Positions 1 through 64,000 of a DNA stretch of 64,000 bases are shown one piece after another (the stretch's first letter is position 1; each line of letters begins with the position of its first letter). The stretch covers positions 5,125,001 through 5,189,000 of the forward strand of contig NZ_JAPEMC010000001.1 in the NCBI RefSeq assembly GCF_026343115.1. Direction: 5' to 3'. The notes under the pieces are model-generated. The model did not search any database and had not been told where the DNA came from. It worked only from the letters and a program-made list of their open reading frames with translations. The translations under genes were made by a program, and so were the position numbers. This DNA comes from Streptomyces sp. NBC_00102. Its GTDB lineage: Bacteria > Actinomycetota > Actinomycetes > Streptomycetales > Streptomycetaceae.

Positions 1-1396
<1,396 letters not shown>

Positions 1397-1470
1397 TCAG
1401 TTGCTCGCGTCCACTGTGTTGGTTCTGAAATAACAACCGCCGTGTTTTTCCGGTTGGTTAATTTCATAGT

Positions 1471-1589
1471 GTTTCGGTGGTCATTGCGTTAGGGAAACGC
1501 CCGGTTACATTCCGAACCCGGAAGCTAAGCCTTTCAGCGCCGATGGTACTGCAGGGGGGACCCTGTGGGAGAGTAGGACGCCGCCGAAC
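1471..1589 (+). rRNA. rrf: 5S ribosomal RNA
   Basis: The start GTTTCGGTGGTCATTGCGTT and the core CGCCCGGTTACATTCCGAAC are typical of Streptomyces 5S rRNA, and the 3' part GGAGAGTAGGACGCCGCCGA pairs with the 5' end. The length of about 119 nt fits. It closes a 16S-23S-5S operon and is followed directly by a terminator. The ends are accurate to within a few bases. Confidence 0.97.
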
Positions 1590-1604
1590 AATTTTTCCGG
1601 GAGA

Positions 1605-1632
1605 CCCCCGTGCCTTGTGGCACGGGGGTTTT
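1605..1632 (+). terminator. Intrinsic terminator of the rRNA operon
   Basis: A perfect 10-bp stem (CCCCCGTGCC at 1605-1614 and GGCACGGGGG at 1619-1628) closes a TTGT loop and is followed by TTTTCTG. It lies 15 bases after the 5S rRNA 3' end, as expected for the end of an rRNA operon. Confidence 0.95.
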
Positions 1633-1737
1633 CTGCGTTTACGGACAATTCTCGACGAGAGGTTGTGGGGTGTCTTCGAGACCCGAGCCGGAATTTGAGC
1701 GGAGACCGTGTCAGTCGTCCCCAGTACGATCCGGATC

Positions 1738-2181
1738 ATGGGGAACCTCTACGACTACTACGCCGCCACCGGCGACACCCAGGCGATAGCGCTGTCCGAG
1801 GACGAGGATGTTGCCGGCCCAGCCGATCCGTTCGGCCTGATCGGGCTCAAAGGGGTCATGCCGCACGGGATTCTCGGCATCGTCGAATCCTGCCTGACGG
1901 GCAGGTCCGAGGAGCAGGTGGAGGCCGACCCGCGCTTTTGCGAGCTGGTCAGCGAGGACAATGAGGACGGACCCTGGCTCGTCTCGCTCACGGACACCCT
2001 CCGGGACGCGCTCGCGGAAGCCACCCCGGACCGTCTGCTGGAAGCCGCCACCGCGTGGACACGGACGGAGGATGGCGCGGACCAGGACCCGGAGCTCATG
2101 GCCGACTTCTTGGAACGCCTCGCCGGACTCGCCCGCGACGCCGGGCCGCAGCGGGGTCTGTACTGCCGTATGTCCTTGTGA
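1738..2181 (+). CDS. Hypothetical protein
   Basis: An acidic protein of 147 residues beginning MGNLYDYYAATGD. Its codons are strongly GC-biased at third positions, so it is very likely a real gene. I recognise no catalytic motif, signal peptide or membrane segment. The PFGLIGLKGVMPHGILGIVE stretch looks like a folded core, and the second half is rich in acidic helices (LADFLERLAGLARDA type). It has the feel of a small DUF-type cytoplasmic protein, but I cannot name the family. The start is uncertain: GTG at 1708 (10 residues longer) is the alternative, and neither has a convincing ribosome-binding site. It converges on the next gene with a gap of 19 bases. Confidence 0.75.
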   Translation: MGNLYDYYAATGDTQAIALSEDEDVAGPADPFGLIGLKGVMPHGILGIVESCLTGRSEEQVEADPRFCELVSEDNEDGPWLVSLTDTLRDALAEATPDRLLEAATAWTRTEDGADQDPELMADFLERLAGLARDAGPQRGLYCRMSL

Positions 2182-2200
2182 CGGTTCAGCCGCACCCGTG

Positions 2201-3013
2201 TCAGTGCGCCACCGAAGCCCGGTACACATCCAGGGCCGATCGCGGCGCGCGCCCGAGGAGTCTCGGGAGGGCGTTGTCCTCGATTCCGCTGCCGTCGAGG
2301 AAGCCCGCGGCGACGGCCGAGTACGCGCCGACGAGCATGGGCACCTGGAAGGGGAGGGCCTCGCCGGCCGAGGCGATCGCCTCGCGGGTCGCGGCGAGCG
2401 AGCCGGGCCGGTACCGACCGCCCACCGCCTTCGCCAGATCGTCGCCGCCCAGCGACTCCTCGCCCACGAGTTCGTAGACCTTTCCCGCGTGCGCACCGGG
2501 CTCGGTCACCACCCGGGCAGCCACCGCGGCCAGGTCCTCCCTGGCCACCGCCGCCAGCCTGCCCTCGCCCAGCGGGGCCGTGATCGTACCGTCGGCGCCG
2601 GGCGCCGCGACGGCGGCGAGGAATTCGGCGTACAGGCCGTTGCGCAGCACCGTCCAGGTCAACGGGGAGCGTGCCAGGCGGCGTTCGGTCCAGCGGTGGG
2701 CGAGGGCGAAGGGCAGGTGGTCGCCGTCGCCGCTCACGCTGGTGTAGACGACGTGGCGCACTCCGGCCTTCTCGGCGGCGGAGATCGCGGCTTCGTGCCG
2801 GGCGAGGACGACGTCGTCCTCGCCGTATCCGGCGGAGATGAGCAGGAGCGTCTCCACCCCGGAGAAGTCCAGCGAGGACGGGTCGTCGAAGTCGGTACGC
2901 CGCTCCGACGTCGAACGCGGGGTCCGGGTGCCGAGCGCGAGGCCGTCGCGGCCTGCCAGTTCCTCGGTGACGAGCCTGCCGAGAGCGCCGTTCGCGCCGG
3001 TGATGAGCAACAT
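2201..3013 (-). CDS. NmrA/QOR2-type NAD(P)-binding oxidoreductase
   Basis: A 270-residue protein with an N-terminal Rossmann dinucleotide-binding motif (LLITGANGALGRL, residues 2-14), followed by short-chain-dehydrogenase-like strands (GVRHVVYTSVSGDG, then LTWTVLRNGLYAEF). This is the layout of the atypical SDR family of NmrA-like proteins and quinone oxidoreductase 2 (YtfG), which bind NAD(P)H and reduce quinones or sense redox state. A strong ribosome-binding site (AGGAGGG, 5 bases before ATG) sets the start. It is divergent, with a gap of only 70 bp, from an HxlR regulator, the usual arrangement in which the regulator controls the reductase in response to electrophiles. Substrate is unknown. 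Confidence 0.9.
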   Translation of the reverse strand: MLLITGANGALGRLVTEELAGRDGLALGTRTPRSTSERRTDFDDPSSLDFSGVETLLLISAGYGEDDVVLARHEAAISAAEKAGVRHVVYTSVSGDGDHLPFALAHRWTERRLARSPLTWTVLRNGLYAEFLAAVAAPGADGTITAPLGEGRLAAVAREDLAAVAARVVTEPGAHAGKVYELVGEESLGGDDLAKAVGGRYRPGSLAATREAIASAGEALPFQVPMLVGAYSAVAAGFLDGSGIEDNALPRLLGRAPRSALDVYRASVAH

Positions 3014-3083
3014 GGAAGTTCCCTCCTGAGCCGTGTGTTCTCATCCTCGGGAGTGGACGCGGATCGCATAAGGAGGCACTTCG

Positions 3084-3515
3084 ATGTCGGTAGGGCACAC
3101 CGGTGTAACCAGGTCCGAGCCGCAGGAGCCGGTGATCGTCTGCGAGACGCCGCAGGACGAGTGCGGGGTAAGGGACGTCCTCGACCGGCTCGGCGACAAA
3201 TGGTCGGTCTACGTGATCGTCGAACTCGCTTCCGGGGTACGGCGCTTCAAGGAGCTGCAACGGCGGATTCCGGGCGGGGTCTCGCAGCGCATGCTGACTC
3301 TGACCGTCCGGCGCCTGGAGCGCGACGGCCTGGTGAACCGGACCGTGTACCCGACCGTTCCCGCCCAGGTCGAGTACGAGCTCACCGAACTGGGGCACAG
3401 TCTCACCCACCTGGTCAAGGCGCTGGCGGACTGGTCGATCGAGCACCGGCCGGTCATCGCCGCCGCCCGCGAGGCCTGGGACGACGCCGGCCGCACCCCG
3501 GCCTTCGGCTCCTGA
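3084..3515 (+). CDS. HxlR-family winged-helix transcriptional regulator
   Basis: A 143-residue protein with the HxlR/MarR-like DUF24 winged helix. The N-terminal Cys region (VICETPQDECGVRDVLDRLG) is followed by the signature DKWSVYVIVELASGVRRF, a recognition helix region (IPGGVSQRMLTLTVRRLERD) and the wing (GLVNRTVYPTVPAQVEYELT). HxlR regulators such as HypR, YodB and QorR sense electrophiles or oxidants through an N-terminal cysteine and repress a divergent oxidoreductase. Here two cysteines near residues 29 and 36 could serve. AAGGAGG lies 7 bases before ATG. The 70-bp divergent region should hold its operator. Confidence 0.93.
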   Translation: MSVGHTGVTRSEPQEPVIVCETPQDECGVRDVLDRLGDKWSVYVIVELASGVRRFKELQRRIPGGVSQRMLTLTVRRLERDGLVNRTVYPTVPAQVEYELTELGHSLTHLVKALADWSIEHRPVIAAAREAWDDAGRTPAFGS

Positions 3516-3518
3516 GAC

Positions 3519-3998
3519 TCAGGGGTGCATACGGGCGCCCTTGAGGACCTTGTCCACCGCGTTGCGCGGCCCGTACACCGCCAGGCCCACGAGGTCGAGG
3601 CCGGCCGTACCCACGGCCCGTACGGCCGCCCGGTTGTCCCGGTCGTTGCCCGTGGCGAACAGGTCCGAGGTGAACAGGGACCTCGGCAGGGCGCGGGAGA
3701 GCGCACGGCCGTGCGCGGCGGTCAGCACCTCCTTCGTCCCCTCGAAGACCAGCACGGGCTGGCGGAACATCGGCAGGTACGGGGTGCCGTCGGCGTCCTG
3801 GTACGGCTCGCCGATCACCTCGGGCGCCACCGTGGAGAGGCCGCTGACCAGGAAAGCGGTCACGTTCAGCCGCTGCCAGGTCTCCAGGTCCTCGCGGAGC
3901 AGGACGGCGATCTTGGTGTCGAAGCGGACGGGGGCGTCGTCGTACGGGGTGGCGTTCCCGGCGGTGTTCCCGGAGGTGTTCTCGTTCTCGGTGTTCAT
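3519..3998 (-). CDS. DUF2000 family protein
   Basis: A 159-residue protein whose body (VRFDTKIAVLLREDLETWQR, LNVTAFLVSGL, then PVLVFEGTKEVLTAAHGRAL) matches what I know of the DUF2000 family, small cytoplasmic proteins of unknown biochemical function. The start at 3998 (MNTENENTSG) is preferred over a longer frame because it leaves room for the divergent AraC gene. The N-terminal 20 residues are Asn/Glu/Thr-rich and probably disordered. It is divergent from an AraC regulator with about 50 bp between starts, a pairing often seen in Streptomyces, so the regulator probably controls it. Confidence 0.85.
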   Translation of the reverse strand: MNTENENTSGNTAGNATPYDDAPVRFDTKIAVLLREDLETWQRLNVTAFLVSGLSTVAPEVIGEPYQDADGTPYLPMFRQPVLVFEGTKEVLTAAHGRALSRALPRSLFTSDLFATGNDRDNRAAVRAVGTAGLDLVGLAVYGPRNAVDKVLKGARMHP

Positions 3999-4924
3999 GC
4001 TCCGAGACTCCGCGATGCCCGTCCGCCGGGTCTTGTACGTTCTTTGCGTGCCGTCCTCGCCGGAGCAGGAAGAGATCTCCGCATGGCGCCCGCACGTCCC
4101 GGGCGTCGTGGAGGTCCTGCATGCCCACTTCACCGAACACGCCTACCCGATGCACGTACACGACGCCTGGACCCTTCTGATCGTCGACGACGGAGCCGTC
4201 CGCTACGACCTCGACCGGTACGAGCGCGGCACCCCGCGCGACACCGTGTCCCTGCTGCCCCCGCAGGTCCCGCACAACGGCTCGCCCGCCACCGCGCACG
4301 GCTTCCGCAAGCGCGTCGTCTACCTCGACCTGACCCAGCTCGACGCGAGCCTCATCGGGCCCGCGGTGGACCACCCGGACTTCGCCGATCCGCTGCTGCG
4401 CACGCGCGTCGGGCAGCTGCACGCGGCCCTCGCGCATCCCGGTGACGCTTTCGAGGCGGAGAGCCGGCTGGCCTTCGTGGGGGAGCGGCTGCGTGCGCTC
4501 CTCGGTCCGGGACAGGATCGCGGCGGGCCGGTGCCCGAGGGCCGGGGCGTCGCCCGGGACCTGCGCGACCTGCTCGACGAGCGGCTGGTCGACGGCCTCA
4601 CCCTGGCCCAGGCCGCGCGCCTGGTCCACGCCCACCCCACGCATCTCGTACGGGCCTTCAGCGGTGCGTTCGGTATCGCCCCGCACCAGTACGTGACCTC
4701 CCGCCGCGTCGACCTGGCCCGCCGGCTGCTGCTCGACGGGCGTCCGCCGGGGGAGGTGGCGGCCGCGGCCGGCTTCCACGACCAGTCCCACCTCACCCGG
4801 CACTTCAAGCGGATCATGGGTACCACCCCGGGCCGGTTCGCCCGCGCCGGAACGCCGGGAGGCCCGGACCGCACGGTCCGGGCTTCCCTCGGTACGGATA
4901 CGGGCGCGGGTCCGCGCCCGCCGG

Positions 4925-7393
<2,469 letters not shown>

Positions 7394-7455
7394 GGGGACG
7401 GCCTCCTCGGGGGGTCGGTCGGGGCGGGGCGGGCGGAACGGTGAAAACCTCGCGG

Positions 7456-7510
7456 GCCGGTGGGCCTGGTGCCCGGCCGGACGGCCGGGCCGGGCACCAG
7501 GCCCACCGGC
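7456..7510 (-). terminator. Long perfect hairpin between mak and glgB
   Basis: A perfect 23-bp inverted repeat (arms 7456-7478 and 7488-7510, 9-base loop) built on GGTGGGCCTGGTGCCCGGCC. It sits in the 157-bp gap after the mak stop codon and before the glgB start. There is no U-tract, which is usual for Streptomyces terminators. It could terminate or attenuate read-through into glgB, or stabilise the upstream mRNA. Confidence 0.8.
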
Positions 7511-7550
7511 CCGTCGGTCCGCGACGGCGGGGGAGCCGCGCGGACCAGGA

Positions 7551-8993
7551 TCAGGTGGACGCGGCGAGCCGCTGGATCGCGGCCATCGGGACGGGCAGCC
7601 AGTCGGGGCGGTGCCGTGCCTCGTACAGCACTTCGTACACGGCCTTGTCCGTCTCGTGGGCGCGCAGCAGCTCGGGTTCGCTGCGCGGGTCGGTGCCCGA
7701 GACCTCGGCGTACCCCTCGCAGTACGCGGAGCGGCAGCGTTCCGCCCACGCGTCGCTCCAGGGCCGGTGGGAGCGGGCCGCGTAGTCGAAGGAGCGGAGC
7801 ATTCCGGCGACGTCGCGCACCGGTGGCTGCGGGCTGCGGCGTTCGGCGAGCGGCTTGGCGGGTTCGCCCTCGAAGTCGATCAGTGACCAGAACCCGTCGG
7901 CGCCGCGGAGCGTCTGTCCGAGGTGCAGATCGCCGTGGACCCGGTGGGTGGCCCAGGAGCGGCCGCGGTGCCCCAGCTCCGCCACCGCTTCGAAGGCGGC
8001 GTGCAGCGCGGGGACGTACGGCAGGAGAGCGGGGACGGCCTGCGCGGTCGACTCCAGCCGCTGGGTCATCCCGGCGACCAGCTGTTCGATGCCCGCCAGG
8101 CGCAGGTCCGGGCCCGGCAGGGCGGAGGCGAGCGCGGAGTGCACCTCGGCGGTGGCCCGGCCGAGCGCCCGGGACTCCGGGACGAAGTCGCGTCCCGCCG
8201 CGAGCGCGCCGAGCGCCAGTTGCCAGCCGTCCTCGGCGCCGCGCAGGAAGGGTTGCAGCACCCCGAGGGTGAGCGGTTCGGGGGTGGTGGCCTCGAACCA
8301 GGCGACGGGTGCGGGCACCCGTCCGCAGCCCTCGCCGACGAGGGCGAGCGGCAGTTCCAGATCGGGGTTGGTCCCCGGGAAGACCCTCCGCAGGATCTTC
8401 AGGATGTACGCGTCGCCGAAAACGAGCGAGGAGTTGGACTGTTCGGTGTCGAGCAGCCGTGGTGCGAGCCCGGCCGGAATCGTTTCCGCGCGTTCGAAGC
8501 GGAGCGCGCCGAGCGGTCCGGGGCGGCGGAACCGCTCCAGCAGCAGACCCGCCAGCCGTGGATCGTGCAGGCCCTCGTATACGGTGCGGCCCGCCAGCGG
8601 CCCGTCCGTCACCCGCCCGATGAGCGCGGGCGCCAGCACCGGCGGCAGTTCCGTCCGTACCCCGAGCAGGAGTTGGTAGCAGTCACCGGTGGCGCGGGCG
8701 GGCAGTCCGGGCTGGTGGACCCGGACCAGGAGGTGGAGCAGCCCGGGGCCGGTCGCGGTGGAGTCGACCGGCAGTATCTCCGTCGCGGAGACCAGGGTGA
8801 ACCCGGCGACCGGGTGGCCCTTGCCGGCGAACCACCGTTGCCTGGGCAGCCAGTCGTGGAGCAGGGGGGCGAGGGAGGGCAGGAGTGCGGTCCCCGCCGC
8901 GGCGCCCCCCGGCCGCGGATGGGGTTGTGGGTGGGGCGCCTGTTTCGTGGTGCTTTTCGCCAGGGCGACGTGAGTGGATGCAGCCTCCGACAT
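7551..8993 (-). CDS. mak: Maltokinase (Mak/Pep2)
   Basis: A 480-residue ATP-dependent maltose 1-kinase, which makes the maltose-1-phosphate used by GlgE. The N-terminal cap domain is recognisable ([18 protein letters not shown], typical of actinobacterial maltokinases). The C-terminal aminoglycoside-phosphotransferase-like lobe carries the catalytic loop HGDLHLGQ (Asp near 355) and the metal-binding LIDFEGEP. The start [10 protein letters not shown] is chosen because an AAAGGA site precedes it by 9 bases; the open frame continues upstream with no recognisable domain. It lies 273 bp downstream of treS in the same direction. TreS and Mak are separate proteins here, not fused as in some actinobacteria. 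Confidence 0.95.
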
Positions 8994-9193
8994 GGCATCG
9001 CGTCCTTTCCCCGGGCACACAGATGCGAGGAGTGTCCCGGATTGCGGCAATGGCTGTCCGGCTGTGCGGGACGTGTCGGCTGAGGATGGTGCGTACGGAC
9101 TCGAATGGCCCAACGGCCGCCCGGGTCCTCCAGGCCGTGTCCGGTGGAGCATGGCCGGGGGCACGGCGCTCGATGTGGGGGAGAGTGCCCCGT

Positions 9194-9217
9194 GCGGGAC
9201 GGTGGAAACCGTCCCGC
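9194..9217 (-). terminator. Hairpin between treS and mak
   Basis: A 10-bp perfect stem (GCGGGACGGT at 9194-9203, ACCGTCCCGC at 9208-9217) with a four-base loop lies 50 bp downstream of the treS stop. No U-tract follows on the minus strand. It may be a partial terminator or an mRNA 3' end stabiliser dividing glgE-treS from mak. Confidence 0.5.
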
Positions 9218-9266
9218 AGGAGCCGTGCGTACCCTTCCCCCGGGTTCAACGCCCCGGTGGTGCAGG

Positions 9267-10973
9267 TCAGATGGCCGGTGCTTCCTTCCGCAGGCGGAAC
9301 CAGTAGAAGCCGTGTCCGGCGAGTGTGAGCAGGTAGGGCCACTCGCCGACGGCGGGGAAGCGCACCCCGCCGATCAGTTCGACCGGGTGGCGCCCGTTGA
9401 AGGACCGCAGATCGAGCTCGGTCGGCTGCGCGAACCGCGAGAAGTTGTGGACGCACAGCACGAGATCGTCCCCGTACTCACGGGTGAACGCGAGCACCGC
9501 CGGGTTGGACGAGGGCAGTTCGGTGTACTCGCCCAGTCCGAAGGCCGGATTCTGCTTGCGGATCTCGATCATCCGCCGGGTCCAGTGCAGCAGCGAGGAG
9601 GGCGACGCCATGGACGCTTCGACGTTGGTGACCTGGTAGCCGTAGACCGGGTCCATGATCGTGGGCAGGAAGAGCCGGCCGGGGTCGCTGGAGGAGAACC
9701 CGGCGTTGCGGTCCGGCGTCCACTGCATCGGGGTGCGCACCCCGTCGCGGTCGCCGAGCCAGATGTTGTCGCCCATCCCGATCTCGTCCCCGTAGTAGAG
9801 GATCGGGGAGCCGGGCAGCGACAGCAGCAGGGCGGTGAACAGCTCGATCTGGTTGCGGTCGTTGTCCAGCAGCGGGGCGAGGCGGCGCCGGATGCCGATG
9901 TTGGCCCGCATCCTGGGGTCCTTGGCGTACTCGGCGTACATGTAGTCGCGCTCTTCGTCCGTGACCATTTCGAGGGTGAGCTCGTCGTGGTTGCGCAGGA
10001 AGATGCCCCACTGGCAGTTCTTCGGGATCGCCGGTGTCTTGGCCAGGACTTCGGAGACCGGGTAGCGGCTCTCCCGCCGTACCGCCATGAAGATGCGCGG
10101 CATCACGGGGAAGTGGAACGCCATGTGGCACTCGTCGCCGCCGGCCTGGTAGTCGCCGAAGTAGTCGACGACGTCCTCGGGCCACTGGTTGGCCTCGGCG
10201 AGCAGCACGGTGTCCGGGTAGTTGGCGTCGATCTCCTTGCGGACCCTCTTGAGGAAGCCGTGGGTCTCGGGGAGGTTCTCGCAGTTGGTGCCCTCGCGCT
10301 GGTAGAGGTACGGCACGGCGTCCACCCGGAAGCCGTCGATGCCGAGGTCCAGCCAGAACCGGAGGGCGGAGATGATCTCCTCCTGCACCGCCGGGTTGTC
10401 GTAGTTGAGGTCGGGCTGGTGCGAGAAGAACCGGTGCCAGTAGTACTGCTTGCGCACCGGGTCGAAGGTCCAGTTCGAGGTCTCCGTGTCGACGAAGATG
10501 ATCCTCGCGTCGGGGAACTGCTTGTCGTCGTCGGCCCAGACGTAGTAGTCGCCGTACGGGCCGTCGGGGTCGGACCGGGACTGCTGGAACCACTCGTGCT
10601 GGTCGCTCGTGTGGTTCATGACGAAGTCGATGATGACGCGCATGCCGCGCTGGTGCGCGGCGTCCACGAACTCCACGAAGTCGGCGAGGTCGCCGAACTC
10701 CGGAAGCACCGCGGTGTAGTCCGAGACGTCGTAACCGCCGTCGCGCAGGGGCGACTTGAAGAACGGCGGCAGCCAGAGGCAGTCGATGCCGAGCCACTGG
10801 AGGTAGTCCAGTTTGGCGGTGATGCCCTTGAGGTCTCCGATGCCGTCGCCGTTGGAGTCCTGGAAGGACCGGACGAGGACCTCGTAGAAGACGGCGCGCT
10901 TGAACCAGTCGGGATCACGGTCCTTGGCGGGGGTGTCCTCGAAGGTGTCGGGAACGGGCTCATTCACGATCAT
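9267..10973 (-). CDS. treS: Trehalose synthase TreS (maltose alpha-D-glucosyltransferase)
   Basis: A 568-residue GH13 enzyme that interconverts trehalose and maltose and feeds maltose to Mak. It shows the complete GH13 set: [15 protein letters not shown] near the N-terminus, [14 protein letters not shown], nucleophile Asp in [11 protein letters not shown] (about 218), acid/base Glu in VLLAEANQW (about 259) and [11 protein letters not shown]. The [20 protein letters not shown] segment is typical of TreS. Its ATG overlaps the glgE stop (ATGA), so the two are translationally coupled. The protein ends with the usual C-terminal beta domain (HGFYWFRL). Confidence 0.97.
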
Positions 10974-12970
10974 GGTGTGGGTGACCCTCCGGTCGGCGGG
11001 GACGGTCGCAGGACGACGATGTGCGCGGGCGTGATGCCCGGCTCTAGGCGCACATAGAAGGTCCTGCCCCAGTGATAGGTGTCGCCGGTGAGCTCGTCGC
11101 GCACCGGCACGCTCTCGTGCCAGTCGAGGCCGAGCTGCGGCATGTCCAACGAGACCGTGGCCTCCTGGGTGTGGTGCGGGTCGAGGTTGGCGACCACCAG
11201 GACGGTGTTCGATCCGGAGCGCTTGCTGTAGGCGATCAGCGCGTCGTTGTCGACGGAGTGGAAGTGGACGTCACGCAGCTGCCGGAGCGCCGGATGGCGG
11301 CGCCTGATCCGGTTGAGCGAGGTGATCAGCGGAGCCAGCGAGCGTCCCTCGCGCTCGGCCGCCTCCCAGTCCCTGGGCCTGAGTTCGTACTTCTCCGAGT
11401 GCAGGTACTCCTCGCTCCCCGGGTGGGCCGGGGTGTTCTCGCACAGCTCGAATCCCGCGTACACGCCCCAGGACGGGGAGAGCGTCGCGGCCAGCACGGC
11501 CCGGACCTCGAAGGCGGGCCGGCCGCCGTCCTGGAGGTAGCCGGGAAGGATGTCGGGGGTGTTCACGAAGAAGTTGGGGCGCATGTACGAGGCGGCCCCG
11601 CCGGAGACCTCGGTGGCGTACTCGGTGAGCTCCTGCTTCGTGTTCCGCCAGGTGAAGTACGTGTACGACTGCTGGAAACCGACCTTCGCGAGGGTGTGCA
11701 TCATCGCGGGGCGGGTGAACGCCTCGGCGAGGAACACGACATCCGGGTCGGTGCCGTTGATCTTCTCGATCACCCGCTCCCAGAAGACGACCGGCTTGGT
11801 GTGCGGGTTGTCCACCCGGAAGATCCGCACCCCCCGGTCCATCCAGAACCGCAGCACCCGCACCGTCTCGGCGACCAGGCCCGGCATGTCCTTGTCGAAG
11901 GCGATGGGGTAGATGTCCTGGTACTTCTTCGGCGGGTTCTCGGCGTACGCGATCGAGCCGTCGGGGCGGTGGTGGAACCACTCCGGGTGCTCCTTCACCC
12001 AGGGGTGGTCCGGGGAACACTGGAGCGCGAAGTCCAGCGCGATCTCCATCCGCAGGGTGCGGGCGGTCTCCACGAAGTGGTCGAAGTCCTCCAGCGTCCC
12101 GAGGTCGGGGTGGACCGCGTCGTGGCCGCCGTCGGCCGAACCGATCGCCCACGGCACACCCGGGTCGTCGGCGCCCGCGGTGAGGGTGTTGTCCGGACCC
12201 TTGCGGTGGGAGGTCCCGATGGGGTGGACCGGCGGCAGGTAGACGACGTCGAAGCCCATCGCGGCCACCGCCGGCAGGCGCTCGGCCGCCGTCCGGAACG
12301 TGCCGCTGACCAGCCGGGTCTTCCCGCCGGGGAGGGTTTCGCGGCGGGCGCCCTCGGAGCGCGGGAAGAGTTCGTACCAGGAGCCGTACAGCGCACGCGG
12401 GCGCTCGACGACCAGCGGCAGCGGGCGCGAGGCGGTGACCAGCTCGCGCAGCGGGAAGCGGGCGAGCGGGTCCGCCACCGCCGGGGTGAGCGCCGCGGCC
12501 AACCGGTCGGCGGGCGTACGGGTGTCGTCCCGCAGGGCGTCGACGGCGGCCAGAACCGCCTCCCGGCCGTCCTTCTTCGGGACGCCCGAGGCGGCCCGCT
12601 CGTACAGGGCCGCGCCTTCGGCGAACACCAGCTCGGTGTCGATCCCGGCCGGAATCTTGATCTGGGCGAGCCGCCGCCAGGTGGTCAGTGGGTCGCTCCA
12701 CGCCTCGACCTTGTACGACCAGCGCCCCTCGACGTCCGGGGTGACGTCGGCGCCCCAGCGGTCCGTGCCGGGAGCCAGCTCGCGCAGGGGGACGAACGGG
12801 CCGCGCCGTCCGCTCGGGTCGCGCAGCACGACGTTGGCCGCCACCGCGTCATGGCCTTCGCGGAAGACGGTGGCGGAGACCTGGAAGGTCTCGCCCACCA
12901 CCGCCTTCGCCGGGCGTCTGCCGCAATCGACGAGCGGAAGGACGTCCAGGACGGGGATACGACCGATCAT
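10970..12970 (-). CDS. glgE: Maltosyltransferase GlgE (alpha-1,4-glucan:maltose-1-phosphate)
   Basis: A 666-residue GH13_3 enzyme that extends alpha-1,4-glucan with maltosyl units from maltose-1-phosphate. The protein is close to the S. coelicolor enzyme as I recall it. It begins [12 protein letters not shown], has an N-terminal immunoglobulin-like domain ([20 protein letters not shown]), and the barrel carries the nucleophile Asp in [10 protein letters not shown] (about 387) and the acid/base Glu in [11 protein letters not shown] (about 414). [20 protein letters not shown] is a GlgE hallmark. An ATG at 12970 fits the family length; the frame extends upstream without homology. It leads the operon and is coupled to treS. 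Its promoter must lie in the 800-bp region shared with glgP. Confidence 0.97.
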
Positions 12971-13771
12971 GACATCACCTGAAAGCTGGAGCGGGGCGTG
13001 CGGGGACGACGGCACGCGCGGCGAGGACCGCATCCGCGTGCCGCGAGACGGGGGATCAGTCCTTTGTAGCTGCTCAGCTGTCTGCTGACGGGCTGTGGGC
13101 ATGGCCGCTCCTGTCCGCGTTCACTCGAATGGCACTCGAATGGCTGGCGTGCGCGGGGATGACGCGCACGCTGCGGGGGTGTGCGCGAGGACGTGTGGCG
13201 CCGGGCCGGCTGTGTACGCGGGTAGCCTTCCCACCGCTTTCGCGCGGTCAACCCGGCGCCGTGTTAACTACTGGGTCGTAATCCGGACGCCGCGCGCGTC
13301 CGGCGCACGGCATCGGGCGTGCGGCGTCACACGAGTCACCGGGTACCCGCGCTCCGGCGACTCGCACCTCCCGGTGGGTTCGCCACCCCGGAAGCCTCTC
13401 CCGGCCGGCCCAGGCCCACAAGGTCGCCCGAGGGGGTGAAATCAGCCATATCCGTTCGGAGCGGGCGGGGTTGACGGGGCCGGAGGGGCCCCTGGGGCAG
13501 CGCCGGGGGCACTCCGCGGGCACCTTCCGGGGCCTGTCGACGCACCGTCCGGGACCCTCCCCGGGCACCTTCCGGAGCCTGTCGACGCACCGTCCGGGAC
13601 CTCCGGGGAGACCTTCCGGTGCCCCGCCGACGCGTGCGCCGGACCGCGTGACGACCCCGTGCGCCGTGGCCGCACGCGGCGGTGGGCCGTTACCGTCGTC
13701 AGTGGTTGAGCGGCGCACACCGTGGTGCGGCGTCCCCTCGGATTCGCAACTCCCCTGTAAAGGTGGAACGC
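12971..13771. promoter_or_regulatory. Divergent glgE/glgP intergenic region
   Basis: An 800-bp gene-free stretch between the divergent starts of glgE and glgP. It presumably holds both promoters, though I could not fix a convincing -35/-10 pair. It contains a short direct repeat CACTCGAATGG near 13122-13143, on the glgE side, and a 45-bp-period tandem repeat at 13518-13635 (listed separately). Overlapping open frames lack convincing coding features and are not annotated. Confidence 0.6.
13518..13635. repeat. 45-bp-period tandem repeat upstream of glgP
   Basis: Two copies of a 39-base segment (13518-13556 and 13563-13601, starting GGGCACCTTCCGG and containing CTGTCGACGCACCG) differ at one base and are offset by 45 bp. 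A degenerate third copy (GAGACCTTCCGG then CGACGCG) runs to about 13635. The repeat lies about 140-250 bp before the glgP start. The unit length is a multiple of three, but no convincing protein uses it. Confidence 0.85.
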
Positions 13772-16489
13772 GTGAAGGCCATTCGTCGGTTCACCGTACG
13801 TCCCGTCCTCCCCGACTCCCTGCGACCCCTGCACGACCTCGCGCGCAATCTGCGGTGGTCGTGGCACACCGAGACCCAGGAGCTCTTCCGGTCCGTCGAC
13901 CCCGAGGGGTGGCGGCCGGAGGATGCCGACCCGGTGCGGCTCCTCGGCTCCGTCTCCGCCTCCCGGCTGGCCGAACTCGCCCGCGACGAGGAGTTCCTCG
14001 GCCGCCTCGGCGAGGCCGCCGACGAGCTCGACGCGTACCTCACCGGACCCCGGTGGTACCAGAGCCGACTCGCCCAGGGCAGCCAACTACCCAGCTCCGT
14101 CGCCTACTTCTCGCCCGAGTTCGGAGTGACCGCGGCCCTGCCGCAGTACTCCGGCGGACTCGGCATCCTGGCCGGCGACCACCTCAAGGCCGCCAGTGAC
14201 CTCGGCGTCCCGCTCATCGGGGTCGGCCTGCTCTACCGGCACGGCTACTTCCGCCAGTCGCTCTCCCGCGACGGCTGGCAGCAGGAGACCTATCCGGTCC
14301 TCGACCCCAACGAACTCCCGGTCACCCTGCTGCGCGAACACGACGGCACCCCCGCCCGGGTGGTGCTCGCGCTGCCCGGCGGACGCTCGCTGCACGCCTG
14401 CGTCTGGAAGGCCCAGGTCGGCCGGGTCCCCCTCCTCATGCTCGACTCCGACGTCGAGGAGAACGCGCCCGGCGAACGCGACGTCACCGACCGGCTCTAC
14501 GGCGGCGGCAGCGACCACCGGCTCCTCCAGGAGATGCTGCTCGGCATCGGCGGGGTGCGCGCCGTGCGCACCTGGTGCCGGCTCACCGGCGCCCCCGCGC
14601 CCGAGGTGTTCCACACCAACGAGGGCCACGCCGGCTTCCTCGGCCTCGAACGCATCCGTGAACTCGCCGAAGGGAAGCAGACGTCCGGACAGGCGTCCGG
14701 ACAACTCTCCGGCGAGGGGCTCGACTTCGACTCGGCGCTCGAAGTCGTCCGGGCCGGAGCCGTCTTCACCACCCACACCCCGGTACCCGCCGGCATAGAC
14801 CGTTTCGACCGGCAGCTCGTCGCCCGCCACTTCGGCGACGACGGCGAACTCCCCGGCGTCCCCGTCGACCGGGTGCTCGCACTCGGAGAGGAGACGTACG
14901 AGGGCGGCACCCCGGGCATCTTCAACATGGCCGTCATGGGGCTCCGCCTCGCCCAGCGCGCCAACGGCGTCTCCACCCTGCACGGGGCCGTCAGCCGGGA
15001 GATGTTCTCGGGGCTCTGGCCGGGATTCGACCCGGCCGAGGTGCCCATCACCTCCGTCACCAACGGCGTGCACGCCCCCACCTGGGTCGCCCCCGAAGTG
15101 CTCGGCCTCGGCGCCCGGCAGGTCGGCGAGGACCGCGCCCGGGACGCTCTCGCCGGCGGCGAGGTGGCCACCGGGAACGACACCGACCGCACCGGCACCC
15201 CGCGCCGCTGGGACGCCGTGACGGCCATCGGGGACCAGGAGATCTGGGACCTGCGCCGCGTCCTGCGCGAACAACTCGTCACCGAGGTCCGTAAACGCCT
15301 CTACGCCTCCTGGCGCAGGCGGGGCGCCGGCACCGCCGAACTCGGCTGGATCGACGGCGTACTCGACCCGGACGTCCTCACCATCGGCTTCGCCCGCCGG
15401 GTCCCCTCGTACAAGCGGCTCACCCTGATGCTCCGCGACAAGGACCGGCTGACCCGGCTGCTGCTCCACCCGACCCGGCCCATCCAGATCGTCGTCGCCG
15501 GAAAGGCCCACCCCGCCGACGACGGTGGGAAGCGGCTCATCCAGGAGCTGGTCCGGTTCGCCGACGAGGCCGAGGTGCGCCACCGGATCGTCTTCCTGCC
15601 CGACTACGGCATGGCCATGGCGCAGAAGCTCTACCCCGGCTGCGACGTCTGGCTCAACAACCCGCTGCGCCCGCTGGAGGCCTGCGGCACCAGCGGGATG
15701 AAGGCCGCCCTCAACGGAAGCCTCAACCTCTCGGTGCGCGACGGCTGGTGGGACGAGTGGTTCGAGCCGGACTTCGGCTGGGCCATCCCGACCGCCGACG
15801 GTTCCGCCGTGGACGACGACCGGCGCGACGAACTGGAGGCCGACGCCCTCTACGCGCTGATCGAGGACCGGGTAGCGCCCCGCTTCTACGACCGCGGGGA
15901 GAACGGGCTGCCCGAGCGGTGGATCGAGATGGTCCGACGCACCCTCGCCGCCCTCGGCCCCAAGCTCCTTGCCGGCCGCATGGTCCGGGAGTACGTGGAG
16001 CGGCTCTACGCCCCCGCCGCGCTGTCGCGCCGCGCCCTCGACGCCCCGGTCGCCCGCGACCTCGCGGCGTGGAAGTCGAAGGTACGGGCGGCCTGGCCGC
16101 AGGTGGCCGTCGACCACGTCGAGACGGTCACCGACACCGCCGCGAGCGGCTCGGCGGAGCTGGGCGCGACCCTCGCGCTCCGGGTCCGGATCGCGCTCGG
16201 CGGCCTCGCCCCGGAGGACCTGGAGGTGCAGGTCGTCGCAGGGCGGGTGGACTCCGGCGACGCGCTCGTCGACGCCCAGGTCATCCCGCTGAAGGTGACC
16301 GGCACCGGCGACCTGGAGGACCACCGGATCTACGAGGGTCCGCTCTCCCTGGACCGTACGGGCCCGTACGGCTACACCGTGCGCGTCCTGCCCTCGCATC
16401 CGCTGCTGGCCTCGGGCACCGAACTCGGCCTGGTGGCCCTGCCGGACGCGACCGTCGGCGAGGAGGAGGGCGGCCCGGTACTGCGCTGA
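13772..16489 (+). CDS. glgP: Alpha-glucan (glycogen) phosphorylase GlgP
   Basis: A 905-residue GT35 phosphorylase of the actinobacterial type (DUF3417 N-terminal domain: VRPVLPDSLRPLHDLARNLR). It releases glucose-1-phosphate from alpha-1,4-glucan. YFSPEFGVTAALPQYSGGLG, HTNEGHAGFLGLERI and the pyridoxal-phosphate lysine motif EACGTSGMKAALNG (Lys about 643) are present. The start GTG (VKAIRRFTVRP) matches orthologues and follows AGGTGG at 13761. It is divergent from glgE, pairing glucan synthesis and breakdown around one control region. It ends at a long bidirectional hairpin. Confidence 0.97.
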   Translation: MKAIRRFTVRPVLPDSLRPLHDLARNLRWSWHTETQELFRSVDPEGWRPEDADPVRLLGSVSASRLAELARDEEFLGRLGEAADELDAYLTGPRWYQSRLAQGSQLPSSVAYFSPEFGVTAALPQYSGGLGILAGDHLKAASDLGVPLIGVGLLYRHGYFRQSLSRDGWQQETYPVLDPNELPVTLLREHDGTPARVVLALPGGRSLHACVWKAQVGRVPLLMLDSDVEENAPGERDVTDRLYGGGSDHRLLQEMLLGIGGVRAVRTWCRLTGAPAPEVFHTNEGHAGFLGLERIRELAEGKQTSGQASGQLSGEGLDFDSALEVVRAGAVFTTHTPVPAGIDRFDRQLVARHFGDDGELPGVPVDRVLALGEETYEGGTPGIFNMAVMGLRLAQRANGVSTLHGAVSREMFSGLWPGFDPAEVPITSVTNGVHAPTWVAPEVLGLGARQVGEDRARDALAGGEVATGNDTDRTGTPRRWDAVTAIGDQEIWDLRRVLREQLVTEVRKRLYASWRRRGAGTAELGWIDGVLDPDVLTIGFARRVPSYKRLTLMLRDKDRLTRLLLHPTRPIQIVVAGKAHPADDGGKRLIQELVRFADEAEVRHRIVFLPDYGMAMAQKLYPGCDVWLNNPLRPLEACGTSGMKAALNGSLNLSVRDGWWDEWFEPDFGWAIPTADGSAVDDDRRDELEADALYALIEDRVAPRFYDRGENGLPERWIEMVRRTLAALGPKLLAGRMVREYVERLYAPAALSRRALDAPVARDLAAWKSKVRAAWPQVAVDHVETVTDTAASGSAELGATLALRVRIALGGLAPEDLEVQVVAGRVDSGDALVDAQVIPLKVTGTGDLEDHRIYEGPLSLDRTGPYGYTVRVLPSHPLLASGTELGLVALPDATVGEEEGGPVLR

Positions 16490-16523
16490 CCGGCGGCAGT
16501 GGCACCCGGCGGGGAACGCGTGG

Positions 16524-16560
16524 ACGGCCCGGGAGGAGAGTCGGTCTCCTCCCGGGCCGT
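16524..16560. terminator. Bidirectional terminator between glgP and the M4 protease gene
   Basis: A perfect 16-bp inverted repeat (ACGGCCCGGGAGGAGA at 16524-16539 and its complement at 16545-16560) around a 5-base loop, in the 110-bp gap between convergent genes. It should stop transcription from both sides. Confidence 0.92.
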
Positions 16561-16598
16561 CCTGCGTTCATCGCTTCAGCCGGTTCGGCTCAGGTGCG

Positions 16599-18629
16599 TC
16601 AGAAGGTGAGCGAGAAGCTGTTGATCTTGCCGGTGTCGCCCGAGGCGACGTCCTGCACCTTCAGCTTCCAGACACCGTTGGCGACCTGCGCCGAGGCGTT
16701 GACCGTGTAGGTCGCCACCACGTTGTCGGCCGAGTCGCTCGACGAGGAGCTCTTCAGCCGGTACGAGGTCCCGTTCGGGCCGACGAGGTCGACGACCAGG
16801 TCACCGCGCCAGGTGTGGGTGATGTTCACGGAGGCCTGGAGGGTGCTGGGGGCGTTGCCGGTGACGCCGGAGACGGTGAGCGAGCTGGTGACAGCGGCAC
16901 CGTTGTCCGGGATCGAGACGGCGGTGTTGCTGGTGAAGACCGTTCCCGTGGGAGGCGTGGTGCCGCCCGGGCGGGTGCCGACGTTGATGCCGGCCCAGGC
17001 GTTGGCCACGGCGGTGTACTCGGCGCTCGTCGTGCCGTACAGCTCACCGGCGGCGGCGAGGGTACCGGTACGCGCGGAGGCGTAGTTGGTCGTCGTGGTG
17101 AACTTCGTGGTGAGCGCCCGGTACCAGATCGCCAGCGCCTTGTCGCGGCCGATACCGGTCACGGCGAGGCCGTCCGAGGTCGGCGAGTTGTACGAGACGC
17201 CGTTGACGGTCTTGGCGCCGCTGCCCTCGGAGAGCAGGTAGAAGAAGTGGTTCGCCGGGCCCGAGGAGTAGTGGACGTCCGAGCTGCCGATGCCGGAGAA
17301 CCACGAGTCGTACGACCCGCCGTCCTTGCTCGGCTTGTCCATGTAGCGCAGCGGGGTGCCGTCGCCGTTGATGTTGATCTTCTCGCCGACGAGGTAGTCG
17401 CCCGGGTCCGCCGCGGTGTTGGAGTAGAACTCCACACCCGCCGCGAAGATGTCACTGGTCGCCTCGTTGAGGCCACCGGACTCGCCGCTGTAGACCAGCC
17501 CGGCGGTGGCCGCGGTGACACCGTGCGACATCTCGTGGGCCGCGACGTCCAGCGAGGTCAGCGGGGCGGCGTTGCCGGCACCGTCGCCGTACGTCATGCA
17601 GAAGCAGCTGTCGGTCCAGAAGGCGTTGACGTAGTTGTTGCTGTAGTGCACGCGGGAGTACGCGGCGACGCCGTTGCCCTTGATGCCGGTGCGGCCGTGG
17701 ACGTTCTTGTAGTAGTCCCACGTCTCGGCCGCGCCGTAGTGGGCGTCGGCGGCGGCGGTCTCGGTGTTGGTGCCGACGCCGTTGCCCCAGACGTCGTCCG
17801 CGCCGGAGAAGAGCGTCCCGGTGCCGGACGTGCCGTGGTTCAGGTTGTACGTCTTGTGGCCACCGCGGGTGGAGTCGGTGAGGTTGTACGAACCCGTGGT
17901 GCCCGAGGTCCCGAGGGTGACGGTGCCGCTGTACTGCGTGTTGCCGGTACCGGTCTCGATGCCCTGCCACTCGAACAGCTTGGCGCCGGAGGTGGCGTCC
18001 GTGACGACGTGCAGCTCGTTCGGGGTGCCGTCCTCCTGGAGGCCGCCGACCACCGTCTCGAAGGCGAGCTTCGGGGTGCCGTTCGCCAGCCAGACGATCT
18101 TGCGGGGAGCCTGGCTCGCAGCGGTGGCCTTCGAGCCGTCGGCCGAGGCGGCGCTCAGCGCCTGCTTCTCGGCGGCGGCCGGGGCGATGTCCGCGACGGT
18201 GTCGACGGACGTCAGCTGCGCGGTGGTGGCGGGGGACGCCTTGATGACGGACTCGGTCGCGCCGGCCGCGCTCTCGGAGACGACGAGGTCGCCGCCGAGG
18301 ACCGGCAGCCCGCCGAGGGTCCGCTCGTAGCGGGTGTGCACCGTGCCGTCGACGTCCTTGACGACGTCACGGACGACGAGCTTCTCCGTCGCGCCGAGGC
18401 CGAGTTCCTTGGCGGTGGTGGCCTTGCCCGCGTCGGCCTGGGCGATCAGGGCGGCACGGGCGGCGGGGGAGAGGTCCGCCGGCAGAGCGCCCGGGTTGGC
18501 CGTGCTCGGGACCGGGGCCGCGGCGGGGGTGGCGGTCGCCGAGGGCGAGGTGACTCCCACGGCGACCAGGGCCGCCGCGGCGATCAGGGCGCCGGTCGCG
18601 GTGGTGCGACGGCTGTGCGTGAGTCTCAC
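16599..18629 (-). CDS. Secreted M4 (thermolysin-like) metalloprotease with P-domain
   Basis: A 676-residue secreted zinc protease. It has a Sec signal peptide (RRTTATGALIAAAALVAVGV, then SATA-T-PAAAP), an FTP/PepSY propeptide (HTRYERTLGGLPVLGGDLVV), and the M4 catalytic domain with zinc motif HEMSH (about 364-368) and the third ligand in GGLNEATSD. VHYSSGPANHFFYLL carries the family's His region. The last 90 residues form a proprotein-convertase P-domain (ITHTWRGDLVVDLVGPNGT, ending GDTGKINSFSLTF), frequent in Streptomyces exoproteases. GTG start with AAGGAG 5 bases before it. Probable role: extracellular protein digestion. Confidence 0.95.
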   Translation of the reverse strand: MRLTHSRRTTATGALIAAAALVAVGVTSPSATATPAAAPVPSTANPGALPADLSPAARAALIAQADAGKATTAKELGLGATEKLVVRDVVKDVDGTVHTRYERTLGGLPVLGGDLVVSESAAGATESVIKASPATTAQLTSVDTVADIAPAAAEKQALSAASADGSKATAASQAPRKIVWLANGTPKLAFETVVGGLQEDGTPNELHVVTDATSGAKLFEWQGIETGTGNTQYSGTVTLGTSGTTGSYNLTDSTRGGHKTYNLNHGTSGTGTLFSGADDVWGNGVGTNTETAAADAHYGAAETWDYYKNVHGRTGIKGNGVAAYSRVHYSNNYVNAFWTDSCFCMTYGDGAGNAAPLTSLDVAAHEMSHGVTAATAGLVYSGESGGLNEATSDIFAAGVEFYSNTAADPGDYLVGEKININGDGTPLRYMDKPSKDGGSYDSWFSGIGSSDVHYSSGPANHFFYLLSEGSGAKTVNGVSYNSPTSDGLAVTGIGRDKALAIWYRALTTKFTTTTNYASARTGTLAAAGELYGTTSAEYTAVANAWAGINVGTRPGGTTPPTGTVFTSNTAVSIPDNGAAVTSSLTVSGVTGNAPSTLQASVNITHTWRGDLVVDLVGPNGTSYRLKSSSSSDSADNVVATYTVNASAQVANGVWKLKVQDVASGDTGKINSFSLTF

Positions 18630-19382
18630 GCGGACTCCTTCTGCGAGGGGGGGTACCGGCGGGCGGTGGCCCGGTCGGCAGTGCAGGCGGTGCGCGGAAC
18701 GACGGAAGAGTGTCAGTCGCGGCGTGTTCCTGTCAGGACCGCGTCAATGAATTGGCCAGAACTCGTCCGTTGCTGAGGGGCCGGTGTTCGTTAAGCGGAC
18801 GTTTCGTCGATCTTGGCCACCATGACATCCGCAGGCCGCCCGATGCCGTAACCGCCGACAATGGCGGTCCGTGGCCGTGTACGGGGTGTTCGAGAATTTC
18901 GGGGGTGGAGGAGTCTGGCTCACGTGGTGAGACGCACGGGGTGCATGGCTCATAACCAGCCATGCGTGGAGGGCATTTAACCCGGCCGGCGGGACGGGCC
19001 CGCGGAGGCGGTCCGCGAAGGGGCCCCGCCGTCGGGTCGGGGTGCTGCGGCGGGTGGTGGGGCGTGTGGGGAGTGCGGTGGGTGGTGGTGGGGCGCGCGC
19101 GGGGTCGGTGCGACGGGTGAGGTGGGACGTGTGGTGAGGGCGAGGCGGGTGAGGTGATGCGGGTGCGGCCGGGGCGTCCGATTCCCGTCGCGCCCGATTG
19201 ACCGTTGTCACGCAGTCCTACGATCCTTCCATCGTGGAATGTCGCCGGAGAGAAGACGAATTCCCTTCCGCGCGGGAGTCATTGAAATGATGAGAATGCG
19301 AACGGGCCGTGGGTATCCGCTGATTTTGCCGTCGTGCCGTGTCCGTCCACGTCTTTCGTGACGGATCGGGCACGATTTGTCC
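18630..19382. promoter_or_regulatory. Divergent promoter region of M4 protease and polysaccharide operon
   Basis: A 750-bp stretch without a convincing gene. It contains a small hairpin (GCATGGCT at 18943-18950, AGCCATGC at 18958-18965). A possible promoter for the rightward operon is TTGACC at 19198 with TACGAT at 19219; the 15-bp spacer is short, so this is weak. The last 180 bases are less GC-rich than the surroundings, as expected for a leader or promoter. A dyad ACGAT-N6-ATCGT at 19220-19235 overlaps the proposed -10. Confidence 0.4.
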
Positions 19383-20963
19383 GTGGTGACAGGAAGAGAT
19401 CAGATCCCGGTCGAACCGGATGAGACCCCCGGGCCGGAACGTCCGGCAACCCCAGCCCCGGCGGGGGGCGTTCCCGTGCAGGGGCGTTCCGACCCCGACC
19501 TGATTTCCCCGGTGCCCTCCCCGGCGACGGACCTGCCCGGCCTCTTCGAGGCGGCGGACGACGACGAGCCGCTCCGCGTCCAGCTCTCCCGGGCGGAGCG
19601 CCACGGACGCGCGGTCGCGGTGATCGGGCTGGGGTACGTGGGTCTGCCGACCGCTCTGGCGCTCCGCGCGGCGGGGGTCCGGGTGATCGGGATCGACGTC
19701 AGCGCCGACCGGCTGCGCGACATCCGTGCGGGCGCCGTGGACCTGGGGCTCCGGGATCGGGAACGGCTGACGGACGCGTTGCACGACCCCGCCTTCCTGC
19801 TGACCGACGACCCCCGGGCGTCCTCCTGGGCGGACACCGTGATGATCTGTGTGCCCACTCCCGTGGACCGCCATCAGGTGCCGGACCTCGGGATGCTCGC
19901 GAAGGCCTGCGCTTCGGCGGTCGCGCACGCGGTTCCCGGGCAGCTGCTTCTGCTGACCTCCACCAGTTACGTGGGCACCACCCGCGATCTGCTCCTCGCG
20001 CCGCTCGCGGCCAAGGGGATGAAGGTGGAGGCCGATGTCTTCGTGGCCTTCGCCCCGGAGCGGATCGATCCGGGGAACGCCACCCACGGTCAGGACCTCA
20101 CCCCGCGCGTCGTGGGGGGTGAGGGGCGGCGCAGTACCGCTTCGGCCGTCTCGGTGCTCTCCCGCATCTCCCCCTCGGTCCACCCGGTCGGAAGTCCGGA
20201 AGCCGCCGAGATGACCAAACTCTGGGAAAACACCTTCCGGGCCGTCAATATCGCGCTGGCGAACGAACTGGCCGACAATTGCGCCGTATTCGGACTGGAT
20301 CCCCGATCGGTGATCGACGCGGCCGCGACCAAGCCGTACGGTTTCATGCCCTTCTATCCGGGCCCCGGTGTCGGCGGCCACTGCATTCCGTGCGATCCGC
20401 ACTATCTGCTGTGGCAGTTGAAGGCCGAACGCATTCCCTCGCCGGTCGTCGACGCCGCGATGCGGGCCATCGCGGAGCGCCCCGGGCGGATGGCCGGACT
20501 CATCACGGCGAAGCTCGCCGCACGGGGAATTCCGGTCGCCGGAGCGCGTGTCCTGGTGGTCGGGATCGCGTACAAGAAGGGTGTGGCGGACATCCGCGAG
20601 AGCCCCGCGCTGGAGATCATGGGGCTGCTGGCGGACTGGGGGGCGGCGGTCTCCTTCACGGACCCGATGGTGCCCCGCGCCGATCTGCGCGGCCGGACGC
20701 TCACCGCCGTCGCCGACCCGTGGGACCAGCGATGGGACCTGGTCGTGCTGCACACTGTGCACTCCGGCACGGACCTGAGCCGGCTCGGCCCCGAACACAC
20801 GGTGCTCGACATCTCCCAGGACCGCAGGGGCCCAGGCGGAGCCGGGACCCCCCGGGCCGCCGGAGCGGCGGGCGGAGCCGGTACGTCCGGAGGTGCGGAG
20901 GCGCCCGGCGGCGACGGGGCGCACCGGTCGGCGGGTTCGCCCGAGGTCGGGGTATCGGCGTGA
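19383..20963 (+). CDS. Nucleotide-sugar 6-dehydrogenase (UDP-Glc/UDP-HexNAc dehydrogenase family)
   Basis: A protein of about 526 residues. It oxidises a UDP-sugar at C6 to the uronic acid using NAD. Rossmann motif GLGYVGLPTALAL is near residue 82, the middle domain has EMTKLWENTFRAVNIALANE, and the catalytic Cys is in GPGVGGHCIPCDP (about 334). The GPGxGGHCIPxDP form is, in my knowledge, more typical of UDP-N-acetylhexosamine dehydrogenases (WecC, TviB, WbpA) than of UDP-glucose dehydrogenase (GxGFGGxCFPKD). An N-terminal extension of about 70 Pro/Asp-rich residues and a Gly/Ala-rich tail are unusual. The start is uncertain among TTG 19377, GTG 19383 and GTG 19386. It overlaps the next gene (GTGA). 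Confidence 0.9.
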   Translation: MVTGRDQIPVEPDETPGPERPATPAPAGGVPVQGRSDPDLISPVPSPATDLPGLFEAADDDEPLRVQLSRAERHGRAVAVIGLGYVGLPTALALRAAGVRVIGIDVSADRLRDIRAGAVDLGLRDRERLTDALHDPAFLLTDDPRASSWADTVMICVPTPVDRHQVPDLGMLAKACASAVAHAVPGQLLLLTSTSYVGTTRDLLLAPLAAKGMKVEADVFVAFAPERIDPGNATHGQDLTPRVVGGEGRRSTASAVSVLSRISPSVHPVGSPEAAEMTKLWENTFRAVNIALANELADNCAVFGLDPRSVIDAAATKPYGFMPFYPGPGVGGHCIPCDPHYLLWQLKAERIPSPVVDAAMRAIAERPGRMAGLITAKLAARGIPVAGARVLVVGIAYKKGVADIRESPALEIMGLLADWGAAVSFTDPMVPRADLRGRTLTAVADPWDQRWDLVVLHTVHSGTDLSRLGPEHTVLDISQDRRGPGGAGTPRAAGAAGGAGTSGGAEAPGGDGAHRSAGSPEVGVSA

Positions 20964-22492
20964 CCCTGACCGATCGCGCCCCTGCCGGCCGCACCACCGT
21001 CCCCGCCGCTGACCGTGCCACTGTCCCCGCCGCCGCCGACCGTGCCCGGGGCTCGGCCGCCGACCGTGCCCGGGGCTCCACGCCCCCACCCGGCCCGTCG
21101 GCCGGCCGGTGGCTCGCCGAGGCGCTCCCCGGGGTCCGGCGCGGGCTGCGCAGGCTGCTGGTGCTGCTCTGCCTGATGCCCCTGATCGTCGTCCTGGCCC
21201 ACGAGGCGCTGCGGCTGCCGCGCCTGAACACGGCTTCGGCGTACGGTCTGGTGGTGCTCGCGGGCACGATCGCCCTGCTGTACATCGCGTACAGCCGCTA
21301 CGAGGACCCCTCGACGACCTCCGGCCCGGCGGTGCCCGACGCCGGGTTCCCGCCGCTCGCCGCCCGGCCGCGCGTCGACTTCCTGCTGGCGGTGAAGGAC
21401 GAGGCCGACGCCATCGAGGAGTGCGTCCGCTCCATGGCCGCCTCGGACTGCCCGCGGGTGCGGATCGTCGTGGTGGACGACTTCTCCACCGACGGCACCC
21501 GCGAGATCCTGGTCCGCCTGCGTGACGAACTCGGCATCACCGTACTGCTCTTGGACGAGAACGTGGGGAAGAAGCACGCCCTGGTCGCCGCGTGCGAGCA
21601 CGTGGACGCCGAGGTCGTCGCGTTCACCGACTCCGACTGCGTCCTCGCGCCCGACGCGCTCCGCCGCTGCGTGGACGCGTTGGCCCGCCATCCGCGCCTC
21701 GGTGCCGTGAGCGGCCACTGCCGGGCCCTGAACGCCGACGCGACGATGCTGACGCGTATTCAGGACATTTGGTACGAAGGCCAGTTCAGGATCGCCAAGG
21801 CGGCCGAGTCCTCCTTCGGCTCGGTGTCCTGCGTCTCCGGCCCGCTCGCGGTCTTCCGTCGGGAGGCGATCTACAACTACCTCCCCGCCTGGGCCGGGGA
21901 CCGCTTCCTGGGCGCCCCCTTCCGCTTCGCCACCGACCGCCAGCTGACCGGATACGTCCTCGGACAGACGTGGATCGGCAAATCCCTCAAGGACCGCTAC
22001 CGGGACTCCCCGTTCGTCTCGGGCGAGGACCACCCCGAACGTCTCTGGCGGGTCGGCTACGTGCGGTCGGCCCACGTCCTGACCAACGTCCCCGCCCGAC
22101 TCGCCCCGCTGATGCGCCAACAGGTCCGCTGGAAGAAGAGCTTCATCCGCAACCTCTTCTTCACCGGCTCCTTCATGTGGCGCCGGGGCCCCGGACCCGC
22201 CGTCCTCTTCTACGGCCACGTGCTCTGGGTACTCGCCGCACCGCTGATGGCCGTACGCCACCTGGTCTGGGCCCCGGCTCACGGCGCGTACCTCCTCACC
22301 CTCCTCTACGTCTGCGGAGTGCTGCTCAAGGGCTGCGTCTGGGGACTCGCCTACCGGACCGACCACCCCGGCGACACCCGATGGAGATACCGCCCCCTCA
22401 TGAGCCTCTTCTCCTCGGTGGTCCTGGCCTGGCTGCTTCCGTACTCGCTGCTCACCGTGCGGCGCGGGATCTGGTCGAGGAGCACGACATGA
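20960..22492 (+). CDS. Hyaluronan-synthase-like processive GT2 glycosyltransferase
   Basis: A 510-residue membrane glycosyltransferase. After a disordered Ala/Arg/Pro N-terminus come two membrane segments (LLVLLCLMPLIVVLAHEALR, then YGLVVLAGTIALLYIAYS), a GT2 domain with VVDDFSTDGT, the DSDC nucleotide-binding motif (about 224), VSGPLAVFRREA and QQVRWKKSF (about 386), and about four C-terminal membrane segments. The SGPLxVxRRE, FLGxP and QQxRWxKSF motifs match Streptococcus HasA as I recall it. It should polymerise and extrude a polysaccharide. About 25 extra residues (GKSLKDRYRDSPFVSGEDHP region) precede the acceptor region. GTGA overlap upstream, ATGA downstream. Confidence 0.88.
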   Translation: MTLTDRAPAGRTTVPAADRATVPAAADRARGSAADRARGSTPPPGPSAGRWLAEALPGVRRGLRRLLVLLCLMPLIVVLAHEALRLPRLNTASAYGLVVLAGTIALLYIAYSRYEDPSTTSGPAVPDAGFPPLAARPRVDFLLAVKDEADAIEECVRSMAASDCPRVRIVVVDDFSTDGTREILVRLRDELGITVLLLDENVGKKHALVAACEHVDAEVVAFTDSDCVLAPDALRRCVDALARHPRLGAVSGHCRALNADATMLTRIQDIWYEGQFRIAKAAESSFGSVSCVSGPLAVFRREAIYNYLPAWAGDRFLGAPFRFATDRQLTGYVLGQTWIGKSLKDRYRDSPFVSGEDHPERLWRVGYVRSAHVLTNVPARLAPLMRQQVRWKKSFIRNLFFTGSFMWRRGPGPAVLFYGHVLWVLAAPLMAVRHLVWAPAHGAYLLTLLYVCGVLLKGCVWGLAYRTDHPGDTRWRYRPLMSLFSSVVLAWLLPYSLLTVRRGIWSRSTT

Positions 22493-22701
22493 GGGCGGGC
22501 GACAGACGGTCGAGCGGCTGGCGGCTGGGCGCGGAGACCCCGGGCGGCGCGGGCGCCGACCGTACGGCAACAGGGGCGGACGCACGCGGGGAACACGGGG
22601 GAGCGGTACGGCGTGCCGCCCGGCTGCTGGCCGGATTCCTGACCGCCTGCGCGGTCGTCGCCCTCTACCTGATGGTCCTGTCCCGGGGAGACCTGAGGTG
22701 A
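22489..22701 (+). CDS. Small single-span membrane protein
   Basis: A 70-residue protein with a hydrophilic Gly/Ala/Arg N-terminus and one membrane segment near its C-terminus (AARLLAGFLTACAVVALYLM), ending SRGDLR. It begins within an ATGA overlap with the glycosyltransferase gene and ends in a GTGA overlap with the deacetylase gene, so it is embedded in the coupled operon. By position it resembles IcaD/PgaD, the small partner of PNAG synthases, but there is no sequence motif to confirm this. Its third-position GC bias supports coding. Confidence 0.72.
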   Translation: MRAGDRRSSGWRLGAETPGGAGADRTATGADARGEHGGAVRRAARLLAGFLTACAVVALYLMVLSRGDLR

Positions 22702-24308
22702 GCCGCCCGGGACGCCCCGGCCCGGGGCCGGTGGGCGCGGCCTCGGTACGGGCGGTCCTGGGGCTGCTGGCCCTGGTGCTGGTCGCCCTCCCCTTCTACG
22801 CGGTGTGGCGCTACGAGACCCACCGCAGGGCCGTCACTCCGCAGGCCGCACCGCCCGTGGGGGCGCGCCCCGTCGCCGGGCCGCCGCACGGCGCCGGACC
22901 GGGCCCGGCGGCGGACGCGGGGGCGGGGGCGACGCCGCCCGTCGTGCTGGCGTACCACGACATCGCGCCCCACGGCCGGAGCCGGTACACGGTCACCCCC
23001 GAAGCCTTCGACGCGCAGCTCGCCGCCCTGGCCCGGGCCGGCTACCGGAGCCTGTCCACCGAGGAGTTCGTCCGCTACCTGGACGGGGGAGACCCGCCCG
23101 CCCGCCGGTCCGTCTACCTCACCTTCGACGACGGCACCCACGGGCTCTGGGTGCACGCCGACCGCATCCTCGCCAAGTACCGGATGCGCGCGGCGGCGTT
23201 CCTGATCACCGGCTCGGTGGGACGCCACCGCCCCTATTACCTCTCCTGGCAGGAGATCGGCCGCATGACCGGCACCGGCCGGTGGGACTTCGAGGACCAC
23301 ACCCACGCCCTGCACCGGAGGGCCGCCGTGGACGCCGCCGGCACCCGGCAGTCGGTGCTCTCCCACCGCCTCTGGCTGCCGGGGGACCGGCGGCCGGAAC
23401 GCGAGGACGAGTACCGGGCGAGGGTCGCCGGGGACCTGGACACCTCGCTCGCGGAGTTCGCCCGGCACGGCCTGCCCCGGCCCCGGCTCTTCGCGTACCC
23501 GTTCTCCGAGGCGTCCGAGCCCGTCGACTCCCGCACCTCGAAGGGAATCCTCCGGCACGAACTGGCGGGCCGGTTCGCCGCCGCCCTGACGAACACCACG
23601 GACCGGCCGCTCCCCGCCGGACGGCGGGCCGGTGCGGCAGGCGAGGTGCGGCGCCTGGAGATCACCCGGGCGACCGACCTCCGGGCATTCCGCGCGGGGC
23701 TGGAACTCTGGACCGCGACGGCCCCGGGCGACCGCCCCGAACCACTGGGCGACACCGTCGGCTGGGAGCACATCGGTGCGAAGGCCCCGCGCGGGCCCGG
23801 GGTTTTCACCGGCCGGGGGCCCTATCCGGGGAGGACCGGGTTCGCGGCGGCCTCCTACCGACCTCTCGCCTCGGCGGACTGGACCGACTACACGCTGGAC
23901 GTGACGGTCGACCGGCTGCGCGAGGCGACGAACAACGTCGGCATCGTCGTACGCGACGGCAGCCTGGCGCCGGTCACGGTCGCCCTCAGCCACAGCTACG
24001 TCAGCCTCTTCGCCGGCACCGGGGACCGGCGGGCCGAAGTCGCGCGGCGCACGCTCCACGACAACACCGTGCACCGGGTGCGCGTCACCGTGCGGGGCGA
24101 CCGTACCGAGGTCGTGGTCGACGGGCGCTTCCGGATCGACTGGACCGAACCCCGCGCCACCGGCGGGAACGGCAGGGGCGGCCTCGCCCTCAACATCCGC
24201 AACGCCGACGCCCTGGGGGAGTGGCCCCGCTTCGTCTCGCTCCGGGTCGCCTCCCTGCCCGCATCCGCCGCGGAGGCGGGCAGGGAGGCGGAGGCGGAGG
24301 GGCGATGA
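22698..24308 (+). CDS. Membrane-anchored polysaccharide deacetylase (CE4) with C-terminal lectin-like domain
   Basis: A 536-residue protein. An N-terminal anchor (VRAVLGLLALVLVALPFYAV) is followed by a Pro/Gly linker and a NodB-type deacetylase domain from about residue 75: VVLAYHDIAP, TFDDGTHG (Asp pair about 142) and DHTHALHRR (about 201). The H-T-x-x-L-H form of motif 2 is like the poly-N-acetylglucosamine deacetylases IcaB/PgaB. Residues 350-530 (WTDYTLDVTV to GGLALNIRNAD) look like a concanavalin/LamG-type sugar-binding fold. It probably removes N-acetyl groups from the polymer made by the upstream synthase, outside the membrane. Overlaps both neighbours by 4 bp. Confidence 0.9.
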   Translation: MSRPGRPGPGPVGAASVRAVLGLLALVLVALPFYAVWRYETHRRAVTPQAAPPVGARPVAGPPHGAGPGPAADAGAGATPPVVLAYHDIAPHGRSRYTVTPEAFDAQLAALARAGYRSLSTEEFVRYLDGGDPPARRSVYLTFDDGTHGLWVHADRILAKYRMRAAAFLITGSVGRHRPYYLSWQEIGRMTGTGRWDFEDHTHALHRRAAVDAAGTRQSVLSHRLWLPGDRRPEREDEYRARVAGDLDTSLAEFARHGLPRPRLFAYPFSEASEPVDSRTSKGILRHELAGRFAAALTNTTDRPLPAGRRAGAAGEVRRLEITRATDLRAFRAGLELWTATAPGDRPEPLGDTVGWEHIGAKAPRGPGVFTGRGPYPGRTGFAAASYRPLASADWTDYTLDVTVDRLREATNNVGIVVRDGSLAPVTVALSHSYVSLFAGTGDRRAEVARRTLHDNTVHRVRVTVRGDRTEVVVDGRFRIDWTEPRATGGNGRGGLALNIRNADALGEWPRFVSLRVASLPASAAEAGREAEAEGR

Positions 24309-25243
24309 TCCGGCGACGGGAAGGGCGGTCGTCCGCGCCCGGATACACCCGCCGTGCGGTGGTCGGGCTCGGGCTCGCCGCCACCGCGGGCGTCCTGCCG
24401 CTCACCGACGCGCCCCCGCCCGGCGCCGGGACGGGCGGGGCGCGGGTCGCGGACGACCTGGCGCGGGTCGCGGACGGCCGCAACGACGAGGCGGCTTTCG
24501 CAGCACCGGTACGAGCCGCCGCCGCTCCCGTCTGCGACGCCTCGGACGCCGGTACCTTCACCGCGGTCTTCCCCCGCTCCGGCCTGATCACCAACGAGTA
24601 CGCCCACCGCCACCCCGCTGCCGCCGACGCCCGCACCGACCCCGACTGGTCCGTCACCAGCGGATCGCTCTTCGCCGACCGGGGAGCGGCCTGGAGCGGC
24701 GTCCCGGACGGGTTCTCCCCCGACCCGCTCTCCCGGCTGCACACCGGCTCCTCGGTGCTGCGGGCGGTGACCGTACGACGCGACTTCGCGGACACCGCCG
24801 TCCGCACCCAGGTCCTGCTCCGGCCTCCCGGCACCACCGCGCGCACCCCCGCGACGGACTGGGACGGCGGACACCTCTGGCTCCGCTACCGCAGCCCTCA
24901 GGAGCTGTACGCGCTGAGCTTCCGGCGGCGCGACGGCCTGGTGGTCATCAAACGCAAGCTGCTGCTGCCCGGGTCCGTCGAAGGAGCCGAGGGCGTGTAC
25001 ACGACTCTCGCGCAAGCCCGTTGCGCGTTTCCGTACGACACCTGGCACCACGTCGAGGCGCGGGCGCTCACCACGGCGCCGTCCACGGTCCGGCTGCTGC
25101 TCCTCGTCGACGGGCGGACCGTGGCGGAGGCGGTGGACACCGGACCCGGGGTGCTCACCGGCCCCGGCGGGGTGGGGATGCGCGGCGACAACAGCGAGTT
25201 GCGGTTCACCGCGTTCACCGCCGTGCCGTGCCGGGCTCCGTGA
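24305..25243 (+). CDS. TAT-exported protein with concanavalin-like fold
   Basis: A 312-residue protein with a twin-arginine signal (YTRRAVVGLGLAATAGVLPL, residues 14-33). The rest resembles a LamG/DUF1080-type beta-sandwich: LWLRYRSPQELYALSFRRRD, YDTWHHVEARAL and GGVGMRGDNSELRFTAF are characteristic strand patterns of carbohydrate-binding jelly rolls. There is no obvious catalytic triad. It ends the five-gene coupled operon (ATGA overlap with the deacetylase gene), so it probably binds or modifies the secreted polymer. The similar domain at the end of the preceding protein suggests both recognise the same glycan. Confidence 0.82.
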   Translation: MIRRREGRSSAPGYTRRAVVGLGLAATAGVLPLTDAPPPGAGTGGARVADDLARVADGRNDEAAFAAPVRAAAAPVCDASDAGTFTAVFPRSGLITNEYAHRHPAAADARTDPDWSVTSGSLFADRGAAWSGVPDGFSPDPLSRLHTGSSVLRAVTVRRDFADTAVRTQVLLRPPGTTARTPATDWDGGHLWLRYRSPQELYALSFRRRDGLVVIKRKLLLPGSVEGAEGVYTTLAQARCAFPYDTWHHVEARALTTAPSTVRLLLLVDGRTVAEAVDTGPGVLTGPGGVGMRGDNSELRFTAFTAVPCRAP

Positions 25244-25429
25244 GTCGATCCTGCCGAGCGCCCTGCGAGCCGCGGACCTGGGCCAAGAGATGCGGGGCGG
25301 TCCGCACGCCCGCGATCGGCGGACGCGCGGCACGGTCCCGTTTATGCGATGACACGAATATGGGAGCGATCGCATGGACGCTCCCAGGACCGCGCCCGTA
25401 CCTTCGTCCAGTCGGCCCGAAAGAGGCCA

Positions 25430-25890
25430 GGCACCGGCCAAGCTCCCAGTGAACGTCCCCGAGACGGACCGCGCACAGCTCGCTCGCCCGAACACCGGAG
25501 ATGTAGGCGATCTTCGCCATCACGTGGTCCCGCACGGCCACCTGATACTTGCGTGCCGTTGGCAGAGACGCCCTCCACTGGGAGAAACACTCGGCCAGTG
25601 CTCGCTGCGAGAGAGGAATCCTCAGCCCGAAGTCACCACGGTGCACCGGTCCGTTGAACGTGTCGACCGGTGACTCGACCCTGCCCCCGAAGCGGCGTGC
25701 GATCCCCCCGGCATAGCGCTGTTCCAGGAATGCGAAGCAGCTGTCGAGCTTGGTCAGCTTGCTCCGTACCGTCGAACGGGCCCGGCGCCCCGGGCCGGTG
25801 CAGAACCGGTCCACATGCCGCGGGGTGCGCCGCCACGGCACCAGGTCGTAGAAGGAACACAGCTCCAGGACCGGCCTGCTCCGGGCGTCC
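25430..25890 (-). pseudogene. Remnant of a tyrosine-type site-specific integrase
   Basis: The minus strand encodes a fragment resembling the core of large Streptomyces phage-type integrases: FYDLVPWRRTPRHVDRF, LDSCFAFLEQRYAGGIARRF, DFGLRIPLSQRALAECF, then HVMAKIAYISGVRASELCAV, which contains the first catalytic Arg. Similarity stops abruptly at the WELGRCL stretch near 25435, before the His-x-x-Arg and Tyr boxes, and no family start is seen upstream of 25890. Both ends are therefore missing. It marks an old integration or recombination event between the polysaccharide operon and the arsenic genes. The limits are approximate. Confidence 0.75.
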
Positions 25891-26016
25891 GTCCGAGCGC
25901 GGGGGCCGGGAGCCCCGGTCCGCGATGTCTCGCCGGGTGCGGCATGCGGCAAGTGGCGTCGGAGGTGTGTCGCGCACCCCGCGACCACGTCGCGTGATTC
26001 TGGCCGGCGGCGCGCC

Positions 26017-26496
26017 TCACCCGTCGCAGCCGCACCCTGCGGCCGGGGTCGCGGCGTCGCCCGCTTCCGGCCGTTGCGCGCAGCAGGTGTCCCCGCCGGG
26101 CACGAGTGCGGGGCTCTTGCCGAGCCGGTCGGCGTCGGCCTTGACGGTGTAGACCTCCCAGGGCTCCTTGCCGGGGCCGTGGACCCACACCTTGTCCTGG
26201 AGGGCGTAGCAGCAGGAGGTGTCGTTCTCCTCGAAGGTCGCGAGCCCGGCTTCCTTGAGGCGGGTGGTGGCGGCGGTGACCTCGTCGGTGCTGCCGACTT
26301 CGACACCGAGGTGGTCGAGGCGGGTCTCCTGGCCGGGTTCGCCCTCGATGAGGACCAGCTTGAGCGGCGGGGTGGTGAGGGCGAAGTTCGCGTACCCCGG
26401 GCGCCGTTTGGCGGGCTCGGTACCGAACAGCTTGGAGTAGAAGGTGACGGACGCTTCGAGGTCCGCGACGTTGAGCGCGAGCTGGACACGGGACAT
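26017..26496 (-). CDS. ArsI/CadI-family heavy-metal resistance metalloenzyme (VOC fold)
   Basis: A 159-residue vicinal-oxygen-chelate protein. MSRVQLALNVADLEASVTFY opens the first beta-alpha-beta unit, LDHLGVEV carries a metal-ligand His and WEVYTVKAD the Glu. The vicinal cysteine pair in NDTSCCYALQ (about 95-96) is the trait that in ArsI binds trivalent organoarsenicals for C-As bond cleavage. The C-terminus is Cys-rich (DTCCAQR, then AAGCGCDG), suggesting extra metal binding. ATG start with AGGGAG 6 bases before it. It is divergent from arsR. Whether it is a C-As lyase or a CadI-like protein cannot be decided from sequence. Confidence 0.9.
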   Translation of the reverse strand: MSRVQLALNVADLEASVTFYSKLFGTEPAKRRPGYANFALTTPPLKLVLIEGEPGQETRLDHLGVEVGSTDEVTAATTRLKEAGLATFEENDTSCCYALQDKVWVHGPGKEPWEVYTVKADADRLGKSPALVPGGDTCCAQRPEAGDAATPAAGCGCDG

Positions 26497-26518
26497 GGTG
26501 TCTCCCTGATCAGGTTGT

Positions 26519-26569
26519 ATCGATGCCTGTCGATTCAAGGTTGCATCCTGGATCGAGGAACGTCAATAT
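26519..26569. promoter_or_regulatory. Candidate ArsR operator/promoter between arsI and arsR
   Basis: The 79-bp divergent region has a dyad ATCGA-N6-TCGAT at 26519-26534 and a further half-site ATCGA at 26552. For arsR, TTGCAT at 26541-26546 and CAATAT at 26564-26569 are 17 bp apart and form a plausible -35/-10. That would start transcription at or beside the arsR ATG (26576), implying a leaderless message. Confidence 0.45.
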
Positions 26570-26575
26570 AGAAGC

Positions 26576-26989
26576 ATGTCGAAACAAGAACTCGTGGTGA
26601 TCGGCCAGGACGGTGCCGGGCGTGCCGGGGAATGCTGCCCCGGTCTGCTGTCCACCCCGCTGGAGGAGGAGCGCGCGCAGGCGCTGGCGAAGGTGTTCAA
26701 GGCGCTGGGCGACCCGGTGCGGCTGCGCCTGCTGTCGATGATCGCCTCGCGGGCGGGCGGGGAGGTCTGCGTCTGCGACCTGACCCCGGCCTTCGACCTG
26801 TCGCAGCCGACGATCTCCCACCACCTGAAGCTGCTGAAGCAGGCCGGGCTGATCGACTCGGAGCGGCGCGGGACGTGGGTGTACTACCGGCTGCTGCCCG
26901 AGATGACCGACCAACTGGCCCAGGTCCTCTCCCGCCCCGCCGATCCTTCCGGGGCACCCCTGCCCGCCTCCGCGGGGACCTTTTCGTGA
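26576..26989 (+). CDS. arsR: ArsR-family metalloregulator
   Basis: A 137-residue winged-helix repressor. KVFKALGDPVRLRLLSMI, the metal-motif helix EVCVCDLTPAF (Cys 65 and 67) and the recognition helix LSQPTISHHLKLLKQAGLI are classic ArsR features; RRGTWVYYRLLPE is the wing. An extra N-terminal pair in ECCPGLL (Cys 20-21) is seen in actinobacterial ArsR proteins that bind As(III) with N-terminal cysteines. It should repress both arsI and its own operon until arsenite binds. No good ribosome-binding site precedes the ATG, consistent with a leaderless mRNA. Its stop overlaps the proposed acr3 start (GTGA). Confidence 0.95.
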   Translation: MSKQELVVIGQDGAGRAGECCPGLLSTPLEEERAQALAKVFKALGDPVRLRLLSMIASRAGGEVCVCDLTPAFDLSQPTISHHLKLLKQAGLIDSERRGTWVYYRLLPEMTDQLAQVLSRPADPSGAPLPASAGTFS

Positions 26990-28107
26990 GCGGGGGCGGA
27001 ATGGCGCACGCGGAGCCGGCTGCCCGGCGGCTGTCGTTCCTGGACCGGTTCCTCGCCGTGTGGATCCTCGCCGCGATGGCCGCGGGTCTCGGCCTGGGCC
27101 GTCTCGTACCGGGGCTGGGCGACGCGCTAGCGAAGGTGACGGTCACCGGGGTCTCGCTGCCGATCGCGCTCGGGCTGCTCGTGATGATGTACCCGGTCCT
27201 CGCGAAGGTCCGTTACGACCGCGTCTCCACCGTCACCCGCGACCGGCGCCTGCTCGTCCCGTCCCTGGTGCTGAACTGGGTGGTCGGCCCGGCGCTGATG
27301 TTCGCACTCGCCTGGATCTTCCTGCCCGACCTGCCGGAGTACCGCACCGGGCTGATCATCGTCGGCCTGGCCCGCTGCATCGCCATGGTGGTCATCTGGA
27401 ACGACCTGGCCTGCGGCGACCGTGAGGCCGCCGCCGTCCTGGTGGCACTCAACTCGGTGTTCCAGGTCCTCGCGTTCTCGGCGCTTGGCTGGTTCTACCT
27501 CAGCGTGCTGCCCGGATGGCTCGGGCTGGAGCAGACCGCCCTGGACGTGTCGGTGTGGGAGATCACCCGATCCGTACTGATCTTCCTCGGCATCCCGCTG
27601 CTGGCCGGGTTCCTCACCCGGCGGCTGGGCGAGAAAGCCAAGGGGCGCACCTGGTACGAGACGAAGCTGGTCCCCCGGATCGGACCGTTCGCCCTGTACG
27701 GGCTCCTGTTCACCGTCGTCGTGCTCTTCGCCCTCCAGGGCGATGCCATCACCTCCAAGCCCCTGGACGTCGTCCGCATCGCGGTGCCGCTGCTGGTGTA
27801 CTTCGCGGTGATGTGGGCCGGGTCCCTGGCGGCCGGTCGCGCGCTCGGACTCGACTACCCGAAGGCGGCCACGCTCGCGTTCACCGCTGCGGGCAACAAC
27901 TTCGAGCTCGCCATCGCGGTCGCCGTCGCCACCTTCGGCGCCACCTCCGGCCAGGCCCTCGCCGGAGTCGTCGGCCCCCTCATCGAGGTCCCCGTCCTCA
28001 TCGGACTCGTCCACGTCGCCCTCGCCGTACGCCACCGCTTCCCCGGGCCCGCCGACACGGCAACCGGCCCGGCGGCCACCGCTCCGAAAGGCTCCGCCCG
28101 TGTCTGA
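26986..28107 (+). CDS. acr3: ACR3-family arsenite efflux permease
   Basis: A 373-residue membrane protein with about ten hydrophobic spans, beginning RLSFLDRFLAVWILAAMAAG. Family features include GLARCIAMVVIWNDLACGD, with the conserved Cys of span 4, and GNNFELAIAVAVATFG, with the conserved Glu of span 9. ACR3 exports arsenite using the proton-motive force. The GTG start in the 4-bp overlap with arsR is chosen; ATG at 27001 (MAHAEPAARR), preceded by GGGGGCGGA, is an alternative. It overlaps arsC by 8 bp. Confidence 0.93.
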   Translation: MSGGGMAHAEPAARRLSFLDRFLAVWILAAMAAGLGLGRLVPGLGDALAKVTVTGVSLPIALGLLVMMYPVLAKVRYDRVSTVTRDRRLLVPSLVLNWVVGPALMFALAWIFLPDLPEYRTGLIIVGLARCIAMVVIWNDLACGDREAAAVLVALNSVFQVLAFSALGWFYLSVLPGWLGLEQTALDVSVWEITRSVLIFLGIPLLAGFLTRRLGEKAKGRTWYETKLVPRIGPFALYGLLFTVVVLFALQGDAITSKPLDVVRIAVPLLVYFAVMWAGSLAAGRALGLDYPKAATLAFTAAGNNFELAIAVAVATFGATSGQALAGVVGPLIEVPVLIGLVHVALAVRHRFPGPADTATGPAATAPKGSARV

Positions 28108-28549
28108 AGCCATGCCCGACGCCGTGCCCGAAGCCCCGTCCGGGGCCAAGCCGTCCGTACTGTTCGTGTGCGTCCACAACGCGGGCCGCTCCCAGATGGC
28201 CGCAGCCTGGCTCACCCACCTGTCCCAAGGCCGGATCGAGGTCCGGTCCGCCGGTTCCGCACCCGCCGACGCCGTGAACCCGGCCGCCGTACGAGCGATG
28301 GCGGAGGTCGGCATCGACCTGTCCGCCGAGACCCCGAAAGTACTGACCGCCGACGCCGTACGGGCATCGGACGTGGTCATCACCATGGGCTGCGGCGACA
28401 CCTGCCCCGTCTTCCCCGGCCGGACCTACCTCGACTGGCAGCTCGACGACCCCGCAGGCCGGGGCGTCGACGCGGTCCGCCCGATCCGCGACGAGATCGA
28501 GCGCCGGGTACGGGACCTCCTCGCCGAGCTCCTGCCGGACGGGTTCTGA
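28100..28549 (+). CDS. arsC: Arsenate reductase ArsC (low-molecular-weight phosphatase family)
   Basis: A 149-residue protein that reduces arsenate to arsenite for export by ACR3. The phosphate-binding loop VCVHNAGRSQMA (C-x5-R, residues about 24-30) starts the LMW-PTPase fold. VITMGCGDTCPVFPG holds the second and third redox cysteines, as in thioredoxin- or mycothiol-dependent ArsC, and YLDWQLDDPAG the catalytic Asp. GTG start overlapping acr3 by 8 bp; ATG at 28112 would remove four residues. It is the last gene of the arsR-acr3-arsC operon and ends 18 bp from the convergent ABC exporter. Confidence 0.95.
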   Translation: MSEAMPDAVPEAPSGAKPSVLFVCVHNAGRSQMAAAWLTHLSQGRIEVRSAGSAPADAVNPAAVRAMAEVGIDLSAETPKVLTADAVRASDVVITMGCGDTCPVFPGRTYLDWQLDDPAGRGVDAVRPIRDEIERRVRDLLAELLPDGF

Positions 28550-28567
28550 CCGGCAGGAGTGTTCGGC

Positions 28568-30487
28568 TCAGGCCAGACTCTCCCGCCAGGCCCGGTGCAA
28601 CCCCGCGAACCGGCCCTCGCCGCCGATGAGTTCGGCCGGGGAGCCGTCCTCCACGATGCGGCCGTGCTCCATCACCAGCACGCGGTCCGCGATCTCCACC
28701 GTGGACAGCCGGTGCGCGATCACCACCGCCGTACGGCCGTGCAGCACCGTGTCCATGGCCCGTTGCACCGCGCGCTCGCCGGGGATGTCCAGGGAACTGG
28801 TCGCCTCGTCCAGGATCACCACCGCCGGGTCGGCGAGCAGCGCCCGCGCGAACGCGACCAGCTGGCGCTGACCGGCGGAGATCCGGCCGCCCCGCTTGCG
28901 TACGTCGGTGTCGTACCCCTCCGGCAGGCTCTCGATGAACTCGTGCGCCCCGATCGCCTTCGCGGCCTGCTCGATCTCCTCCGGCGTCGCGTCCGGGCGG
29001 CCGATCGCGATGTTCTCCGCGACCGTCCCGGAGAACAGGAACGCCTCCTGCGTCACCATCACCACACCGCGCCGCAGCTCCGCCGTGCCCAGGTCCCGCA
29101 GGTCGACGCCGTCCAGCAGTACCCGGCCGTCGCTCGGGTCGTAGAACCGCGCCAGCAGCTTGGCCAGCGTCGACTTGCCCGCCCCGGTCGAACCGACCAC
29201 GGCCACCGTCTGCCCGGCCGGCAGGGTCAGGTCGAAGCGCGGCAGCACTTCGCCGCCGGTGCGGTACGCGAACCGCACCCCGTCGAAGACGACCTCACGG
29301 CCCGGCTGTTCACCGCGCAGGGCGGGCAGTTCCACCGGGGCGGCAGGCTCCGGCACGGACGGGGTCTGGGCGAGCAGGCCCGCGATCTTCTGCAGGGACG
29401 CGCTCGCGGACTCCCAGGAGTTGAGGAACATCGCCAGCCGGTCGATCGGGTCGTACAGCCGGCGCAGGTAGAGCACCGCAGCTGCCAGCACACCGAGCGC
29501 CAGGGTGCCCGAGGCGACCCGGTAGGCGCCCCACAGCACCATGCCCGCGACCGCGATGTTGGCGACGAGCCGGGAGCCCACCACGTAACGGGCCATCTCC
29601 AGCAGGGTGTCGCCGTTCGACCGCTCGTGGCGGCGGTTGAGCGTCTCGAAGACGGCGTCGTTGTCCCGCTCGCGGCGGAACGCCCGCACCGGCCGGATGC
29701 CGTTCATCGTCTCGGCGAACTTCACGATCACCGCCGCCGTGGCGGTGGACCGCACCGCGTACGCCCGGCCCGCCCGCGCCTGGTAGGTGCGCACCAGCAG
29801 ATAGAGCGGCACGAAGGAGAGCACCGCGATGGACCCGATGCCGAAGTCCAGCCAGAGCAGCATCCCCGAGATGAAGACGAAGGAGAGGACCACGGTGATC
29901 AGCTCCTGGAGGCCCTCGCTGAGCAGCTCCCGCAGGGACTCCACGTCCGTCGTGGACCGGGAGATCAGCCGGCCCGAGGTGTAGCGCTCGTGGAAGTCCA
30001 CGCTCAGCGCCTGCGCGTGCCGGAAGATCCTGCCGCGCAGGTCGAGCAGCACGTCCTGGTTGATCCGGGCCGAGCCCCGGATGAAGGTGTACTGGAGATA
30101 GCCGCCGCCGGCCGCGCAGAGCGCGTAGCCGACACCCACCGCGATCAGCGGACCGTGGTCGGAGTCCCGGAAGGCGGGTACCGCCCGGTCGATGGCGTAC
30201 GCCACGAGCAGCGGGCCCGCCTGCAGGGCGGCCTGCTGGACGAGGAGCAGCACCACGGTCACCAGGACCCGGGCGCGCAACGGCCGCAGCAGCGAGGCGA
30301 GCAGGGCCCGGGTGGCGCCCGGCGGGACGGGCAGCGCGTCCCGGTCGAACGCGTCGCCGGACTCCGGTGCGGCGACGGGCGCCGCACCGGCGGACGGGGA
30401 GCCGGCGGACCTGTCACCGGTGGCCGGAACGTCTTCGGGGGAGGGTCCGTCGGAGGACGGAGTGCCCGCGGTGGTGGTACTGGTCAT
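28568..30487 (-). CDS. ABC exporter, fused membrane and ATPase domains (second subunit)
   Basis: A 639-residue half-transporter. An acidic, Ser/Pro-rich N-terminal region of about 65 residues precedes six membrane segments (VLVTVVLLLVQQAALQAGPL onward) and a C-terminal ATPase domain with Walker A GSTGAGKS, Q-loop VTQEAFLFSGTV, signature RISAGQRQLVAFARA and Walker B AVVILDEATSS, then the H-loop in VIAHRLS. The signature starts ISAGQ rather than LSGGQ, a mild deviation. It overlaps the upstream ABC gene by 4 bp (ATGA), so the two form a heterodimeric multidrug-type exporter. Substrate unknown. Confidence 0.95.
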   Translation of the reverse strand: MTSTTTAGTPSSDGPSPEDVPATGDRSAGSPSAGAAPVAAPESGDAFDRDALPVPPGATRALLASLLRPLRARVLVTVVLLLVQQAALQAGPLLVAYAIDRAVPAFRDSDHGPLIAVGVGYALCAAGGGYLQYTFIRGSARINQDVLLDLRGRIFRHAQALSVDFHERYTSGRLISRSTTDVESLRELLSEGLQELITVVLSFVFISGMLLWLDFGIGSIAVLSFVPLYLLVRTYQARAGRAYAVRSTATAAVIVKFAETMNGIRPVRAFRRERDNDAVFETLNRRHERSNGDTLLEMARYVVGSRLVANIAVAGMVLWGAYRVASGTLALGVLAAAVLYLRRLYDPIDRLAMFLNSWESASASLQKIAGLLAQTPSVPEPAAPVELPALRGEQPGREVVFDGVRFAYRTGGEVLPRFDLTLPAGQTVAVVGSTGAGKSTLAKLLARFYDPSDGRVLLDGVDLRDLGTAELRRGVVMVTQEAFLFSGTVAENIAIGRPDATPEEIEQAAKAIGAHEFIESLPEGYDTDVRKRGGRISAGQRQLVAFARALLADPAVVILDEATSSLDIPGERAVQRAMDTVLHGRTAVVIAHRLSTVEIADRVLVMEHGRIVEDGSPAELIGGEGRFAGLHRAWRESLA

Positions 30488-32304
30488 GGGGTCGTGGCCT
30501 CCTCGGCGACCGTGATGCCGGGCCGTTCGGCGCCCGACATCAGCCAGGCGTACTCGGTGTTCGTCCGCAGCAGTTCCTGATGCGTGCCGACGGCCGCGAT
30601 ACGGCCCCCGGACAGCAGCGCGACACGGTCGGCGAGCATCACGGTGGACGGCCGGTGGGCGACGATCACCGCGGTGGTCTCCTCCAGCACCTGCCGCAGC
30701 GCCGCCTCCACCCGGGCCTCCGTGTGCACGTCCAGCGCGGAGAGCGGGTCGTCCAGCACCAGGAACCGGGGCCGGCCGACCACCGCGCGGGCCAGCGCGA
30801 GCCGCTGGCGCTGACCGCCCGACAGGCTCAGCCCCTGTTCGCCGACCTGGGTGGCGGTGCCCTCGGGCAGCTCGTGCGCGAAGTGGGCCTGGGCGACGTC
30901 GAGGGCTCGGTTCAGGTCCCCGTCGTCGCCGCCGTCCGCGCCCATCAGGACGTTCTCGCCGACCGTGGCCGAGAACAGCGTCGGCTCCTCGAAGGCCACC
31001 GACACCAGCGACCGCAGCCGCGAGCGCTCCATCGAGACGATGTCCTCGCCGTCCAGGGTGATGCGTCCGCCGGTGAGTTCGTGCAGCCGGGGCACGAGGG
31101 CGGTGAGTGTCGTCTTGCCGGAGCCGGTGGCGCCGACCAGCGCCATCGTCTCGCCCGGCCGGACGTGCAGGTCGATCCCGGCGAGCACGGGCACGGAGTC
31201 CGGGGCCGCGTCCGGGTAACGGAAGGTGACGCCCTCGAAGACCAGCCCGGGGGCGGCGTCCCGCGCGGGCGCGGCGCCTGCTCCGGTGCCGGTGCCCGGG
31301 GCGAGTCCGCTCTCCTCCGCCACGTCCATGACCTCGAAGTACCGGTCGGTCGCGGTCGCCGCCTCCTGGCTCATCGCGAGCAGGAAACCGATCGACTCCA
31401 CCGGCCAGCGCAGCGCGAGGGCCGTCGACAGGAACGCCACCAGCGTCCCCGCCGAGAGGTCCCCGTCCGCCACCTGAACGGTGCCGAGGACCAGCGCGGC
31501 GCCGATCGCCAGCTCCGGCACCCCGGTGATGAGCGCCCAGATCCCCGCCAGCAGGCGGGCCTTGGTCAGCTCGGTGGAGCGCAGCCGGTGCGACAGCTCC
31601 CGGAACGCCCGCGCCTGGCTGCGGTGCCGGCCGAACCCCTTGATGATCCGGATGCCGAGCACGCTCTCCTCGACCACCGTCGTCAGATCGCCGACCTGGT
31701 CCTGGGCGGCGCGCGCCGCGAGGGAGTACTTCGACTCGAAGACGGAGCTGAGGATCATCAGAGGGACCGCCGGGGCGAGCAGCACCAGCCCCAGGGTCCA
31801 CTCCTGGACGAAGAGGATGACGAACCCGACAGTGATCGTCACCGTGTTGACCAGCAGGAAGGTCAGCGGGAACGCCAGGAACATGCGCACCAGCATCAGG
31901 TCGGTGGTGCCGCGTGACAGCAGCTGACCGGAGGGCCAGCGGTCGTGGAAGGCCATCGGCAGCCGCTGGAGGCGGTGGTACAGGTCGGACCGCATGCGCG
32001 CTTCGACCCCGGCCAGCGGCCGGGCCACCAGCCATCGCCGCAGCCCGAAAAGCACCGCCTCCACGATGCCCAGGAGAAGCAGCCACAGCGCCCCCAGCCA
32101 GACCCCGCCCGGGTCACGGTCGGCCACCGGGCCGTCCACCATCCACTTGAGCACGAACGGGATGACCAGCCCGAGGCAGGACGCGACCACGGCGACCAAC
32201 GCGGCGGAGAGCCAACGGCCGCGTACGGGACGGAGATAGGGCCACAGACGCTTGAGTGAGCGCACGGTGGACCGGTCCGTGGGCTCTGCGGGGTTTTCGG
32301 GCAT
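30484..32304 (-). CDS. ABC exporter, fused membrane and ATPase domains (first subunit)
   Basis: A 606-residue half-transporter with six membrane segments (LSAALVAVVASCLGLVIPFV, then LGALWLLLLGIVEAVLFGLR) and an ATPase domain: Walker A GATGSGKT, Q-loop VAFEEPTLFSATV, signature LSLSGGQRQRLALARA, Walker B FLVLDDPLSALD. The Walker B motif has Asp where the catalytic Glu normally stands (LVLDDP), as in the degenerate site of heterodimeric exporters such as BmrC/TM287. The downstream partner has the Glu (ILDEAT), so one consensus and one degenerate ATP site are predicted. Coupled to the partner by ATGA. Confidence 0.95.
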   Translation of the reverse strand: MPENPAEPTDRSTVRSLKRLWPYLRPVRGRWLSAALVAVVASCLGLVIPFVLKWMVDGPVADRDPGGVWLGALWLLLLGIVEAVLFGLRRWLVARPLAGVEARMRSDLYHRLQRLPMAFHDRWPSGQLLSRGTTDLMLVRMFLAFPLTFLLVNTVTITVGFVILFVQEWTLGLVLLAPAVPLMILSSVFESKYSLAARAAQDQVGDLTTVVEESVLGIRIIKGFGRHRSQARAFRELSHRLRSTELTKARLLAGIWALITGVPELAIGAALVLGTVQVADGDLSAGTLVAFLSTALALRWPVESIGFLLAMSQEAATATDRYFEVMDVAEESGLAPGTGTGAGAAPARDAAPGLVFEGVTFRYPDAAPDSVPVLAGIDLHVRPGETMALVGATGSGKTTLTALVPRLHELTGGRITLDGEDIVSMERSRLRSLVSVAFEEPTLFSATVGENVLMGADGGDDGDLNRALDVAQAHFAHELPEGTATQVGEQGLSLSGGQRQRLALARAVVGRPRFLVLDDPLSALDVHTEARVEAALRQVLEETTAVIVAHRPSTVMLADRVALLSGGRIAAVGTHQELLRTNTEYAWLMSGAERPGITVAEEATTP

Positions 32305-32431
32305 CAGGGGTGATCCTATGTTTCACCACTGACAACCCTCATCGGGTTTTCCGGCCGACCGGGAGTTGCGGGACAGCCTTAGGCTCGTCGAGTACCCGAA
32401 AAAGTGTGGACGTTCCTCCTGGGAGAACAAG

Positions 32432-33274
32432 GTGAGCGACGGTCTTCAGTGGATGGTCGGCAGGACGTCCAGCTCCGGGTGGATGCTGGACGTGCACTTC
32501 GCGCGTGGCATCGGCGCCGAGGAACTGGCGGTGCGCATGGGGGCGCGGGCCGGTGCGGCGGCGGAGCCGATGACGGACGACGAGATCACCGGCCTCGACA
32601 TCGACGCCTACCCCGGCCGTGGGCCGGGCAGCGCCGTCGTCCGCGTCGGTGAGCACGCGGGCTGGGCGTTCGCGATCACCTACGGCCCCTACCTCGACAA
32701 GCTGGACGAGGTCTCGCACGACGGCGTGGAAGCCGTCCACTACCACCACAACTCCGAGCATCCGCCCACGTACGTCTCGTACGGCCGCGACGGCCGCACC
32801 GTCACCGGACTCGGCCTGTGCGAGGAGTACCGCCGGTACGGCGACGAGGGCGATCTGCTCCTGCCGGAGCTCGTGGCCGCCGGAATCCTGCGCCCCGACG
32901 GCACGGCTCTCCGCGGCACCGGCATCGATGACCACGACGGGCACCGCCGCCGCAGCCTGGCCGTGTTCGAAAAACGCTTCGGTCTCTCCCTGCCCCGCAC
33001 CGCCCTGGCCGGGGACCGCCTCCCCGTATACGCGATCATGGGCTCCCCGGCCGCCGACTTCGAGGAGATCCACGCCTGGGCCGCGGCGCACGGCCGTCCC
33101 CTCCCCGACGAACGCCTGCGCCTCGTTCCGGCCGGCCTGCGCGCCGCGTATGAGCAGGCCACCGACCCCCGGTACCGGGACCGGCAGAGCGGTACGCACC
33201 GAGCCCCGGCCCACGGCGAGTTCCGCACCAGCGGCGTCCTGACGGACGCCACCCGGGGTGCGGGACTTCGGCCG

Positions 33275-33298
<24 letters not shown>
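32432..33298 (+). CDS. Hypothetical protein, possibly DUF6461-like
   Basis: A 288-residue soluble protein. The first 130 residues (MLDVHFARGIGAEELAVRMG, AGWAFAITYGPYLDKLDEVS, then YVSYGRDGRTVTGLGLCEEY) resemble Streptomyces proteins annotated DUF6461, which have no known activity. The second half (RRRSLAVFEKRFGLSLPRTA, then IHAWAAAHGRPLPDERLRLV) is unrecognised. The GTG start is supported by GGGAG 6 bases upstream and the Asn/Lys-free coding bias beyond it. The last residues overlap the end of glgX by 24 bp. The family assignment is tentative. Confidence 0.75.
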
Positions 33299-35569
<2,271 letters not shown>

Positions 35570-35720
35570 TCCCGGCCTCCTGCGGCTCGTGGGGACGGGC
35601 AGAACGGGAGACGCGCGGCGTCCCGGCCGCGGCCTCCCGGTGAAGTCCTCCCCCCTGTTCTGCCCACCGGGAGGCCCACACTCACGTTTCCCCGGAGCGA
35701 CCCTGGTCGTTGGGGGGTGC

Positions 35721-36944
35721 GTGACTCACACAGCGAAGAGAGCACGGACCGGTCCGGCCGCCGTGCTGACATGGGCAGGACTACTGGCGCTCGCGGCCGT
35801 ACTGACCGGCTGCACCGGGGGAATTCCGTTCGTCAACGGGAAGGCCCGCGCCCCCGAGGACGTGATCCGGATTCTCCCGGCGGACGGCGCGAAGAACGTC
35901 CCGGCCTCCACCCGCATGGAGGTGGAGGTCCCGGACGGACACCTGGAGAGCGTCGAGGTGGTGCAGATCGAGGACGCCCGGAGCGACCGGATCACCGGCC
36001 GGATCTCCGGGGACGGACGCCGCTGGGCCCCCACCGGCGGCAACGGACGCCTCCGGCTCGCAGCGAAGTACAGCGTCGACGCGGTGGCGGTGGACGGGGC
36101 CGGGCGCAGGTCGGCCCGGCACACCACCTTCACCACCCTCATCCCCGGGCACCACTTCATCGGCTACTTCAAACCGGAGCACCGCTCGACGGTCGGCACC
36201 GGGATGATCGTCTCCTTCGACTTCAGCAGCCCCGTCACCGACCGCGCCGCGGTGCAGCGCGCCATCAAGGTCACCGCGGTGCCCGCCGTGGAGGTGTCGG
36301 GCCACTGGTTCGGCAAGGACCGGCTCGACTTCCGGCCGGAGAAGTACTGGAAGCCGGGCACGGTGGTCACCGTCGACATCGGGCTGCGTGACGTGGAGGG
36401 ATCGCCGGGGGTGTACGGCAGCCAGAACAAGCGCGTCCGCTTCACCGTGGGCCGCTCCCAGATCTCCCTGGTCGACGCCGCCGAACACACCATGGAGGTG
36501 CGCCGCGACGGCGAGCTCGTCAGCACCGTGCCGATCACCGCGGGAGCGCCGAAGACCACCACGTACAACGGCAAGATGGTGGTCAGCGAGCTCCACGAGG
36601 TGACCCGGATGGACGGGCGCACGGTCGGTTTCGGCGGTGAGTACGACATCAAGGACGTGCCGCACGCCATCCGGCTCACCGAGTCCGGAACCTTCCTGCA
36701 CGGCAACTACTGGGCACCCGAGGAGACCTTCGGCTCCGAGAACGTCAGCCACGGCTGCATCGGACTGCGGGACGAGAAGGGCGGCAGCGATGACGCGCCG
36801 GCCGGCTGGTTCTTCGACCGCACCCTCGTCGGCGACGTCGTGGAGGTCGTCAACTCCGAGGACCGGACGGTCGCCCCGGACAACGGACTCAGCGGCTGGA
36901 ACCTCGACTGGACGAAGTGGAAGGGGGGTTCGGCGCTGCGCTGA
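35721..36944 (+). CDS. Lipoprotein L,D-transpeptidase (first of tandem pair)
   Basis: A 407-residue secreted cell-wall enzyme. The signal peptide ends in a lipobox (LLALAAVLTGC, lipidated Cys about 31). Two immunoglobulin-like domains follow (IRILPADGAKNVPASTRMEV, then FIGYFKPEHRSTVGTGMIVS), then a YkuD domain with the catalytic motif HGNYW, SHGCIGLRDE (Cys about 346). It forms 3-3 cross-links in peptidoglycan, as LdtMt2 does. It ends with a conserved C-terminal tail PDNGLSGWNLDWTKW that is shared with the next gene's product. GTG start preceded by a G-rich site. Confidence 0.95.
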   Translation: MTHTAKRARTGPAAVLTWAGLLALAAVLTGCTGGIPFVNGKARAPEDVIRILPADGAKNVPASTRMEVEVPDGHLESVEVVQIEDARSDRITGRISGDGRRWAPTGGNGRLRLAAKYSVDAVAVDGAGRRSARHTTFTTLIPGHHFIGYFKPEHRSTVGTGMIVSFDFSSPVTDRAAVQRAIKVTAVPAVEVSGHWFGKDRLDFRPEKYWKPGTVVTVDIGLRDVEGSPGVYGSQNKRVRFTVGRSQISLVDAAEHTMEVRRDGELVSTVPITAGAPKTTTYNGKMVVSELHEVTRMDGRTVGFGGEYDIKDVPHAIRLTESGTFLHGNYWAPEETFGSENVSHGCIGLRDEKGGSDDAPAGWFFDRTLVGDVVEVVNSEDRTVAPDNGLSGWNLDWTKWKGGSALR

Positions 36945-36962
36945 GACCCTGTGCCGGGGCAG

Positions 36963-37038
36963 CTCTCCGGACCCTCTCCGGACCCACTCCGGACCCTCTG
37001 CGGACCCTCTCCGGATTCCTCTGCGGATCTCTCTCCGG
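36963..37038. repeat. 11-bp-period tandem repeat between the L,D-transpeptidase genes
   Basis: About seven imperfect copies of CTCTCCGGACC (11-12 bp) run in tandem just after the stop codon of the first L,D-transpeptidase gene and about 200 bp before the second. They carry no coding signal that I trust. Confidence 0.85.
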
Positions 37039-37242
37039 GACGGTGGCCGGGCGGCTCCGTGAGCGCCTCCGTACCCCGTGTCACCTGCGCATGTTCCGGG
37101 TGAACTTGGGACTGAACGGTGACATCCGCGGGACCTCCTCGCAAACGGCCGTGTGGTTTTCTTCTCGATAGGCGCGCATGTTCGACGCGCGGGGGTGTGC
37201 GGGGCCCGGTCGGGCCAGGCCGTGCGAGGGGAGACAACCACG

Positions 37243-38508
37243 ATGAGCGGGAAGCCGATACGGGGACGTGCGGCCGGGACCGGCGGGGGGACGCGTGGGC
37301 GTCGGGGCCCCGGAATCCTCGCGCTGCTGCTGGGCGCACTGCTTCTGCTGGTGACGGCCTGCGGCGGTTCCGGCGGAAGCGGTGCGGACAGCGGGGCCGG
37401 CGCCAAGGGCAACGGCAGCAGCGGCCGGACCGCGGACACGACCGCCTCCGAGGCGGTCGTGACCGTCGCGCCGGCGGACGGCGCCGACTCCGTGGAGACC
37501 GACGGAGCGCTGAAGATCTCCGCCGCCAAGGGCAAGCTGATCTCGGTCAAGGTCGCCGACGCCCAGGGCACCGAGGTGCAGGGCACCCTCTCCGCGGACG
37601 CCACCAGCTGGACCCCGGAGCGCCACCTCGCCGCGTCCACCAAGTACTCGGTCCACGCCATCGCCGAGGACGCGAAGGGCCGCCAGTCCGCCAAGGACAC
37701 CACCTTCACCACGCTGGTCCCGAAGAACACCTTCATCGGGCAGTACACGCCGGAGGACGGTTCGACCGTCGGCGTCGGCATGCCGGTCTCCATCAACTTC
37801 ACCCGGGGCATCACCGACCCCGACGCCGTCGAGAAGGCCATCACGGTCAAGGCGGAGCCCAGCGTGCCGATCGAGGGCCACTGGTTCGGCAACGACCGCC
37901 TCGACTTCCGCCCCGAGAACTACTGGGCCGCCGGCACCAAGGTGACGGTGGAGCTCAACCTCGACGGCGTGGAGGGACGGCCGGGCGTCTACGGCAAGCA
38001 GGCCAAGACCTTCAGCTTCACGATCGGCCGCCGCCAGGTCTCCACGGTCGACGCCTCCGCGCACCGGATGGTCGTCGTCCGCGACGGCAAGACGCTCAAG
38101 GACATCCCGATCTCGGCGGGCGCCCCGGCCACCACCACGTACAACGGGCAGATGGTCATCAGCGAGAAGCTGAGGGTGACCCGGATGAACGGCGACACGG
38201 TCGGCTTCGGCGGGGAGTACGACATCAAGGACGTGCCGCACGCGATGCGCCTGTCCACCTCGGGCACCTTCGTCCACGGCAACTACTGGGGCGGCTCCGG
38301 CATCTTCGGCAACACCAACACCAGCCACGGCTGCGTCGGACTGCGGGACGTGCGCGGCGGATACGACGGCAGCACCCCGGCCGGCTGGTTCTTCGACCAG
38401 TCGATCATCGGAGACGTCGTCGTGGTGAAGAACTCCAAGGACAAGGTCATCGCCCCGGACAACGGCCTCAACGGCTGGAACATGGACTGGTCCGAGTGGA
38501 TCAAGTGA
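37243..38508 (+). CDS. Lipoprotein L,D-transpeptidase (second of tandem pair)
   Basis: A 421-residue paralogue of the preceding gene product. It has a lipoprotein signal (LLLGALLLLVTACGG, Cys about 44), a Gly/Ser-rich linker, two immunoglobulin-like domains (FIGQYTPEDGSTVGVGMPVS) and a YkuD domain with HGNYWGG and SHGCVGLRD (Cys about 364), then the conserved tail PDNGLNGWNMDWSEW. GAGGGGAG lies 9 bases before the ATG. It makes 3-3 peptidoglycan cross-links at the cell surface. The duplication could give different timing or substrate preference. It ends at a strong terminator. Confidence 0.95.
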   Translation: MSGKPIRGRAAGTGGGTRGRRGPGILALLLGALLLLVTACGGSGGSGADSGAGAKGNGSSGRTADTTASEAVVTVAPADGADSVETDGALKISAAKGKLISVKVADAQGTEVQGTLSADATSWTPERHLAASTKYSVHAIAEDAKGRQSAKDTTFTTLVPKNTFIGQYTPEDGSTVGVGMPVSINFTRGITDPDAVEKAITVKAEPSVPIEGHWFGNDRLDFRPENYWAAGTKVTVELNLDGVEGRPGVYGKQAKTFSFTIGRRQVSTVDASAHRMVVVRDGKTLKDIPISAGAPATTTYNGQMVISEKLRVTRMNGDTVGFGGEYDIKDVPHAMRLSTSGTFVHGNYWGGSGIFGNTNTSHGCVGLRDVRGGYDGSTPAGWFFDQSIIGDVVVVKNSKDKVIAPDNGLNGWNMDWSEWIK

Positions 38509-38529
38509 CCACGCCGAGCGTGTGACACG

Positions 38530-38578
38530 GGCGACGGGCCCGGTGCCGTGGACACGGCACCGGGCCCGTCGCCTTTTT
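38530..38578 (+). terminator. Strong intrinsic terminator after the second L,D-transpeptidase gene
   Basis: A 21-bp perfect inverted repeat (38530-38550 and 38553-38573) is followed by TTTTT. The stem contains CGGGCCCGGTGCCGTG, which is also present in the terminator at 39480-39519 with the arms in the opposite order. Confidence 0.95.
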
Positions 38579-38662
38579 CCGTCCGCCTTCCCGGGCGGTG
38601 CACCCGTGCCGTGACGCACGACACCGAACCCTCGGGGCCGGGGCAGCCCTTAGCCTGCCCCC

Positions 38663-39430
38663 ATGACCGTAACCCTCGAAGTACAGGACGCCGTCGGTAC
38701 GATCCGGCTGGACCGGCCGCCGATGAACGCGTTGGACGTGGCCACCCAGGACCGGCTGCGGGAGCTCGCCAGGGAGGCCGCCCGGCGCGACGACGTGCGC
38801 GCCGTGGTGGTCTACGGCGGAGAGAAGGTGTTCGCGGCCGGTGCGGACATCAAGGAGATGCGGGACATGGACCACGCGGCGATGGTCGTACGCTCCCGTG
38901 CCCTCCAGGACTCCTTCACCGCCGTGGCCCGCATCCCCAAGCCGGTGGTCGCCGCCGTCACCGGCTACGCGCTGGGAGGCGGCTGCGAGTTGGCGCTCTG
39001 CGCCGACTTCCGGATCGCCGCCGACAACGCCAGGTTCGGCCAGCCGGAGATCCTCCTCGGGCTGATCCCGGGGGCGGGCGGCACCCAGCGTCTCGCCCGG
39101 CTCGTCGGTCCCTCGCGGGCCAAGGACCTGATCTTCACCGGCCGGCACGTACGGGCGGACGAGGCGCTGACCATCGGCCTGGTCGACCGGGTCGTTCCGG
39201 CGGCCGAGGTGTACGAGCAGGCGCACGCCTGGGCCTCGGCCCTGGCGAAGGGACCGGCGCTGGCACTCAGGGCGGCGAAGGAGGCGGTCGACGCGGGTCT
39301 GGAGACGGATCTCGACACCGGCCTCACCATCGAACGGACCCTGTTCGCAGGGCTGTTCGCCACGGAGGACCGCGAGACGGGCATGCGCAGCTTCATGGAG
39401 GACGGGCCGGGGAAGGCCACCTTCCGCTGA
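38663..39430 (+). CDS. Enoyl-CoA hydratase/isomerase family protein
   Basis: A 255-residue crotonase-fold protein that hydrates 2-enoyl-CoA in fatty-acid or related acyl-CoA breakdown. The oxyanion-hole segments KVFAAGADIKEM and GYALGGGCELALCADFR are present. Both catalytic glutamates are conserved, in GGCELAL and in GQPEILLGLIPGAGGTQRL. KVVAAV-type core strands (PKPVVAAVTGY) fit the family and the length is standard. It stands alone between two terminators, so it is probably monocistronic. The exact acyl-CoA substrate cannot be read from the sequence. Confidence 0.93.
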   Translation: MTVTLEVQDAVGTIRLDRPPMNALDVATQDRLRELAREAARRDDVRAVVVYGGEKVFAAGADIKEMRDMDHAAMVVRSRALQDSFTAVARIPKPVVAAVTGYALGGGCELALCADFRIAADNARFGQPEILLGLIPGAGGTQRLARLVGPSRAKDLIFTGRHVRADEALTIGLVDRVVPAAEVYEQAHAWASALAKGPALALRAAKEAVDAGLETDLDTGLTIERTLFAGLFATEDRETGMRSFMEDGPGKATFR

Positions 39431-39479
39431 CCGGCCGGCTGACCGGCTGACCGGCCGGCCGGCCGGGCCCGGGTTGCGC

Positions 39480-39519
39480 GCACGGCACCGGGCCCGGGGA
39501 CTCGGGCCCGGTGCCGTGC
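39480..39519. terminator. Hairpin terminator after the enoyl-CoA hydratase gene
   Basis: A perfect 17-bp inverted repeat (GCACGGCACCGGGCCCG at 39480-39496 and its complement at 39503-39519) with a 6-base loop and no U-tract. It follows a short GC-rich stretch of CCGGCCGGCTGA repeats. Confidence 0.88.
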
Positions 39520-39753
39520 GGCATTCATCCGTGCGGGCGGCGTCGCCGGGGTCGCCCGGAGCCGCGCGGCCCTCGCCGTACGGTGATCCGGTCGATGGCA
39601 GCTCTCCGCGGAGCCGGTGTTCCGTCGCAGGTCATTGGGGTTGTCCGGCTCGTTTTTATGTCAGAGGCATATGCCGATCTTCCTACCGGATTCAGCCATT
39701 CCGGAGGTGGGATTCCCCCGGAACGGCTCCGGACCGGGCCCGCTCCGGCCATG

Positions 39754-40278
39754 ATGGGGGACATGGCGGGCCTGGAGGGTGGGGAGCAGCCGCGTGCGCA
39801 CGGCAGTGCGGTCGCGGCGCGGCGGGTATCGGTGTCGGACGACGAACAAGCAATCCATGTACTGGAGTTGTACGGGAACCCGACCGACGAGAACGGGGTG
39901 CGGCTGCCGTCCCGCCCGGAATCCGCGGCGACGGCCCGCAGGATCGCGTCGGCCGTGGTGCTGTGGCAGTGGAAGCTCTCCCCGCAACTCGCCGAGTACG
40001 CCGTGCTGCTCGTCTCCGAACTCGTCGGCAACGCGGTCCGGCACACCGGCGCGCAGTACTTCGGTCTGCGGATGGAACGCCGCCGGGGCATGATCCGGAT
40101 CGGGGTGCGTGATCCCTCGCGCGGGCTGCCGTGTCTGATGCCGGTGCGGGAGATGGACGTGAGCGGGCGGGGCCTCTTCCTCGTCGACAAGCTCTCCGAC
40201 CGCTGGGGCGTCGACCTGCTGCCGCGCGGCAAGATCACCTGGTTCGAGATGAGGATCTCCGACCGCTCCGACCGGTAG
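39754..40278 (+). CDS. RsbW-like ATP-binding regulator (HATPase_c fold)
   Basis: A protein of about 174 residues with a histidine-kinase-like ATPase domain: AVLLVSELVGNAVRHTGAQ is the N-box, GVRDPSRGLP and VSGRGLFLVDKLSDRWGVD are the G1 and G2 boxes. Such stand-alone domains in Streptomyces resemble anti-sigma-factor kinases of the RsbW/SpoIIAB type. They usually act by binding sigma factors or anti-anti-sigma proteins. The family-typical LELYGNP and LPSRPESAATARRI segments precede the domain. The start is uncertain: ATG at 39658 is in frame, but its first codons have poor third-position GC and no ribosome-binding site, so a start near 39754 is chosen. Confidence 0.82.
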   Translation: MGDMAGLEGGEQPRAHGSAVAARRVSVSDDEQAIHVLELYGNPTDENGVRLPSRPESAATARRIASAVVLWQWKLSPQLAEYAVLLVSELVGNAVRHTGAQYFGLRMERRRGMIRIGVRDPSRGLPCLMPVREMDVSGRGLFLVDKLSDRWGVDLLPRGKITWFEMRISDRSDR

Positions 40279-40310
40279 GCGGCGTCCGGCGGATCCTGGC
40301 CGGCGCCGTC

Positions 40311-40375
40311 CCCCGAACGCGCGGCCCCGAACGCGCGGAAGCCCGAACGCGCGGAAGCCCCGAAACGCGCAGAAG
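40311..40375. repeat. 16-bp-period tandem repeat after the HATPase gene
   Basis: Four imperfect copies of CCCGAACGCGCGGAAG (14-18 bases each: 40311, 40325, 40342, 40358) lie between the stop codon of the HATPase gene and its terminator hairpin. Confidence 0.85.
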
Positions 40376-40413
40376 CCCCCGTACGCCGGGGTGCGGCGAT
40401 CTGGGGGCTTCTG
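40370..40413 (+). terminator. Terminator hairpin downstream of the HATPase gene
   Basis: An 11-bp inverted repeat (CAGAAGCCCCC at 40370-40380, GGGGGCTTCTG at 40403-40413) with a 22-base loop that itself can fold. It is the likely end of the HATPase transcript. Confidence 0.7.
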
Positions 40414-40774
40414 TGGGGGGCCGTGGAATGGGGGGTGGTCCACGGCCGCGTGCATGACCTGGCTCGGGTCGGAGGAGGTCGTGAGACGACTATGGCACAT
40501 CTGTCTCAGGAAGCCAAAGACGCATTTCGGGCGTAAGTGGCTTAATGCCTACATTTGGCTTGTAGATCGTAGGTTTTAGCGAAGGATCTCCTGGCATTCG
40601 GTGAATGGATATGAGGTTCTGTGGATGATTCGTAGATCGCCGGTGAGCGGTGAAGATCATCCCCGCTCCGCCCTCCCGGCCGGTCCTCCGCCTCCTCCCC
40701 GGCCGCCGCAGGGGCGGGGTCGTCGGCCCGTTAATCTGACCACCGTCAATCGCACAATCGATAGGGGCGGAAAA
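40414..40774. promoter_or_regulatory. Comparatively AT-rich region upstream of the EF-hand gene
   Basis: Bases about 40480-40640 are clearly less GC-rich than the neighbourhood. They contain a direct repeat GTAGATCG (near 40563 and 40631) and no convincing gene. This is probably the promoter region of the EF-hand gene, although I could not fix a -35/-10 pair. No tRNA or riboswitch fold was recognised. Confidence 0.4.
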
Positions 40775-40990
40775 GTGGCGGACATCGAGTCGGCACGCAA
40801 GGCGTTCGAGCATTTCGACCAGAACGGCGACGGTCTCATCACGGCCGCCGAGTACAAGAGCGCCATGGCCCAGCTGGGCGACCCGTACGTCACCGAGACG
40901 GTCGCCCAGGCGATCATCAACTCCCACGACGCGAACGGTGACGGCCTGCTCACCTTCGACGAGTTCTGGGCCTCGCAGAACAAGGCCTGA
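40775..40990 (+). CDS. Small EF-hand calcium-binding protein
   Basis: A 71-residue protein with two canonical EF-hands: loop DQNGDGLITAAE (residues about 17-28) and loop DANGDGLLTFDE (residues about 53-64). Both have Asp at positions 1, 3 (as N/D variants) and a terminal Glu, so both should bind calcium. It resembles the small Cab-type proteins of Streptomyces (the calmodulin-like CabC group), which buffer or sense cytoplasmic calcium in aerial growth. GTG start, preceded by GGGGCGG 5 bases upstream. It is monocistronic; a G/C-rich hairpin follows near 41051-41078. Confidence 0.93.
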   Translation: MADIESARKAFEHFDQNGDGLITAAEYKSAMAQLGDPYVTETVAQAIINSHDANGDGLLTFDEFWASQNKA

Positions 40991-41131
40991 ACCGGCGGCA
41001 CAGGGCCCGAGCCCCGCAGGGGCCGGGCGGAACCTGTCCCGGCGGAGGGGGTCCCCGGCCCGGTCGCGGCCGGGGGACCGCCGTACCCCCGGCCGCGAAG
41101 CGGCCACGATCCGGCCACGATCCGGCCGGAC

Positions 41132-42607
41132 TCAGCCCTTCCCGCGGTACGGCGGCCAGCCGCGCAGTTCGTCGTCGCGGGGCGCCTCCACCACGGCGGG
41201 AGCGCCCGGGCCGAACGCCATCACGGGCCGCCGCGCGTCCCAGGCGGACCACCCCGGATCGCCGTCGGCGGCGAACCGCACCCACGCCGCGTGCATCGCG
41301 TCCGCCAGGGCTTGCGGAGCGTCCGGACCGGCCAGCGCCACGGCGTCCGGGTGGGCCAGGGTGTCGAAGACGAAGCCGATCTCCAGGGCGTGGCAGGCGC
41401 CGAGCCGCAGCACCGGGGAGGGCCAGCCGAACTCGTAGAGGTACGTGCGGCCGGGGCCGTCCCTACGCGCGTCCGCGAGGACGTTCAGGGGCACCCTCAG
41501 CAGCAGATCCGTCGCCAGCGCACCGAGCAGCTCGCCGGGCCTCGCGTCCGGCCGGTTGGCCCGGTACACGCGCGCGGTGGCGCCCGGCACCCCGAACTTG
41601 AGCAGTGCCAGCCGCAGCCGGACGCGGCCGAGCCGTTCGGTCAGCCCGCTGGGCACGAACCAGAGGCGGTACTCCTCGGTGTTCGTCCCCATCAGCAGGT
41701 CCACCCCGCCCGACGCGCCCTCGCGCAGGGCCTCGGCCGGATCGCGGGGCAGCAGATCGCCGTCGGTCACGATGTGGAACGCGTCGCGGCCGGTCAGCGG
41801 ATTCCCGCCGCGGGTCACCTCGCTCTGCGCGGCCAGCAGCGCGGACGGGTCCACGGCCGCCAGCGCCGCGGCCGTCGCCGGAACACCCAGGCGCCGGGCG
41901 ACGAGTTCCGTCGTACGGCGTCCCGCCTCGGGCGCCGCCGCGTCGGGCGTCCCGCTCTGCAGCACCGCACGCCGGAACAGCCCCGCCGCCCTCGGCGCGG
42001 CCAGCAGCGCGGCGACGCTCACCGCCCCGGCCGACTCGCCGGCCAGCGTCACCAGCCCCGGATCGCCCCCGAACGCCGCGACGTTGTCCCGCACCCACTC
42101 CAGGGCGGCCAGCTGGTCGAGCAGCCCGAGATTGGCGGGGGCGTCCGGGAAGACGCCGAACCCCTCGATGCCCAGGCGGTAGTTGACCGAGACCAGCACC
42201 ACCCCGTCCCGGGCGAACGCCGTCCCGTCGTACACCGGAACGGCGGAGGACCCGTGCACCAGTGAGCCGCCGTGCATCCAGACGAGGACCGGCAGCCCGG
42301 TCCGCTCGGGGCCGGGCGTCCAGACGTTGAGGTTGAGCCACCCGTCACCGGGCACCTCCGGGTCCGGCAGCAGGGCGTCCAGGGGCGGGTCGTACGGCCG
42401 CTTGGGCGCGGTCGGCCCGAACGCGACGGCCTCCCGCACCCCCGCCCACGGCTCGGGCGGCTCCGGAGCCCGGAACCTGCGGGCGCCCACGGGGGCCGCC
42501 GCGTACGGAACGCCCCGGAATACCGCCACCCCGTTCTCCCGGACTCCGCGCACGGCTCCGTGGAGAGTGGTGACGGCCGGGCGGTCGTCCGGATGTGTCT
42601 CGCGCAT
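41132..42607 (-). CDS. Type B carboxylesterase (para-nitrobenzyl esterase-like)
   Basis: A 491-residue alpha/beta-hydrolase. HGAVRGVRENGVAVFRGVPY is the family N-terminus, PVLVWMHGGSLVHGS the oxyanion hole, and the nucleophile Ser sits in VTLAGESAGAVSVAAL. The acid is probably in GTNTEEYRLW and the His in GACHALEIGFVFDT. It hydrolyses carboxylic esters, with no clear natural substrate from sequence. There is no signal peptide, so it is probably cytoplasmic. It lies upstream, on the same strand, of nothing closely coupled: 165 bp of repeat-rich DNA separates it from the dioxygenase gene. Confidence 0.93.
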   Translation of the reverse strand: MRETHPDDRPAVTTLHGAVRGVRENGVAVFRGVPYAAAPVGARRFRAPEPPEPWAGVREAVAFGPTAPKRPYDPPLDALLPDPEVPGDGWLNLNVWTPGPERTGLPVLVWMHGGSLVHGSSAVPVYDGTAFARDGVVLVSVNYRLGIEGFGVFPDAPANLGLLDQLAALEWVRDNVAAFGGDPGLVTLAGESAGAVSVAALLAAPRAAGLFRRAVLQSGTPDAAAPEAGRRTTELVARRLGVPATAAALAAVDPSALLAAQSEVTRGGNPLTGRDAFHIVTDGDLLPRDPAEALREGASGGVDLLMGTNTEEYRLWFVPSGLTERLGRVRLRLALLKFGVPGATARVYRANRPDARPGELLGALATDLLLRVPLNVLADARRDGPGRTYLYEFGWPSPVLRLGACHALEIGFVFDTLAHPDAVALAGPDAPQALADAMHAAWVRFAADGDPGWSAWDARRPVMAFGPGAPAVVEAPRDDELRGWPPYRGKG

Positions 42608-42709
42608 GTACGTCGGCCCTTTCGCGGATGCCCTCCAGAATGGGGTACTTCCCCGCCGGAGGCCGCCCGAAGAGCCGCGGGGTGCCGGGTGTCGCCGCGT
42701 CTCCGTACG

Positions 42710-42770
42710 CCCGTGTCTCCGTGTGCCCGTGCCTCCGTATGCCCGTGTCCCGGTATGCCCGTGTTCCGTA
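42710..42770. repeat. 16-bp-period tandem repeat between esterase and dioxygenase genes
   Basis: Four head-to-tail copies of a 16-base unit (CCCGTGTCTCCGTATG type, at 42710, 42726, 42742 and a partial one at 42758), with a further partial copy before them at 42696. They lie directly downstream of the dioxygenase stop on the minus strand. Confidence 0.88.
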
Positions 42771-42772
42771 AC

Positions 42773-43720
42773 TCAGCCCCCGGACGCGGACGAGGCTCCC
42801 GACGCCGGGCCGAAGGACGGGGTGGGCACCTCCTCCGGGCTGATCAGCACGGAGGCACGGCCGTCGACGCCCACGGGGACGTCCCCGTCGATCGTGACCC
42901 GCCGCAGTCGGCGCTCGTGGTCGTCCGAGTCGTCCACCCCGTAGTGCTGGGTGGCGCGGTTGTCCCAGATCGCCACGTCACCGGTCTCCCAGGCCCACCG
43001 CACGGTGTTCTCCGGGCGCTCCACGTGCGACTGGAACAGATTGACCAGCGCCCGCGAGTCCTTCCCGGTGAGCCCGGAGATCCGCTCCACGAAGCTGCCC
43101 AGCAGCAGGGCGCGTTCGCCCGTCTCCGGGTGCACCCGGACCACCGGGTGCTCGGTGCGGAACTTGGTGGAGGTGAAGGTCCGCTCGTACCGGGCGAGCT
43201 CCGCGGGGGTGATGTCGGGGCGCACGGTCGCGTAGTCGTAGGCGTTGGAGTGCACCGCGCGCAGCCCGTCCGCGAGGGCGCGCAGGGGCTTTGGCAGATG
43301 GGCGTAGGCCGTCGCGGTGTTGGCCCACAGGGTGTTGCCCCCGTACGGCGGCAGGGTCACCGCGCGCAGCACGGAGAAGGCGGGGTGGGCGGGCACGAAG
43401 GTGACATCGGTGTGCCACTCGTTGGCGCGCGCACCCTGGTCGGAGTCGACGGCCAGCGAGTAACGGCCGTCCGCCGAGCGGATGGTGGGATGCGCGACGG
43501 GAGCGCCGAGCAGTCGGCCGAAGGCCTCGTGGCCCTCCTCGTCGAGGTGGTCCTGTCCCCGGAAGAACACCACCTTGTGGGCGAGGATCGCGGCGCGGAC
43601 GGCGGCCACGGTCGCGGGGTCGAGTCCGCCGCCGAGGCGGACGCCGGAGACGACGGCGCCGATGCGGCCGCCGAGCCTGCGGACGGTGAGGGTGGTCTCG
43701 CGTAAGGGCGCGGTGGTCAT
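42773..43720 (-). CDS. TauD/TfdA-family 2-oxoglutarate-dependent dioxygenase (AtsK-like)
   Basis: A 315-residue Fe(II)/2-oxoglutarate oxygenase. The iron ligands His and Asp are in WHTDVTFVP, the distal His in [11 protein letters not shown], and the co-substrate Arg in [10 protein letters not shown]. The family includes TauD (taurine) and AtsK (alkyl sulfates), which free sulfite or sulfate when sulfur is limiting. The formylglycine enzyme next door, which activates sulfatases, makes an organosulfur role plausible but not proven. Codon 6 is TTA (43703-43705), the rare leucine codon that makes translation depend on the bldA tRNA. Confidence 0.9.
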
Positions 43721-44260
43721 GTGGGTTCCTGGGGTCCTCGGGGGTGCGGGTCCACGCGGAGAGGCGCCGCGGGACGGTGCCGTGGGGCACGGCGGGAGCC
43801 TCGCAGCGCCCGTCCCGGAGGGTCAACCCCGGTCCCGGGCCCGGCTCACGGGGTGCCACAGCGGCCGACGGCTTGCCGGGCCGACTGGGCACGCGGACCG
43901 GTCGCCCGCCCTGACCAGCAGGTCCGCCCCGCACTCCGCGGTGTGCGGGGCGGACGCGGGGTGCCCGCCGTACGGGCGCCGCGAAGGCGCCGGCCTTGCA
44001 CGGCCCGGGGCGAATTCACGGTCCCGCAACAGCCCCGCCACGGCGGGCCGCACTCCGGTCACCTGCCCGTCGCACCCGGTCCCCGACCGGTGCCGGCCGG
44101 TGCCGACGGGTGCCCTCCGGCGTTTCCCGGGACCCGCCGACGCGGCCCGCGGGCGCCCCGGCGATCCTGGTGGGCGGGCGCGACCGGCCGAACCCGTACG
44201 GGCGCCCGCCCCGCCCGACCGCCGCCCGTGCGGCGGACCGCCACCACCGGGAGCCTGAGC
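43721..44260. promoter_or_regulatory. Divergent intergenic region of dioxygenase and FGE genes
   Basis: A 540-bp stretch with no gene that I can support. It must hold promoters for the TauD-type dioxygenase (leftward) and the formylglycine-generating enzyme (rightward). I found no clear operator, repeat or terminator; an open frame through the region in line with the FGE gene has no recognisable N-terminal domain. Confidence 0.4.
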
Positions 44261-45190
44261 ATGAGCACGTCCGACCGGCCCTGTTGCACCCCCGGCCGCG
44301 CCCCGCACGCGTCCGGCACCGGCCCCGCGCTGCTCGGCATACCCGTGGTGCCGCCGCCCACGGGGGACGCACCGGCCGCCGGGCACACCATGGCCGAACT
44401 CCCCGGCGGGACCTTCTGGATGGGCGACGCCTTCGACGAGGGATACCGGGCCGACCACGAGGGACCCGCGCGCCGGGTCGCCGTCGGCGCCTTCGCCATC
44501 GACACCACCGCCGTCAGCAACGAGCGGTTCGCCGCGTTCGTCCGGGCCACCGGACACCGCACCGACGCCGAACGTTTCGGCAGCTCCTTCGTCTTCCACC
44601 ACCTCGTCCACCCCGAAGCCCGGCGCCACGTCCTCGGCACCGTCCCCGGAGCACCCTGGTGGCTCGGCGTGGAGGGCGCCACCTGGTCCGCCCCCGAGGG
44701 CCCCGGCTCCCATGTCGAGGACCGCGCCGACCACCCCGTCGTCCACGTCTCCCACGACGACGCCCTCGCCTACTGCGCCTGGGCCGGGCTGCGGCTGCCC
44801 ACCGAGACGGAGTGGGAGTACGCGGCCCGGGGCGGGCTGGAGAGCGCCCGCTACCCGTGGGGCGACGAGTTCACCCCAGGAGGCGAGGAGCGCTGCAACA
44901 CCTGGCTGGGCGACTTCCCGCACCGCTCCGACCGGCCGGGCGGCCCCGGCACCGTACCCGTCACCGCCTACCCGCCCAACGGATACGGGCTCCACAACAC
45001 CTCCGGCAACGTCTGGGAGTGGTGCGCCGACGCCTTCGGCCCGGGCGAACGCGTCATCCGCGGCGGCTCGTACCTCTGCCACGCCTCCTACTGCAACCGC
45101 TACCGGGTCGCCGCCCGCTCCCACAACACCCCCGACTCCTCCACCGGCCACGGCGGGTTCCGGTGCGCCCGGGACCGCAGCGAGCCCTGA
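44261..45190 (+). CDS. Formylglycine-generating enzyme (sulfatase-modifying, SUMF1 family)
   Basis: A 309-residue copper-dependent oxidase that converts the Cys of CxPxR motifs in sulfatases to formylglycine. LPGGTFWMGDAFDEGY opens the domain, AERFGSSFVFHHLV and LPTETEWEYAARGG follow. The active cysteines are in GGSYLCHASYCNRYRVAARS (Cys 273 and 278), as in S. coelicolor FGE. SGNVWEWCADAFG runs straight into the catalytic Cys region, missing about 20 residues of that orthologue. Unusually, its N-terminus carries CCTPGRAPHASG, itself a CxPxR motif. GGGAG 6 bases before ATG. No sulfatase gene is in the window. Confidence 0.94.
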   Translation: MSTSDRPCCTPGRAPHASGTGPALLGIPVVPPPTGDAPAAGHTMAELPGGTFWMGDAFDEGYRADHEGPARRVAVGAFAIDTTAVSNERFAAFVRATGHRTDAERFGSSFVFHHLVHPEARRHVLGTVPGAPWWLGVEGATWSAPEGPGSHVEDRADHPVVHVSHDDALAYCAWAGLRLPTETEWEYAARGGLESARYPWGDEFTPGGEERCNTWLGDFPHRSDRPGGPGTVPVTAYPPNGYGLHNTSGNVWEWCADAFGPGERVIRGGSYLCHASYCNRYRVAARSHNTPDSSTGHGGFRCARDRSEP

Positions 45191-45196
45191 ACACGG

Positions 45197-45237
45197 CGGC
45201 GCGCCCCGGACGGTGGTCCACCGTCCGGGGCGCGCCG
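45197..45237. terminator. Bidirectional terminator between FGE and amidase genes
   Basis: A 20-bp perfect inverted repeat (45197-45216 and 45218-45237, centred on GGACGGTGGTCCACCGTCC) in the 70-bp gap between convergent genes. It should stop transcription from both sides. Confidence 0.92.
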
Positions 45238-45260
45238 TCACGAACGGTGCCGTACGAGGG

Positions 45261-47594
45261 CTACTTGAGGTAGACCAGCCCGTCCGTGGTGATGGCGGGC
45301 CGGCCGGTCGTGCCGACCACGACCAGCTTCACCGTGTGCTTCGCGGCGGCCGACCAGGTGGTCGTCCAGATCGCGTCGCGGTACTTGGTGGTGGTGGACT
45401 TCAGGTCCACCGTGGCCGTCTTCTTGCCGTCCACGTAGACGTACACCTGCCCCGAGGTCGAGGCGCGCGAGACGACCAGCGCGGCCGAACGGCCGGTGAA
45501 CGTCCACGAGATGCTCGCGTTCTTGCCGCTGCTGGAGTACGACTTCCCGCCGAGGTAGCTCGTCGAGGACTTCGCGGCCCAGGTGCCCGTCCGTGTGGCG
45601 GAGGTCTCCTGGAGGATCACCGGGGTGCCGGCCACGGAGGCGGCGGCGGTGTTGCCCGCCCGGTCGTAGGCCGACATCTTCCAGGTCGTCGCCACACCCG
45701 GCTTGGCGGTCTGCGCCGCACTGGTGGTGGTCGCCGAGTAGGTCTTCGCCACCGGGGCGGTGAGCCGGACCTCCCTGAGCGCGATCGCGTCCGCGGCCTT
45801 CCACTTCAGCGTGAGGGGAACGGCCGTGGTGTTCACCGTGCCCGCGCTCAGTGCCAGCGAGGGCTTCGTGGTGAAGGTGGGCGCCGTCTTCTCGGCGACC
45901 ACGGTCGCGGCGGCCGAGAGCGGTGCGACCTTGCCCGACATGTGCGTCGCGCGGACCTGCACCTTGTGGGTGCCGACGGCGAGCGTCGCCGACGCGGAGG
46001 TGGTGCTGCCGTTGGTGGTGGCGACGACCTTGCCGTCCACCAGCAGCTCGTACTTCGAGACGAGGGCGGCCGGAGTGGCCGACGTCCAGGCGACCTTCAC
46101 GCCCGACTGGGTGTACGTGGTCGAGCCCGAGGCGCTGCTCCCGGTGACCGAGGAGATCGCCAGTCCGGTGACCGGTCCCGCCGCGGCGGAGCGGATCGCG
46201 CCCAACTGCCCGTAGAGCGCGGTGCCGGGGCACTCGGTGTTGAAGCCGTCGCGGTGCCCGGAGATCTGGTTGAAGGTGTAGCTCTTCCCCTCGGTGAACG
46301 AGATGCCGGTGCCGTTCGGCTGCGTAGCGCCGGCCACCAGGGTCGTTTTGCCCGCCGGGTCGCCCTTGTACTGGCCGAGCTTCCACGCGGCGAGCCTCGC
46401 CACGGCCGTGGTCGCGGGGGTCGACGCCTTGGTGTCGCTGTACATCCCGATGACCGCGATACCGGCCGTCTCACGGTTGAAGCCGTAGGTGTGGGCGCCG
46501 AAGACCGGCCGGTCCACCCCGCCCTTGCGGCCCTCGAAGATCGTCCCGCACTTGTCGACGATGAAGTTGTAGCCCAGGTCCTTCCAGCCGTTCGACCGGA
46601 CGTGGAAGGCGTGCAGGCTCCGCATGATGGCGGGGGAGTCCTTGCACGAGTAGTCGTTCGTCTGCGCGGTGTGGTGCACGAACACGGCCTTCACGGAGGT
46701 CGTGTACTCCGGAGCCTCGTCGTTCAGCGACTCGTCGGCGCCCCAGCCCGCCCTGCTGACGATCGGCGGCTTCGGCATCGTGGAGACCGGCGCCGGCGCC
46801 GGGGTCGGGGACGGTGAGGCCGTCGTCGGGGACGGCGCCGGAGTGGTCGGCGTCGCCGACACGCTCGGCTCCCCGGTGGCGGGGGCCGTCGTCGTCGCGG
46901 TCGGCTCCGGCTCCCCGGTGGGTGTACCGGGCAGCTCACCGGTCTCCGGCGGGTCGTCGGTCCCGGCGGTCCCGGTCGGATCGGGGGTCTCCGGCGCGGA
47001 GGTGGTGTCCGTCGGAGTGGGCTGTTCGCTCTCGCCGTCCTCGGCGAAGCCCTCCGTCATGTCCTGTGCGTACGCGGCGGTTTCCGCGTCGGATCCCGAG
47101 GTGCCGGGGTCGACGGTGTCCAGCCGGAGACCGGCGGGCAGACCGGCGGAGGAGGTGCCCCCCGAGGTCACCCGTACCTCCACGCCGTCCGACGCCCCGA
47201 CCCAGCGCGGCTCGGTGGTGCCCCGTACCCCGGACTGGCCGGTCTCGGTGCGCCCGTCCACGTCGGTCGCCAGCGGGAGCCAGCCGGTCCACTCGCCGGT
47301 CGCCACGGAGCGGGTCCGCGCCTCGACGGTGCCGGAGACCTTGGCCGCCGGGTCCGTCCAGGTGACGCCCAGCAGGCTGAAGGGCTTGGTGTCCTTCTGC
47401 TCGAAGGCGGCGGTGGTGCCGTCCGCCGAGACCTTGAGCTCGTTCTCGTGGACATCGGCCTTCGCGGGGGCGGACTTGGCGTCCACGCCCCCGTCGGCGC
47501 CGTCGTTGCCCGTGACCCCCTGGAACACCAGGAGACCCGCCACCGCCGCGGTCGCGACGGCAGCGGTGGTCCATATTCTTCGCTTCGATCTCAC
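45261..47594 (-). CDS. Secreted N-acetylmuramoyl-L-alanine amidase / PGRP-type with C-terminal Ig-like domains
   Basis: A 777-residue secreted peptidoglycan amidase. N-terminal membrane signal (TTAAVATAAVAGLLVFQGV), a beta-rich region, a Thr/Pro/Ser linker of about 90 residues, then the amidase_2/PGRP domain: SRAGWGADESLN, VFVHHTAQTNDYSC (zinc His), GYNFIVDKCGTIFEGRKGG, and SGHRDGFNTECPG (second His and Cys ligands). The last 280 residues are immunoglobulin-like repeats (VQVRATHMSGKVAPLSAAAT) and a jelly-roll tail. It cleaves the bond between muramic acid and L-Ala during growth or sporulation. GTG start; a 16-bp palindrome lies 160 bp upstream. Confidence 0.93.
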   Translation of the reverse strand: MRSKRRIWTTAAVATAAVAGLLVFQGVTGNDGADGGVDAKSAPAKADVHENELKVSADGTTAAFEQKDTKPFSLLGVTWTDPAAKVSGTVEARTRSVATGEWTGWLPLATDVDGRTETGQSGVRGTTEPRWVGASDGVEVRVTSGGTSSAGLPAGLRLDTVDPGTSGSDAETAAYAQDMTEGFAEDGESEQPTPTDTTSAPETPDPTGTAGTDDPPETGELPGTPTGEPEPTATTTAPATGEPSVSATPTTPAPSPTTASPSPTPAPAPVSTMPKPPIVSRAGWGADESLNDEAPEYTTSVKAVFVHHTAQTNDYSCKDSPAIMRSLHAFHVRSNGWKDLGYNFIVDKCGTIFEGRKGGVDRPVFGAHTYGFNRETAGIAVIGMYSDTKASTPATTAVARLAAWKLGQYKGDPAGKTTLVAGATQPNGTGISFTEGKSYTFNQISGHRDGFNTECPGTALYGQLGAIRSAAAGPVTGLAISSVTGSSASGSTTYTQSGVKVAWTSATPAALVSKYELLVDGKVVATTNGSTTSASATLAVGTHKVQVRATHMSGKVAPLSAAATVVAEKTAPTFTTKPSLALSAGTVNTTAVPLTLKWKAADAIALREVRLTAPVAKTYSATTTSAAQTAKPGVATTWKMSAYDRAGNTAAASVAGTPVILQETSATRTGTWAAKSSTSYLGGKSYSSSGKNASISWTFTGRSAALVVSRASTSGQVYVYVDGKKTATVDLKSTTTKYRDAIWTTTWSAAAKHTVKLVVVGTTGRPAITTDGLVYLK

Positions 47595-47751
47595 GTGTGA
47601 TTCCCCGAGGATGATGATGAGAGAGCGGCGATCCGTCGGCCGGGGTTCTTCCTGGGGTGTGGTCGGTGCGTGCGTGGTCTCCGCACTGCGGGACAGCTCT
47701 CAGGAACCGGCCGACCCTGTGGTGCCGGAGGGGTCAGTGTTGCACGAGATC

Positions 47752-47808
47752 TCACCCGATCGGGTGAAGCGTCGACCATGCGGGGGCCATGCGAGGGCCA
47801 TGCGTGGG
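47752..47808. promoter_or_regulatory. 16-bp palindrome and 11-bp tandem repeat upstream of the amidase gene
   Basis: TCACCCGATCGGGTGA (47752-47767) is a perfect palindrome about 160 bp upstream of the amidase GTG and could be an operator. Immediately after it, three tandem copies of CCATGCGNGGG (11 bp each) occupy 47776-47808. No regulator can be named from the sequence. Confidence 0.5.
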
Positions 47809-47845
47809 TCAAGAGGTGCCGGGGCGGCGCCGAGGCGGCCGGGTG

Positions 47846-47887
47846 TGCGGCTTCCGGGGTTCCGCCGCCGAAAGTCCGGAAGCCGCA
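47846..47887 (-). terminator. Hairpin downstream of the terpene synthase gene
   Basis: A 12-bp inverted repeat (TGCGGCTTCCGG at 47846-47857 and CCGGAAGCCGCA at 47876-47887) with an 18-base loop, about 100 bp beyond the terpene synthase stop codon. It is the likely transcript end on the minus strand. Confidence 0.6.
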
Positions 47888-47988
47888 TACCGTGTGCGCC
47901 TCGCACGCCCGACGGATCCTGGGGAGGGTCTCTCCTCAGGAGTCCCCGGACGCTCGCGACGACCCGTCCCCGGGCCGGGCGGGGCCGT

Positions 47989-49657
<1,669 letters not shown>

Positions 49658-51832
49658 GTGCCGGACGACGACCTGCCGTCGGCGGTCCCCTCGGGAGACC
49701 CTGCACCCACTGCCCTGCTGCACGCCCTGGTGACCGCCCCCGTCATCCGCACGTACGTCGTCGACCGGGATCTGCGCATCGTCCGGACCGGCGCACTGAC
49801 CTTCGGCGAGGCCCCGGAACAGGTGGTCGGGCGACTGCTCACGGACGTGTTCCGGCTCGACGACCCCGCTGCGGCGGCGCGCGCCCTGGAACTCGGCACC
49901 ACGGGGACCCCCGCGGCCGACGAGTTCCGAGCGCCCCGGCCGTCCGAGCGGCCCCCCTCCGCCCGGACCGAGTACCCCGGCGAGGGAGAGGCCGGGCCCG
50001 TCGGCGTCGTCCGGGCGTACCGCACCGACCCGGCCGGCACCGACCGCACCTTCGCCGTCGCCTTCCACGCCCTGGCCGCCGACACGGACCCCGGGGCGTT
50101 GCCGGGCGCCGCCGAACCCGGACCCACGGCCCTGCTCGTGCTGGCCGCCGACATCACCGCCCAGGAGCGCAACGCCGCGCGCGCCGCGGCCCTGGACGCC
50201 GTACGCGAACGGGTCGGCCAGTCCCTCGATCTCGCCGTCACCTGCGAGGAACTCGTCCTGGCGCTGGTACCCGGCTTCGCCGACATCGCGGTCGTGGAGA
50301 TCGTGGACGACGTCCTGCGCGGCGCCGACGCTCCTGCGGGCCCGCCCGCCCGGGGCACGCCGCTGCGCCGCATCGCCTTCCGGGGCCCCCTCGGCAAGGA
50401 CGGGGCCGCCCACCCGGTCGGCGACGTACGGGAGATGCCGCACCCGACCCCGTACTCCCTCTCGCTCGGCGACCTCCGCCCCCGCCTGGTGCAGCTCACC
50501 CCCGGCCTGCCCTGGTACGAGACCGACCCCGACCGGGCCAGGTCCATCGAGGAGTTCGGGTCGCACTCGATGATCGTGGCGCCCCTGGCGCTGCGCGGCA
50601 CCGCGCTCGGCGTGGTCAGCCTCTACCGGTGCGGCGGGAGCGAACCGTACGAAGAGGGCGACCTCGCCTTCGGGGTGACGCTCGCCGCCCACACCGCGCT
50701 GAGCGTCGACAACGCGCGGCGCTACGAACGCGACCACACCGTCGCCTCCACCGTCCAGCGCAGACTGCTGCCGTCGGGCCCCGCGTCCCCGATCGCCGTC
50801 GACACCGCCCACGTCTACCTGCCCGGACGCAACAGCGGCAGCTGGTTCGACACCATCTCCCTCTCCGGCGCGCGGACCGCCCTCGTCGTCGGCCGGGTCC
50901 ACGGCCAGGGCGTCCAGACCGCCACGACCATGGGACAACTGCGCACCGCCGTACGTACGTTGGCGGCGCTCGACCTGTCGCCCGAGGAACTGTTCTCGCG
51001 GGTCAACGACATCGCCGTCCAGCTCGCCGAGGAGCGGGCCGCGCTCCCCGTCGGCGACGCCCTGCGCAACCGGCCCCTCACGGCGACCTGCCTCTACGGG
51101 GAGTACGACCCGTTCACCCGACTCTGGACCGTGGCACGGGCCGGGGCGCCGATCCCCCACGTCGTCCGTCCGGACGGCTCCCCGCAGCTCTTCGACCTGC
51201 CCGAGGGGCCACCGCTCTCCGCGACCGAGAACACCCCCTTCGCCACCGCCGAGATCCCGCTGGAACCGGGCAGCCTCGTCGTCATGCACAGCGGCGGCAA
51301 CAATCTGCGCGAGCGCCCGGGCCGGCGCCCCATGGAGGAGGTGCTCGCACCGCCCGACCGGGACCTTCGGGAGATCGGCGACGCCATCCTGTACAACTAC
51401 CCGCCCGTCGTCCCCCCGGAGGGCGCGGTGCTGCTCCTCGCCCGCCCCACGGTCGCCGCCTCCGCCCAGGTGGCCACCATCGGACTGGAGGACGACCCGG
51501 GCGCCCCGGCGAAGGCACGGACCGCGACCCGCGCACACCTCGCCGAGTGGAAAGTCCCCAAGGACGCGCTGTACGCGATCGAGCTCATCGTCAGCGAACT
51601 CGTCACCAACGCCGTGCGCTACGGCACCCCGCCGATCTCGCTGCGCCTGGTCCGCACCCACACCCTCACCTGCGAGGTCCGCGACGCCAGCCTCGTCGCC
51701 CCCCATCTGCGGCACGCCCGGCTCGGCGACGAGGGCGGCCGGGGCCTCTTCATCATGTCCCAGCTCGCCTCCCGCTGGGGCACCCGCTACACCCACGACG
51801 CGAAGATCATCTGGGCCGAGGTGGAGCTGTAG
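49658..51832 (+). CDS. PAS/GAF-SpoIIE-HATPase regulator with degenerate phosphatase domain
   Basis: A protein of about 724 residues. A PAS-like N-terminus (LVTAPVIRTYVVDRDLRIVR) is followed by a GAF-like domain (SHSMIVAPLALRGTALGVVS), a SpoIIE/RsbU PP2C domain (ASTVQRRLLPSG to VLLLARP) and a C-terminal HATPase (ELIVSELVTNAVRYG, GDEGGRGLFIMSQLASRWG). In active members metal ligands lie in GGDWYD, VGDVxGxG and TDG motifs. Here these read SGSWFD, VGRVHGQG and MHSGG, so the phosphatase is probably dead. The HATPase looks intact. It likely acts by partner switching. The start is chosen at GTG 49658; the frame is open upstream. Confidence 0.9.
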   Translation: MPDDDLPSAVPSGDPAPTALLHALVTAPVIRTYVVDRDLRIVRTGALTFGEAPEQVVGRLLTDVFRLDDPAAAARALELGTTGTPAADEFRAPRPSERPPSARTEYPGEGEAGPVGVVRAYRTDPAGTDRTFAVAFHALAADTDPGALPGAAEPGPTALLVLAADITAQERNAARAAALDAVRERVGQSLDLAVTCEELVLALVPGFADIAVVEIVDDVLRGADAPAGPPARGTPLRRIAFRGPLGKDGAAHPVGDVREMPHPTPYSLSLGDLRPRLVQLTPGLPWYETDPDRARSIEEFGSHSMIVAPLALRGTALGVVSLYRCGGSEPYEEGDLAFGVTLAAHTALSVDNARRYERDHTVASTVQRRLLPSGPASPIAVDTAHVYLPGRNSGSWFDTISLSGARTALVVGRVHGQGVQTATTMGQLRTAVRTLAALDLSPEELFSRVNDIAVQLAEERAALPVGDALRNRPLTATCLYGEYDPFTRLWTVARAGAPIPHVVRPDGSPQLFDLPEGPPLSATENTPFATAEIPLEPGSLVVMHSGGNNLRERPGRRPMEEVLAPPDRDLREIGDAILYNYPPVVPPEGAVLLLARPTVAASAQVATIGLEDDPGAPAKARTATRAHLAEWKVPKDALYAIELIVSELVTNAVRYGTPPISLRLVRTHTLTCEVRDASLVAPHLRHARLGDEGGRGLFIMSQLASRWGTRYTHDAKIIWAEVEL

Positions 51833-51967
51833 GAAGGCTCCGTACCAGGTCATGCGGTTGGCGAAGTTGTCGGAGTGTTGGGCAGCCGGTCGCCGGTGCG
51901 ACATCCGCCCGCACCGGTGGCCTTTCTAGCGTGCGTGCATCCACTTCTTTCGTTGCTGGGAGCACGT

Positions 51968-53998
51968 ATGCACACCACCCCTGACGGCGGCCCCGACGCC
52001 CCGGAGCGGAGCCTGTCGACGGAAGCGGCCGCGCACTCGGCCGGCTGCGGCTGTCCGCGTACCGCCGATCTCGAAGGCGAAGGGCTCGCGGCCAAGAGCC
52101 GGAGAACCTTCCTGCGCGGCGCCGGCGTGCTCGGCGCGGGCGTGGCCGCCACGGCTACCGGACTGCTGGGCGGCGCGACGCCGGCCTTCGCCTCGGACAA
52201 GGACGCCTCCGACGCCCACGGCCGCGGGAACGCCAAGGGCCGCGGCTCGCGCGGCACGTGGAGCCCGGACCCGGAGAACCCGCGGTTCACCTTCGTCGTC
52301 ATGCCGGACACCCAGTACATGTTCGACATCGACCGGATCCACCCCGCCCCGATGGAGGCGTCCTTCCGTTACGTGCTCGACCCGGCCGGGCGGGCCGGCG
52401 GGAGGGACGAGAACATCGTCTTCCTCGCGCACCTCGGCGACGTGACCAACAACGGTCACGCCGAGGAGTACGCCGCCGTGACCAAGGTCTTCGACATGCT
52501 CGACGACGCGGGCGCCGCCTACGGCGTGCTGGCGGGCAACCACGACGTGGGCGGGGACGACCAGCGCGGTTCGACGCCGTACCTCGACACCTTCGGACCC
52601 GCCCGGGCCAAGAAGTCGCCCGCGTACCACTCCTCCAGCCCCGACGGCTACAACACCAGCCACATCTTCCGTGCCGGTGGCCGCAGTTGGATGGTCCTCT
52701 CCCTCGACTGGCGCATGTCGGCGGCGGGCTTCGCCTGGGCCAACGCCGTCATCAAGGAGAACCCGACCCTCCCGGTCATCGTGACCACCCACGAGATCGT
52801 CGGCTCGTACGACGACGGCTCCGCCGAACTCTCGGCGTACGGCCAGCAGATGTGGGACGGGCTCATCAAGGACAACGACCAGATCTTCCTCACCCTGAAC
52901 GGCCACTACTGGCCGCCCGGCTCCACCGTGAAGAAGAACAGCGCCGGCCACGACGTGCACCTGCACATCACCAACTACCAGGACCGCTACTACGGCGGCT
53001 CCGGCATGCTGCGCTCGTACCGCTTCGACCTCAACCGGGGCAGGATCGACATCGCGACGTTCTCCCCCTGGATGCGGGAGCGCGCCGCCGAGGACGAGCT
53101 GAACGCGGCCGCCGCCCAGGAGATCGAACTGACCTCACCGGTCGACTACTTCTCCATGGACATCGACTTCGAGAAGCGCTTCGCCGGCTTCGCCCCGGTC
53201 CCGGAGCGGGCACCCCGCGCGGCCCGCCGGATGGTCGTCCCCGGCACCTTGGCCTACTGGCGGTTCGACGGCTCCGGTTCCGAGGGCGGCAACCTGCCCG
53301 TCGGCACGGTCGTCCAGGACCAGGCGGGCAACGGCAACGACCTCGTCCTCCAGCAGGTCCCGGGTGCCGCGGCGAACGCGCTCACCTGGACCGGCGACCA
53401 CCACCCCGACCAGCCCGGACACGGCGGCCTCGTCTTCGCCGGCCAGGGCAACCCGGTCAGCGGCGCCTTCCTCCGTACCGTGGACAGGGCGCCGATCAAC
53501 GCGGAGACCTTCCCGCACGGCTACACCATCGAACTGTTCTTCAAGGTGCCCGCCGACTGGAACGGCGGACGCAACGGCTGGTCCTCGATGCTCAGCCGCG
53601 CGGGCACCGCCGCCGAGGCCGGCAAGAACGGCCCGGGTTCGACCGCGGACGAGCCGGTCATGACGCTGGGGCTCAGCGGTTCCCTGGAGATCCAGTGGAA
53701 CGCCTACCCGCTCAACATGACCGGGGCGACCACCGCGTGGAGCCACCTGCTCCAGCAGCAGGAGTGGTGGCACGTCGCCGTCGTCAACGACGGCAAGGTC
53801 AGCAAGTTGTACGTCAACGGCTGCGAGGAGGGCCGCAACCCCACCTCGAAGGCGGTCGGCCTCGCCTCGCTGCACAAGCCGTTCCTCGTCGGCGGCTACG
53901 AGTGGGCCGGCAAGGCCAACCAGGTCTTCCACGGCACCCTCGGCGACGTCCGCATCGTCGACCGGGCGCTGCGGGTGGACCAGTTCATGAACGCCTGA
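51968..53998 (+). CDS. TAT-exported calcineurin-like phosphoesterase with LamG-type domain
   Basis: A 676-residue secreted protein. The twin-arginine signal is AKSRRTFLRGAGVLGAGVA (about residues 43-61). The metallophosphoesterase domain shows FTFVVMPDTQYMF, VFLAHLGDVTNNGHAEEY, GVLAGNHDVGG, VTTHEIVG and LNGHYW, which together supply the di-metal ligands Asp, His and Asn. The last 230 residues (GTLAYWRFDGSGSEGG, then TFPHGYTIELFFKVP, WWHVAVVNDGKVSKLYVNG) form a LamG/concanavalin-like carbohydrate-binding domain. It probably hydrolyses phosphate esters outside the cell on a glycan-bound substrate. GGGAG lies 5 bases before ATG. Confidence 0.93.
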   Translation: MHTTPDGGPDAPERSLSTEAAAHSAGCGCPRTADLEGEGLAAKSRRTFLRGAGVLGAGVAATATGLLGGATPAFASDKDASDAHGRGNAKGRGSRGTWSPDPENPRFTFVVMPDTQYMFDIDRIHPAPMEASFRYVLDPAGRAGGRDENIVFLAHLGDVTNNGHAEEYAAVTKVFDMLDDAGAAYGVLAGNHDVGGDDQRGSTPYLDTFGPARAKKSPAYHSSSPDGYNTSHIFRAGGRSWMVLSLDWRMSAAGFAWANAVIKENPTLPVIVTTHEIVGSYDDGSAELSAYGQQMWDGLIKDNDQIFLTLNGHYWPPGSTVKKNSAGHDVHLHITNYQDRYYGGSGMLRSYRFDLNRGRIDIATFSPWMRERAAEDELNAAAAQEIELTSPVDYFSMDIDFEKRFAGFAPVPERAPRAARRMVVPGTLAYWRFDGSGSEGGNLPVGTVVQDQAGNGNDLVLQQVPGAAANALTWTGDHHPDQPGHGGLVFAGQGNPVSGAFLRTVDRAPINAETFPHGYTIELFFKVPADWNGGRNGWSSMLSRAGTAAEAGKNGPGSTADEPVMTLGLSGSLEIQWNAYPLNMTGATTAWSHLLQQQEWWHVAVVNDGKVSKLYVNGCEEGRNPTSKAVGLASLHKPFLVGGYEWAGKANQVFHGTLGDVRIVDRALRVDQFMNA

Positions 53999-54100
53999 TC
54001 CGCGGAGCGGCGCCCCCGGTACGGAACGAACTCCAGGGGTGCCGCCCCGCGTGCCCCTGACGGCCGCGCTTCCGGGCGGCCCGCGCCCGGGGAGCCTTGC

Positions 54101-54176
54101 GGGCGAGCCGGGCGAGCCGGGCGAGCCAGGCGGTGCGCCGGCGCGTTGTCGGTCGGCGTGCGTCGGTCGGCGTGCG
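54101..54176. repeat. Short tandem repeats upstream of the TetR gene
   Basis: Three to four copies of GGGCGAGCC (9 bp, 54101-54130) and two of TCGGTCGGCGTGCG (14 bp, 54149-54176) lie in the region between the phosphoesterase and TetR genes. Confidence 0.75.
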
Positions 54177-54331
54177 GCGTCGGCGGGTGGTGGAATGCTC
54201 GGACTCCCGTCGCGCCAGGGTCAGTTCGCAGGTGTGGTGGTGGGGGGCGCGGGGCCGGATCAGTGCCGGGCGGACGGGGCCGTTCGGGTAGCGTGGCCGT
54301 TCGGACCCCCATGCCGAGAAGGGAATCTCCC

Positions 54332-55012
54332 ATGCCTCCGCACGCCGCCGATCCCGCTCCGGTCCCCGTCCCCGCTCCAGCCCTCGTACCGCGCCGCGCC
54401 GACGCGCGACGCAACTACGAGCGACTGCTCGACGTGGCCGGGGAGACCTTCCGCGCGCAGGGGGCCGACGCGCCGCTGGACGAGATAGCCCGGCGTGCCG
54501 GGGTCGGCAAGGCCACCATGTACCGCCACTTCCCGACCCGCCGGGACCTGATCATCGCGGTCTACGCCGACGAGACGGCCGAACTCAACCGCAAGGGGCG
54601 AGCCTTGCTGTGCGAGGAGAACGTTCCGGGCGAGGCCCTCTTCGGCTGGTTCCGGCATCTGGTGGAGCACCTCGCGGGCAAACGCGACCTCGCGTTATGG
54701 GCGGCCGACGAACCGGACGCCCATCAGTCGGAACGCTTCGGGCACTGGCACGACTCCCTGCGCGCCTGCGCCGCCGCGCTGCTGGACCGTGCCCAGCGGG
54801 CGGGCGACGCGCGCTGCGACCTCCGCGCGGACGACCTGATGCTGCTGGCGAACGGCATAGCGCTGACCGGATCGGACGCGGAGCGCGCCGCACGGCTCAT
54901 CGGACTGGTGCGCCAGGGGCTCGAAGCGTGTCCCGGAAGCCCGGACGCGGGTCCGGACGGGGTCCTGGACAGGGCTGCGGGCGCGTCCGGGCAGGTGGCG
55001 CCCGGCGCCTGA
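54332..55012 (+). CDS. TetR-family transcriptional regulator
   Basis: A 226-residue repressor. After a Pro/Ala-rich start comes the TetR DNA-binding domain (RLLDVAGETFRAQGADAPLD, then EIARRAGVGKATMYRHFPTR), with the ligand-binding helical domain behind (LFGWFRHLVEHLAGKRDLAL). It has a C-terminal SbtR-like domain (LLANGIALTGSDAERAARLI). AAGGGA lies 7 bases before the ATG. Codon 122 is TTA (54695-54697), so its translation should depend on bldA. It is the last gene before the AHBA cluster, 700 bp away, and could control neighbours on either side; no target is evident. Confidence 0.92.
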   Translation: MPPHAADPAPVPVPAPALVPRRADARRNYERLLDVAGETFRAQGADAPLDEIARRAGVGKATMYRHFPTRRDLIIAVYADETAELNRKGRALLCEENVPGEALFGWFRHLVEHLAGKRDLALWAADEPDAHQSERFGHWHDSLRACAAALLDRAQRAGDARCDLRADDLMLLANGIALTGSDAERAARLIGLVRQGLEACPGSPDAGPDGVLDRAAGASGQVAPGA

Positions 55013-55711
55013 CAGAGGTTCTGGGGAGGTAGGGGGTTGGGTGCCGGCATCCTCGCGATTACTGTCCTCGCGTGGGCGTGCCACCGCCCCGGTGAATTTC
55101 CCGGGGCGCGCCCCGCCGGTGTCCGGCCCATCCGTGGTCCACGGCCCGTCCGCGCGCGCAGCGAATGGACGGCCGGAGAAATCGGGTGGGGCGGCCGCAA
55201 AGGAATTCCTCCGGCGCCCTGCGCACGTGAACCCCTTATGTACTCACGTTTGCCGTGCGGCTCGCGCCGCCGAGGCGTTCCCGCCTTTCCGGGCCGGCCC
55301 GGCCGTCGCCGGCCGGCCGCCCCCGCGCGCACAAGGCCCTCCCCGCGCAAGGCCCCCGCGCGCCAACCGTATGTCGCGCATACCGCCCATCGCGCACACC
55401 GCTCATCGCGCACACCGCCCATCGTGCGCAACGCCCCGCGCGCACTGGGTCCTTGCGCGATGGGGCCTATGTGCAGCACCCCTGCGAGCGACCCGCAGCC
55501 GCCCTGAACGGTCCGCCCGGCTCCGGCTCCGGCCGCGACCCGGGGCGGCCGCGGCGGAGTCCGTCCTCCCCTTACCGGAGGTTTTACTCAATTCTGCCGC
55601 GCCTTTTTCTGTTTTCGTTCACTGGGGGGTCATAGGGGTTCGCGTAGGGGAATGACGGGATAATGCGTCGCGAGTAACGTCTCCGGCAATGAGAAGTTCC
55701 GGAGAAAGGTT
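55013..55711. promoter_or_regulatory. Intergenic region before the AHBA subcluster
   Basis: A 700-bp gene-free stretch. It contains a 16-bp tandem repeat (55369-55432, separately listed). The final 150 bases, less GC-rich, must hold the promoter of the AHBA synthase gene. TAGGGG occurs there twice, 12 bp apart (55633 and 55645), and also on the minus strand at 62004-62009 upstream of the divergent aminoDAHP synthase gene, so it may be a binding motif. The region marks the left edge of the natural-product cluster. Confidence 0.45.
55369..55432. repeat. 16-bp-period tandem repeat left of the AHBA subcluster
   Basis: Four head-to-tail 16-base copies of GCCCATCGCGCACACC (55369, 55385, 55401, 55417) with a few changes each. 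Confidence 0.88.
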
Positions 55712-56881
55712 ATGGCGATGACTGATTCTGCTGGAGAACTCGACTTCCCCGCGTGGCCGCAGTACGGCGACGAGGAGCGCACCGGGCTGATCCGCGCCCT
55801 GGAGCAGGGGCAGTGGTGGCGGATGGGCGGAAGCGAGGTCGACACCTTCGAGGAGGAGTTCGCGAGCTTCCACGGCGCGCCCCGCGCGCTGGCGGTGACC
55901 AACGGCACGCACGCCCTCGAACTGGCCCTGGAGGTACTCGGGGTGAAGGCGGGCGACGAGGTCATCGTGCCTGCGTTCACCTTCATATCCTCCTCGCAGG
56001 CCGCGCAGCGCCTCGGGGCGACAGCCGTGCCGGTCGATGTCGACCTCGACACGTACAACATCGATCCCGAGGCGGCCGAGCGCGCCGTGACGGACCGGAC
56101 CCGGGCCATCATGCCGGTCCACATGGGCGGTCTGGTCGCCGACATGGACGCCCTCGGCAAACTCTCGGCGGACACCCGCGTCCCGCTGATCCAGGACGCC
56201 GCGCACGCCCACGGCGCCCGGTGGCGGGGGAGCAGGATCGGGGAGCTCGGCAGCGTCGCCGCGCTCAGCTTCCAGAACGGCAAGCTCATGACGGCCGGCG
56301 AGGGCGGAGCGGTGCTCTTCCCCGACACCGAGTCCTACGAGCTCGGCTTCGTGCGGCACAGCTGCGGGCGGCCCCGCGCCGACCGCACGTACCGGCACGC
56401 GACCTCGGGTTCCAACTTCCGGCTCAACGAGTTCTCGGCGAGTGTGCTGCGGGCCCAGCTGAGGCGTCTGGACACCCAGATCGACACCCGCGAGCAGCGT
56501 TGGCCCGTGCTGTCCGGCCTGCTGTCCTCGATCCCCCGGGTGGTGCCGCAGCGACTCGACGACCGCTGCGACCGCAACCCCCACTACATGGCGATGTTCC
56601 GGGTCGAGGGACTCACCGAGGACGGGCGCAACGCCCTGGTCGACGAGTTGATCGCGCGCGGCCTGCCCGCCTTCGCCGTCTTCCGCGCCGTCTACCGCAC
56701 CGACGCCTTCTGGGAGCACTCCGCGCCGCAGGAGACCGTCGAGGAGATCGCCGCGCGCTGCCCGGCCGCCGAGACCCTCAACGCCGAGGGCATCTGGCTG
56801 CACCACCGCACCCTGCTCGGCACCGAGGCGCAGATGCACCGCATCGCCGAGATCGTGAGCGACGCCGTGGCGGCGCTGTGA
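55712..56881 (+). CDS. AHBA synthase (3-amino-5-hydroxybenzoate synthase, RifK-like)
   Basis: A 389-residue pyridoxal-phosphate enzyme of the DegT/DnrJ/EryC1 family. It aromatises 5-amino-5-deoxy-3-dehydroshikimate to AHBA and, in a second role with the RifL-type partner, aminates UDP-3-keto-glucose. The N-terminus FPAWPQYGDEERTGLIRALE, EQGQWWRMGG, LAVTNGTHALELALEVLGV, QDAAHAHGARW and the lysine motif SFQNGKLMTAGEGG (Lys about 191) closely match RifK as I recall it. Start ATG 55712, or ATG 55718 (MTDSAGEL); GGAGAAAGG precedes both. GTGA overlap with the next gene. It defines the cluster as AHBA-forming. Confidence 0.95.
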   Translation: MAMTDSAGELDFPAWPQYGDEERTGLIRALEQGQWWRMGGSEVDTFEEEFASFHGAPRALAVTNGTHALELALEVLGVKAGDEVIVPAFTFISSSQAAQRLGATAVPVDVDLDTYNIDPEAAERAVTDRTRAIMPVHMGGLVADMDALGKLSADTRVPLIQDAAHAHGARWRGSRIGELGSVAALSFQNGKLMTAGEGGAVLFPDTESYELGFVRHSCGRPRADRTYRHATSGSNFRLNEFSASVLRAQLRRLDTQIDTREQRWPVLSGLLSSIPRVVPQRLDDRCDRNPHYMAMFRVEGLTEDGRNALVDELIARGLPAFAVFRAVYRTDAFWEHSAPQETVEEIAARCPAAETLNAEGIWLHHRTLLGTEAQMHRIAEIVSDAVAAL

Positions 56882-57987
56882 GCGAGGCAGGTCCCACCCG
56901 CGTCGCCGTCGTCGGGCTCGGCTGGGCGGCCCGGGAGATCTGGCTCCGGCGCCTCCAGAGCCATCCCGCCTACGAGGTGGTCGCGGTGGTCGACCCCGAC
57001 GCGACGGCCCGGGGCGCGGCCCAGGCCAGGTACCCCGGTATCGCCGTGCTCGGAACCACCCGGGACCTCGACCCGGCGGCGGTGGATCTGGCCGTCGTCG
57101 CGGTCCCCAACCACCTGCACGCGGAGGTCGCGGAGGGCCTGCTGGAAAGGGGCCTGGCCGTCTTCGTGGAGAAGCCGGTCTGCCTCACCTCCGCGGAGGC
57201 CCAGCGGTTGGCCGAGGCCGAACGGGCCGGCGGCGGACTGCTGCTGGCCGGCAGCGCGGCCCGCCACCGGGCCGACGTACGAGCCCTGTACGCGGCGGTG
57301 CGGGAGATCGGTCCCGTCCGGCACATCGAGGCGTCGTGGGTACGCGCCCGGGGCGTGCCCGCCGCCGGCGGCTGGTTCACCCACCGTGAACTCTCCGGCG
57401 GCGGGGCGCTCCTCGACCTCGGCTGGCATCTCTTCGACGTGGTGGCGCCCCTCCTGGGGCACGCCTCCTTCGACCAGGTGGCGGGCGCCTTCTCGGCCGA
57501 CTTCGTCGCGAACGGGGCCGCCGCGGCGGGCTGGCGTCAGGACGGCGCCGGCAGGGGGGCCGCGGTGGACGTGGAGGACACGGCCCGCGCGTTCCTGGTG
57601 ACCGACGCCCAGGTGTCCGTCGCTCTGCGCACCAGCTGGGCCTCGCACGAGCCCTTCGACGTCACCTCCTTCGCCGTCGAGGGCAGAAGCGGCAAGGCGG
57701 CCCTGCGCTGCACCTTCGGATTCAGCCCTCAACGCGAGGGCGGCTCCCGGCTGGTGGTCACCCGCTACGGCGAGGCGGCCGACCGGCCCCTTCCCGAGGA
57801 ACCCATCGGTGTCGAGTACGACCGGCAGCTGGACGAACTCCAGTCCCGTCTGCGCGACCCCGGCTCCCGGAGCGTGGCTGCCGAGGACACCCTCCGCACC
57901 ATCCAGGTCATCGAGCGCCTCTACGCCTCGGCGCGCTCAGAGCTCTCCGCGCCCCACCCGGACGCGGCGGGCGTGCCGCAGCGGTGA
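56878..57987 (+). CDS. GFO/IDH/MocA oxidoreductase (RifL-like, AHBA pathway)
   Basis: A 369-residue NAD-dependent sugar oxidoreductase. The Rossmann motif VAVVGLGWAAREIWLRRL is at the N-terminus, and EKPVCLTSAEAQRLAEAE contains the family's EKP motif; the substrate domain has GGALLDLGWHLFD. RifL oxidises UDP-glucose at C3 and then, together with RifK, forms UDP-kanosamine, the nitrogen source of AHBA. GTG start overlapping the AHBA synthase stop by 4 bp, so the two are translationally coupled as partner proteins. It is followed by a RifM-type phosphatase. Confidence 0.9.
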   Translation: MSEAGPTRVAVVGLGWAAREIWLRRLQSHPAYEVVAVVDPDATARGAAQARYPGIAVLGTTRDLDPAAVDLAVVAVPNHLHAEVAEGLLERGLAVFVEKPVCLTSAEAQRLAEAERAGGGLLLAGSAARHRADVRALYAAVREIGPVRHIEASWVRARGVPAAGGWFTHRELSGGGALLDLGWHLFDVVAPLLGHASFDQVAGAFSADFVANGAAAAGWRQDGAGRGAAVDVEDTARAFLVTDAQVSVALRTSWASHEPFDVTSFAVEGRSGKAALRCTFGFSPQREGGSRLVVTRYGEAADRPLPEEPIGVEYDRQLDELQSRLRDPGSRSVAAEDTLRTIQVIERLYASARSELSAPHPDAAGVPQR

Positions 57988-58018
57988 ACCCCGCGCGGCG
58001 TTCCCCATGAGGAGAGAG

Positions 58019-58684
58019 ATGAACAACCGCCCACTGACGGACACACCGCGACACATCGTCTTCGACATGGACGGCGTCCTGGTCGACAGCTTCCCGGTGA
58101 TGCGCAAGGCGTTCGCCGTCGCCTACCGCGAGGCGGTGGGCGAGGGACCCGCGCCGTTCGAGGAGTACACCCGGCATCTGGGCCGGTACTTCCCGGACAT
58201 CATGCGCATCATGGGTCTGCCGACCGCCCTCCAGGAACCCTTCGTACGGGAGAGCTACCGGCTGGAGGGCGAAGTCCCCCTCTTCCCCGGGGTGAGGGAC
58301 CTGCTGAGGGAGCTGAACCGCCGGGGCGTGGAACTCGCGGTCGCCACCGGCAAGAGCGGCGAGCGCGCGCGCTCCCTGCTCCGGCGCCTGAACGCGCTCC
58401 ACCACTTCGCCCACGTCATCGGCTCGGACGAGGTCGCCCACGCCAAGCCGGCCCCGGACATCGTGCTCCGGGCCATGGGCCTGATGGGCGCGAACCCCGC
58501 CACCACCGTGATGGTGGGGGACGCGGTGACCGATCTCGCCAGCGCGCGCGGGGCGGGGATAGCGGGCATCGCGGCGGTGTGGGCGGAGACCGACGAAGCC
58601 GCGCTCCTGGCCATGCGCCCGGCCGCGGTGCTCCGGAGCCCCGGCGAGCTGCTGGAACTGATCGGCCAGACCGCCGCCCGCTGA
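58019..58684 (+). CDS. HAD-family phosphatase (RifM-like, AHBA pathway)
   Basis: A 221-residue haloacid-dehalogenase-type phosphatase. Motif I is VFDMDGVLVDS (nucleophile Asp 16), motif II VAVATGKSG, motif III Lys in HAKPAPDIVL and motif IV MVGDAVTDLASA. RifM releases kanosamine from UDP-kanosamine in the rifamycin pathway. AGGAG lies 5 bases before the chosen ATG; an ATG at 58007 is in frame but contains the ribosome-binding site. Order rifK-rifL-rifM is the same as in the rifamycin cluster. Two long hairpins follow its stop codon. Confidence 0.92.
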   Translation: MNNRPLTDTPRHIVFDMDGVLVDSFPVMRKAFAVAYREAVGEGPAPFEEYTRHLGRYFPDIMRIMGLPTALQEPFVRESYRLEGEVPLFPGVRDLLRELNRRGVELAVATGKSGERARSLLRRLNALHHFAHVIGSDEVAHAKPAPDIVLRAMGLMGANPATTVMVGDAVTDLASARGAGIAGIAAVWAETDEAALLAMRPAAVLRSPGELLELIGQTAAR

Positions 58685-58743
58685 GAACCGTCCGGTGGGC
58701 ACCGTCCGCCGGGAACCGACGGATGAGCACCGTCCGCCCGGCC

Positions 58744-58795
58744 ACGTCCGGTGGGCCGTGGCCGGGGAAACCCCCCGCCACGGCCCACCGGACGT
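58744..58795. terminator. Long hairpin after the RifM-like gene
   Basis: An inverted repeat of about 24 bp with one mismatch (58744-58767 and 58771-58795; core ACGTCCGGTGGGCCGTGGC). It probably terminates the rightward AHBA genes. A second, independent hairpin lies at 58919-58961. Confidence 0.88.
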
Positions 58796-58802
58796 TCCGG
58801 GT

Positions 58803-58850
58803 GGAGCCCCGGGGATACGGAGCCCCGGGGATACGGAGCCCCGGCGAGCC
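58803..58850. repeat. 16-bp-period tandem repeat between the convergent AHBA operons
   Basis: Three 16-base copies of GGAGCCCCGGGGATAC (58803, 58819, and a diverged copy at 58835) lie between the two hairpins in the 357-bp convergent gap. Confidence 0.88.
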
Positions 58851-58918
58851 GGATGTCGCGGGGACGCGCCGGCGCGACGGTGATCCCCCTGAGGGCTGTC
58901 CCGTACGCGGGATGCGCG

Positions 58919-58961
58919 CAGGGGGACGTCCGCACGCACACGGCGTGCGGACGTCCCCCTG
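58919..58961. terminator. Second hairpin in the convergent gap of the AHBA operons
   Basis: A 19-bp inverted repeat (58919-58937 and 58943-58961; core GGGGGACGTCCGCACGC, five-base loop). It lies about 80 bp beyond the stop codon of the leftward unknown gene and probably ends that operon. Confidence 0.9.
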
Positions 58962-59041
58962 TGCGGCGCGGCACACGGACCGGCCCCGCACCTCCTCCTC
59001 GGGTTCTGACGGTCCTCGGCCCGGACGACGGTACGAGGACC

Positions 59042-59797
59042 TCAGGCCACCGCGGGCTCGCGTCCGGAGAGGGCGCGACGGAGCGCCAGCGCAGCACAGG
59101 ACTCCGCCTCCGGTGGCACACCGAGTATCCGGTGCACGTGCCGGGCGTGCCCGAACCAGTGGAAGGGGAGCACCGGGAGGCCCCGCTCCGCGCTCTCCTC
59201 GGCGAAGGCCCGTACCGCCCGGTCGTACCCCGCCCAGGCGGTGTCCTCCGGGCCCCCGGCGCCGGACCCGGACACGTCGAGTCCGTCCGCCGCCGCGCTC
59301 AGCCGGGTCCTGACGGCGGGGGTGAACGGCATGCTCCAGTACTGCCAGCACTGGAAGAGGAACGCGCCCCGCTGTGCCTGCGGCAACAGCCCGGTGAGGA
59401 GCCGCAGATGCCGGGCGGCCGTGGCGGCCTGCGCGGAGGGGGACAGGTCCGCCGCGCCGGGGACGGCGGCGGCCAGTTCCTCGCCGAGGGCCGACAAGCG
59501 CCGGACGGTGCCGTCCTCGGGGCGGCCGGGACGGGCCAGGTGCAGCCGGACCCCGAGGCCGGCCGACTCGGTGCGCAGCCGCATTTCGAGGGCGTCGATG
59601 ACCTCGGGGCCCGCCCGCAACCAGAGTTCGGCGGAGACCGGTGCGCGCACCCCGGCCACCGGGACCGCCGTGGCGGCGGAGGCGAGCTGCCCGTGGACCA
59701 GCCCGGGAACCAGCGCGGCGACTGCCGACACCGCGTGCGGGTCGGGCGGTGCGCCCGGCTCGCCGGTCAGACGGACGGATAGCCAGTCGCTGTTCAT
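59042..59797 (-). CDS. Unrecognised protein co-directional with the AHBA pathway genes
   Basis: A 251-residue soluble protein starting MNSDWLSVRLTGEPGAPPDP. There is no signal peptide, membrane span or clear catalytic motif. Weak, unproven resemblance to the C-terminal thiopeptide-type domain of lantibiotic dehydratases: an opening WLSVRLT strand, a FLFQCWQYWSMPF core and an end FGHARHVHRILGVPPEAESC, which recalls the H-x-x-x-N-R-L-x-G close of that family. GAGGA lies 7 bases before ATG. It starts 77 bp after the RifI-like gene in the same direction, so it is probably co-transcribed with aminoDAHP synthase and RifI. Codon bias is normal. Function unknown. Confidence 0.85.
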   Translation of the reverse strand: MNSDWLSVRLTGEPGAPPDPHAVSAVAALVPGLVHGQLASAATAVPVAGVRAPVSAELWLRAGPEVIDALEMRLRTESAGLGVRLHLARPGRPEDGTVRRLSALGEELAAAVPGAADLSPSAQAATAARHLRLLTGLLPQAQRGAFLFQCWQYWSMPFTPAVRTRLSAAADGLDVSGSGAGGPEDTAWAGYDRAVRAFAEESAERGLPVLPFHWFGHARHVHRILGVPPEAESCAALALRRALSGREPAVA

Positions 59798-59874
59798 TCC
59801 GGAGTCCTCGCGTCTCTCGATGGGCGGAAGTCGAAACCGTGCCGTGGCCCGGACCTGCGGAGCCCGGCCCGAAG

Positions 59875-60678
59875 TCAGCGCAGGTCGAAGAACTCCCGGT
59901 AGGAGTCGACCTGCTGCTCCAGCATGTGCAAACCGTGGTGGACCTGGTGGCCGCGCCGGGCCGCCGCGCGCAGCAGCGCCGTCTCGCGCGGCTCCATGAT
60001 GATGTCGGCGACCAGACAGGACGGTGCCAGCGCCGACAGGGGCAACGGCAGCGGGTCCTGCGCGCGCATGCCCAGAGGGGTCGCGTTGACGACGATGTCC
60101 GCGTCGCCCAGGGCCTCCGGCACGGTGGCCGCCGAACGTCCCGGCCAGTATCGCTCCAGCCGGGCGAGCAGCGCGGACAGCCGGGAGGCGTGCGGGTCGT
60201 GCACCGCCAGCCTGCTCACCCCCGCGGTGAGCAGGGCCGCCGCGATGGCGCTGCCCGCGCCTCCGGCGCCGAGCAGCGAGACCCGGCGCCCCTCGGGCCG
60301 GTGCCCCGCCAGGCGGAGCCCGCGGACGAAACCCGAACCGTCGAAGTTGTCGGCGTGCCAGCCGCCGTCGGCGTTCCGCCGCATGGCGTTGGCGGTCCCG
60401 GTCACGGTGACGGTGGTGCTCTCGGTGTCGGCCAGCGCGCGGGCGGCGGCCTTGTGCGGGACGGTGACGAGCAGGCCGTCCAGGTTCTCGACGGAAGACA
60501 GCCCGCGCACGGTCGCGGCCAGGTTCTCCGGGGCGACGTGCACCGGGACCAGCACGGCGTCCAGGCCGAGGCGGTCGAAGAGCGGATTCATCAGGCCGGG
60601 AGCCTTCACCTGGGCGACCGGGTCGCCCAGCACCGCGTACAGCCGGGTCGTGCCGCTGACCGGCACTCGCTCAGCCAC
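59875..60678 (-). CDS. Shikimate/aminoshikimate dehydrogenase family protein (RifI-like)
   Basis: A 267-residue NADP-binding protein. The N-terminal domain has TTRLYAVLGDPVAQVKAPGL, LVTVPHKAA (catalytic Lys) and NFDGSGFVRGL (catalytic Asp); the Rossmann motif is LLGAGGAGSAIAAALL. In AroE the substrate carboxylate is held by two serines of an S-x-S motif near PIxHSxSP. Here that stretch is VAQVKAP, so both serines are gone, which suggests a substrate other than shikimate. RifI is described as an aminoquinate/aminoshikimate dehydrogenase. GTG start overlaps the aminoDAHP synthase gene by 8 bp. Confidence 0.88.
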   Translation of the reverse strand: MAERVPVSGTTRLYAVLGDPVAQVKAPGLMNPLFDRLGLDAVLVPVHVAPENLAATVRGLSSVENLDGLLVTVPHKAAARALADTESTTVTVTGTANAMRRNADGGWHADNFDGSGFVRGLRLAGHRPEGRRVSLLGAGGAGSAIAAALLTAGVSRLAVHDPHASRLSALLARLERYWPGRSAATVPEALGDADIVVNATPLGMRAQDPLPLPLSALAPSCLVADIIMEPRETALLRAAARRGHQVHHGLHMLEQQVDSYREFFDLR

Positions 60679-61921
60679 GGCTGCCGCCCCGGTGGTCGTG
60701 GAGGAGGCCGCCCACGGCGTCGGCGACCCGATGGGCCTGCGAGGAGTTGAGACGCGGGTCGCAGAGACTGTCGTACCGGGCGACGAGCGAGGCGTCGTCA
60801 TCGGCGGACGCCCCGTCCAGGCATTCGGTGACGTCCTCACCGGTCGCCTCCAGGTGCAGTCCGCCCGGGTGGGTGCCGAGTTCGGCATGCACCTCGAAGA
60901 AGCCCCGGAGCTCGTCCAGCACGTCCTCGACCAGCCGCGTCTTGTACCCGCTGGGCGACTCGCAGGTGTTGCCGTGCATCGGGTCGCACGACCACACCAC
61001 CGGATGGCCGGCCGCCCGGACCGCCGCCACCAGCGGAGGCAGCGCGTCCCTGACCCGGCCCCGGCCCATCCGGGAGATCAGGGTGAGCCGGCCCGGCACC
61101 CGGTCCGGGTCGAGTCGGCGCGCGTACTCCACCGCCTCCTCCGGCGTCGTACCCGGTCCGACCTTCAGCCCCACCGGATTGGCGAGCTGCTCCGCGAAAC
61201 CGATGTGTGCCCCGTCGAGCTGCCGGGTGCGCTCACCGATCCACAGGAAATGCGCCGAACCGCTGTACAGGGCGCCCTGGTCACCGTCGCCGCCCGGTCG
61301 CAGCAGGGCGCCCTCGTAGTCCAGCAGCATCGCCTCGTGGCTGGAGAAGACCTCTTTGCCGGTGCGGGCCAGCGCCCGCACCCGGTTCATCGCCATGGCC
61401 GCGTGCGTGTGCGCCAGCACCATCCGCCGCGGATCGGCGGTCCGCGCGACGGGGTCGGGCTCGAAGGAGTTGACGATGTCGCCCCGGTAGACGGGCAGTC
61501 CCAGGGCGTCGGTCGGGGCCGACCGGGGCTTGGCGTACTGGCCGCCCACCCGGCCCACCGTGACCACCGGAAGTCCGCCGCGCCGGGCGAGCACCCCCGC
61601 CATGTCGAGCAGGCACCGCAGGGTGGCGTCCACATGGGACTCGGTGTTCCCCGCGAACGTCTCGGCGCAGTCGCCCGACTGGAGGAGCAGCGCCTCGCCC
61701 CGCGCCACCGCCGCGAGCCGCCCGCGCAGCCGGTCGGTCTCGTCCGGCGTCACCAGGGGAGGCGCGGATCTGAGGACCGTCACGGCGGCCCGCACCGCCT
61801 CGGCGTCCGGCCAGGCCGGCTGCTGGGCAGCCGGCCTGGCCAGGACCTCGGTCATCCGCGGGCCGCCGTCGAACGGGCCCGTGAGCGGGGGGCCGGAAAC
61901 CATCGGTGTGTGCTCCGGCAT
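60671..61921 (-). CDS. Class II DAHP synthase, probable aminoDAHP synthase (RifH-like)
   Basis: A 416-residue plant-type (class II) DAHP synthase. LLLQSGDCAETFAGN, VVTVGRVGGQYAKPRSAP, GDIVNSFEPDPVARTADPRR and the metal site VVWSCDPMHGNTCESPSGYK are all present. In AHBA clusters this enzyme (RifH) condenses imino-erythrose-4-phosphate with phosphoenolpyruvate to give aminoDAHP. The start MPEHTPMVSG is supported by GGAGAGG 8 bases upstream. It is the first gene of the leftward operon and overlaps the RifI-like gene by 8 bp. A housekeeping DAHP synthase would look similar, but its neighbours argue for the AHBA role. Confidence 0.92.
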   Translation of the reverse strand: MPEHTPMVSGPPLTGPFDGGPRMTEVLARPAAQQPAWPDAEAVRAAVTVLRSAPPLVTPDETDRLRGRLAAVARGEALLLQSGDCAETFAGNTESHVDATLRCLLDMAGVLARRGGLPVVTVGRVGGQYAKPRSAPTDALGLPVYRGDIVNSFEPDPVARTADPRRMVLAHTHAAMAMNRVRALARTGKEVFSSHEAMLLDYEGALLRPGGDGDQGALYSGSAHFLWIGERTRQLDGAHIGFAEQLANPVGLKVGPGTTPEEAVEYARRLDPDRVPGRLTLISRMGRGRVRDALPPLVAAVRAAGHPVVWSCDPMHGNTCESPSGYKTRLVEDVLDELRGFFEVHAELGTHPGGLHLEATGEDVTECLDGASADDDASLVARYDSLCDPRLNSSQAHRVADAVGGLLHDHRGGSRG

Positions 61922-62060
61922 CGGGACGGCCTCTCCAGGTTGGCTGATCACGACCACCCCGCCATCCTGGCGCCCCCCGAGGCCCCCGGGGTACCCCAGA
62001 GGGCCCCTATCCCCGTACGCGCGAGCCGACTTGGGCCCGAGTCGACCCCAAGCTGTCCTC
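61922..62060. promoter_or_regulatory. Divergent promoter region of aminoDAHP synthase and thioesterase genes
   Basis: A 139-bp region with the palindrome GGGGTACCCC (61988-61997), a TAGGGG element on the minus strand (62004-62009) and a dyad CTTGGG-N11-CCCAAG (62030-62052) just before the thioesterase ATG. These are candidate sites for the LAL regulator encoded to the right. No ribosome-binding site is obvious for the thioesterase gene. Confidence 0.45.
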
Positions 62061-62885
62061 ATGAAACCTCTGGAAGCCCTGAACTGGATTCGACCGCTCG
62101 GCAGCAGCACCCTCCCCTCGGCCTCCGACGGGGGCGGCCCCAGGCTGGTCTGCTTCCCGCACGCCGGAGGCGCCGCCAGCTACTTCCTTCCGGTGGCCCG
62201 CGCCCTGGAACCCGGGACGCGGGTGCTGGGCGTGCAGTACCCCGGGCGGCAGGACCGCTACCGGGAGCCGGTCGTGCAGGACCTGCGCACGCTGGCCGAC
62301 CAGGTCCACGACGCGCTCACCACCGTCGACCCGGGCCCGGTGATGTTCCTCGGCCACAGCATGGGCGCGCTGGTCGCGTACGAGGTCGCGCTGCGTCTGC
62401 GCCGGGAGGGGCGCCCGGCGCCGCTCCGGCTCTTCGCCTCGGGCCGACGGGCCCCCTCACGCCACCGTGACGAGTTCGTCCACCTCAGGAGCGACGACCG
62501 GATCGCCGACGAACTGCGCAGGCTGGCCGGCCCGCACACCGCCCTGCTCAGCGACCCCGAGGTCTTCGCGCTGGTGCTGCCCGCGCTGAGGGGCGACTAC
62601 CGGGCCGTGGAGACCTACCGCCACACCCCGGGCGACGTGCTCGACTGCCCGGTCACCGTGCTCACCGGGGACAGCGACCCCATGGTCACCCCCGACGAGG
62701 CCGAGGACTGGCGGCTGCACACCACCGCCTCCTGCGAGGTACGTGTCTTCAGCGGCGGCCACTTCTTCCCGGCCGGCCACGTCCAGGAGATCGCCGCGTT
62801 GCTGGCCGCCGGGGCGGCCGCCGGGCAGAGCCCGGTCGGCGCCCCGGACGCCGGGGTCAGCCGGTCTTGTCGCGCAGCCAGTTGA
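62061..62885 (+). CDS. Type II thioesterase
   Basis: A 274-residue alpha/beta-hydrolase. RLVCFPHAGGAASYF, VQYPGRQDRY, the nucleophile motif FLGHSMGALVAYEV (Ser 100) and the His in FSGGHFFPAGH are typical of stand-alone thioesterases in polyketide or peptide clusters. They clear stalled or wrong acyl groups from carrier proteins (RifR is the rifamycin counterpart). Its presence implies a PKS or NRPS beyond the right edge. Its 3' end overlaps the end of the convergent LuxR gene by 29 bp; the last 25 residues are therefore probably not conserved. Confidence 0.95.
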   Translation: MKPLEALNWIRPLGSSTLPSASDGGGPRLVCFPHAGGAASYFLPVARALEPGTRVLGVQYPGRQDRYREPVVQDLRTLADQVHDALTTVDPGPVMFLGHSMGALVAYEVALRLRREGRPAPLRLFASGRRAPSRHRDEFVHLRSDDRIADELRRLAGPHTALLSDPEVFALVLPALRGDYRAVETYRHTPGDVLDCPVTVLTGDSDPMVTPDEAEDWRLHTTASCEVRVFSGGHFFPAGHVQEIAALLAAGAAAGQSPVGAPDAGVSRSCRAAS

Positions 62886-64000
62886 GATCGCTCGGCAGCT
62901 CCTTGCGGTGCGTGATCTCCAGTTTCCGGTAGACACGTGTCAGATGCTGCTCGACCGTGCTCGCCGTGATGTAGAGCTTCGTGGCGATCTCCCGGTTGGT
63001 GTACCCCATGGCGGCGAGCGCCGCGACCCGGCGCTCGCTGCCGGTGAGCACCGCCAGTTTCTCCGCGTCGCCCGAAGCGGCCGGTGCCTCTCCCAGCTCG
63101 CTGCTCACCGAGAGGAGTTCCCGGGTGAGCGACTCGGCGTTGCAGCTCTGCGCCAGGTGCATCGAACGGCGGAACACCATGCGAGCCCTGCGGTTCTCGT
63201 CGAGCAGGTGGTACGCGCTGCTCAGCTTGGCCAGCGTCCGCGCCTGCTCGAACCGGTCGCCGCACTTCTCCAGCAGTTCCAGGGACTCCAGCAGCAGCTG
63301 GGGCCGCCGTCCCACCGGGCCGGCCGACGCCGTCAGCCGCAGCGCCAGAGCCCGGCCCCGCGCACTCCCGCTGCCCTGCCAGGTCAGCTGGTTGCCGACC
63401 TGTTGCCGCATCTGCTCCGTGTTGCCGAGGCCGAGCCAGGCCTCCGCGGCCCCGGTGCGCCATTGCACCAGACCGGCGGGGTCGAGCCCCCAGCCGCGTA
63501 CCAGGTCCCCGCAGGACAGGAAGTCCGCCAGCGCGGCGTGGTAGTGCCGGGTCGCCAGGTGCAACTGGCCGCGCGCGTAGAGGTAATGCACCCCGTGCGA
63601 CGTCTGGAACATGGTGTCCGGCACCTGGTGGGCCAGCAGCGCCCCCGCCTCCTCGAAGCGCCCGAGCCTGGCGTTCGCCAGGATGAGGGTGCCCAGCGGC
63701 AGCCCGGCCGCCACACCCCAGGCGCGTACGTTGAGTTCGGTCAGCGACTCCTCCGCGTGCCGAGCGGCCCCCGCCAGGTCACCCCTGGCCATCGCCACCT
63801 CGGCACGCACGAAGAGCATCAGCGCCCGCCAGGGGAGCGTCCGCCCGCCGGCCTCCCGGTCGAGCAGCCGTTCGCACCACTCCTGGGCCGTGTGCGTCCG
63901 GTCCGCCACCAGCAGCGTCCGGAAGGCCAGCAGGGCGGCCTCGTCGACCCAGCAGGTGTGCCGGCCCAGGTGCAGGTCCCGCAGGGTCTCCTTCGCCCGC
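62857..64000 (-). CDS. LAL-type LuxR transcriptional regulator, C-terminal part (runs off the right edge)
   Basis: The visible 380 residues are the C-terminal part of a large regulator; the frame is open at 64000 (RDLHLGRHTCWVDEAALL at the edge). Tetratricopeptide-like helices (YLYARGQLHLATRHYHAALA, WRTGAAEAWLGLGNTEQMRQ) lead to a C-terminal LuxR helix-turn-helix (TGSERRVAALAAMGYTNREI, then TASTVEQHLTRVYRKLEI). This is the pattern of LAL regulators, such as GdmRI and RifZ, with an N-terminal ATPase that should lie beyond the window. It is the probable pathway activator of the AHBA cluster. Convergent with the thioesterase gene. Confidence 0.93.
   Translation of the reverse strand, partial: RAKETLRDLHLGRHTCWVDEAALLAFRTLLVADRTHTAQEWCERLLDREAGGRTLPWRALMLFVRAEVAMARGDLAGAARHAEESLTELNVRAWGVAAGLPLGTLILANARLGRFEEAGALLAHQVPDTMFQTSHGVHYLYARGQLHLATRHYHAALADFLSCGDLVRGWGLDPAGLVQWRTGAAEAWLGLGNTEQMRQQVGNQLTWQGSGSARGRALALRLTASAGPVGRRPQLLLESLELLEKCGDRFEQARTLAKLSSAYHLLDENRRARMVFRRSMHLAQSCNAESLTRELLSVSSELGEAPAASGDAEKLAVLTGSERRVAALAAMGYTNREIATKLYITASTVEQHLTRVYRKLEITHRKELPSDLNWLRDKTG

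Follow-up and report, generated by a model that had tools for sequence, protein, structure and literature searches.

Five plus-strand genes of Streptomyces sp. NBC_00102 (GCF_026343115.1) were assigned to a candidate synthase-dependent extracellular polysaccharide system, the predicted product of which is a partly de-N-acetylated amino-uronate polymer; judged from sequence, we hold this reading to be about evenly poised between right and wrong. The genes lie at 19383–25243 of the window, i.e. the whole analysed stretch of 64,000 nucleotides (contig NZ_JAPEMC010000001.1, positions 5,125,001–5,189,000, forward strand), and are listed in Table 1 as UGD, GT2, small protein, PDA and TAT.

Operon organisation

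Reading-frame analysis bore out the earlier note's description of five genes joined by 4-bp overlaps, the four junctions being, in order, GTGA, ATGA, GTGA and ATGA, and the motifs quoted there (SGPLAVFRREA, FLGAP, QQVRWKKSF and HTHALHR) were all found in proteins of the window. Promoter, terminator and Rfam scans gave no match, and no plasmid record covered at least 80% of GT2 or of the operon DNA.

Table 1 Genes of the operon, with positions in the window
Gene	Assignment	Position	Strand	Length
UGD	Nucleotide-sugar dehydrogenase, UDP-N-acetylhexosamine 6-dehydrogenase type	19383..20963	+	526 aa
GT2	Membrane glycosyltransferase, putative processive polymer synthase, HAS/NodC side, own clade	20960..22492	+	510 aa
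Small protein	Single-helix microprotein	22489..22701	+	70 aa
PDA	CE4 deacetylase, PgaB/IcaB-like, with N-terminal membrane helix and C-terminal lectin-like (laminin-G-like) domain	22698..24308	+	536 aa
TAT	Tat-type exported ConA-like lectin/jelly-roll protein, putatively polymer-binding	24305..25243	+	312 aa

Glycosyltransferase

GT2 had a Pfam match and was recognised below cut-off by the NodC and PgaC_IcaA models of NCBIfam. The best NCBIfam model was TIGR04242 (NodC; 131.7 bits, cut-off 550, S. meliloti NodC control 748 bits); TIGR03937 (PgaC/IcaA) gave 99.7 bits (cut-off 422.3, E. coli PgaC control 648 bits), a cut-off under which MatB-type proteins also fell (198.4 and 194.6 bits). With the GT2 family profile, the best PDB matches were hyaluronan synthases (HAS), and an Asp of GT2, conserved as in HAS/NodC-type enzymes, was aligned with the residue that differs between PDB entries 7sp7 and 7sp6. 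The motifs VDD, DSD (GSD in L011), SGPL, ATDRQLT and QQxRWKKS were present; SGPLAVFRREA, FLGAP and QQVRWKKSF were kept with single-residue variants in 16 aligned GT2s, and QQ[VI]RWKKS in 16/16. The GDDR motif of HAS read ATDR in 16/16, with the Asp kept. As the residue before this catalytic Asp was Thr in all 17 clade members and Asp or Glu in the 13 other rows, the substrate or mechanism of GT2 may be shifted. Hydrophobic helices were predicted at 66–84 and 89–107, with about three more towards the C-terminus; a single-sequence structure model (pLDDT 44) was not usable.

In the tree, a split supported at 100/99 put the operon clade with HAS and NodC and set it apart from PgaC, MatB and cellulose synthase; it carries QQxRW as on that side, versus QRxRW on the PgaC/MatB/BcsA side. 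As far as the HAS/NodC side is concerned this supports the earlier reading, and GT2 falls outside the cellulose synthase clade. In the free tree, HAS joined NodC-like rows (98/95), with the operon clade outside. Topology tests, run without BcsA, rejected a clade of operon plus NodC (p-AU 0.007) and one of operon plus PgaC alone (p-AU 0.001); operon plus HAS was not rejected (p-AU 0.0995), HAS being represented by parts of just two PDB chains. When cellulose synthase was omitted, a position beside the whole PgaC/MatB group was not rejected either (p-AU 0.43); on an unrooted tree this is equivalent to branching first among the HAS/NodC-side lineages. The operon GT2 is a clade of its own on the HAS/NodC side, with more than one attachment compatible with the topology tests.

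These placements bear on a third Ica/Pga/Mat-type PNAG system, which we consider highly improbable: the deacetylase is PgaB/IcaB-like, the gene mix recalls icaADB, and the position beside the joint PgaC/MatB group was tolerated, but the 100/99 split, the rejected grouping with PgaC alone, the QQxRW motif and the presence of UGD all speak against it. Alternatively, GT2 might be no polymerase and add one or a few sugars to wall teichoic or teichuronic acid or to a lipid carrier, to be trimmed later by PDA. HexNAc-uronates are known from teichuronic acids, and actinobacterial wall polymers vary. This variant appears very unlikely to us, since QQxRW and a multi-helix membrane architecture, both found in GT2, mark processive enzymes, and the five genes include no lipid-carrier transferase, flippase or ABC exporter.

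Nucleotide-sugar dehydrogenase

UGD contains the Pfam UDPG_MGDP_dh domains and scored 354 bits with TIGR03026; among NCBIfam models, those for UDP-ManNAc dehydrogenases ranked above those for UDP-Glc dehydrogenases, with scores below the equivalog cut-offs of the HexNAc dehydrogenase models (186.4 vs 750, 176.8 vs 459 and 148.5 vs 592). The best PDB match is annotated as a UDP-ManNAcA dehydrogenase. The signature reads PERIDPG / ENTFRAVNIALANE / GVGGHCIP, and Cys334, Lys279 and Asn283 were invariant (15/15 aligned). A tree of 31 rows separated a HexNAc-type side (26 rows) from a UDP-glucose-type side (5 rows) with support of 100/100, the operon UGD grouping with WecC/TviB types; E. coli Ugd drew a long-branch warning, and the placements of the TviB-type and Azosp2 rows were unsure. 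Three sequences were read by eye outside this tree, namely L010, with a split UGD frame, and L134 and L136 from the same genome as the operon. By sequence, UGD is of the UDP-N-acetylhexosamine type, not the UDP-glucose type. CalS8, a UDP-glucose dehydrogenase, ranked third in the PDB with the UGD family profile, and together with the long-branch warning this makes the substrate uncertain by homology. A UDP-GlcNAc 2-epimerase (PF02350) was not matched in the 99.99% complete genome, whereas control genomes were matched in 11/14 cases, which argues against UDP-ManNAc and leaves UDP-GlcNAcA as the likeliest product; the reaction is probably UDP-GlcNAc to UDP-GlcNAcA.

Since UGD groups with UDP-HexNAc dehydrogenases, the uronic acid is probably N-acetylhexosaminuronic rather than glucuronic, and the hyaluronan part of the earlier reading is weakened accordingly. 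The hyaluronan-like GlcNAc/GlcA polymer implied by that reading, with UGD as a UDP-glucose dehydrogenase, could still draw UDP-GlcA from two other dehydrogenases of the genome with UDP-Glc signature (L134 and L135; a third, L136, is HexNAc-type and lacks the catalytic Cys), and would suit both the hyaluronan synthases that lead the GT2 profile search and the tolerated grouping with HAS. We regard it as quite unlikely in view of the type of UGD, of the free tree, which joins HAS to NodC-like rows without the operon clade, and of the fact that hyaluronan loci are not known to have an N-deacetylase.

Deacetylase, Tat protein and microprotein

PDA scored 59.2 bits with PF01522 (cut-off 23.1) and stayed under the NCBIfam cut-offs for PgaB (87.6 vs 321.9) and IcaB (60.7 vs 248.35); its PDB matches were PgaB/BpsB, so that models and structures agree with the PgaB/IcaB-like character proposed before. 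TFDDG and H201-x4-H206 were invariant (15/15 aligned), while within HTHALHR only His201, Thr202 and His206 were. One hydrophobic helix was predicted near the N-terminus, and for 5/15 sequences the tail gave a Laminin_G_2 match (E up to 0.05).

The twin arginines of the TAT protein were invariant in 11/11 relatives, and Tat-type export is putative on this basis. Its predicted structure, a ConA-like β-sandwich matching solved ConA-like lectin/glucanase members, agrees with the jelly-roll suggested earlier. Foldseek matches included alginate, ulvan and glucuronan lyases, listed below CBM66; kinship with lyases beyond those displayed in the VIA-align rows is also possible. Descent of the TAT protein from a duplicated PDA tail was considered and found unsupported (profile comparison probability about 1%).

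The small protein has a core of about 27 C-terminal residues ending in YxxVLSRG; the window copy of 70 aa bears an N-terminal extension, the length in 27/30 loci being 34–39 aa. It was present in 30/30 loci with a search pattern that required RG near the end, and in 21/21 loci without this requirement, a count from which L021 was also left out. The substitution pattern is of coding type, and one hydrophobic helix was predicted (46–64 in the window copy). Kinship with IcaD, as supposed at first, found no support: a single helix is predicted, whereas IcaD/PgaD are two-helix accessory subunits, and Pfam and NCBIfam searches gave nothing up to E = 0.1, although such short proteins may escape them. 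No microprotein fits into L105; in G406, which holds the nearest GT2 outside the family, the GT2 and PDA frames overlap and leave it no space, so outside the cassette it does not occur everywhere. The tiny membrane protein seems not to have been recognised previously, and searches of open-access PMC papers showed no description of it or of the operon.

Distribution of the cassette

These genes were also found together in other genomes, and because of this co-occurrence their grouping is more than chance. Among 30 tabulated loci, 18 showed UGD-GT2-PDA-TAT, 7 UGD-GT2-PDA, 3 a shifted TAT and 2 a partial order; L021 lacks PDA. The tables were compiled without L024/L079 (a Streptacidiphilus copy with matches spread over several frames), L085 (in G221, where a TAT-like sequence matched in part and its neighbourhood showed no operon gene), the distant L105–L110 and the repeat copies L025–L031, L072, L073, L090 and L091. 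The cassette is patchy, occurring in 7/121 genomes of the genus, and flanking genes vary between most loci; in S. parvulus, S. tendae and S. violaceorubidus it sits between genes that, from the beginnings of their sequences, we take to be glpX-like and xseA-like. A literature search on SCO5050–5053, guessed from these flanks, returned nothing.

The same enzyme combination occurs in distant actinobacteria, as a GT2-PDA fusion in G409 (L106) and in the similar order UGD-GT2-PDA in G420 (L110), with GT2s of 30–33% identity to that of the operon; on the stretches examined, neither had a TAT match and G409 had no UGD match. On a Paenibacillus plasmid (L115), a GT2 relative adjoins PDA with no UGD nearby and with a GH18 in the same gene run. 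Given relatives of this kind (L106, L115), GlcNAc may be the sole substrate of the ancestral GT2. They also favour a GlcNAc-only, chitin- or chitosan-like chain de-N-acetylated by PDA, with the uronate passing to another glycan or a chain cap, as does the NodC model's first rank, NodC-type enzymes making GlcNAc-only chains. We nevertheless think this rather unlikely, for UGD stands upstream of GT2 in 29/30 loci (a contig end cuts the remaining one), the two genes overlap by 4 bp in the window, and a clade with NodC was rejected.

Proposed pathway

For the amino-uronate polymer, the following route is one that we infer, as regards activities, substrates, the union of both sugars in one polymer, the role of the microprotein and the zwitterionic product. 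UGD would form the uronate by oxidising C6 of a UDP-N-acetylhexosamine, with UDP-GlcNAc the likeliest substrate; GT2 would polymerise UDP-GlcNAc, probably with the uronate, and move the chain through the membrane, and the one-helix microprotein may join GT2 or PDA as a partner subunit. Anchored in the membrane and acting outside it, PDA would remove some N-acetyl groups, giving carboxylates and free amines on the chain, which may be held or organised at the surface by the Tat-exported lectin together with the tail of PDA. This rests on gene content, conservation, catalytic residues and family placement as observed, and on a modelled lectin-like fold.

More tentatively, and with rather less confidence than the above, the operon may represent an undescribed actinobacterial class, in which an ATDR GT2 lineage draws on one precursor pool to make a GlcNAc/GlcNAcA chain, a deacetylase with a lectin tail converts this chain to a zwitterionic amino-uronan, a microprotein of about 35 residues is a dedicated synthase-deacetylase subunit, and a basic-faced Tat-exported lectin is the receptor (or a lyase).

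If the reading is true, the operon is a further, patchily inherited synthase system, and its predicted carboxyl-plus-amine polymer would be a new surface chemistry. The GT2 lineage on the HAS/NodC side offers a setting for studying the evolution of sugar choice, and the putative one-helix subunit is small enough for annotation to miss easily.

Comparison with known systems

The SCO0381–0383 cluster of S. coelicolor was considered as a candidate and set aside as another system, since it is described as having a polyprenyl glycosyltransferase together with genes putatively for exopolysaccharide transport. The main text of a 2020 operon survey (PMC7112194) has 0 mentions of hyaluron, Streptomyces or dehydrogenase, but refers to PgaB of Kitasatospora setae as a deacetylase-hydrolase; PMC13390465 concerns a Wzx/Wzy and GtrA case, and PMC9911575 reports an EPS from Streptomyces in which uronic acid makes up 21.98% and hexosamine 24.72%.

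With class I hyaluronan synthase systems, the operon shares GT2 motifs, best solved relatives and a dehydrogenase gene; it differs by its own GT2 clade, the HexNAc-type dehydrogenase and ATDR versus GDDR, and adds deacetylase, lectin and microprotein genes. NodB/NodC chitooligosaccharide synthesis lies on the same side of the GT2 tree, with NodC as the top NCBIfam model and a CE4 deacetylase adjoining; a clade with NodC alone was rejected, however, the operon deacetylase is PgaB/IcaB-like and membrane-anchored with a lectin-like tail, and the operon has no NodA-like gene. IcaADB and PgaBCD (PNAG) have in common with the operon a synthase, a PgaB/IcaB-like deacetylase and a small membrane protein, but the operon belongs to another GT2 branch and includes UGD and a lectin, and its one-helix protein, usually 34–39 aa, contrasts with the 137 aa of PgaD from E. 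coli K-12. MatAB of S. coelicolor and S. lividans makes PNAG (PMC5972031, PMC4391728), and in MatB deacetylase and GT2 are fused. Pelleting and adhesion in Streptomyces are controlled by surface glycans such as MatAB PNAG and the CslA glycan (PMC5972031). MatAB is an amino-sugar polymer system of the same genus, from which the operon is distinct, as the earlier note had proposed: two MatB-type PDA-GT2 fusion genes (L111, L112) lie elsewhere in the same genome, whereas the operon keeps the two functions in separate genes and its GT2 on the other branch.

Operon and surroundings

Gene content, conservation and family placement of the operon were read from the reading frames of the window and from its relatives. 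Five genes on one strand encode a nucleotide-sugar dehydrogenase (UGD), a membrane glycosyltransferase (GT2), a one-helix microprotein, a PgaB/IcaB-like CE4 deacetylase (PDA) and a Tat-type exported ConA-like lectin protein (TAT). The 4-bp overlaps described in the earlier note were seen at 4/4 junctions. The genes on either side look unrelated to the operon: to its left lie a DUF3417/phosphorylase gene and one for an M4 peptidase, to its right what is, going by gene names, presumably an arsenic-type cluster.

Location of the features
Feature	Location	Strand	Content
Window	G000:C1:5125001-5189000		part of an 8.6-Mb genome
Operon	window 19383-25243	+	UGD, GT2, microprotein, PDA, TAT
Right neighbours	window 26017-28549		glyoxalase-fold, ArsR-family regulator, SBF transporter and LMW phosphatase-fold proteins
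Third further dehydrogenase (L136)	G000:C1:4401500-4405000		HexNAc-type; catalytic Cys replaced by Gly (GVGGHGVPLDP)
GT2-deacetylase fusion (genome G409)	L106 5012-8113		1033 aa; GT2 of HAS/NodC side fused to PgaB-like deacetylase
Reduced cassette	L021, after 8762		PDA gone except apparent first codons; UGD, GT2, microprotein kept

Recurrence of the cassette

A GT2 scan of the contig collection returned 16 loci, 15 at 65-75% identity plus one Streptacidiphilus copy with matches spread over several frames. Within the genus, the GT2 was found at E < 1e-200 in 7/121 genomes (window's genome counted); the TAT profile matched 16/297 genomes of the family, in 4/17 genera. Operon genes adjoined the TAT match in 15 of these 16 genomes; one of the 15 copies matched in several frames and another was truncated at a contig end. 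The 16th, G221, gave a partial TAT-like match only. At phylum level, 12/149 genomes had GT2 matches (E ≤ 1e-15), covering the greater part of the GT2 only in G000, the window's genome, and G406 (48%). L105, the G406 locus, lies in an actinobacterial genome of 1.8 Mb and contains the nearest GT2 outside the family; this GT2 adjoins a PDA and large PKD-repeat proteins in a stretch of 54% GC.

Over 30 loci, window included, the gene order was UGD-GT2-PDA-TAT in 18, UGD-GT2-PDA in 7, UGD-TAT-GT2-PDA in 3, UGD-GT2 in 1 and, at a contig end, GT2-PDA-TAT in 1. Among 16 named loci, some on short contigs, flanks were common to L017, L019 and L020 and to L010 and L018; for the others, recurrent flanks were single families only. 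That the cassette is patchily distributed, sits at several chromosomal sites and keeps a stable core suggests that it was passed on as one unit, via transfer or repeated loss.

GT2 lineage

NCBIfam models for NodC (131.7 bits) and PgaC/IcaA (99.7 bits) matched the GT2 far under their cut-offs, and the best solved relatives of the family profile were hyaluronan synthases (HAS). The alignment took in PgaC and BcsA of E. coli, NodC of S. meliloti and both of the genome's fused MatB-type proteins. QQxRWxxS is common to operon GT2s, NodC and HAS, against QRxRW in PgaC, MatB types and BcsA; SGPL is also present in Xenopus HAS1, with GGPL in the chlorella-virus enzyme and CGPC in NodC. The maximum-likelihood tree of 32 rows, which carried long-branch warnings, separated PgaC, BcsA and MatB types from the other 28 (support 100/99) and placed the 16 operon GT2s and G406 in a clade of their own (100/100). 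In AU tests run without BcsA, grouping of this clade with NodC (p 0.007) or with PgaC alone (p 0.001) was rejected, and neither grouping with HAS (p 0.0995) nor a first branch beside the PgaC/MatB group (p 0.43) was. By motifs, tree and AU tests, the operon GT2s thus form a lineage of their own on the side of HAS and NodC, and the AU tests are compatible with attachment either to HAS or as first branch beside the PgaC/MatB group. Thr precedes the catalytic Asp (ATDR) in 17/17 clade members, Asp or Glu in the 13 other rows; the catalytic Asp aligns with the position differing between PDB 7sp7 and 7sp6, the catalytic base.

UGD substrate

HexNAc-type NCBIfam models scored 186.4, 176.8 and 148.5 bits on the UGD versus 117.3 and 90.0 for UDP-glucose models, all below the respective cut-offs, and the best PDB match is annotated as a UDP-ManNAcA dehydrogenase. 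In the 31 readable rows, operon UGDs bear [AS]PERIDPG, EN[TI][FY]RAVNIALANE and GVGGHCIP; PER, ENxxR and GGHC recur in WecC (adjoining wecB) and in a TviB-model protein. PEFLREG without ENxxR is found in E. coli Ugd and in a Deinococcus enzyme encoded beside a UDP-glucuronate decarboxylase. The corresponding tree split 26 from 5 rows at 100/100, with a long-branch warning for E. coli Ugd. PF02350 (2-epimerase) had no match in the 99.99% complete genome, and 11/14 control genomes matched. Supply of UDP-ManNAc by this route is therefore unlikely, and UDP-GlcNAc is the parsimonious predicted substrate. Two further dehydrogenases of the genome bear the UDP-Glc signature, and the third, L136, is possibly inactive or repurposed.

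Microprotein

Relatives carry a short frame between GT2 and PDA with a terminal hydrophobic helix and an RG motif, found in 21/21 loci (two being repeat copies) when only the hydrophobic run was required and in 30/30 when RG near the end was required. Its length is 34-39 aa in 27/30 loci, with 46 aa in L009, 70 aa in the window and 112 aa in L077; the window's protein is thus a lengthened form of a small conserved membrane protein. The L077 frame (genome G398) resembles two tandem one-helix units. In 23/30 loci the chosen start has a 4-bp overlap with the GT2 stop, a spot favoured by the script, and the stop lies inside GTGA or ATGA in 28/30. Over a 27-codon core, 207 non-independent pairs gave 1168 synonymous to 982 non-synonymous single-difference codons in frame, and 608:1546 and 361:1766 in the shifted frames, a coding-type pattern. 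Pfam and NCBIfam returned no family match. In G406, the distant locus has overlapping GT2 and PDA frames and lacks the microprotein.

Proposed mechanism and comparison with known systems

As to activities and polymer structure, we infer as the likeliest scheme that UDP-GlcNAc would supply both UGD, for conversion to the uronate, and GT2, which would build and extrude the chain with assistance from the microprotein; PDA would remove N-acetyl groups outside, and lectin domains would retain the product at the surface. Relatives that have GT2 and PDA with no UGD close by (L106, L115) suggest that the GlcNAc-polymer step predates the addition of uronate. L110, of a different family, keeps UGD-GT2-PDA at 42/30/29% identity. 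At L115, on a Paenibacillus cellulositrophicus plasmid, there is a deacetylase gene on either side of a related GT2, and genes for GH18 and GH172 proteins follow downstream.

The L106 fusion has the reverse domain order to MatB. Two MatB-type deacetylase-GT2 fusions were seen in the window's genome (L111 on contig C2, L112 on C1), which may accordingly hold two PNAG-type loci in addition to the operon. For Streptomyces, PMC5972031 attributes PNAG to MatAB and a beta-1,4 glycan to CslA; no description of the operon was found in searches of open-access PMC literature. The operon brings enzymes of known kinds into a new arrangement; its GT2 is of a separate lineage, and its microprotein is matched by neither Pfam nor NCBIfam.
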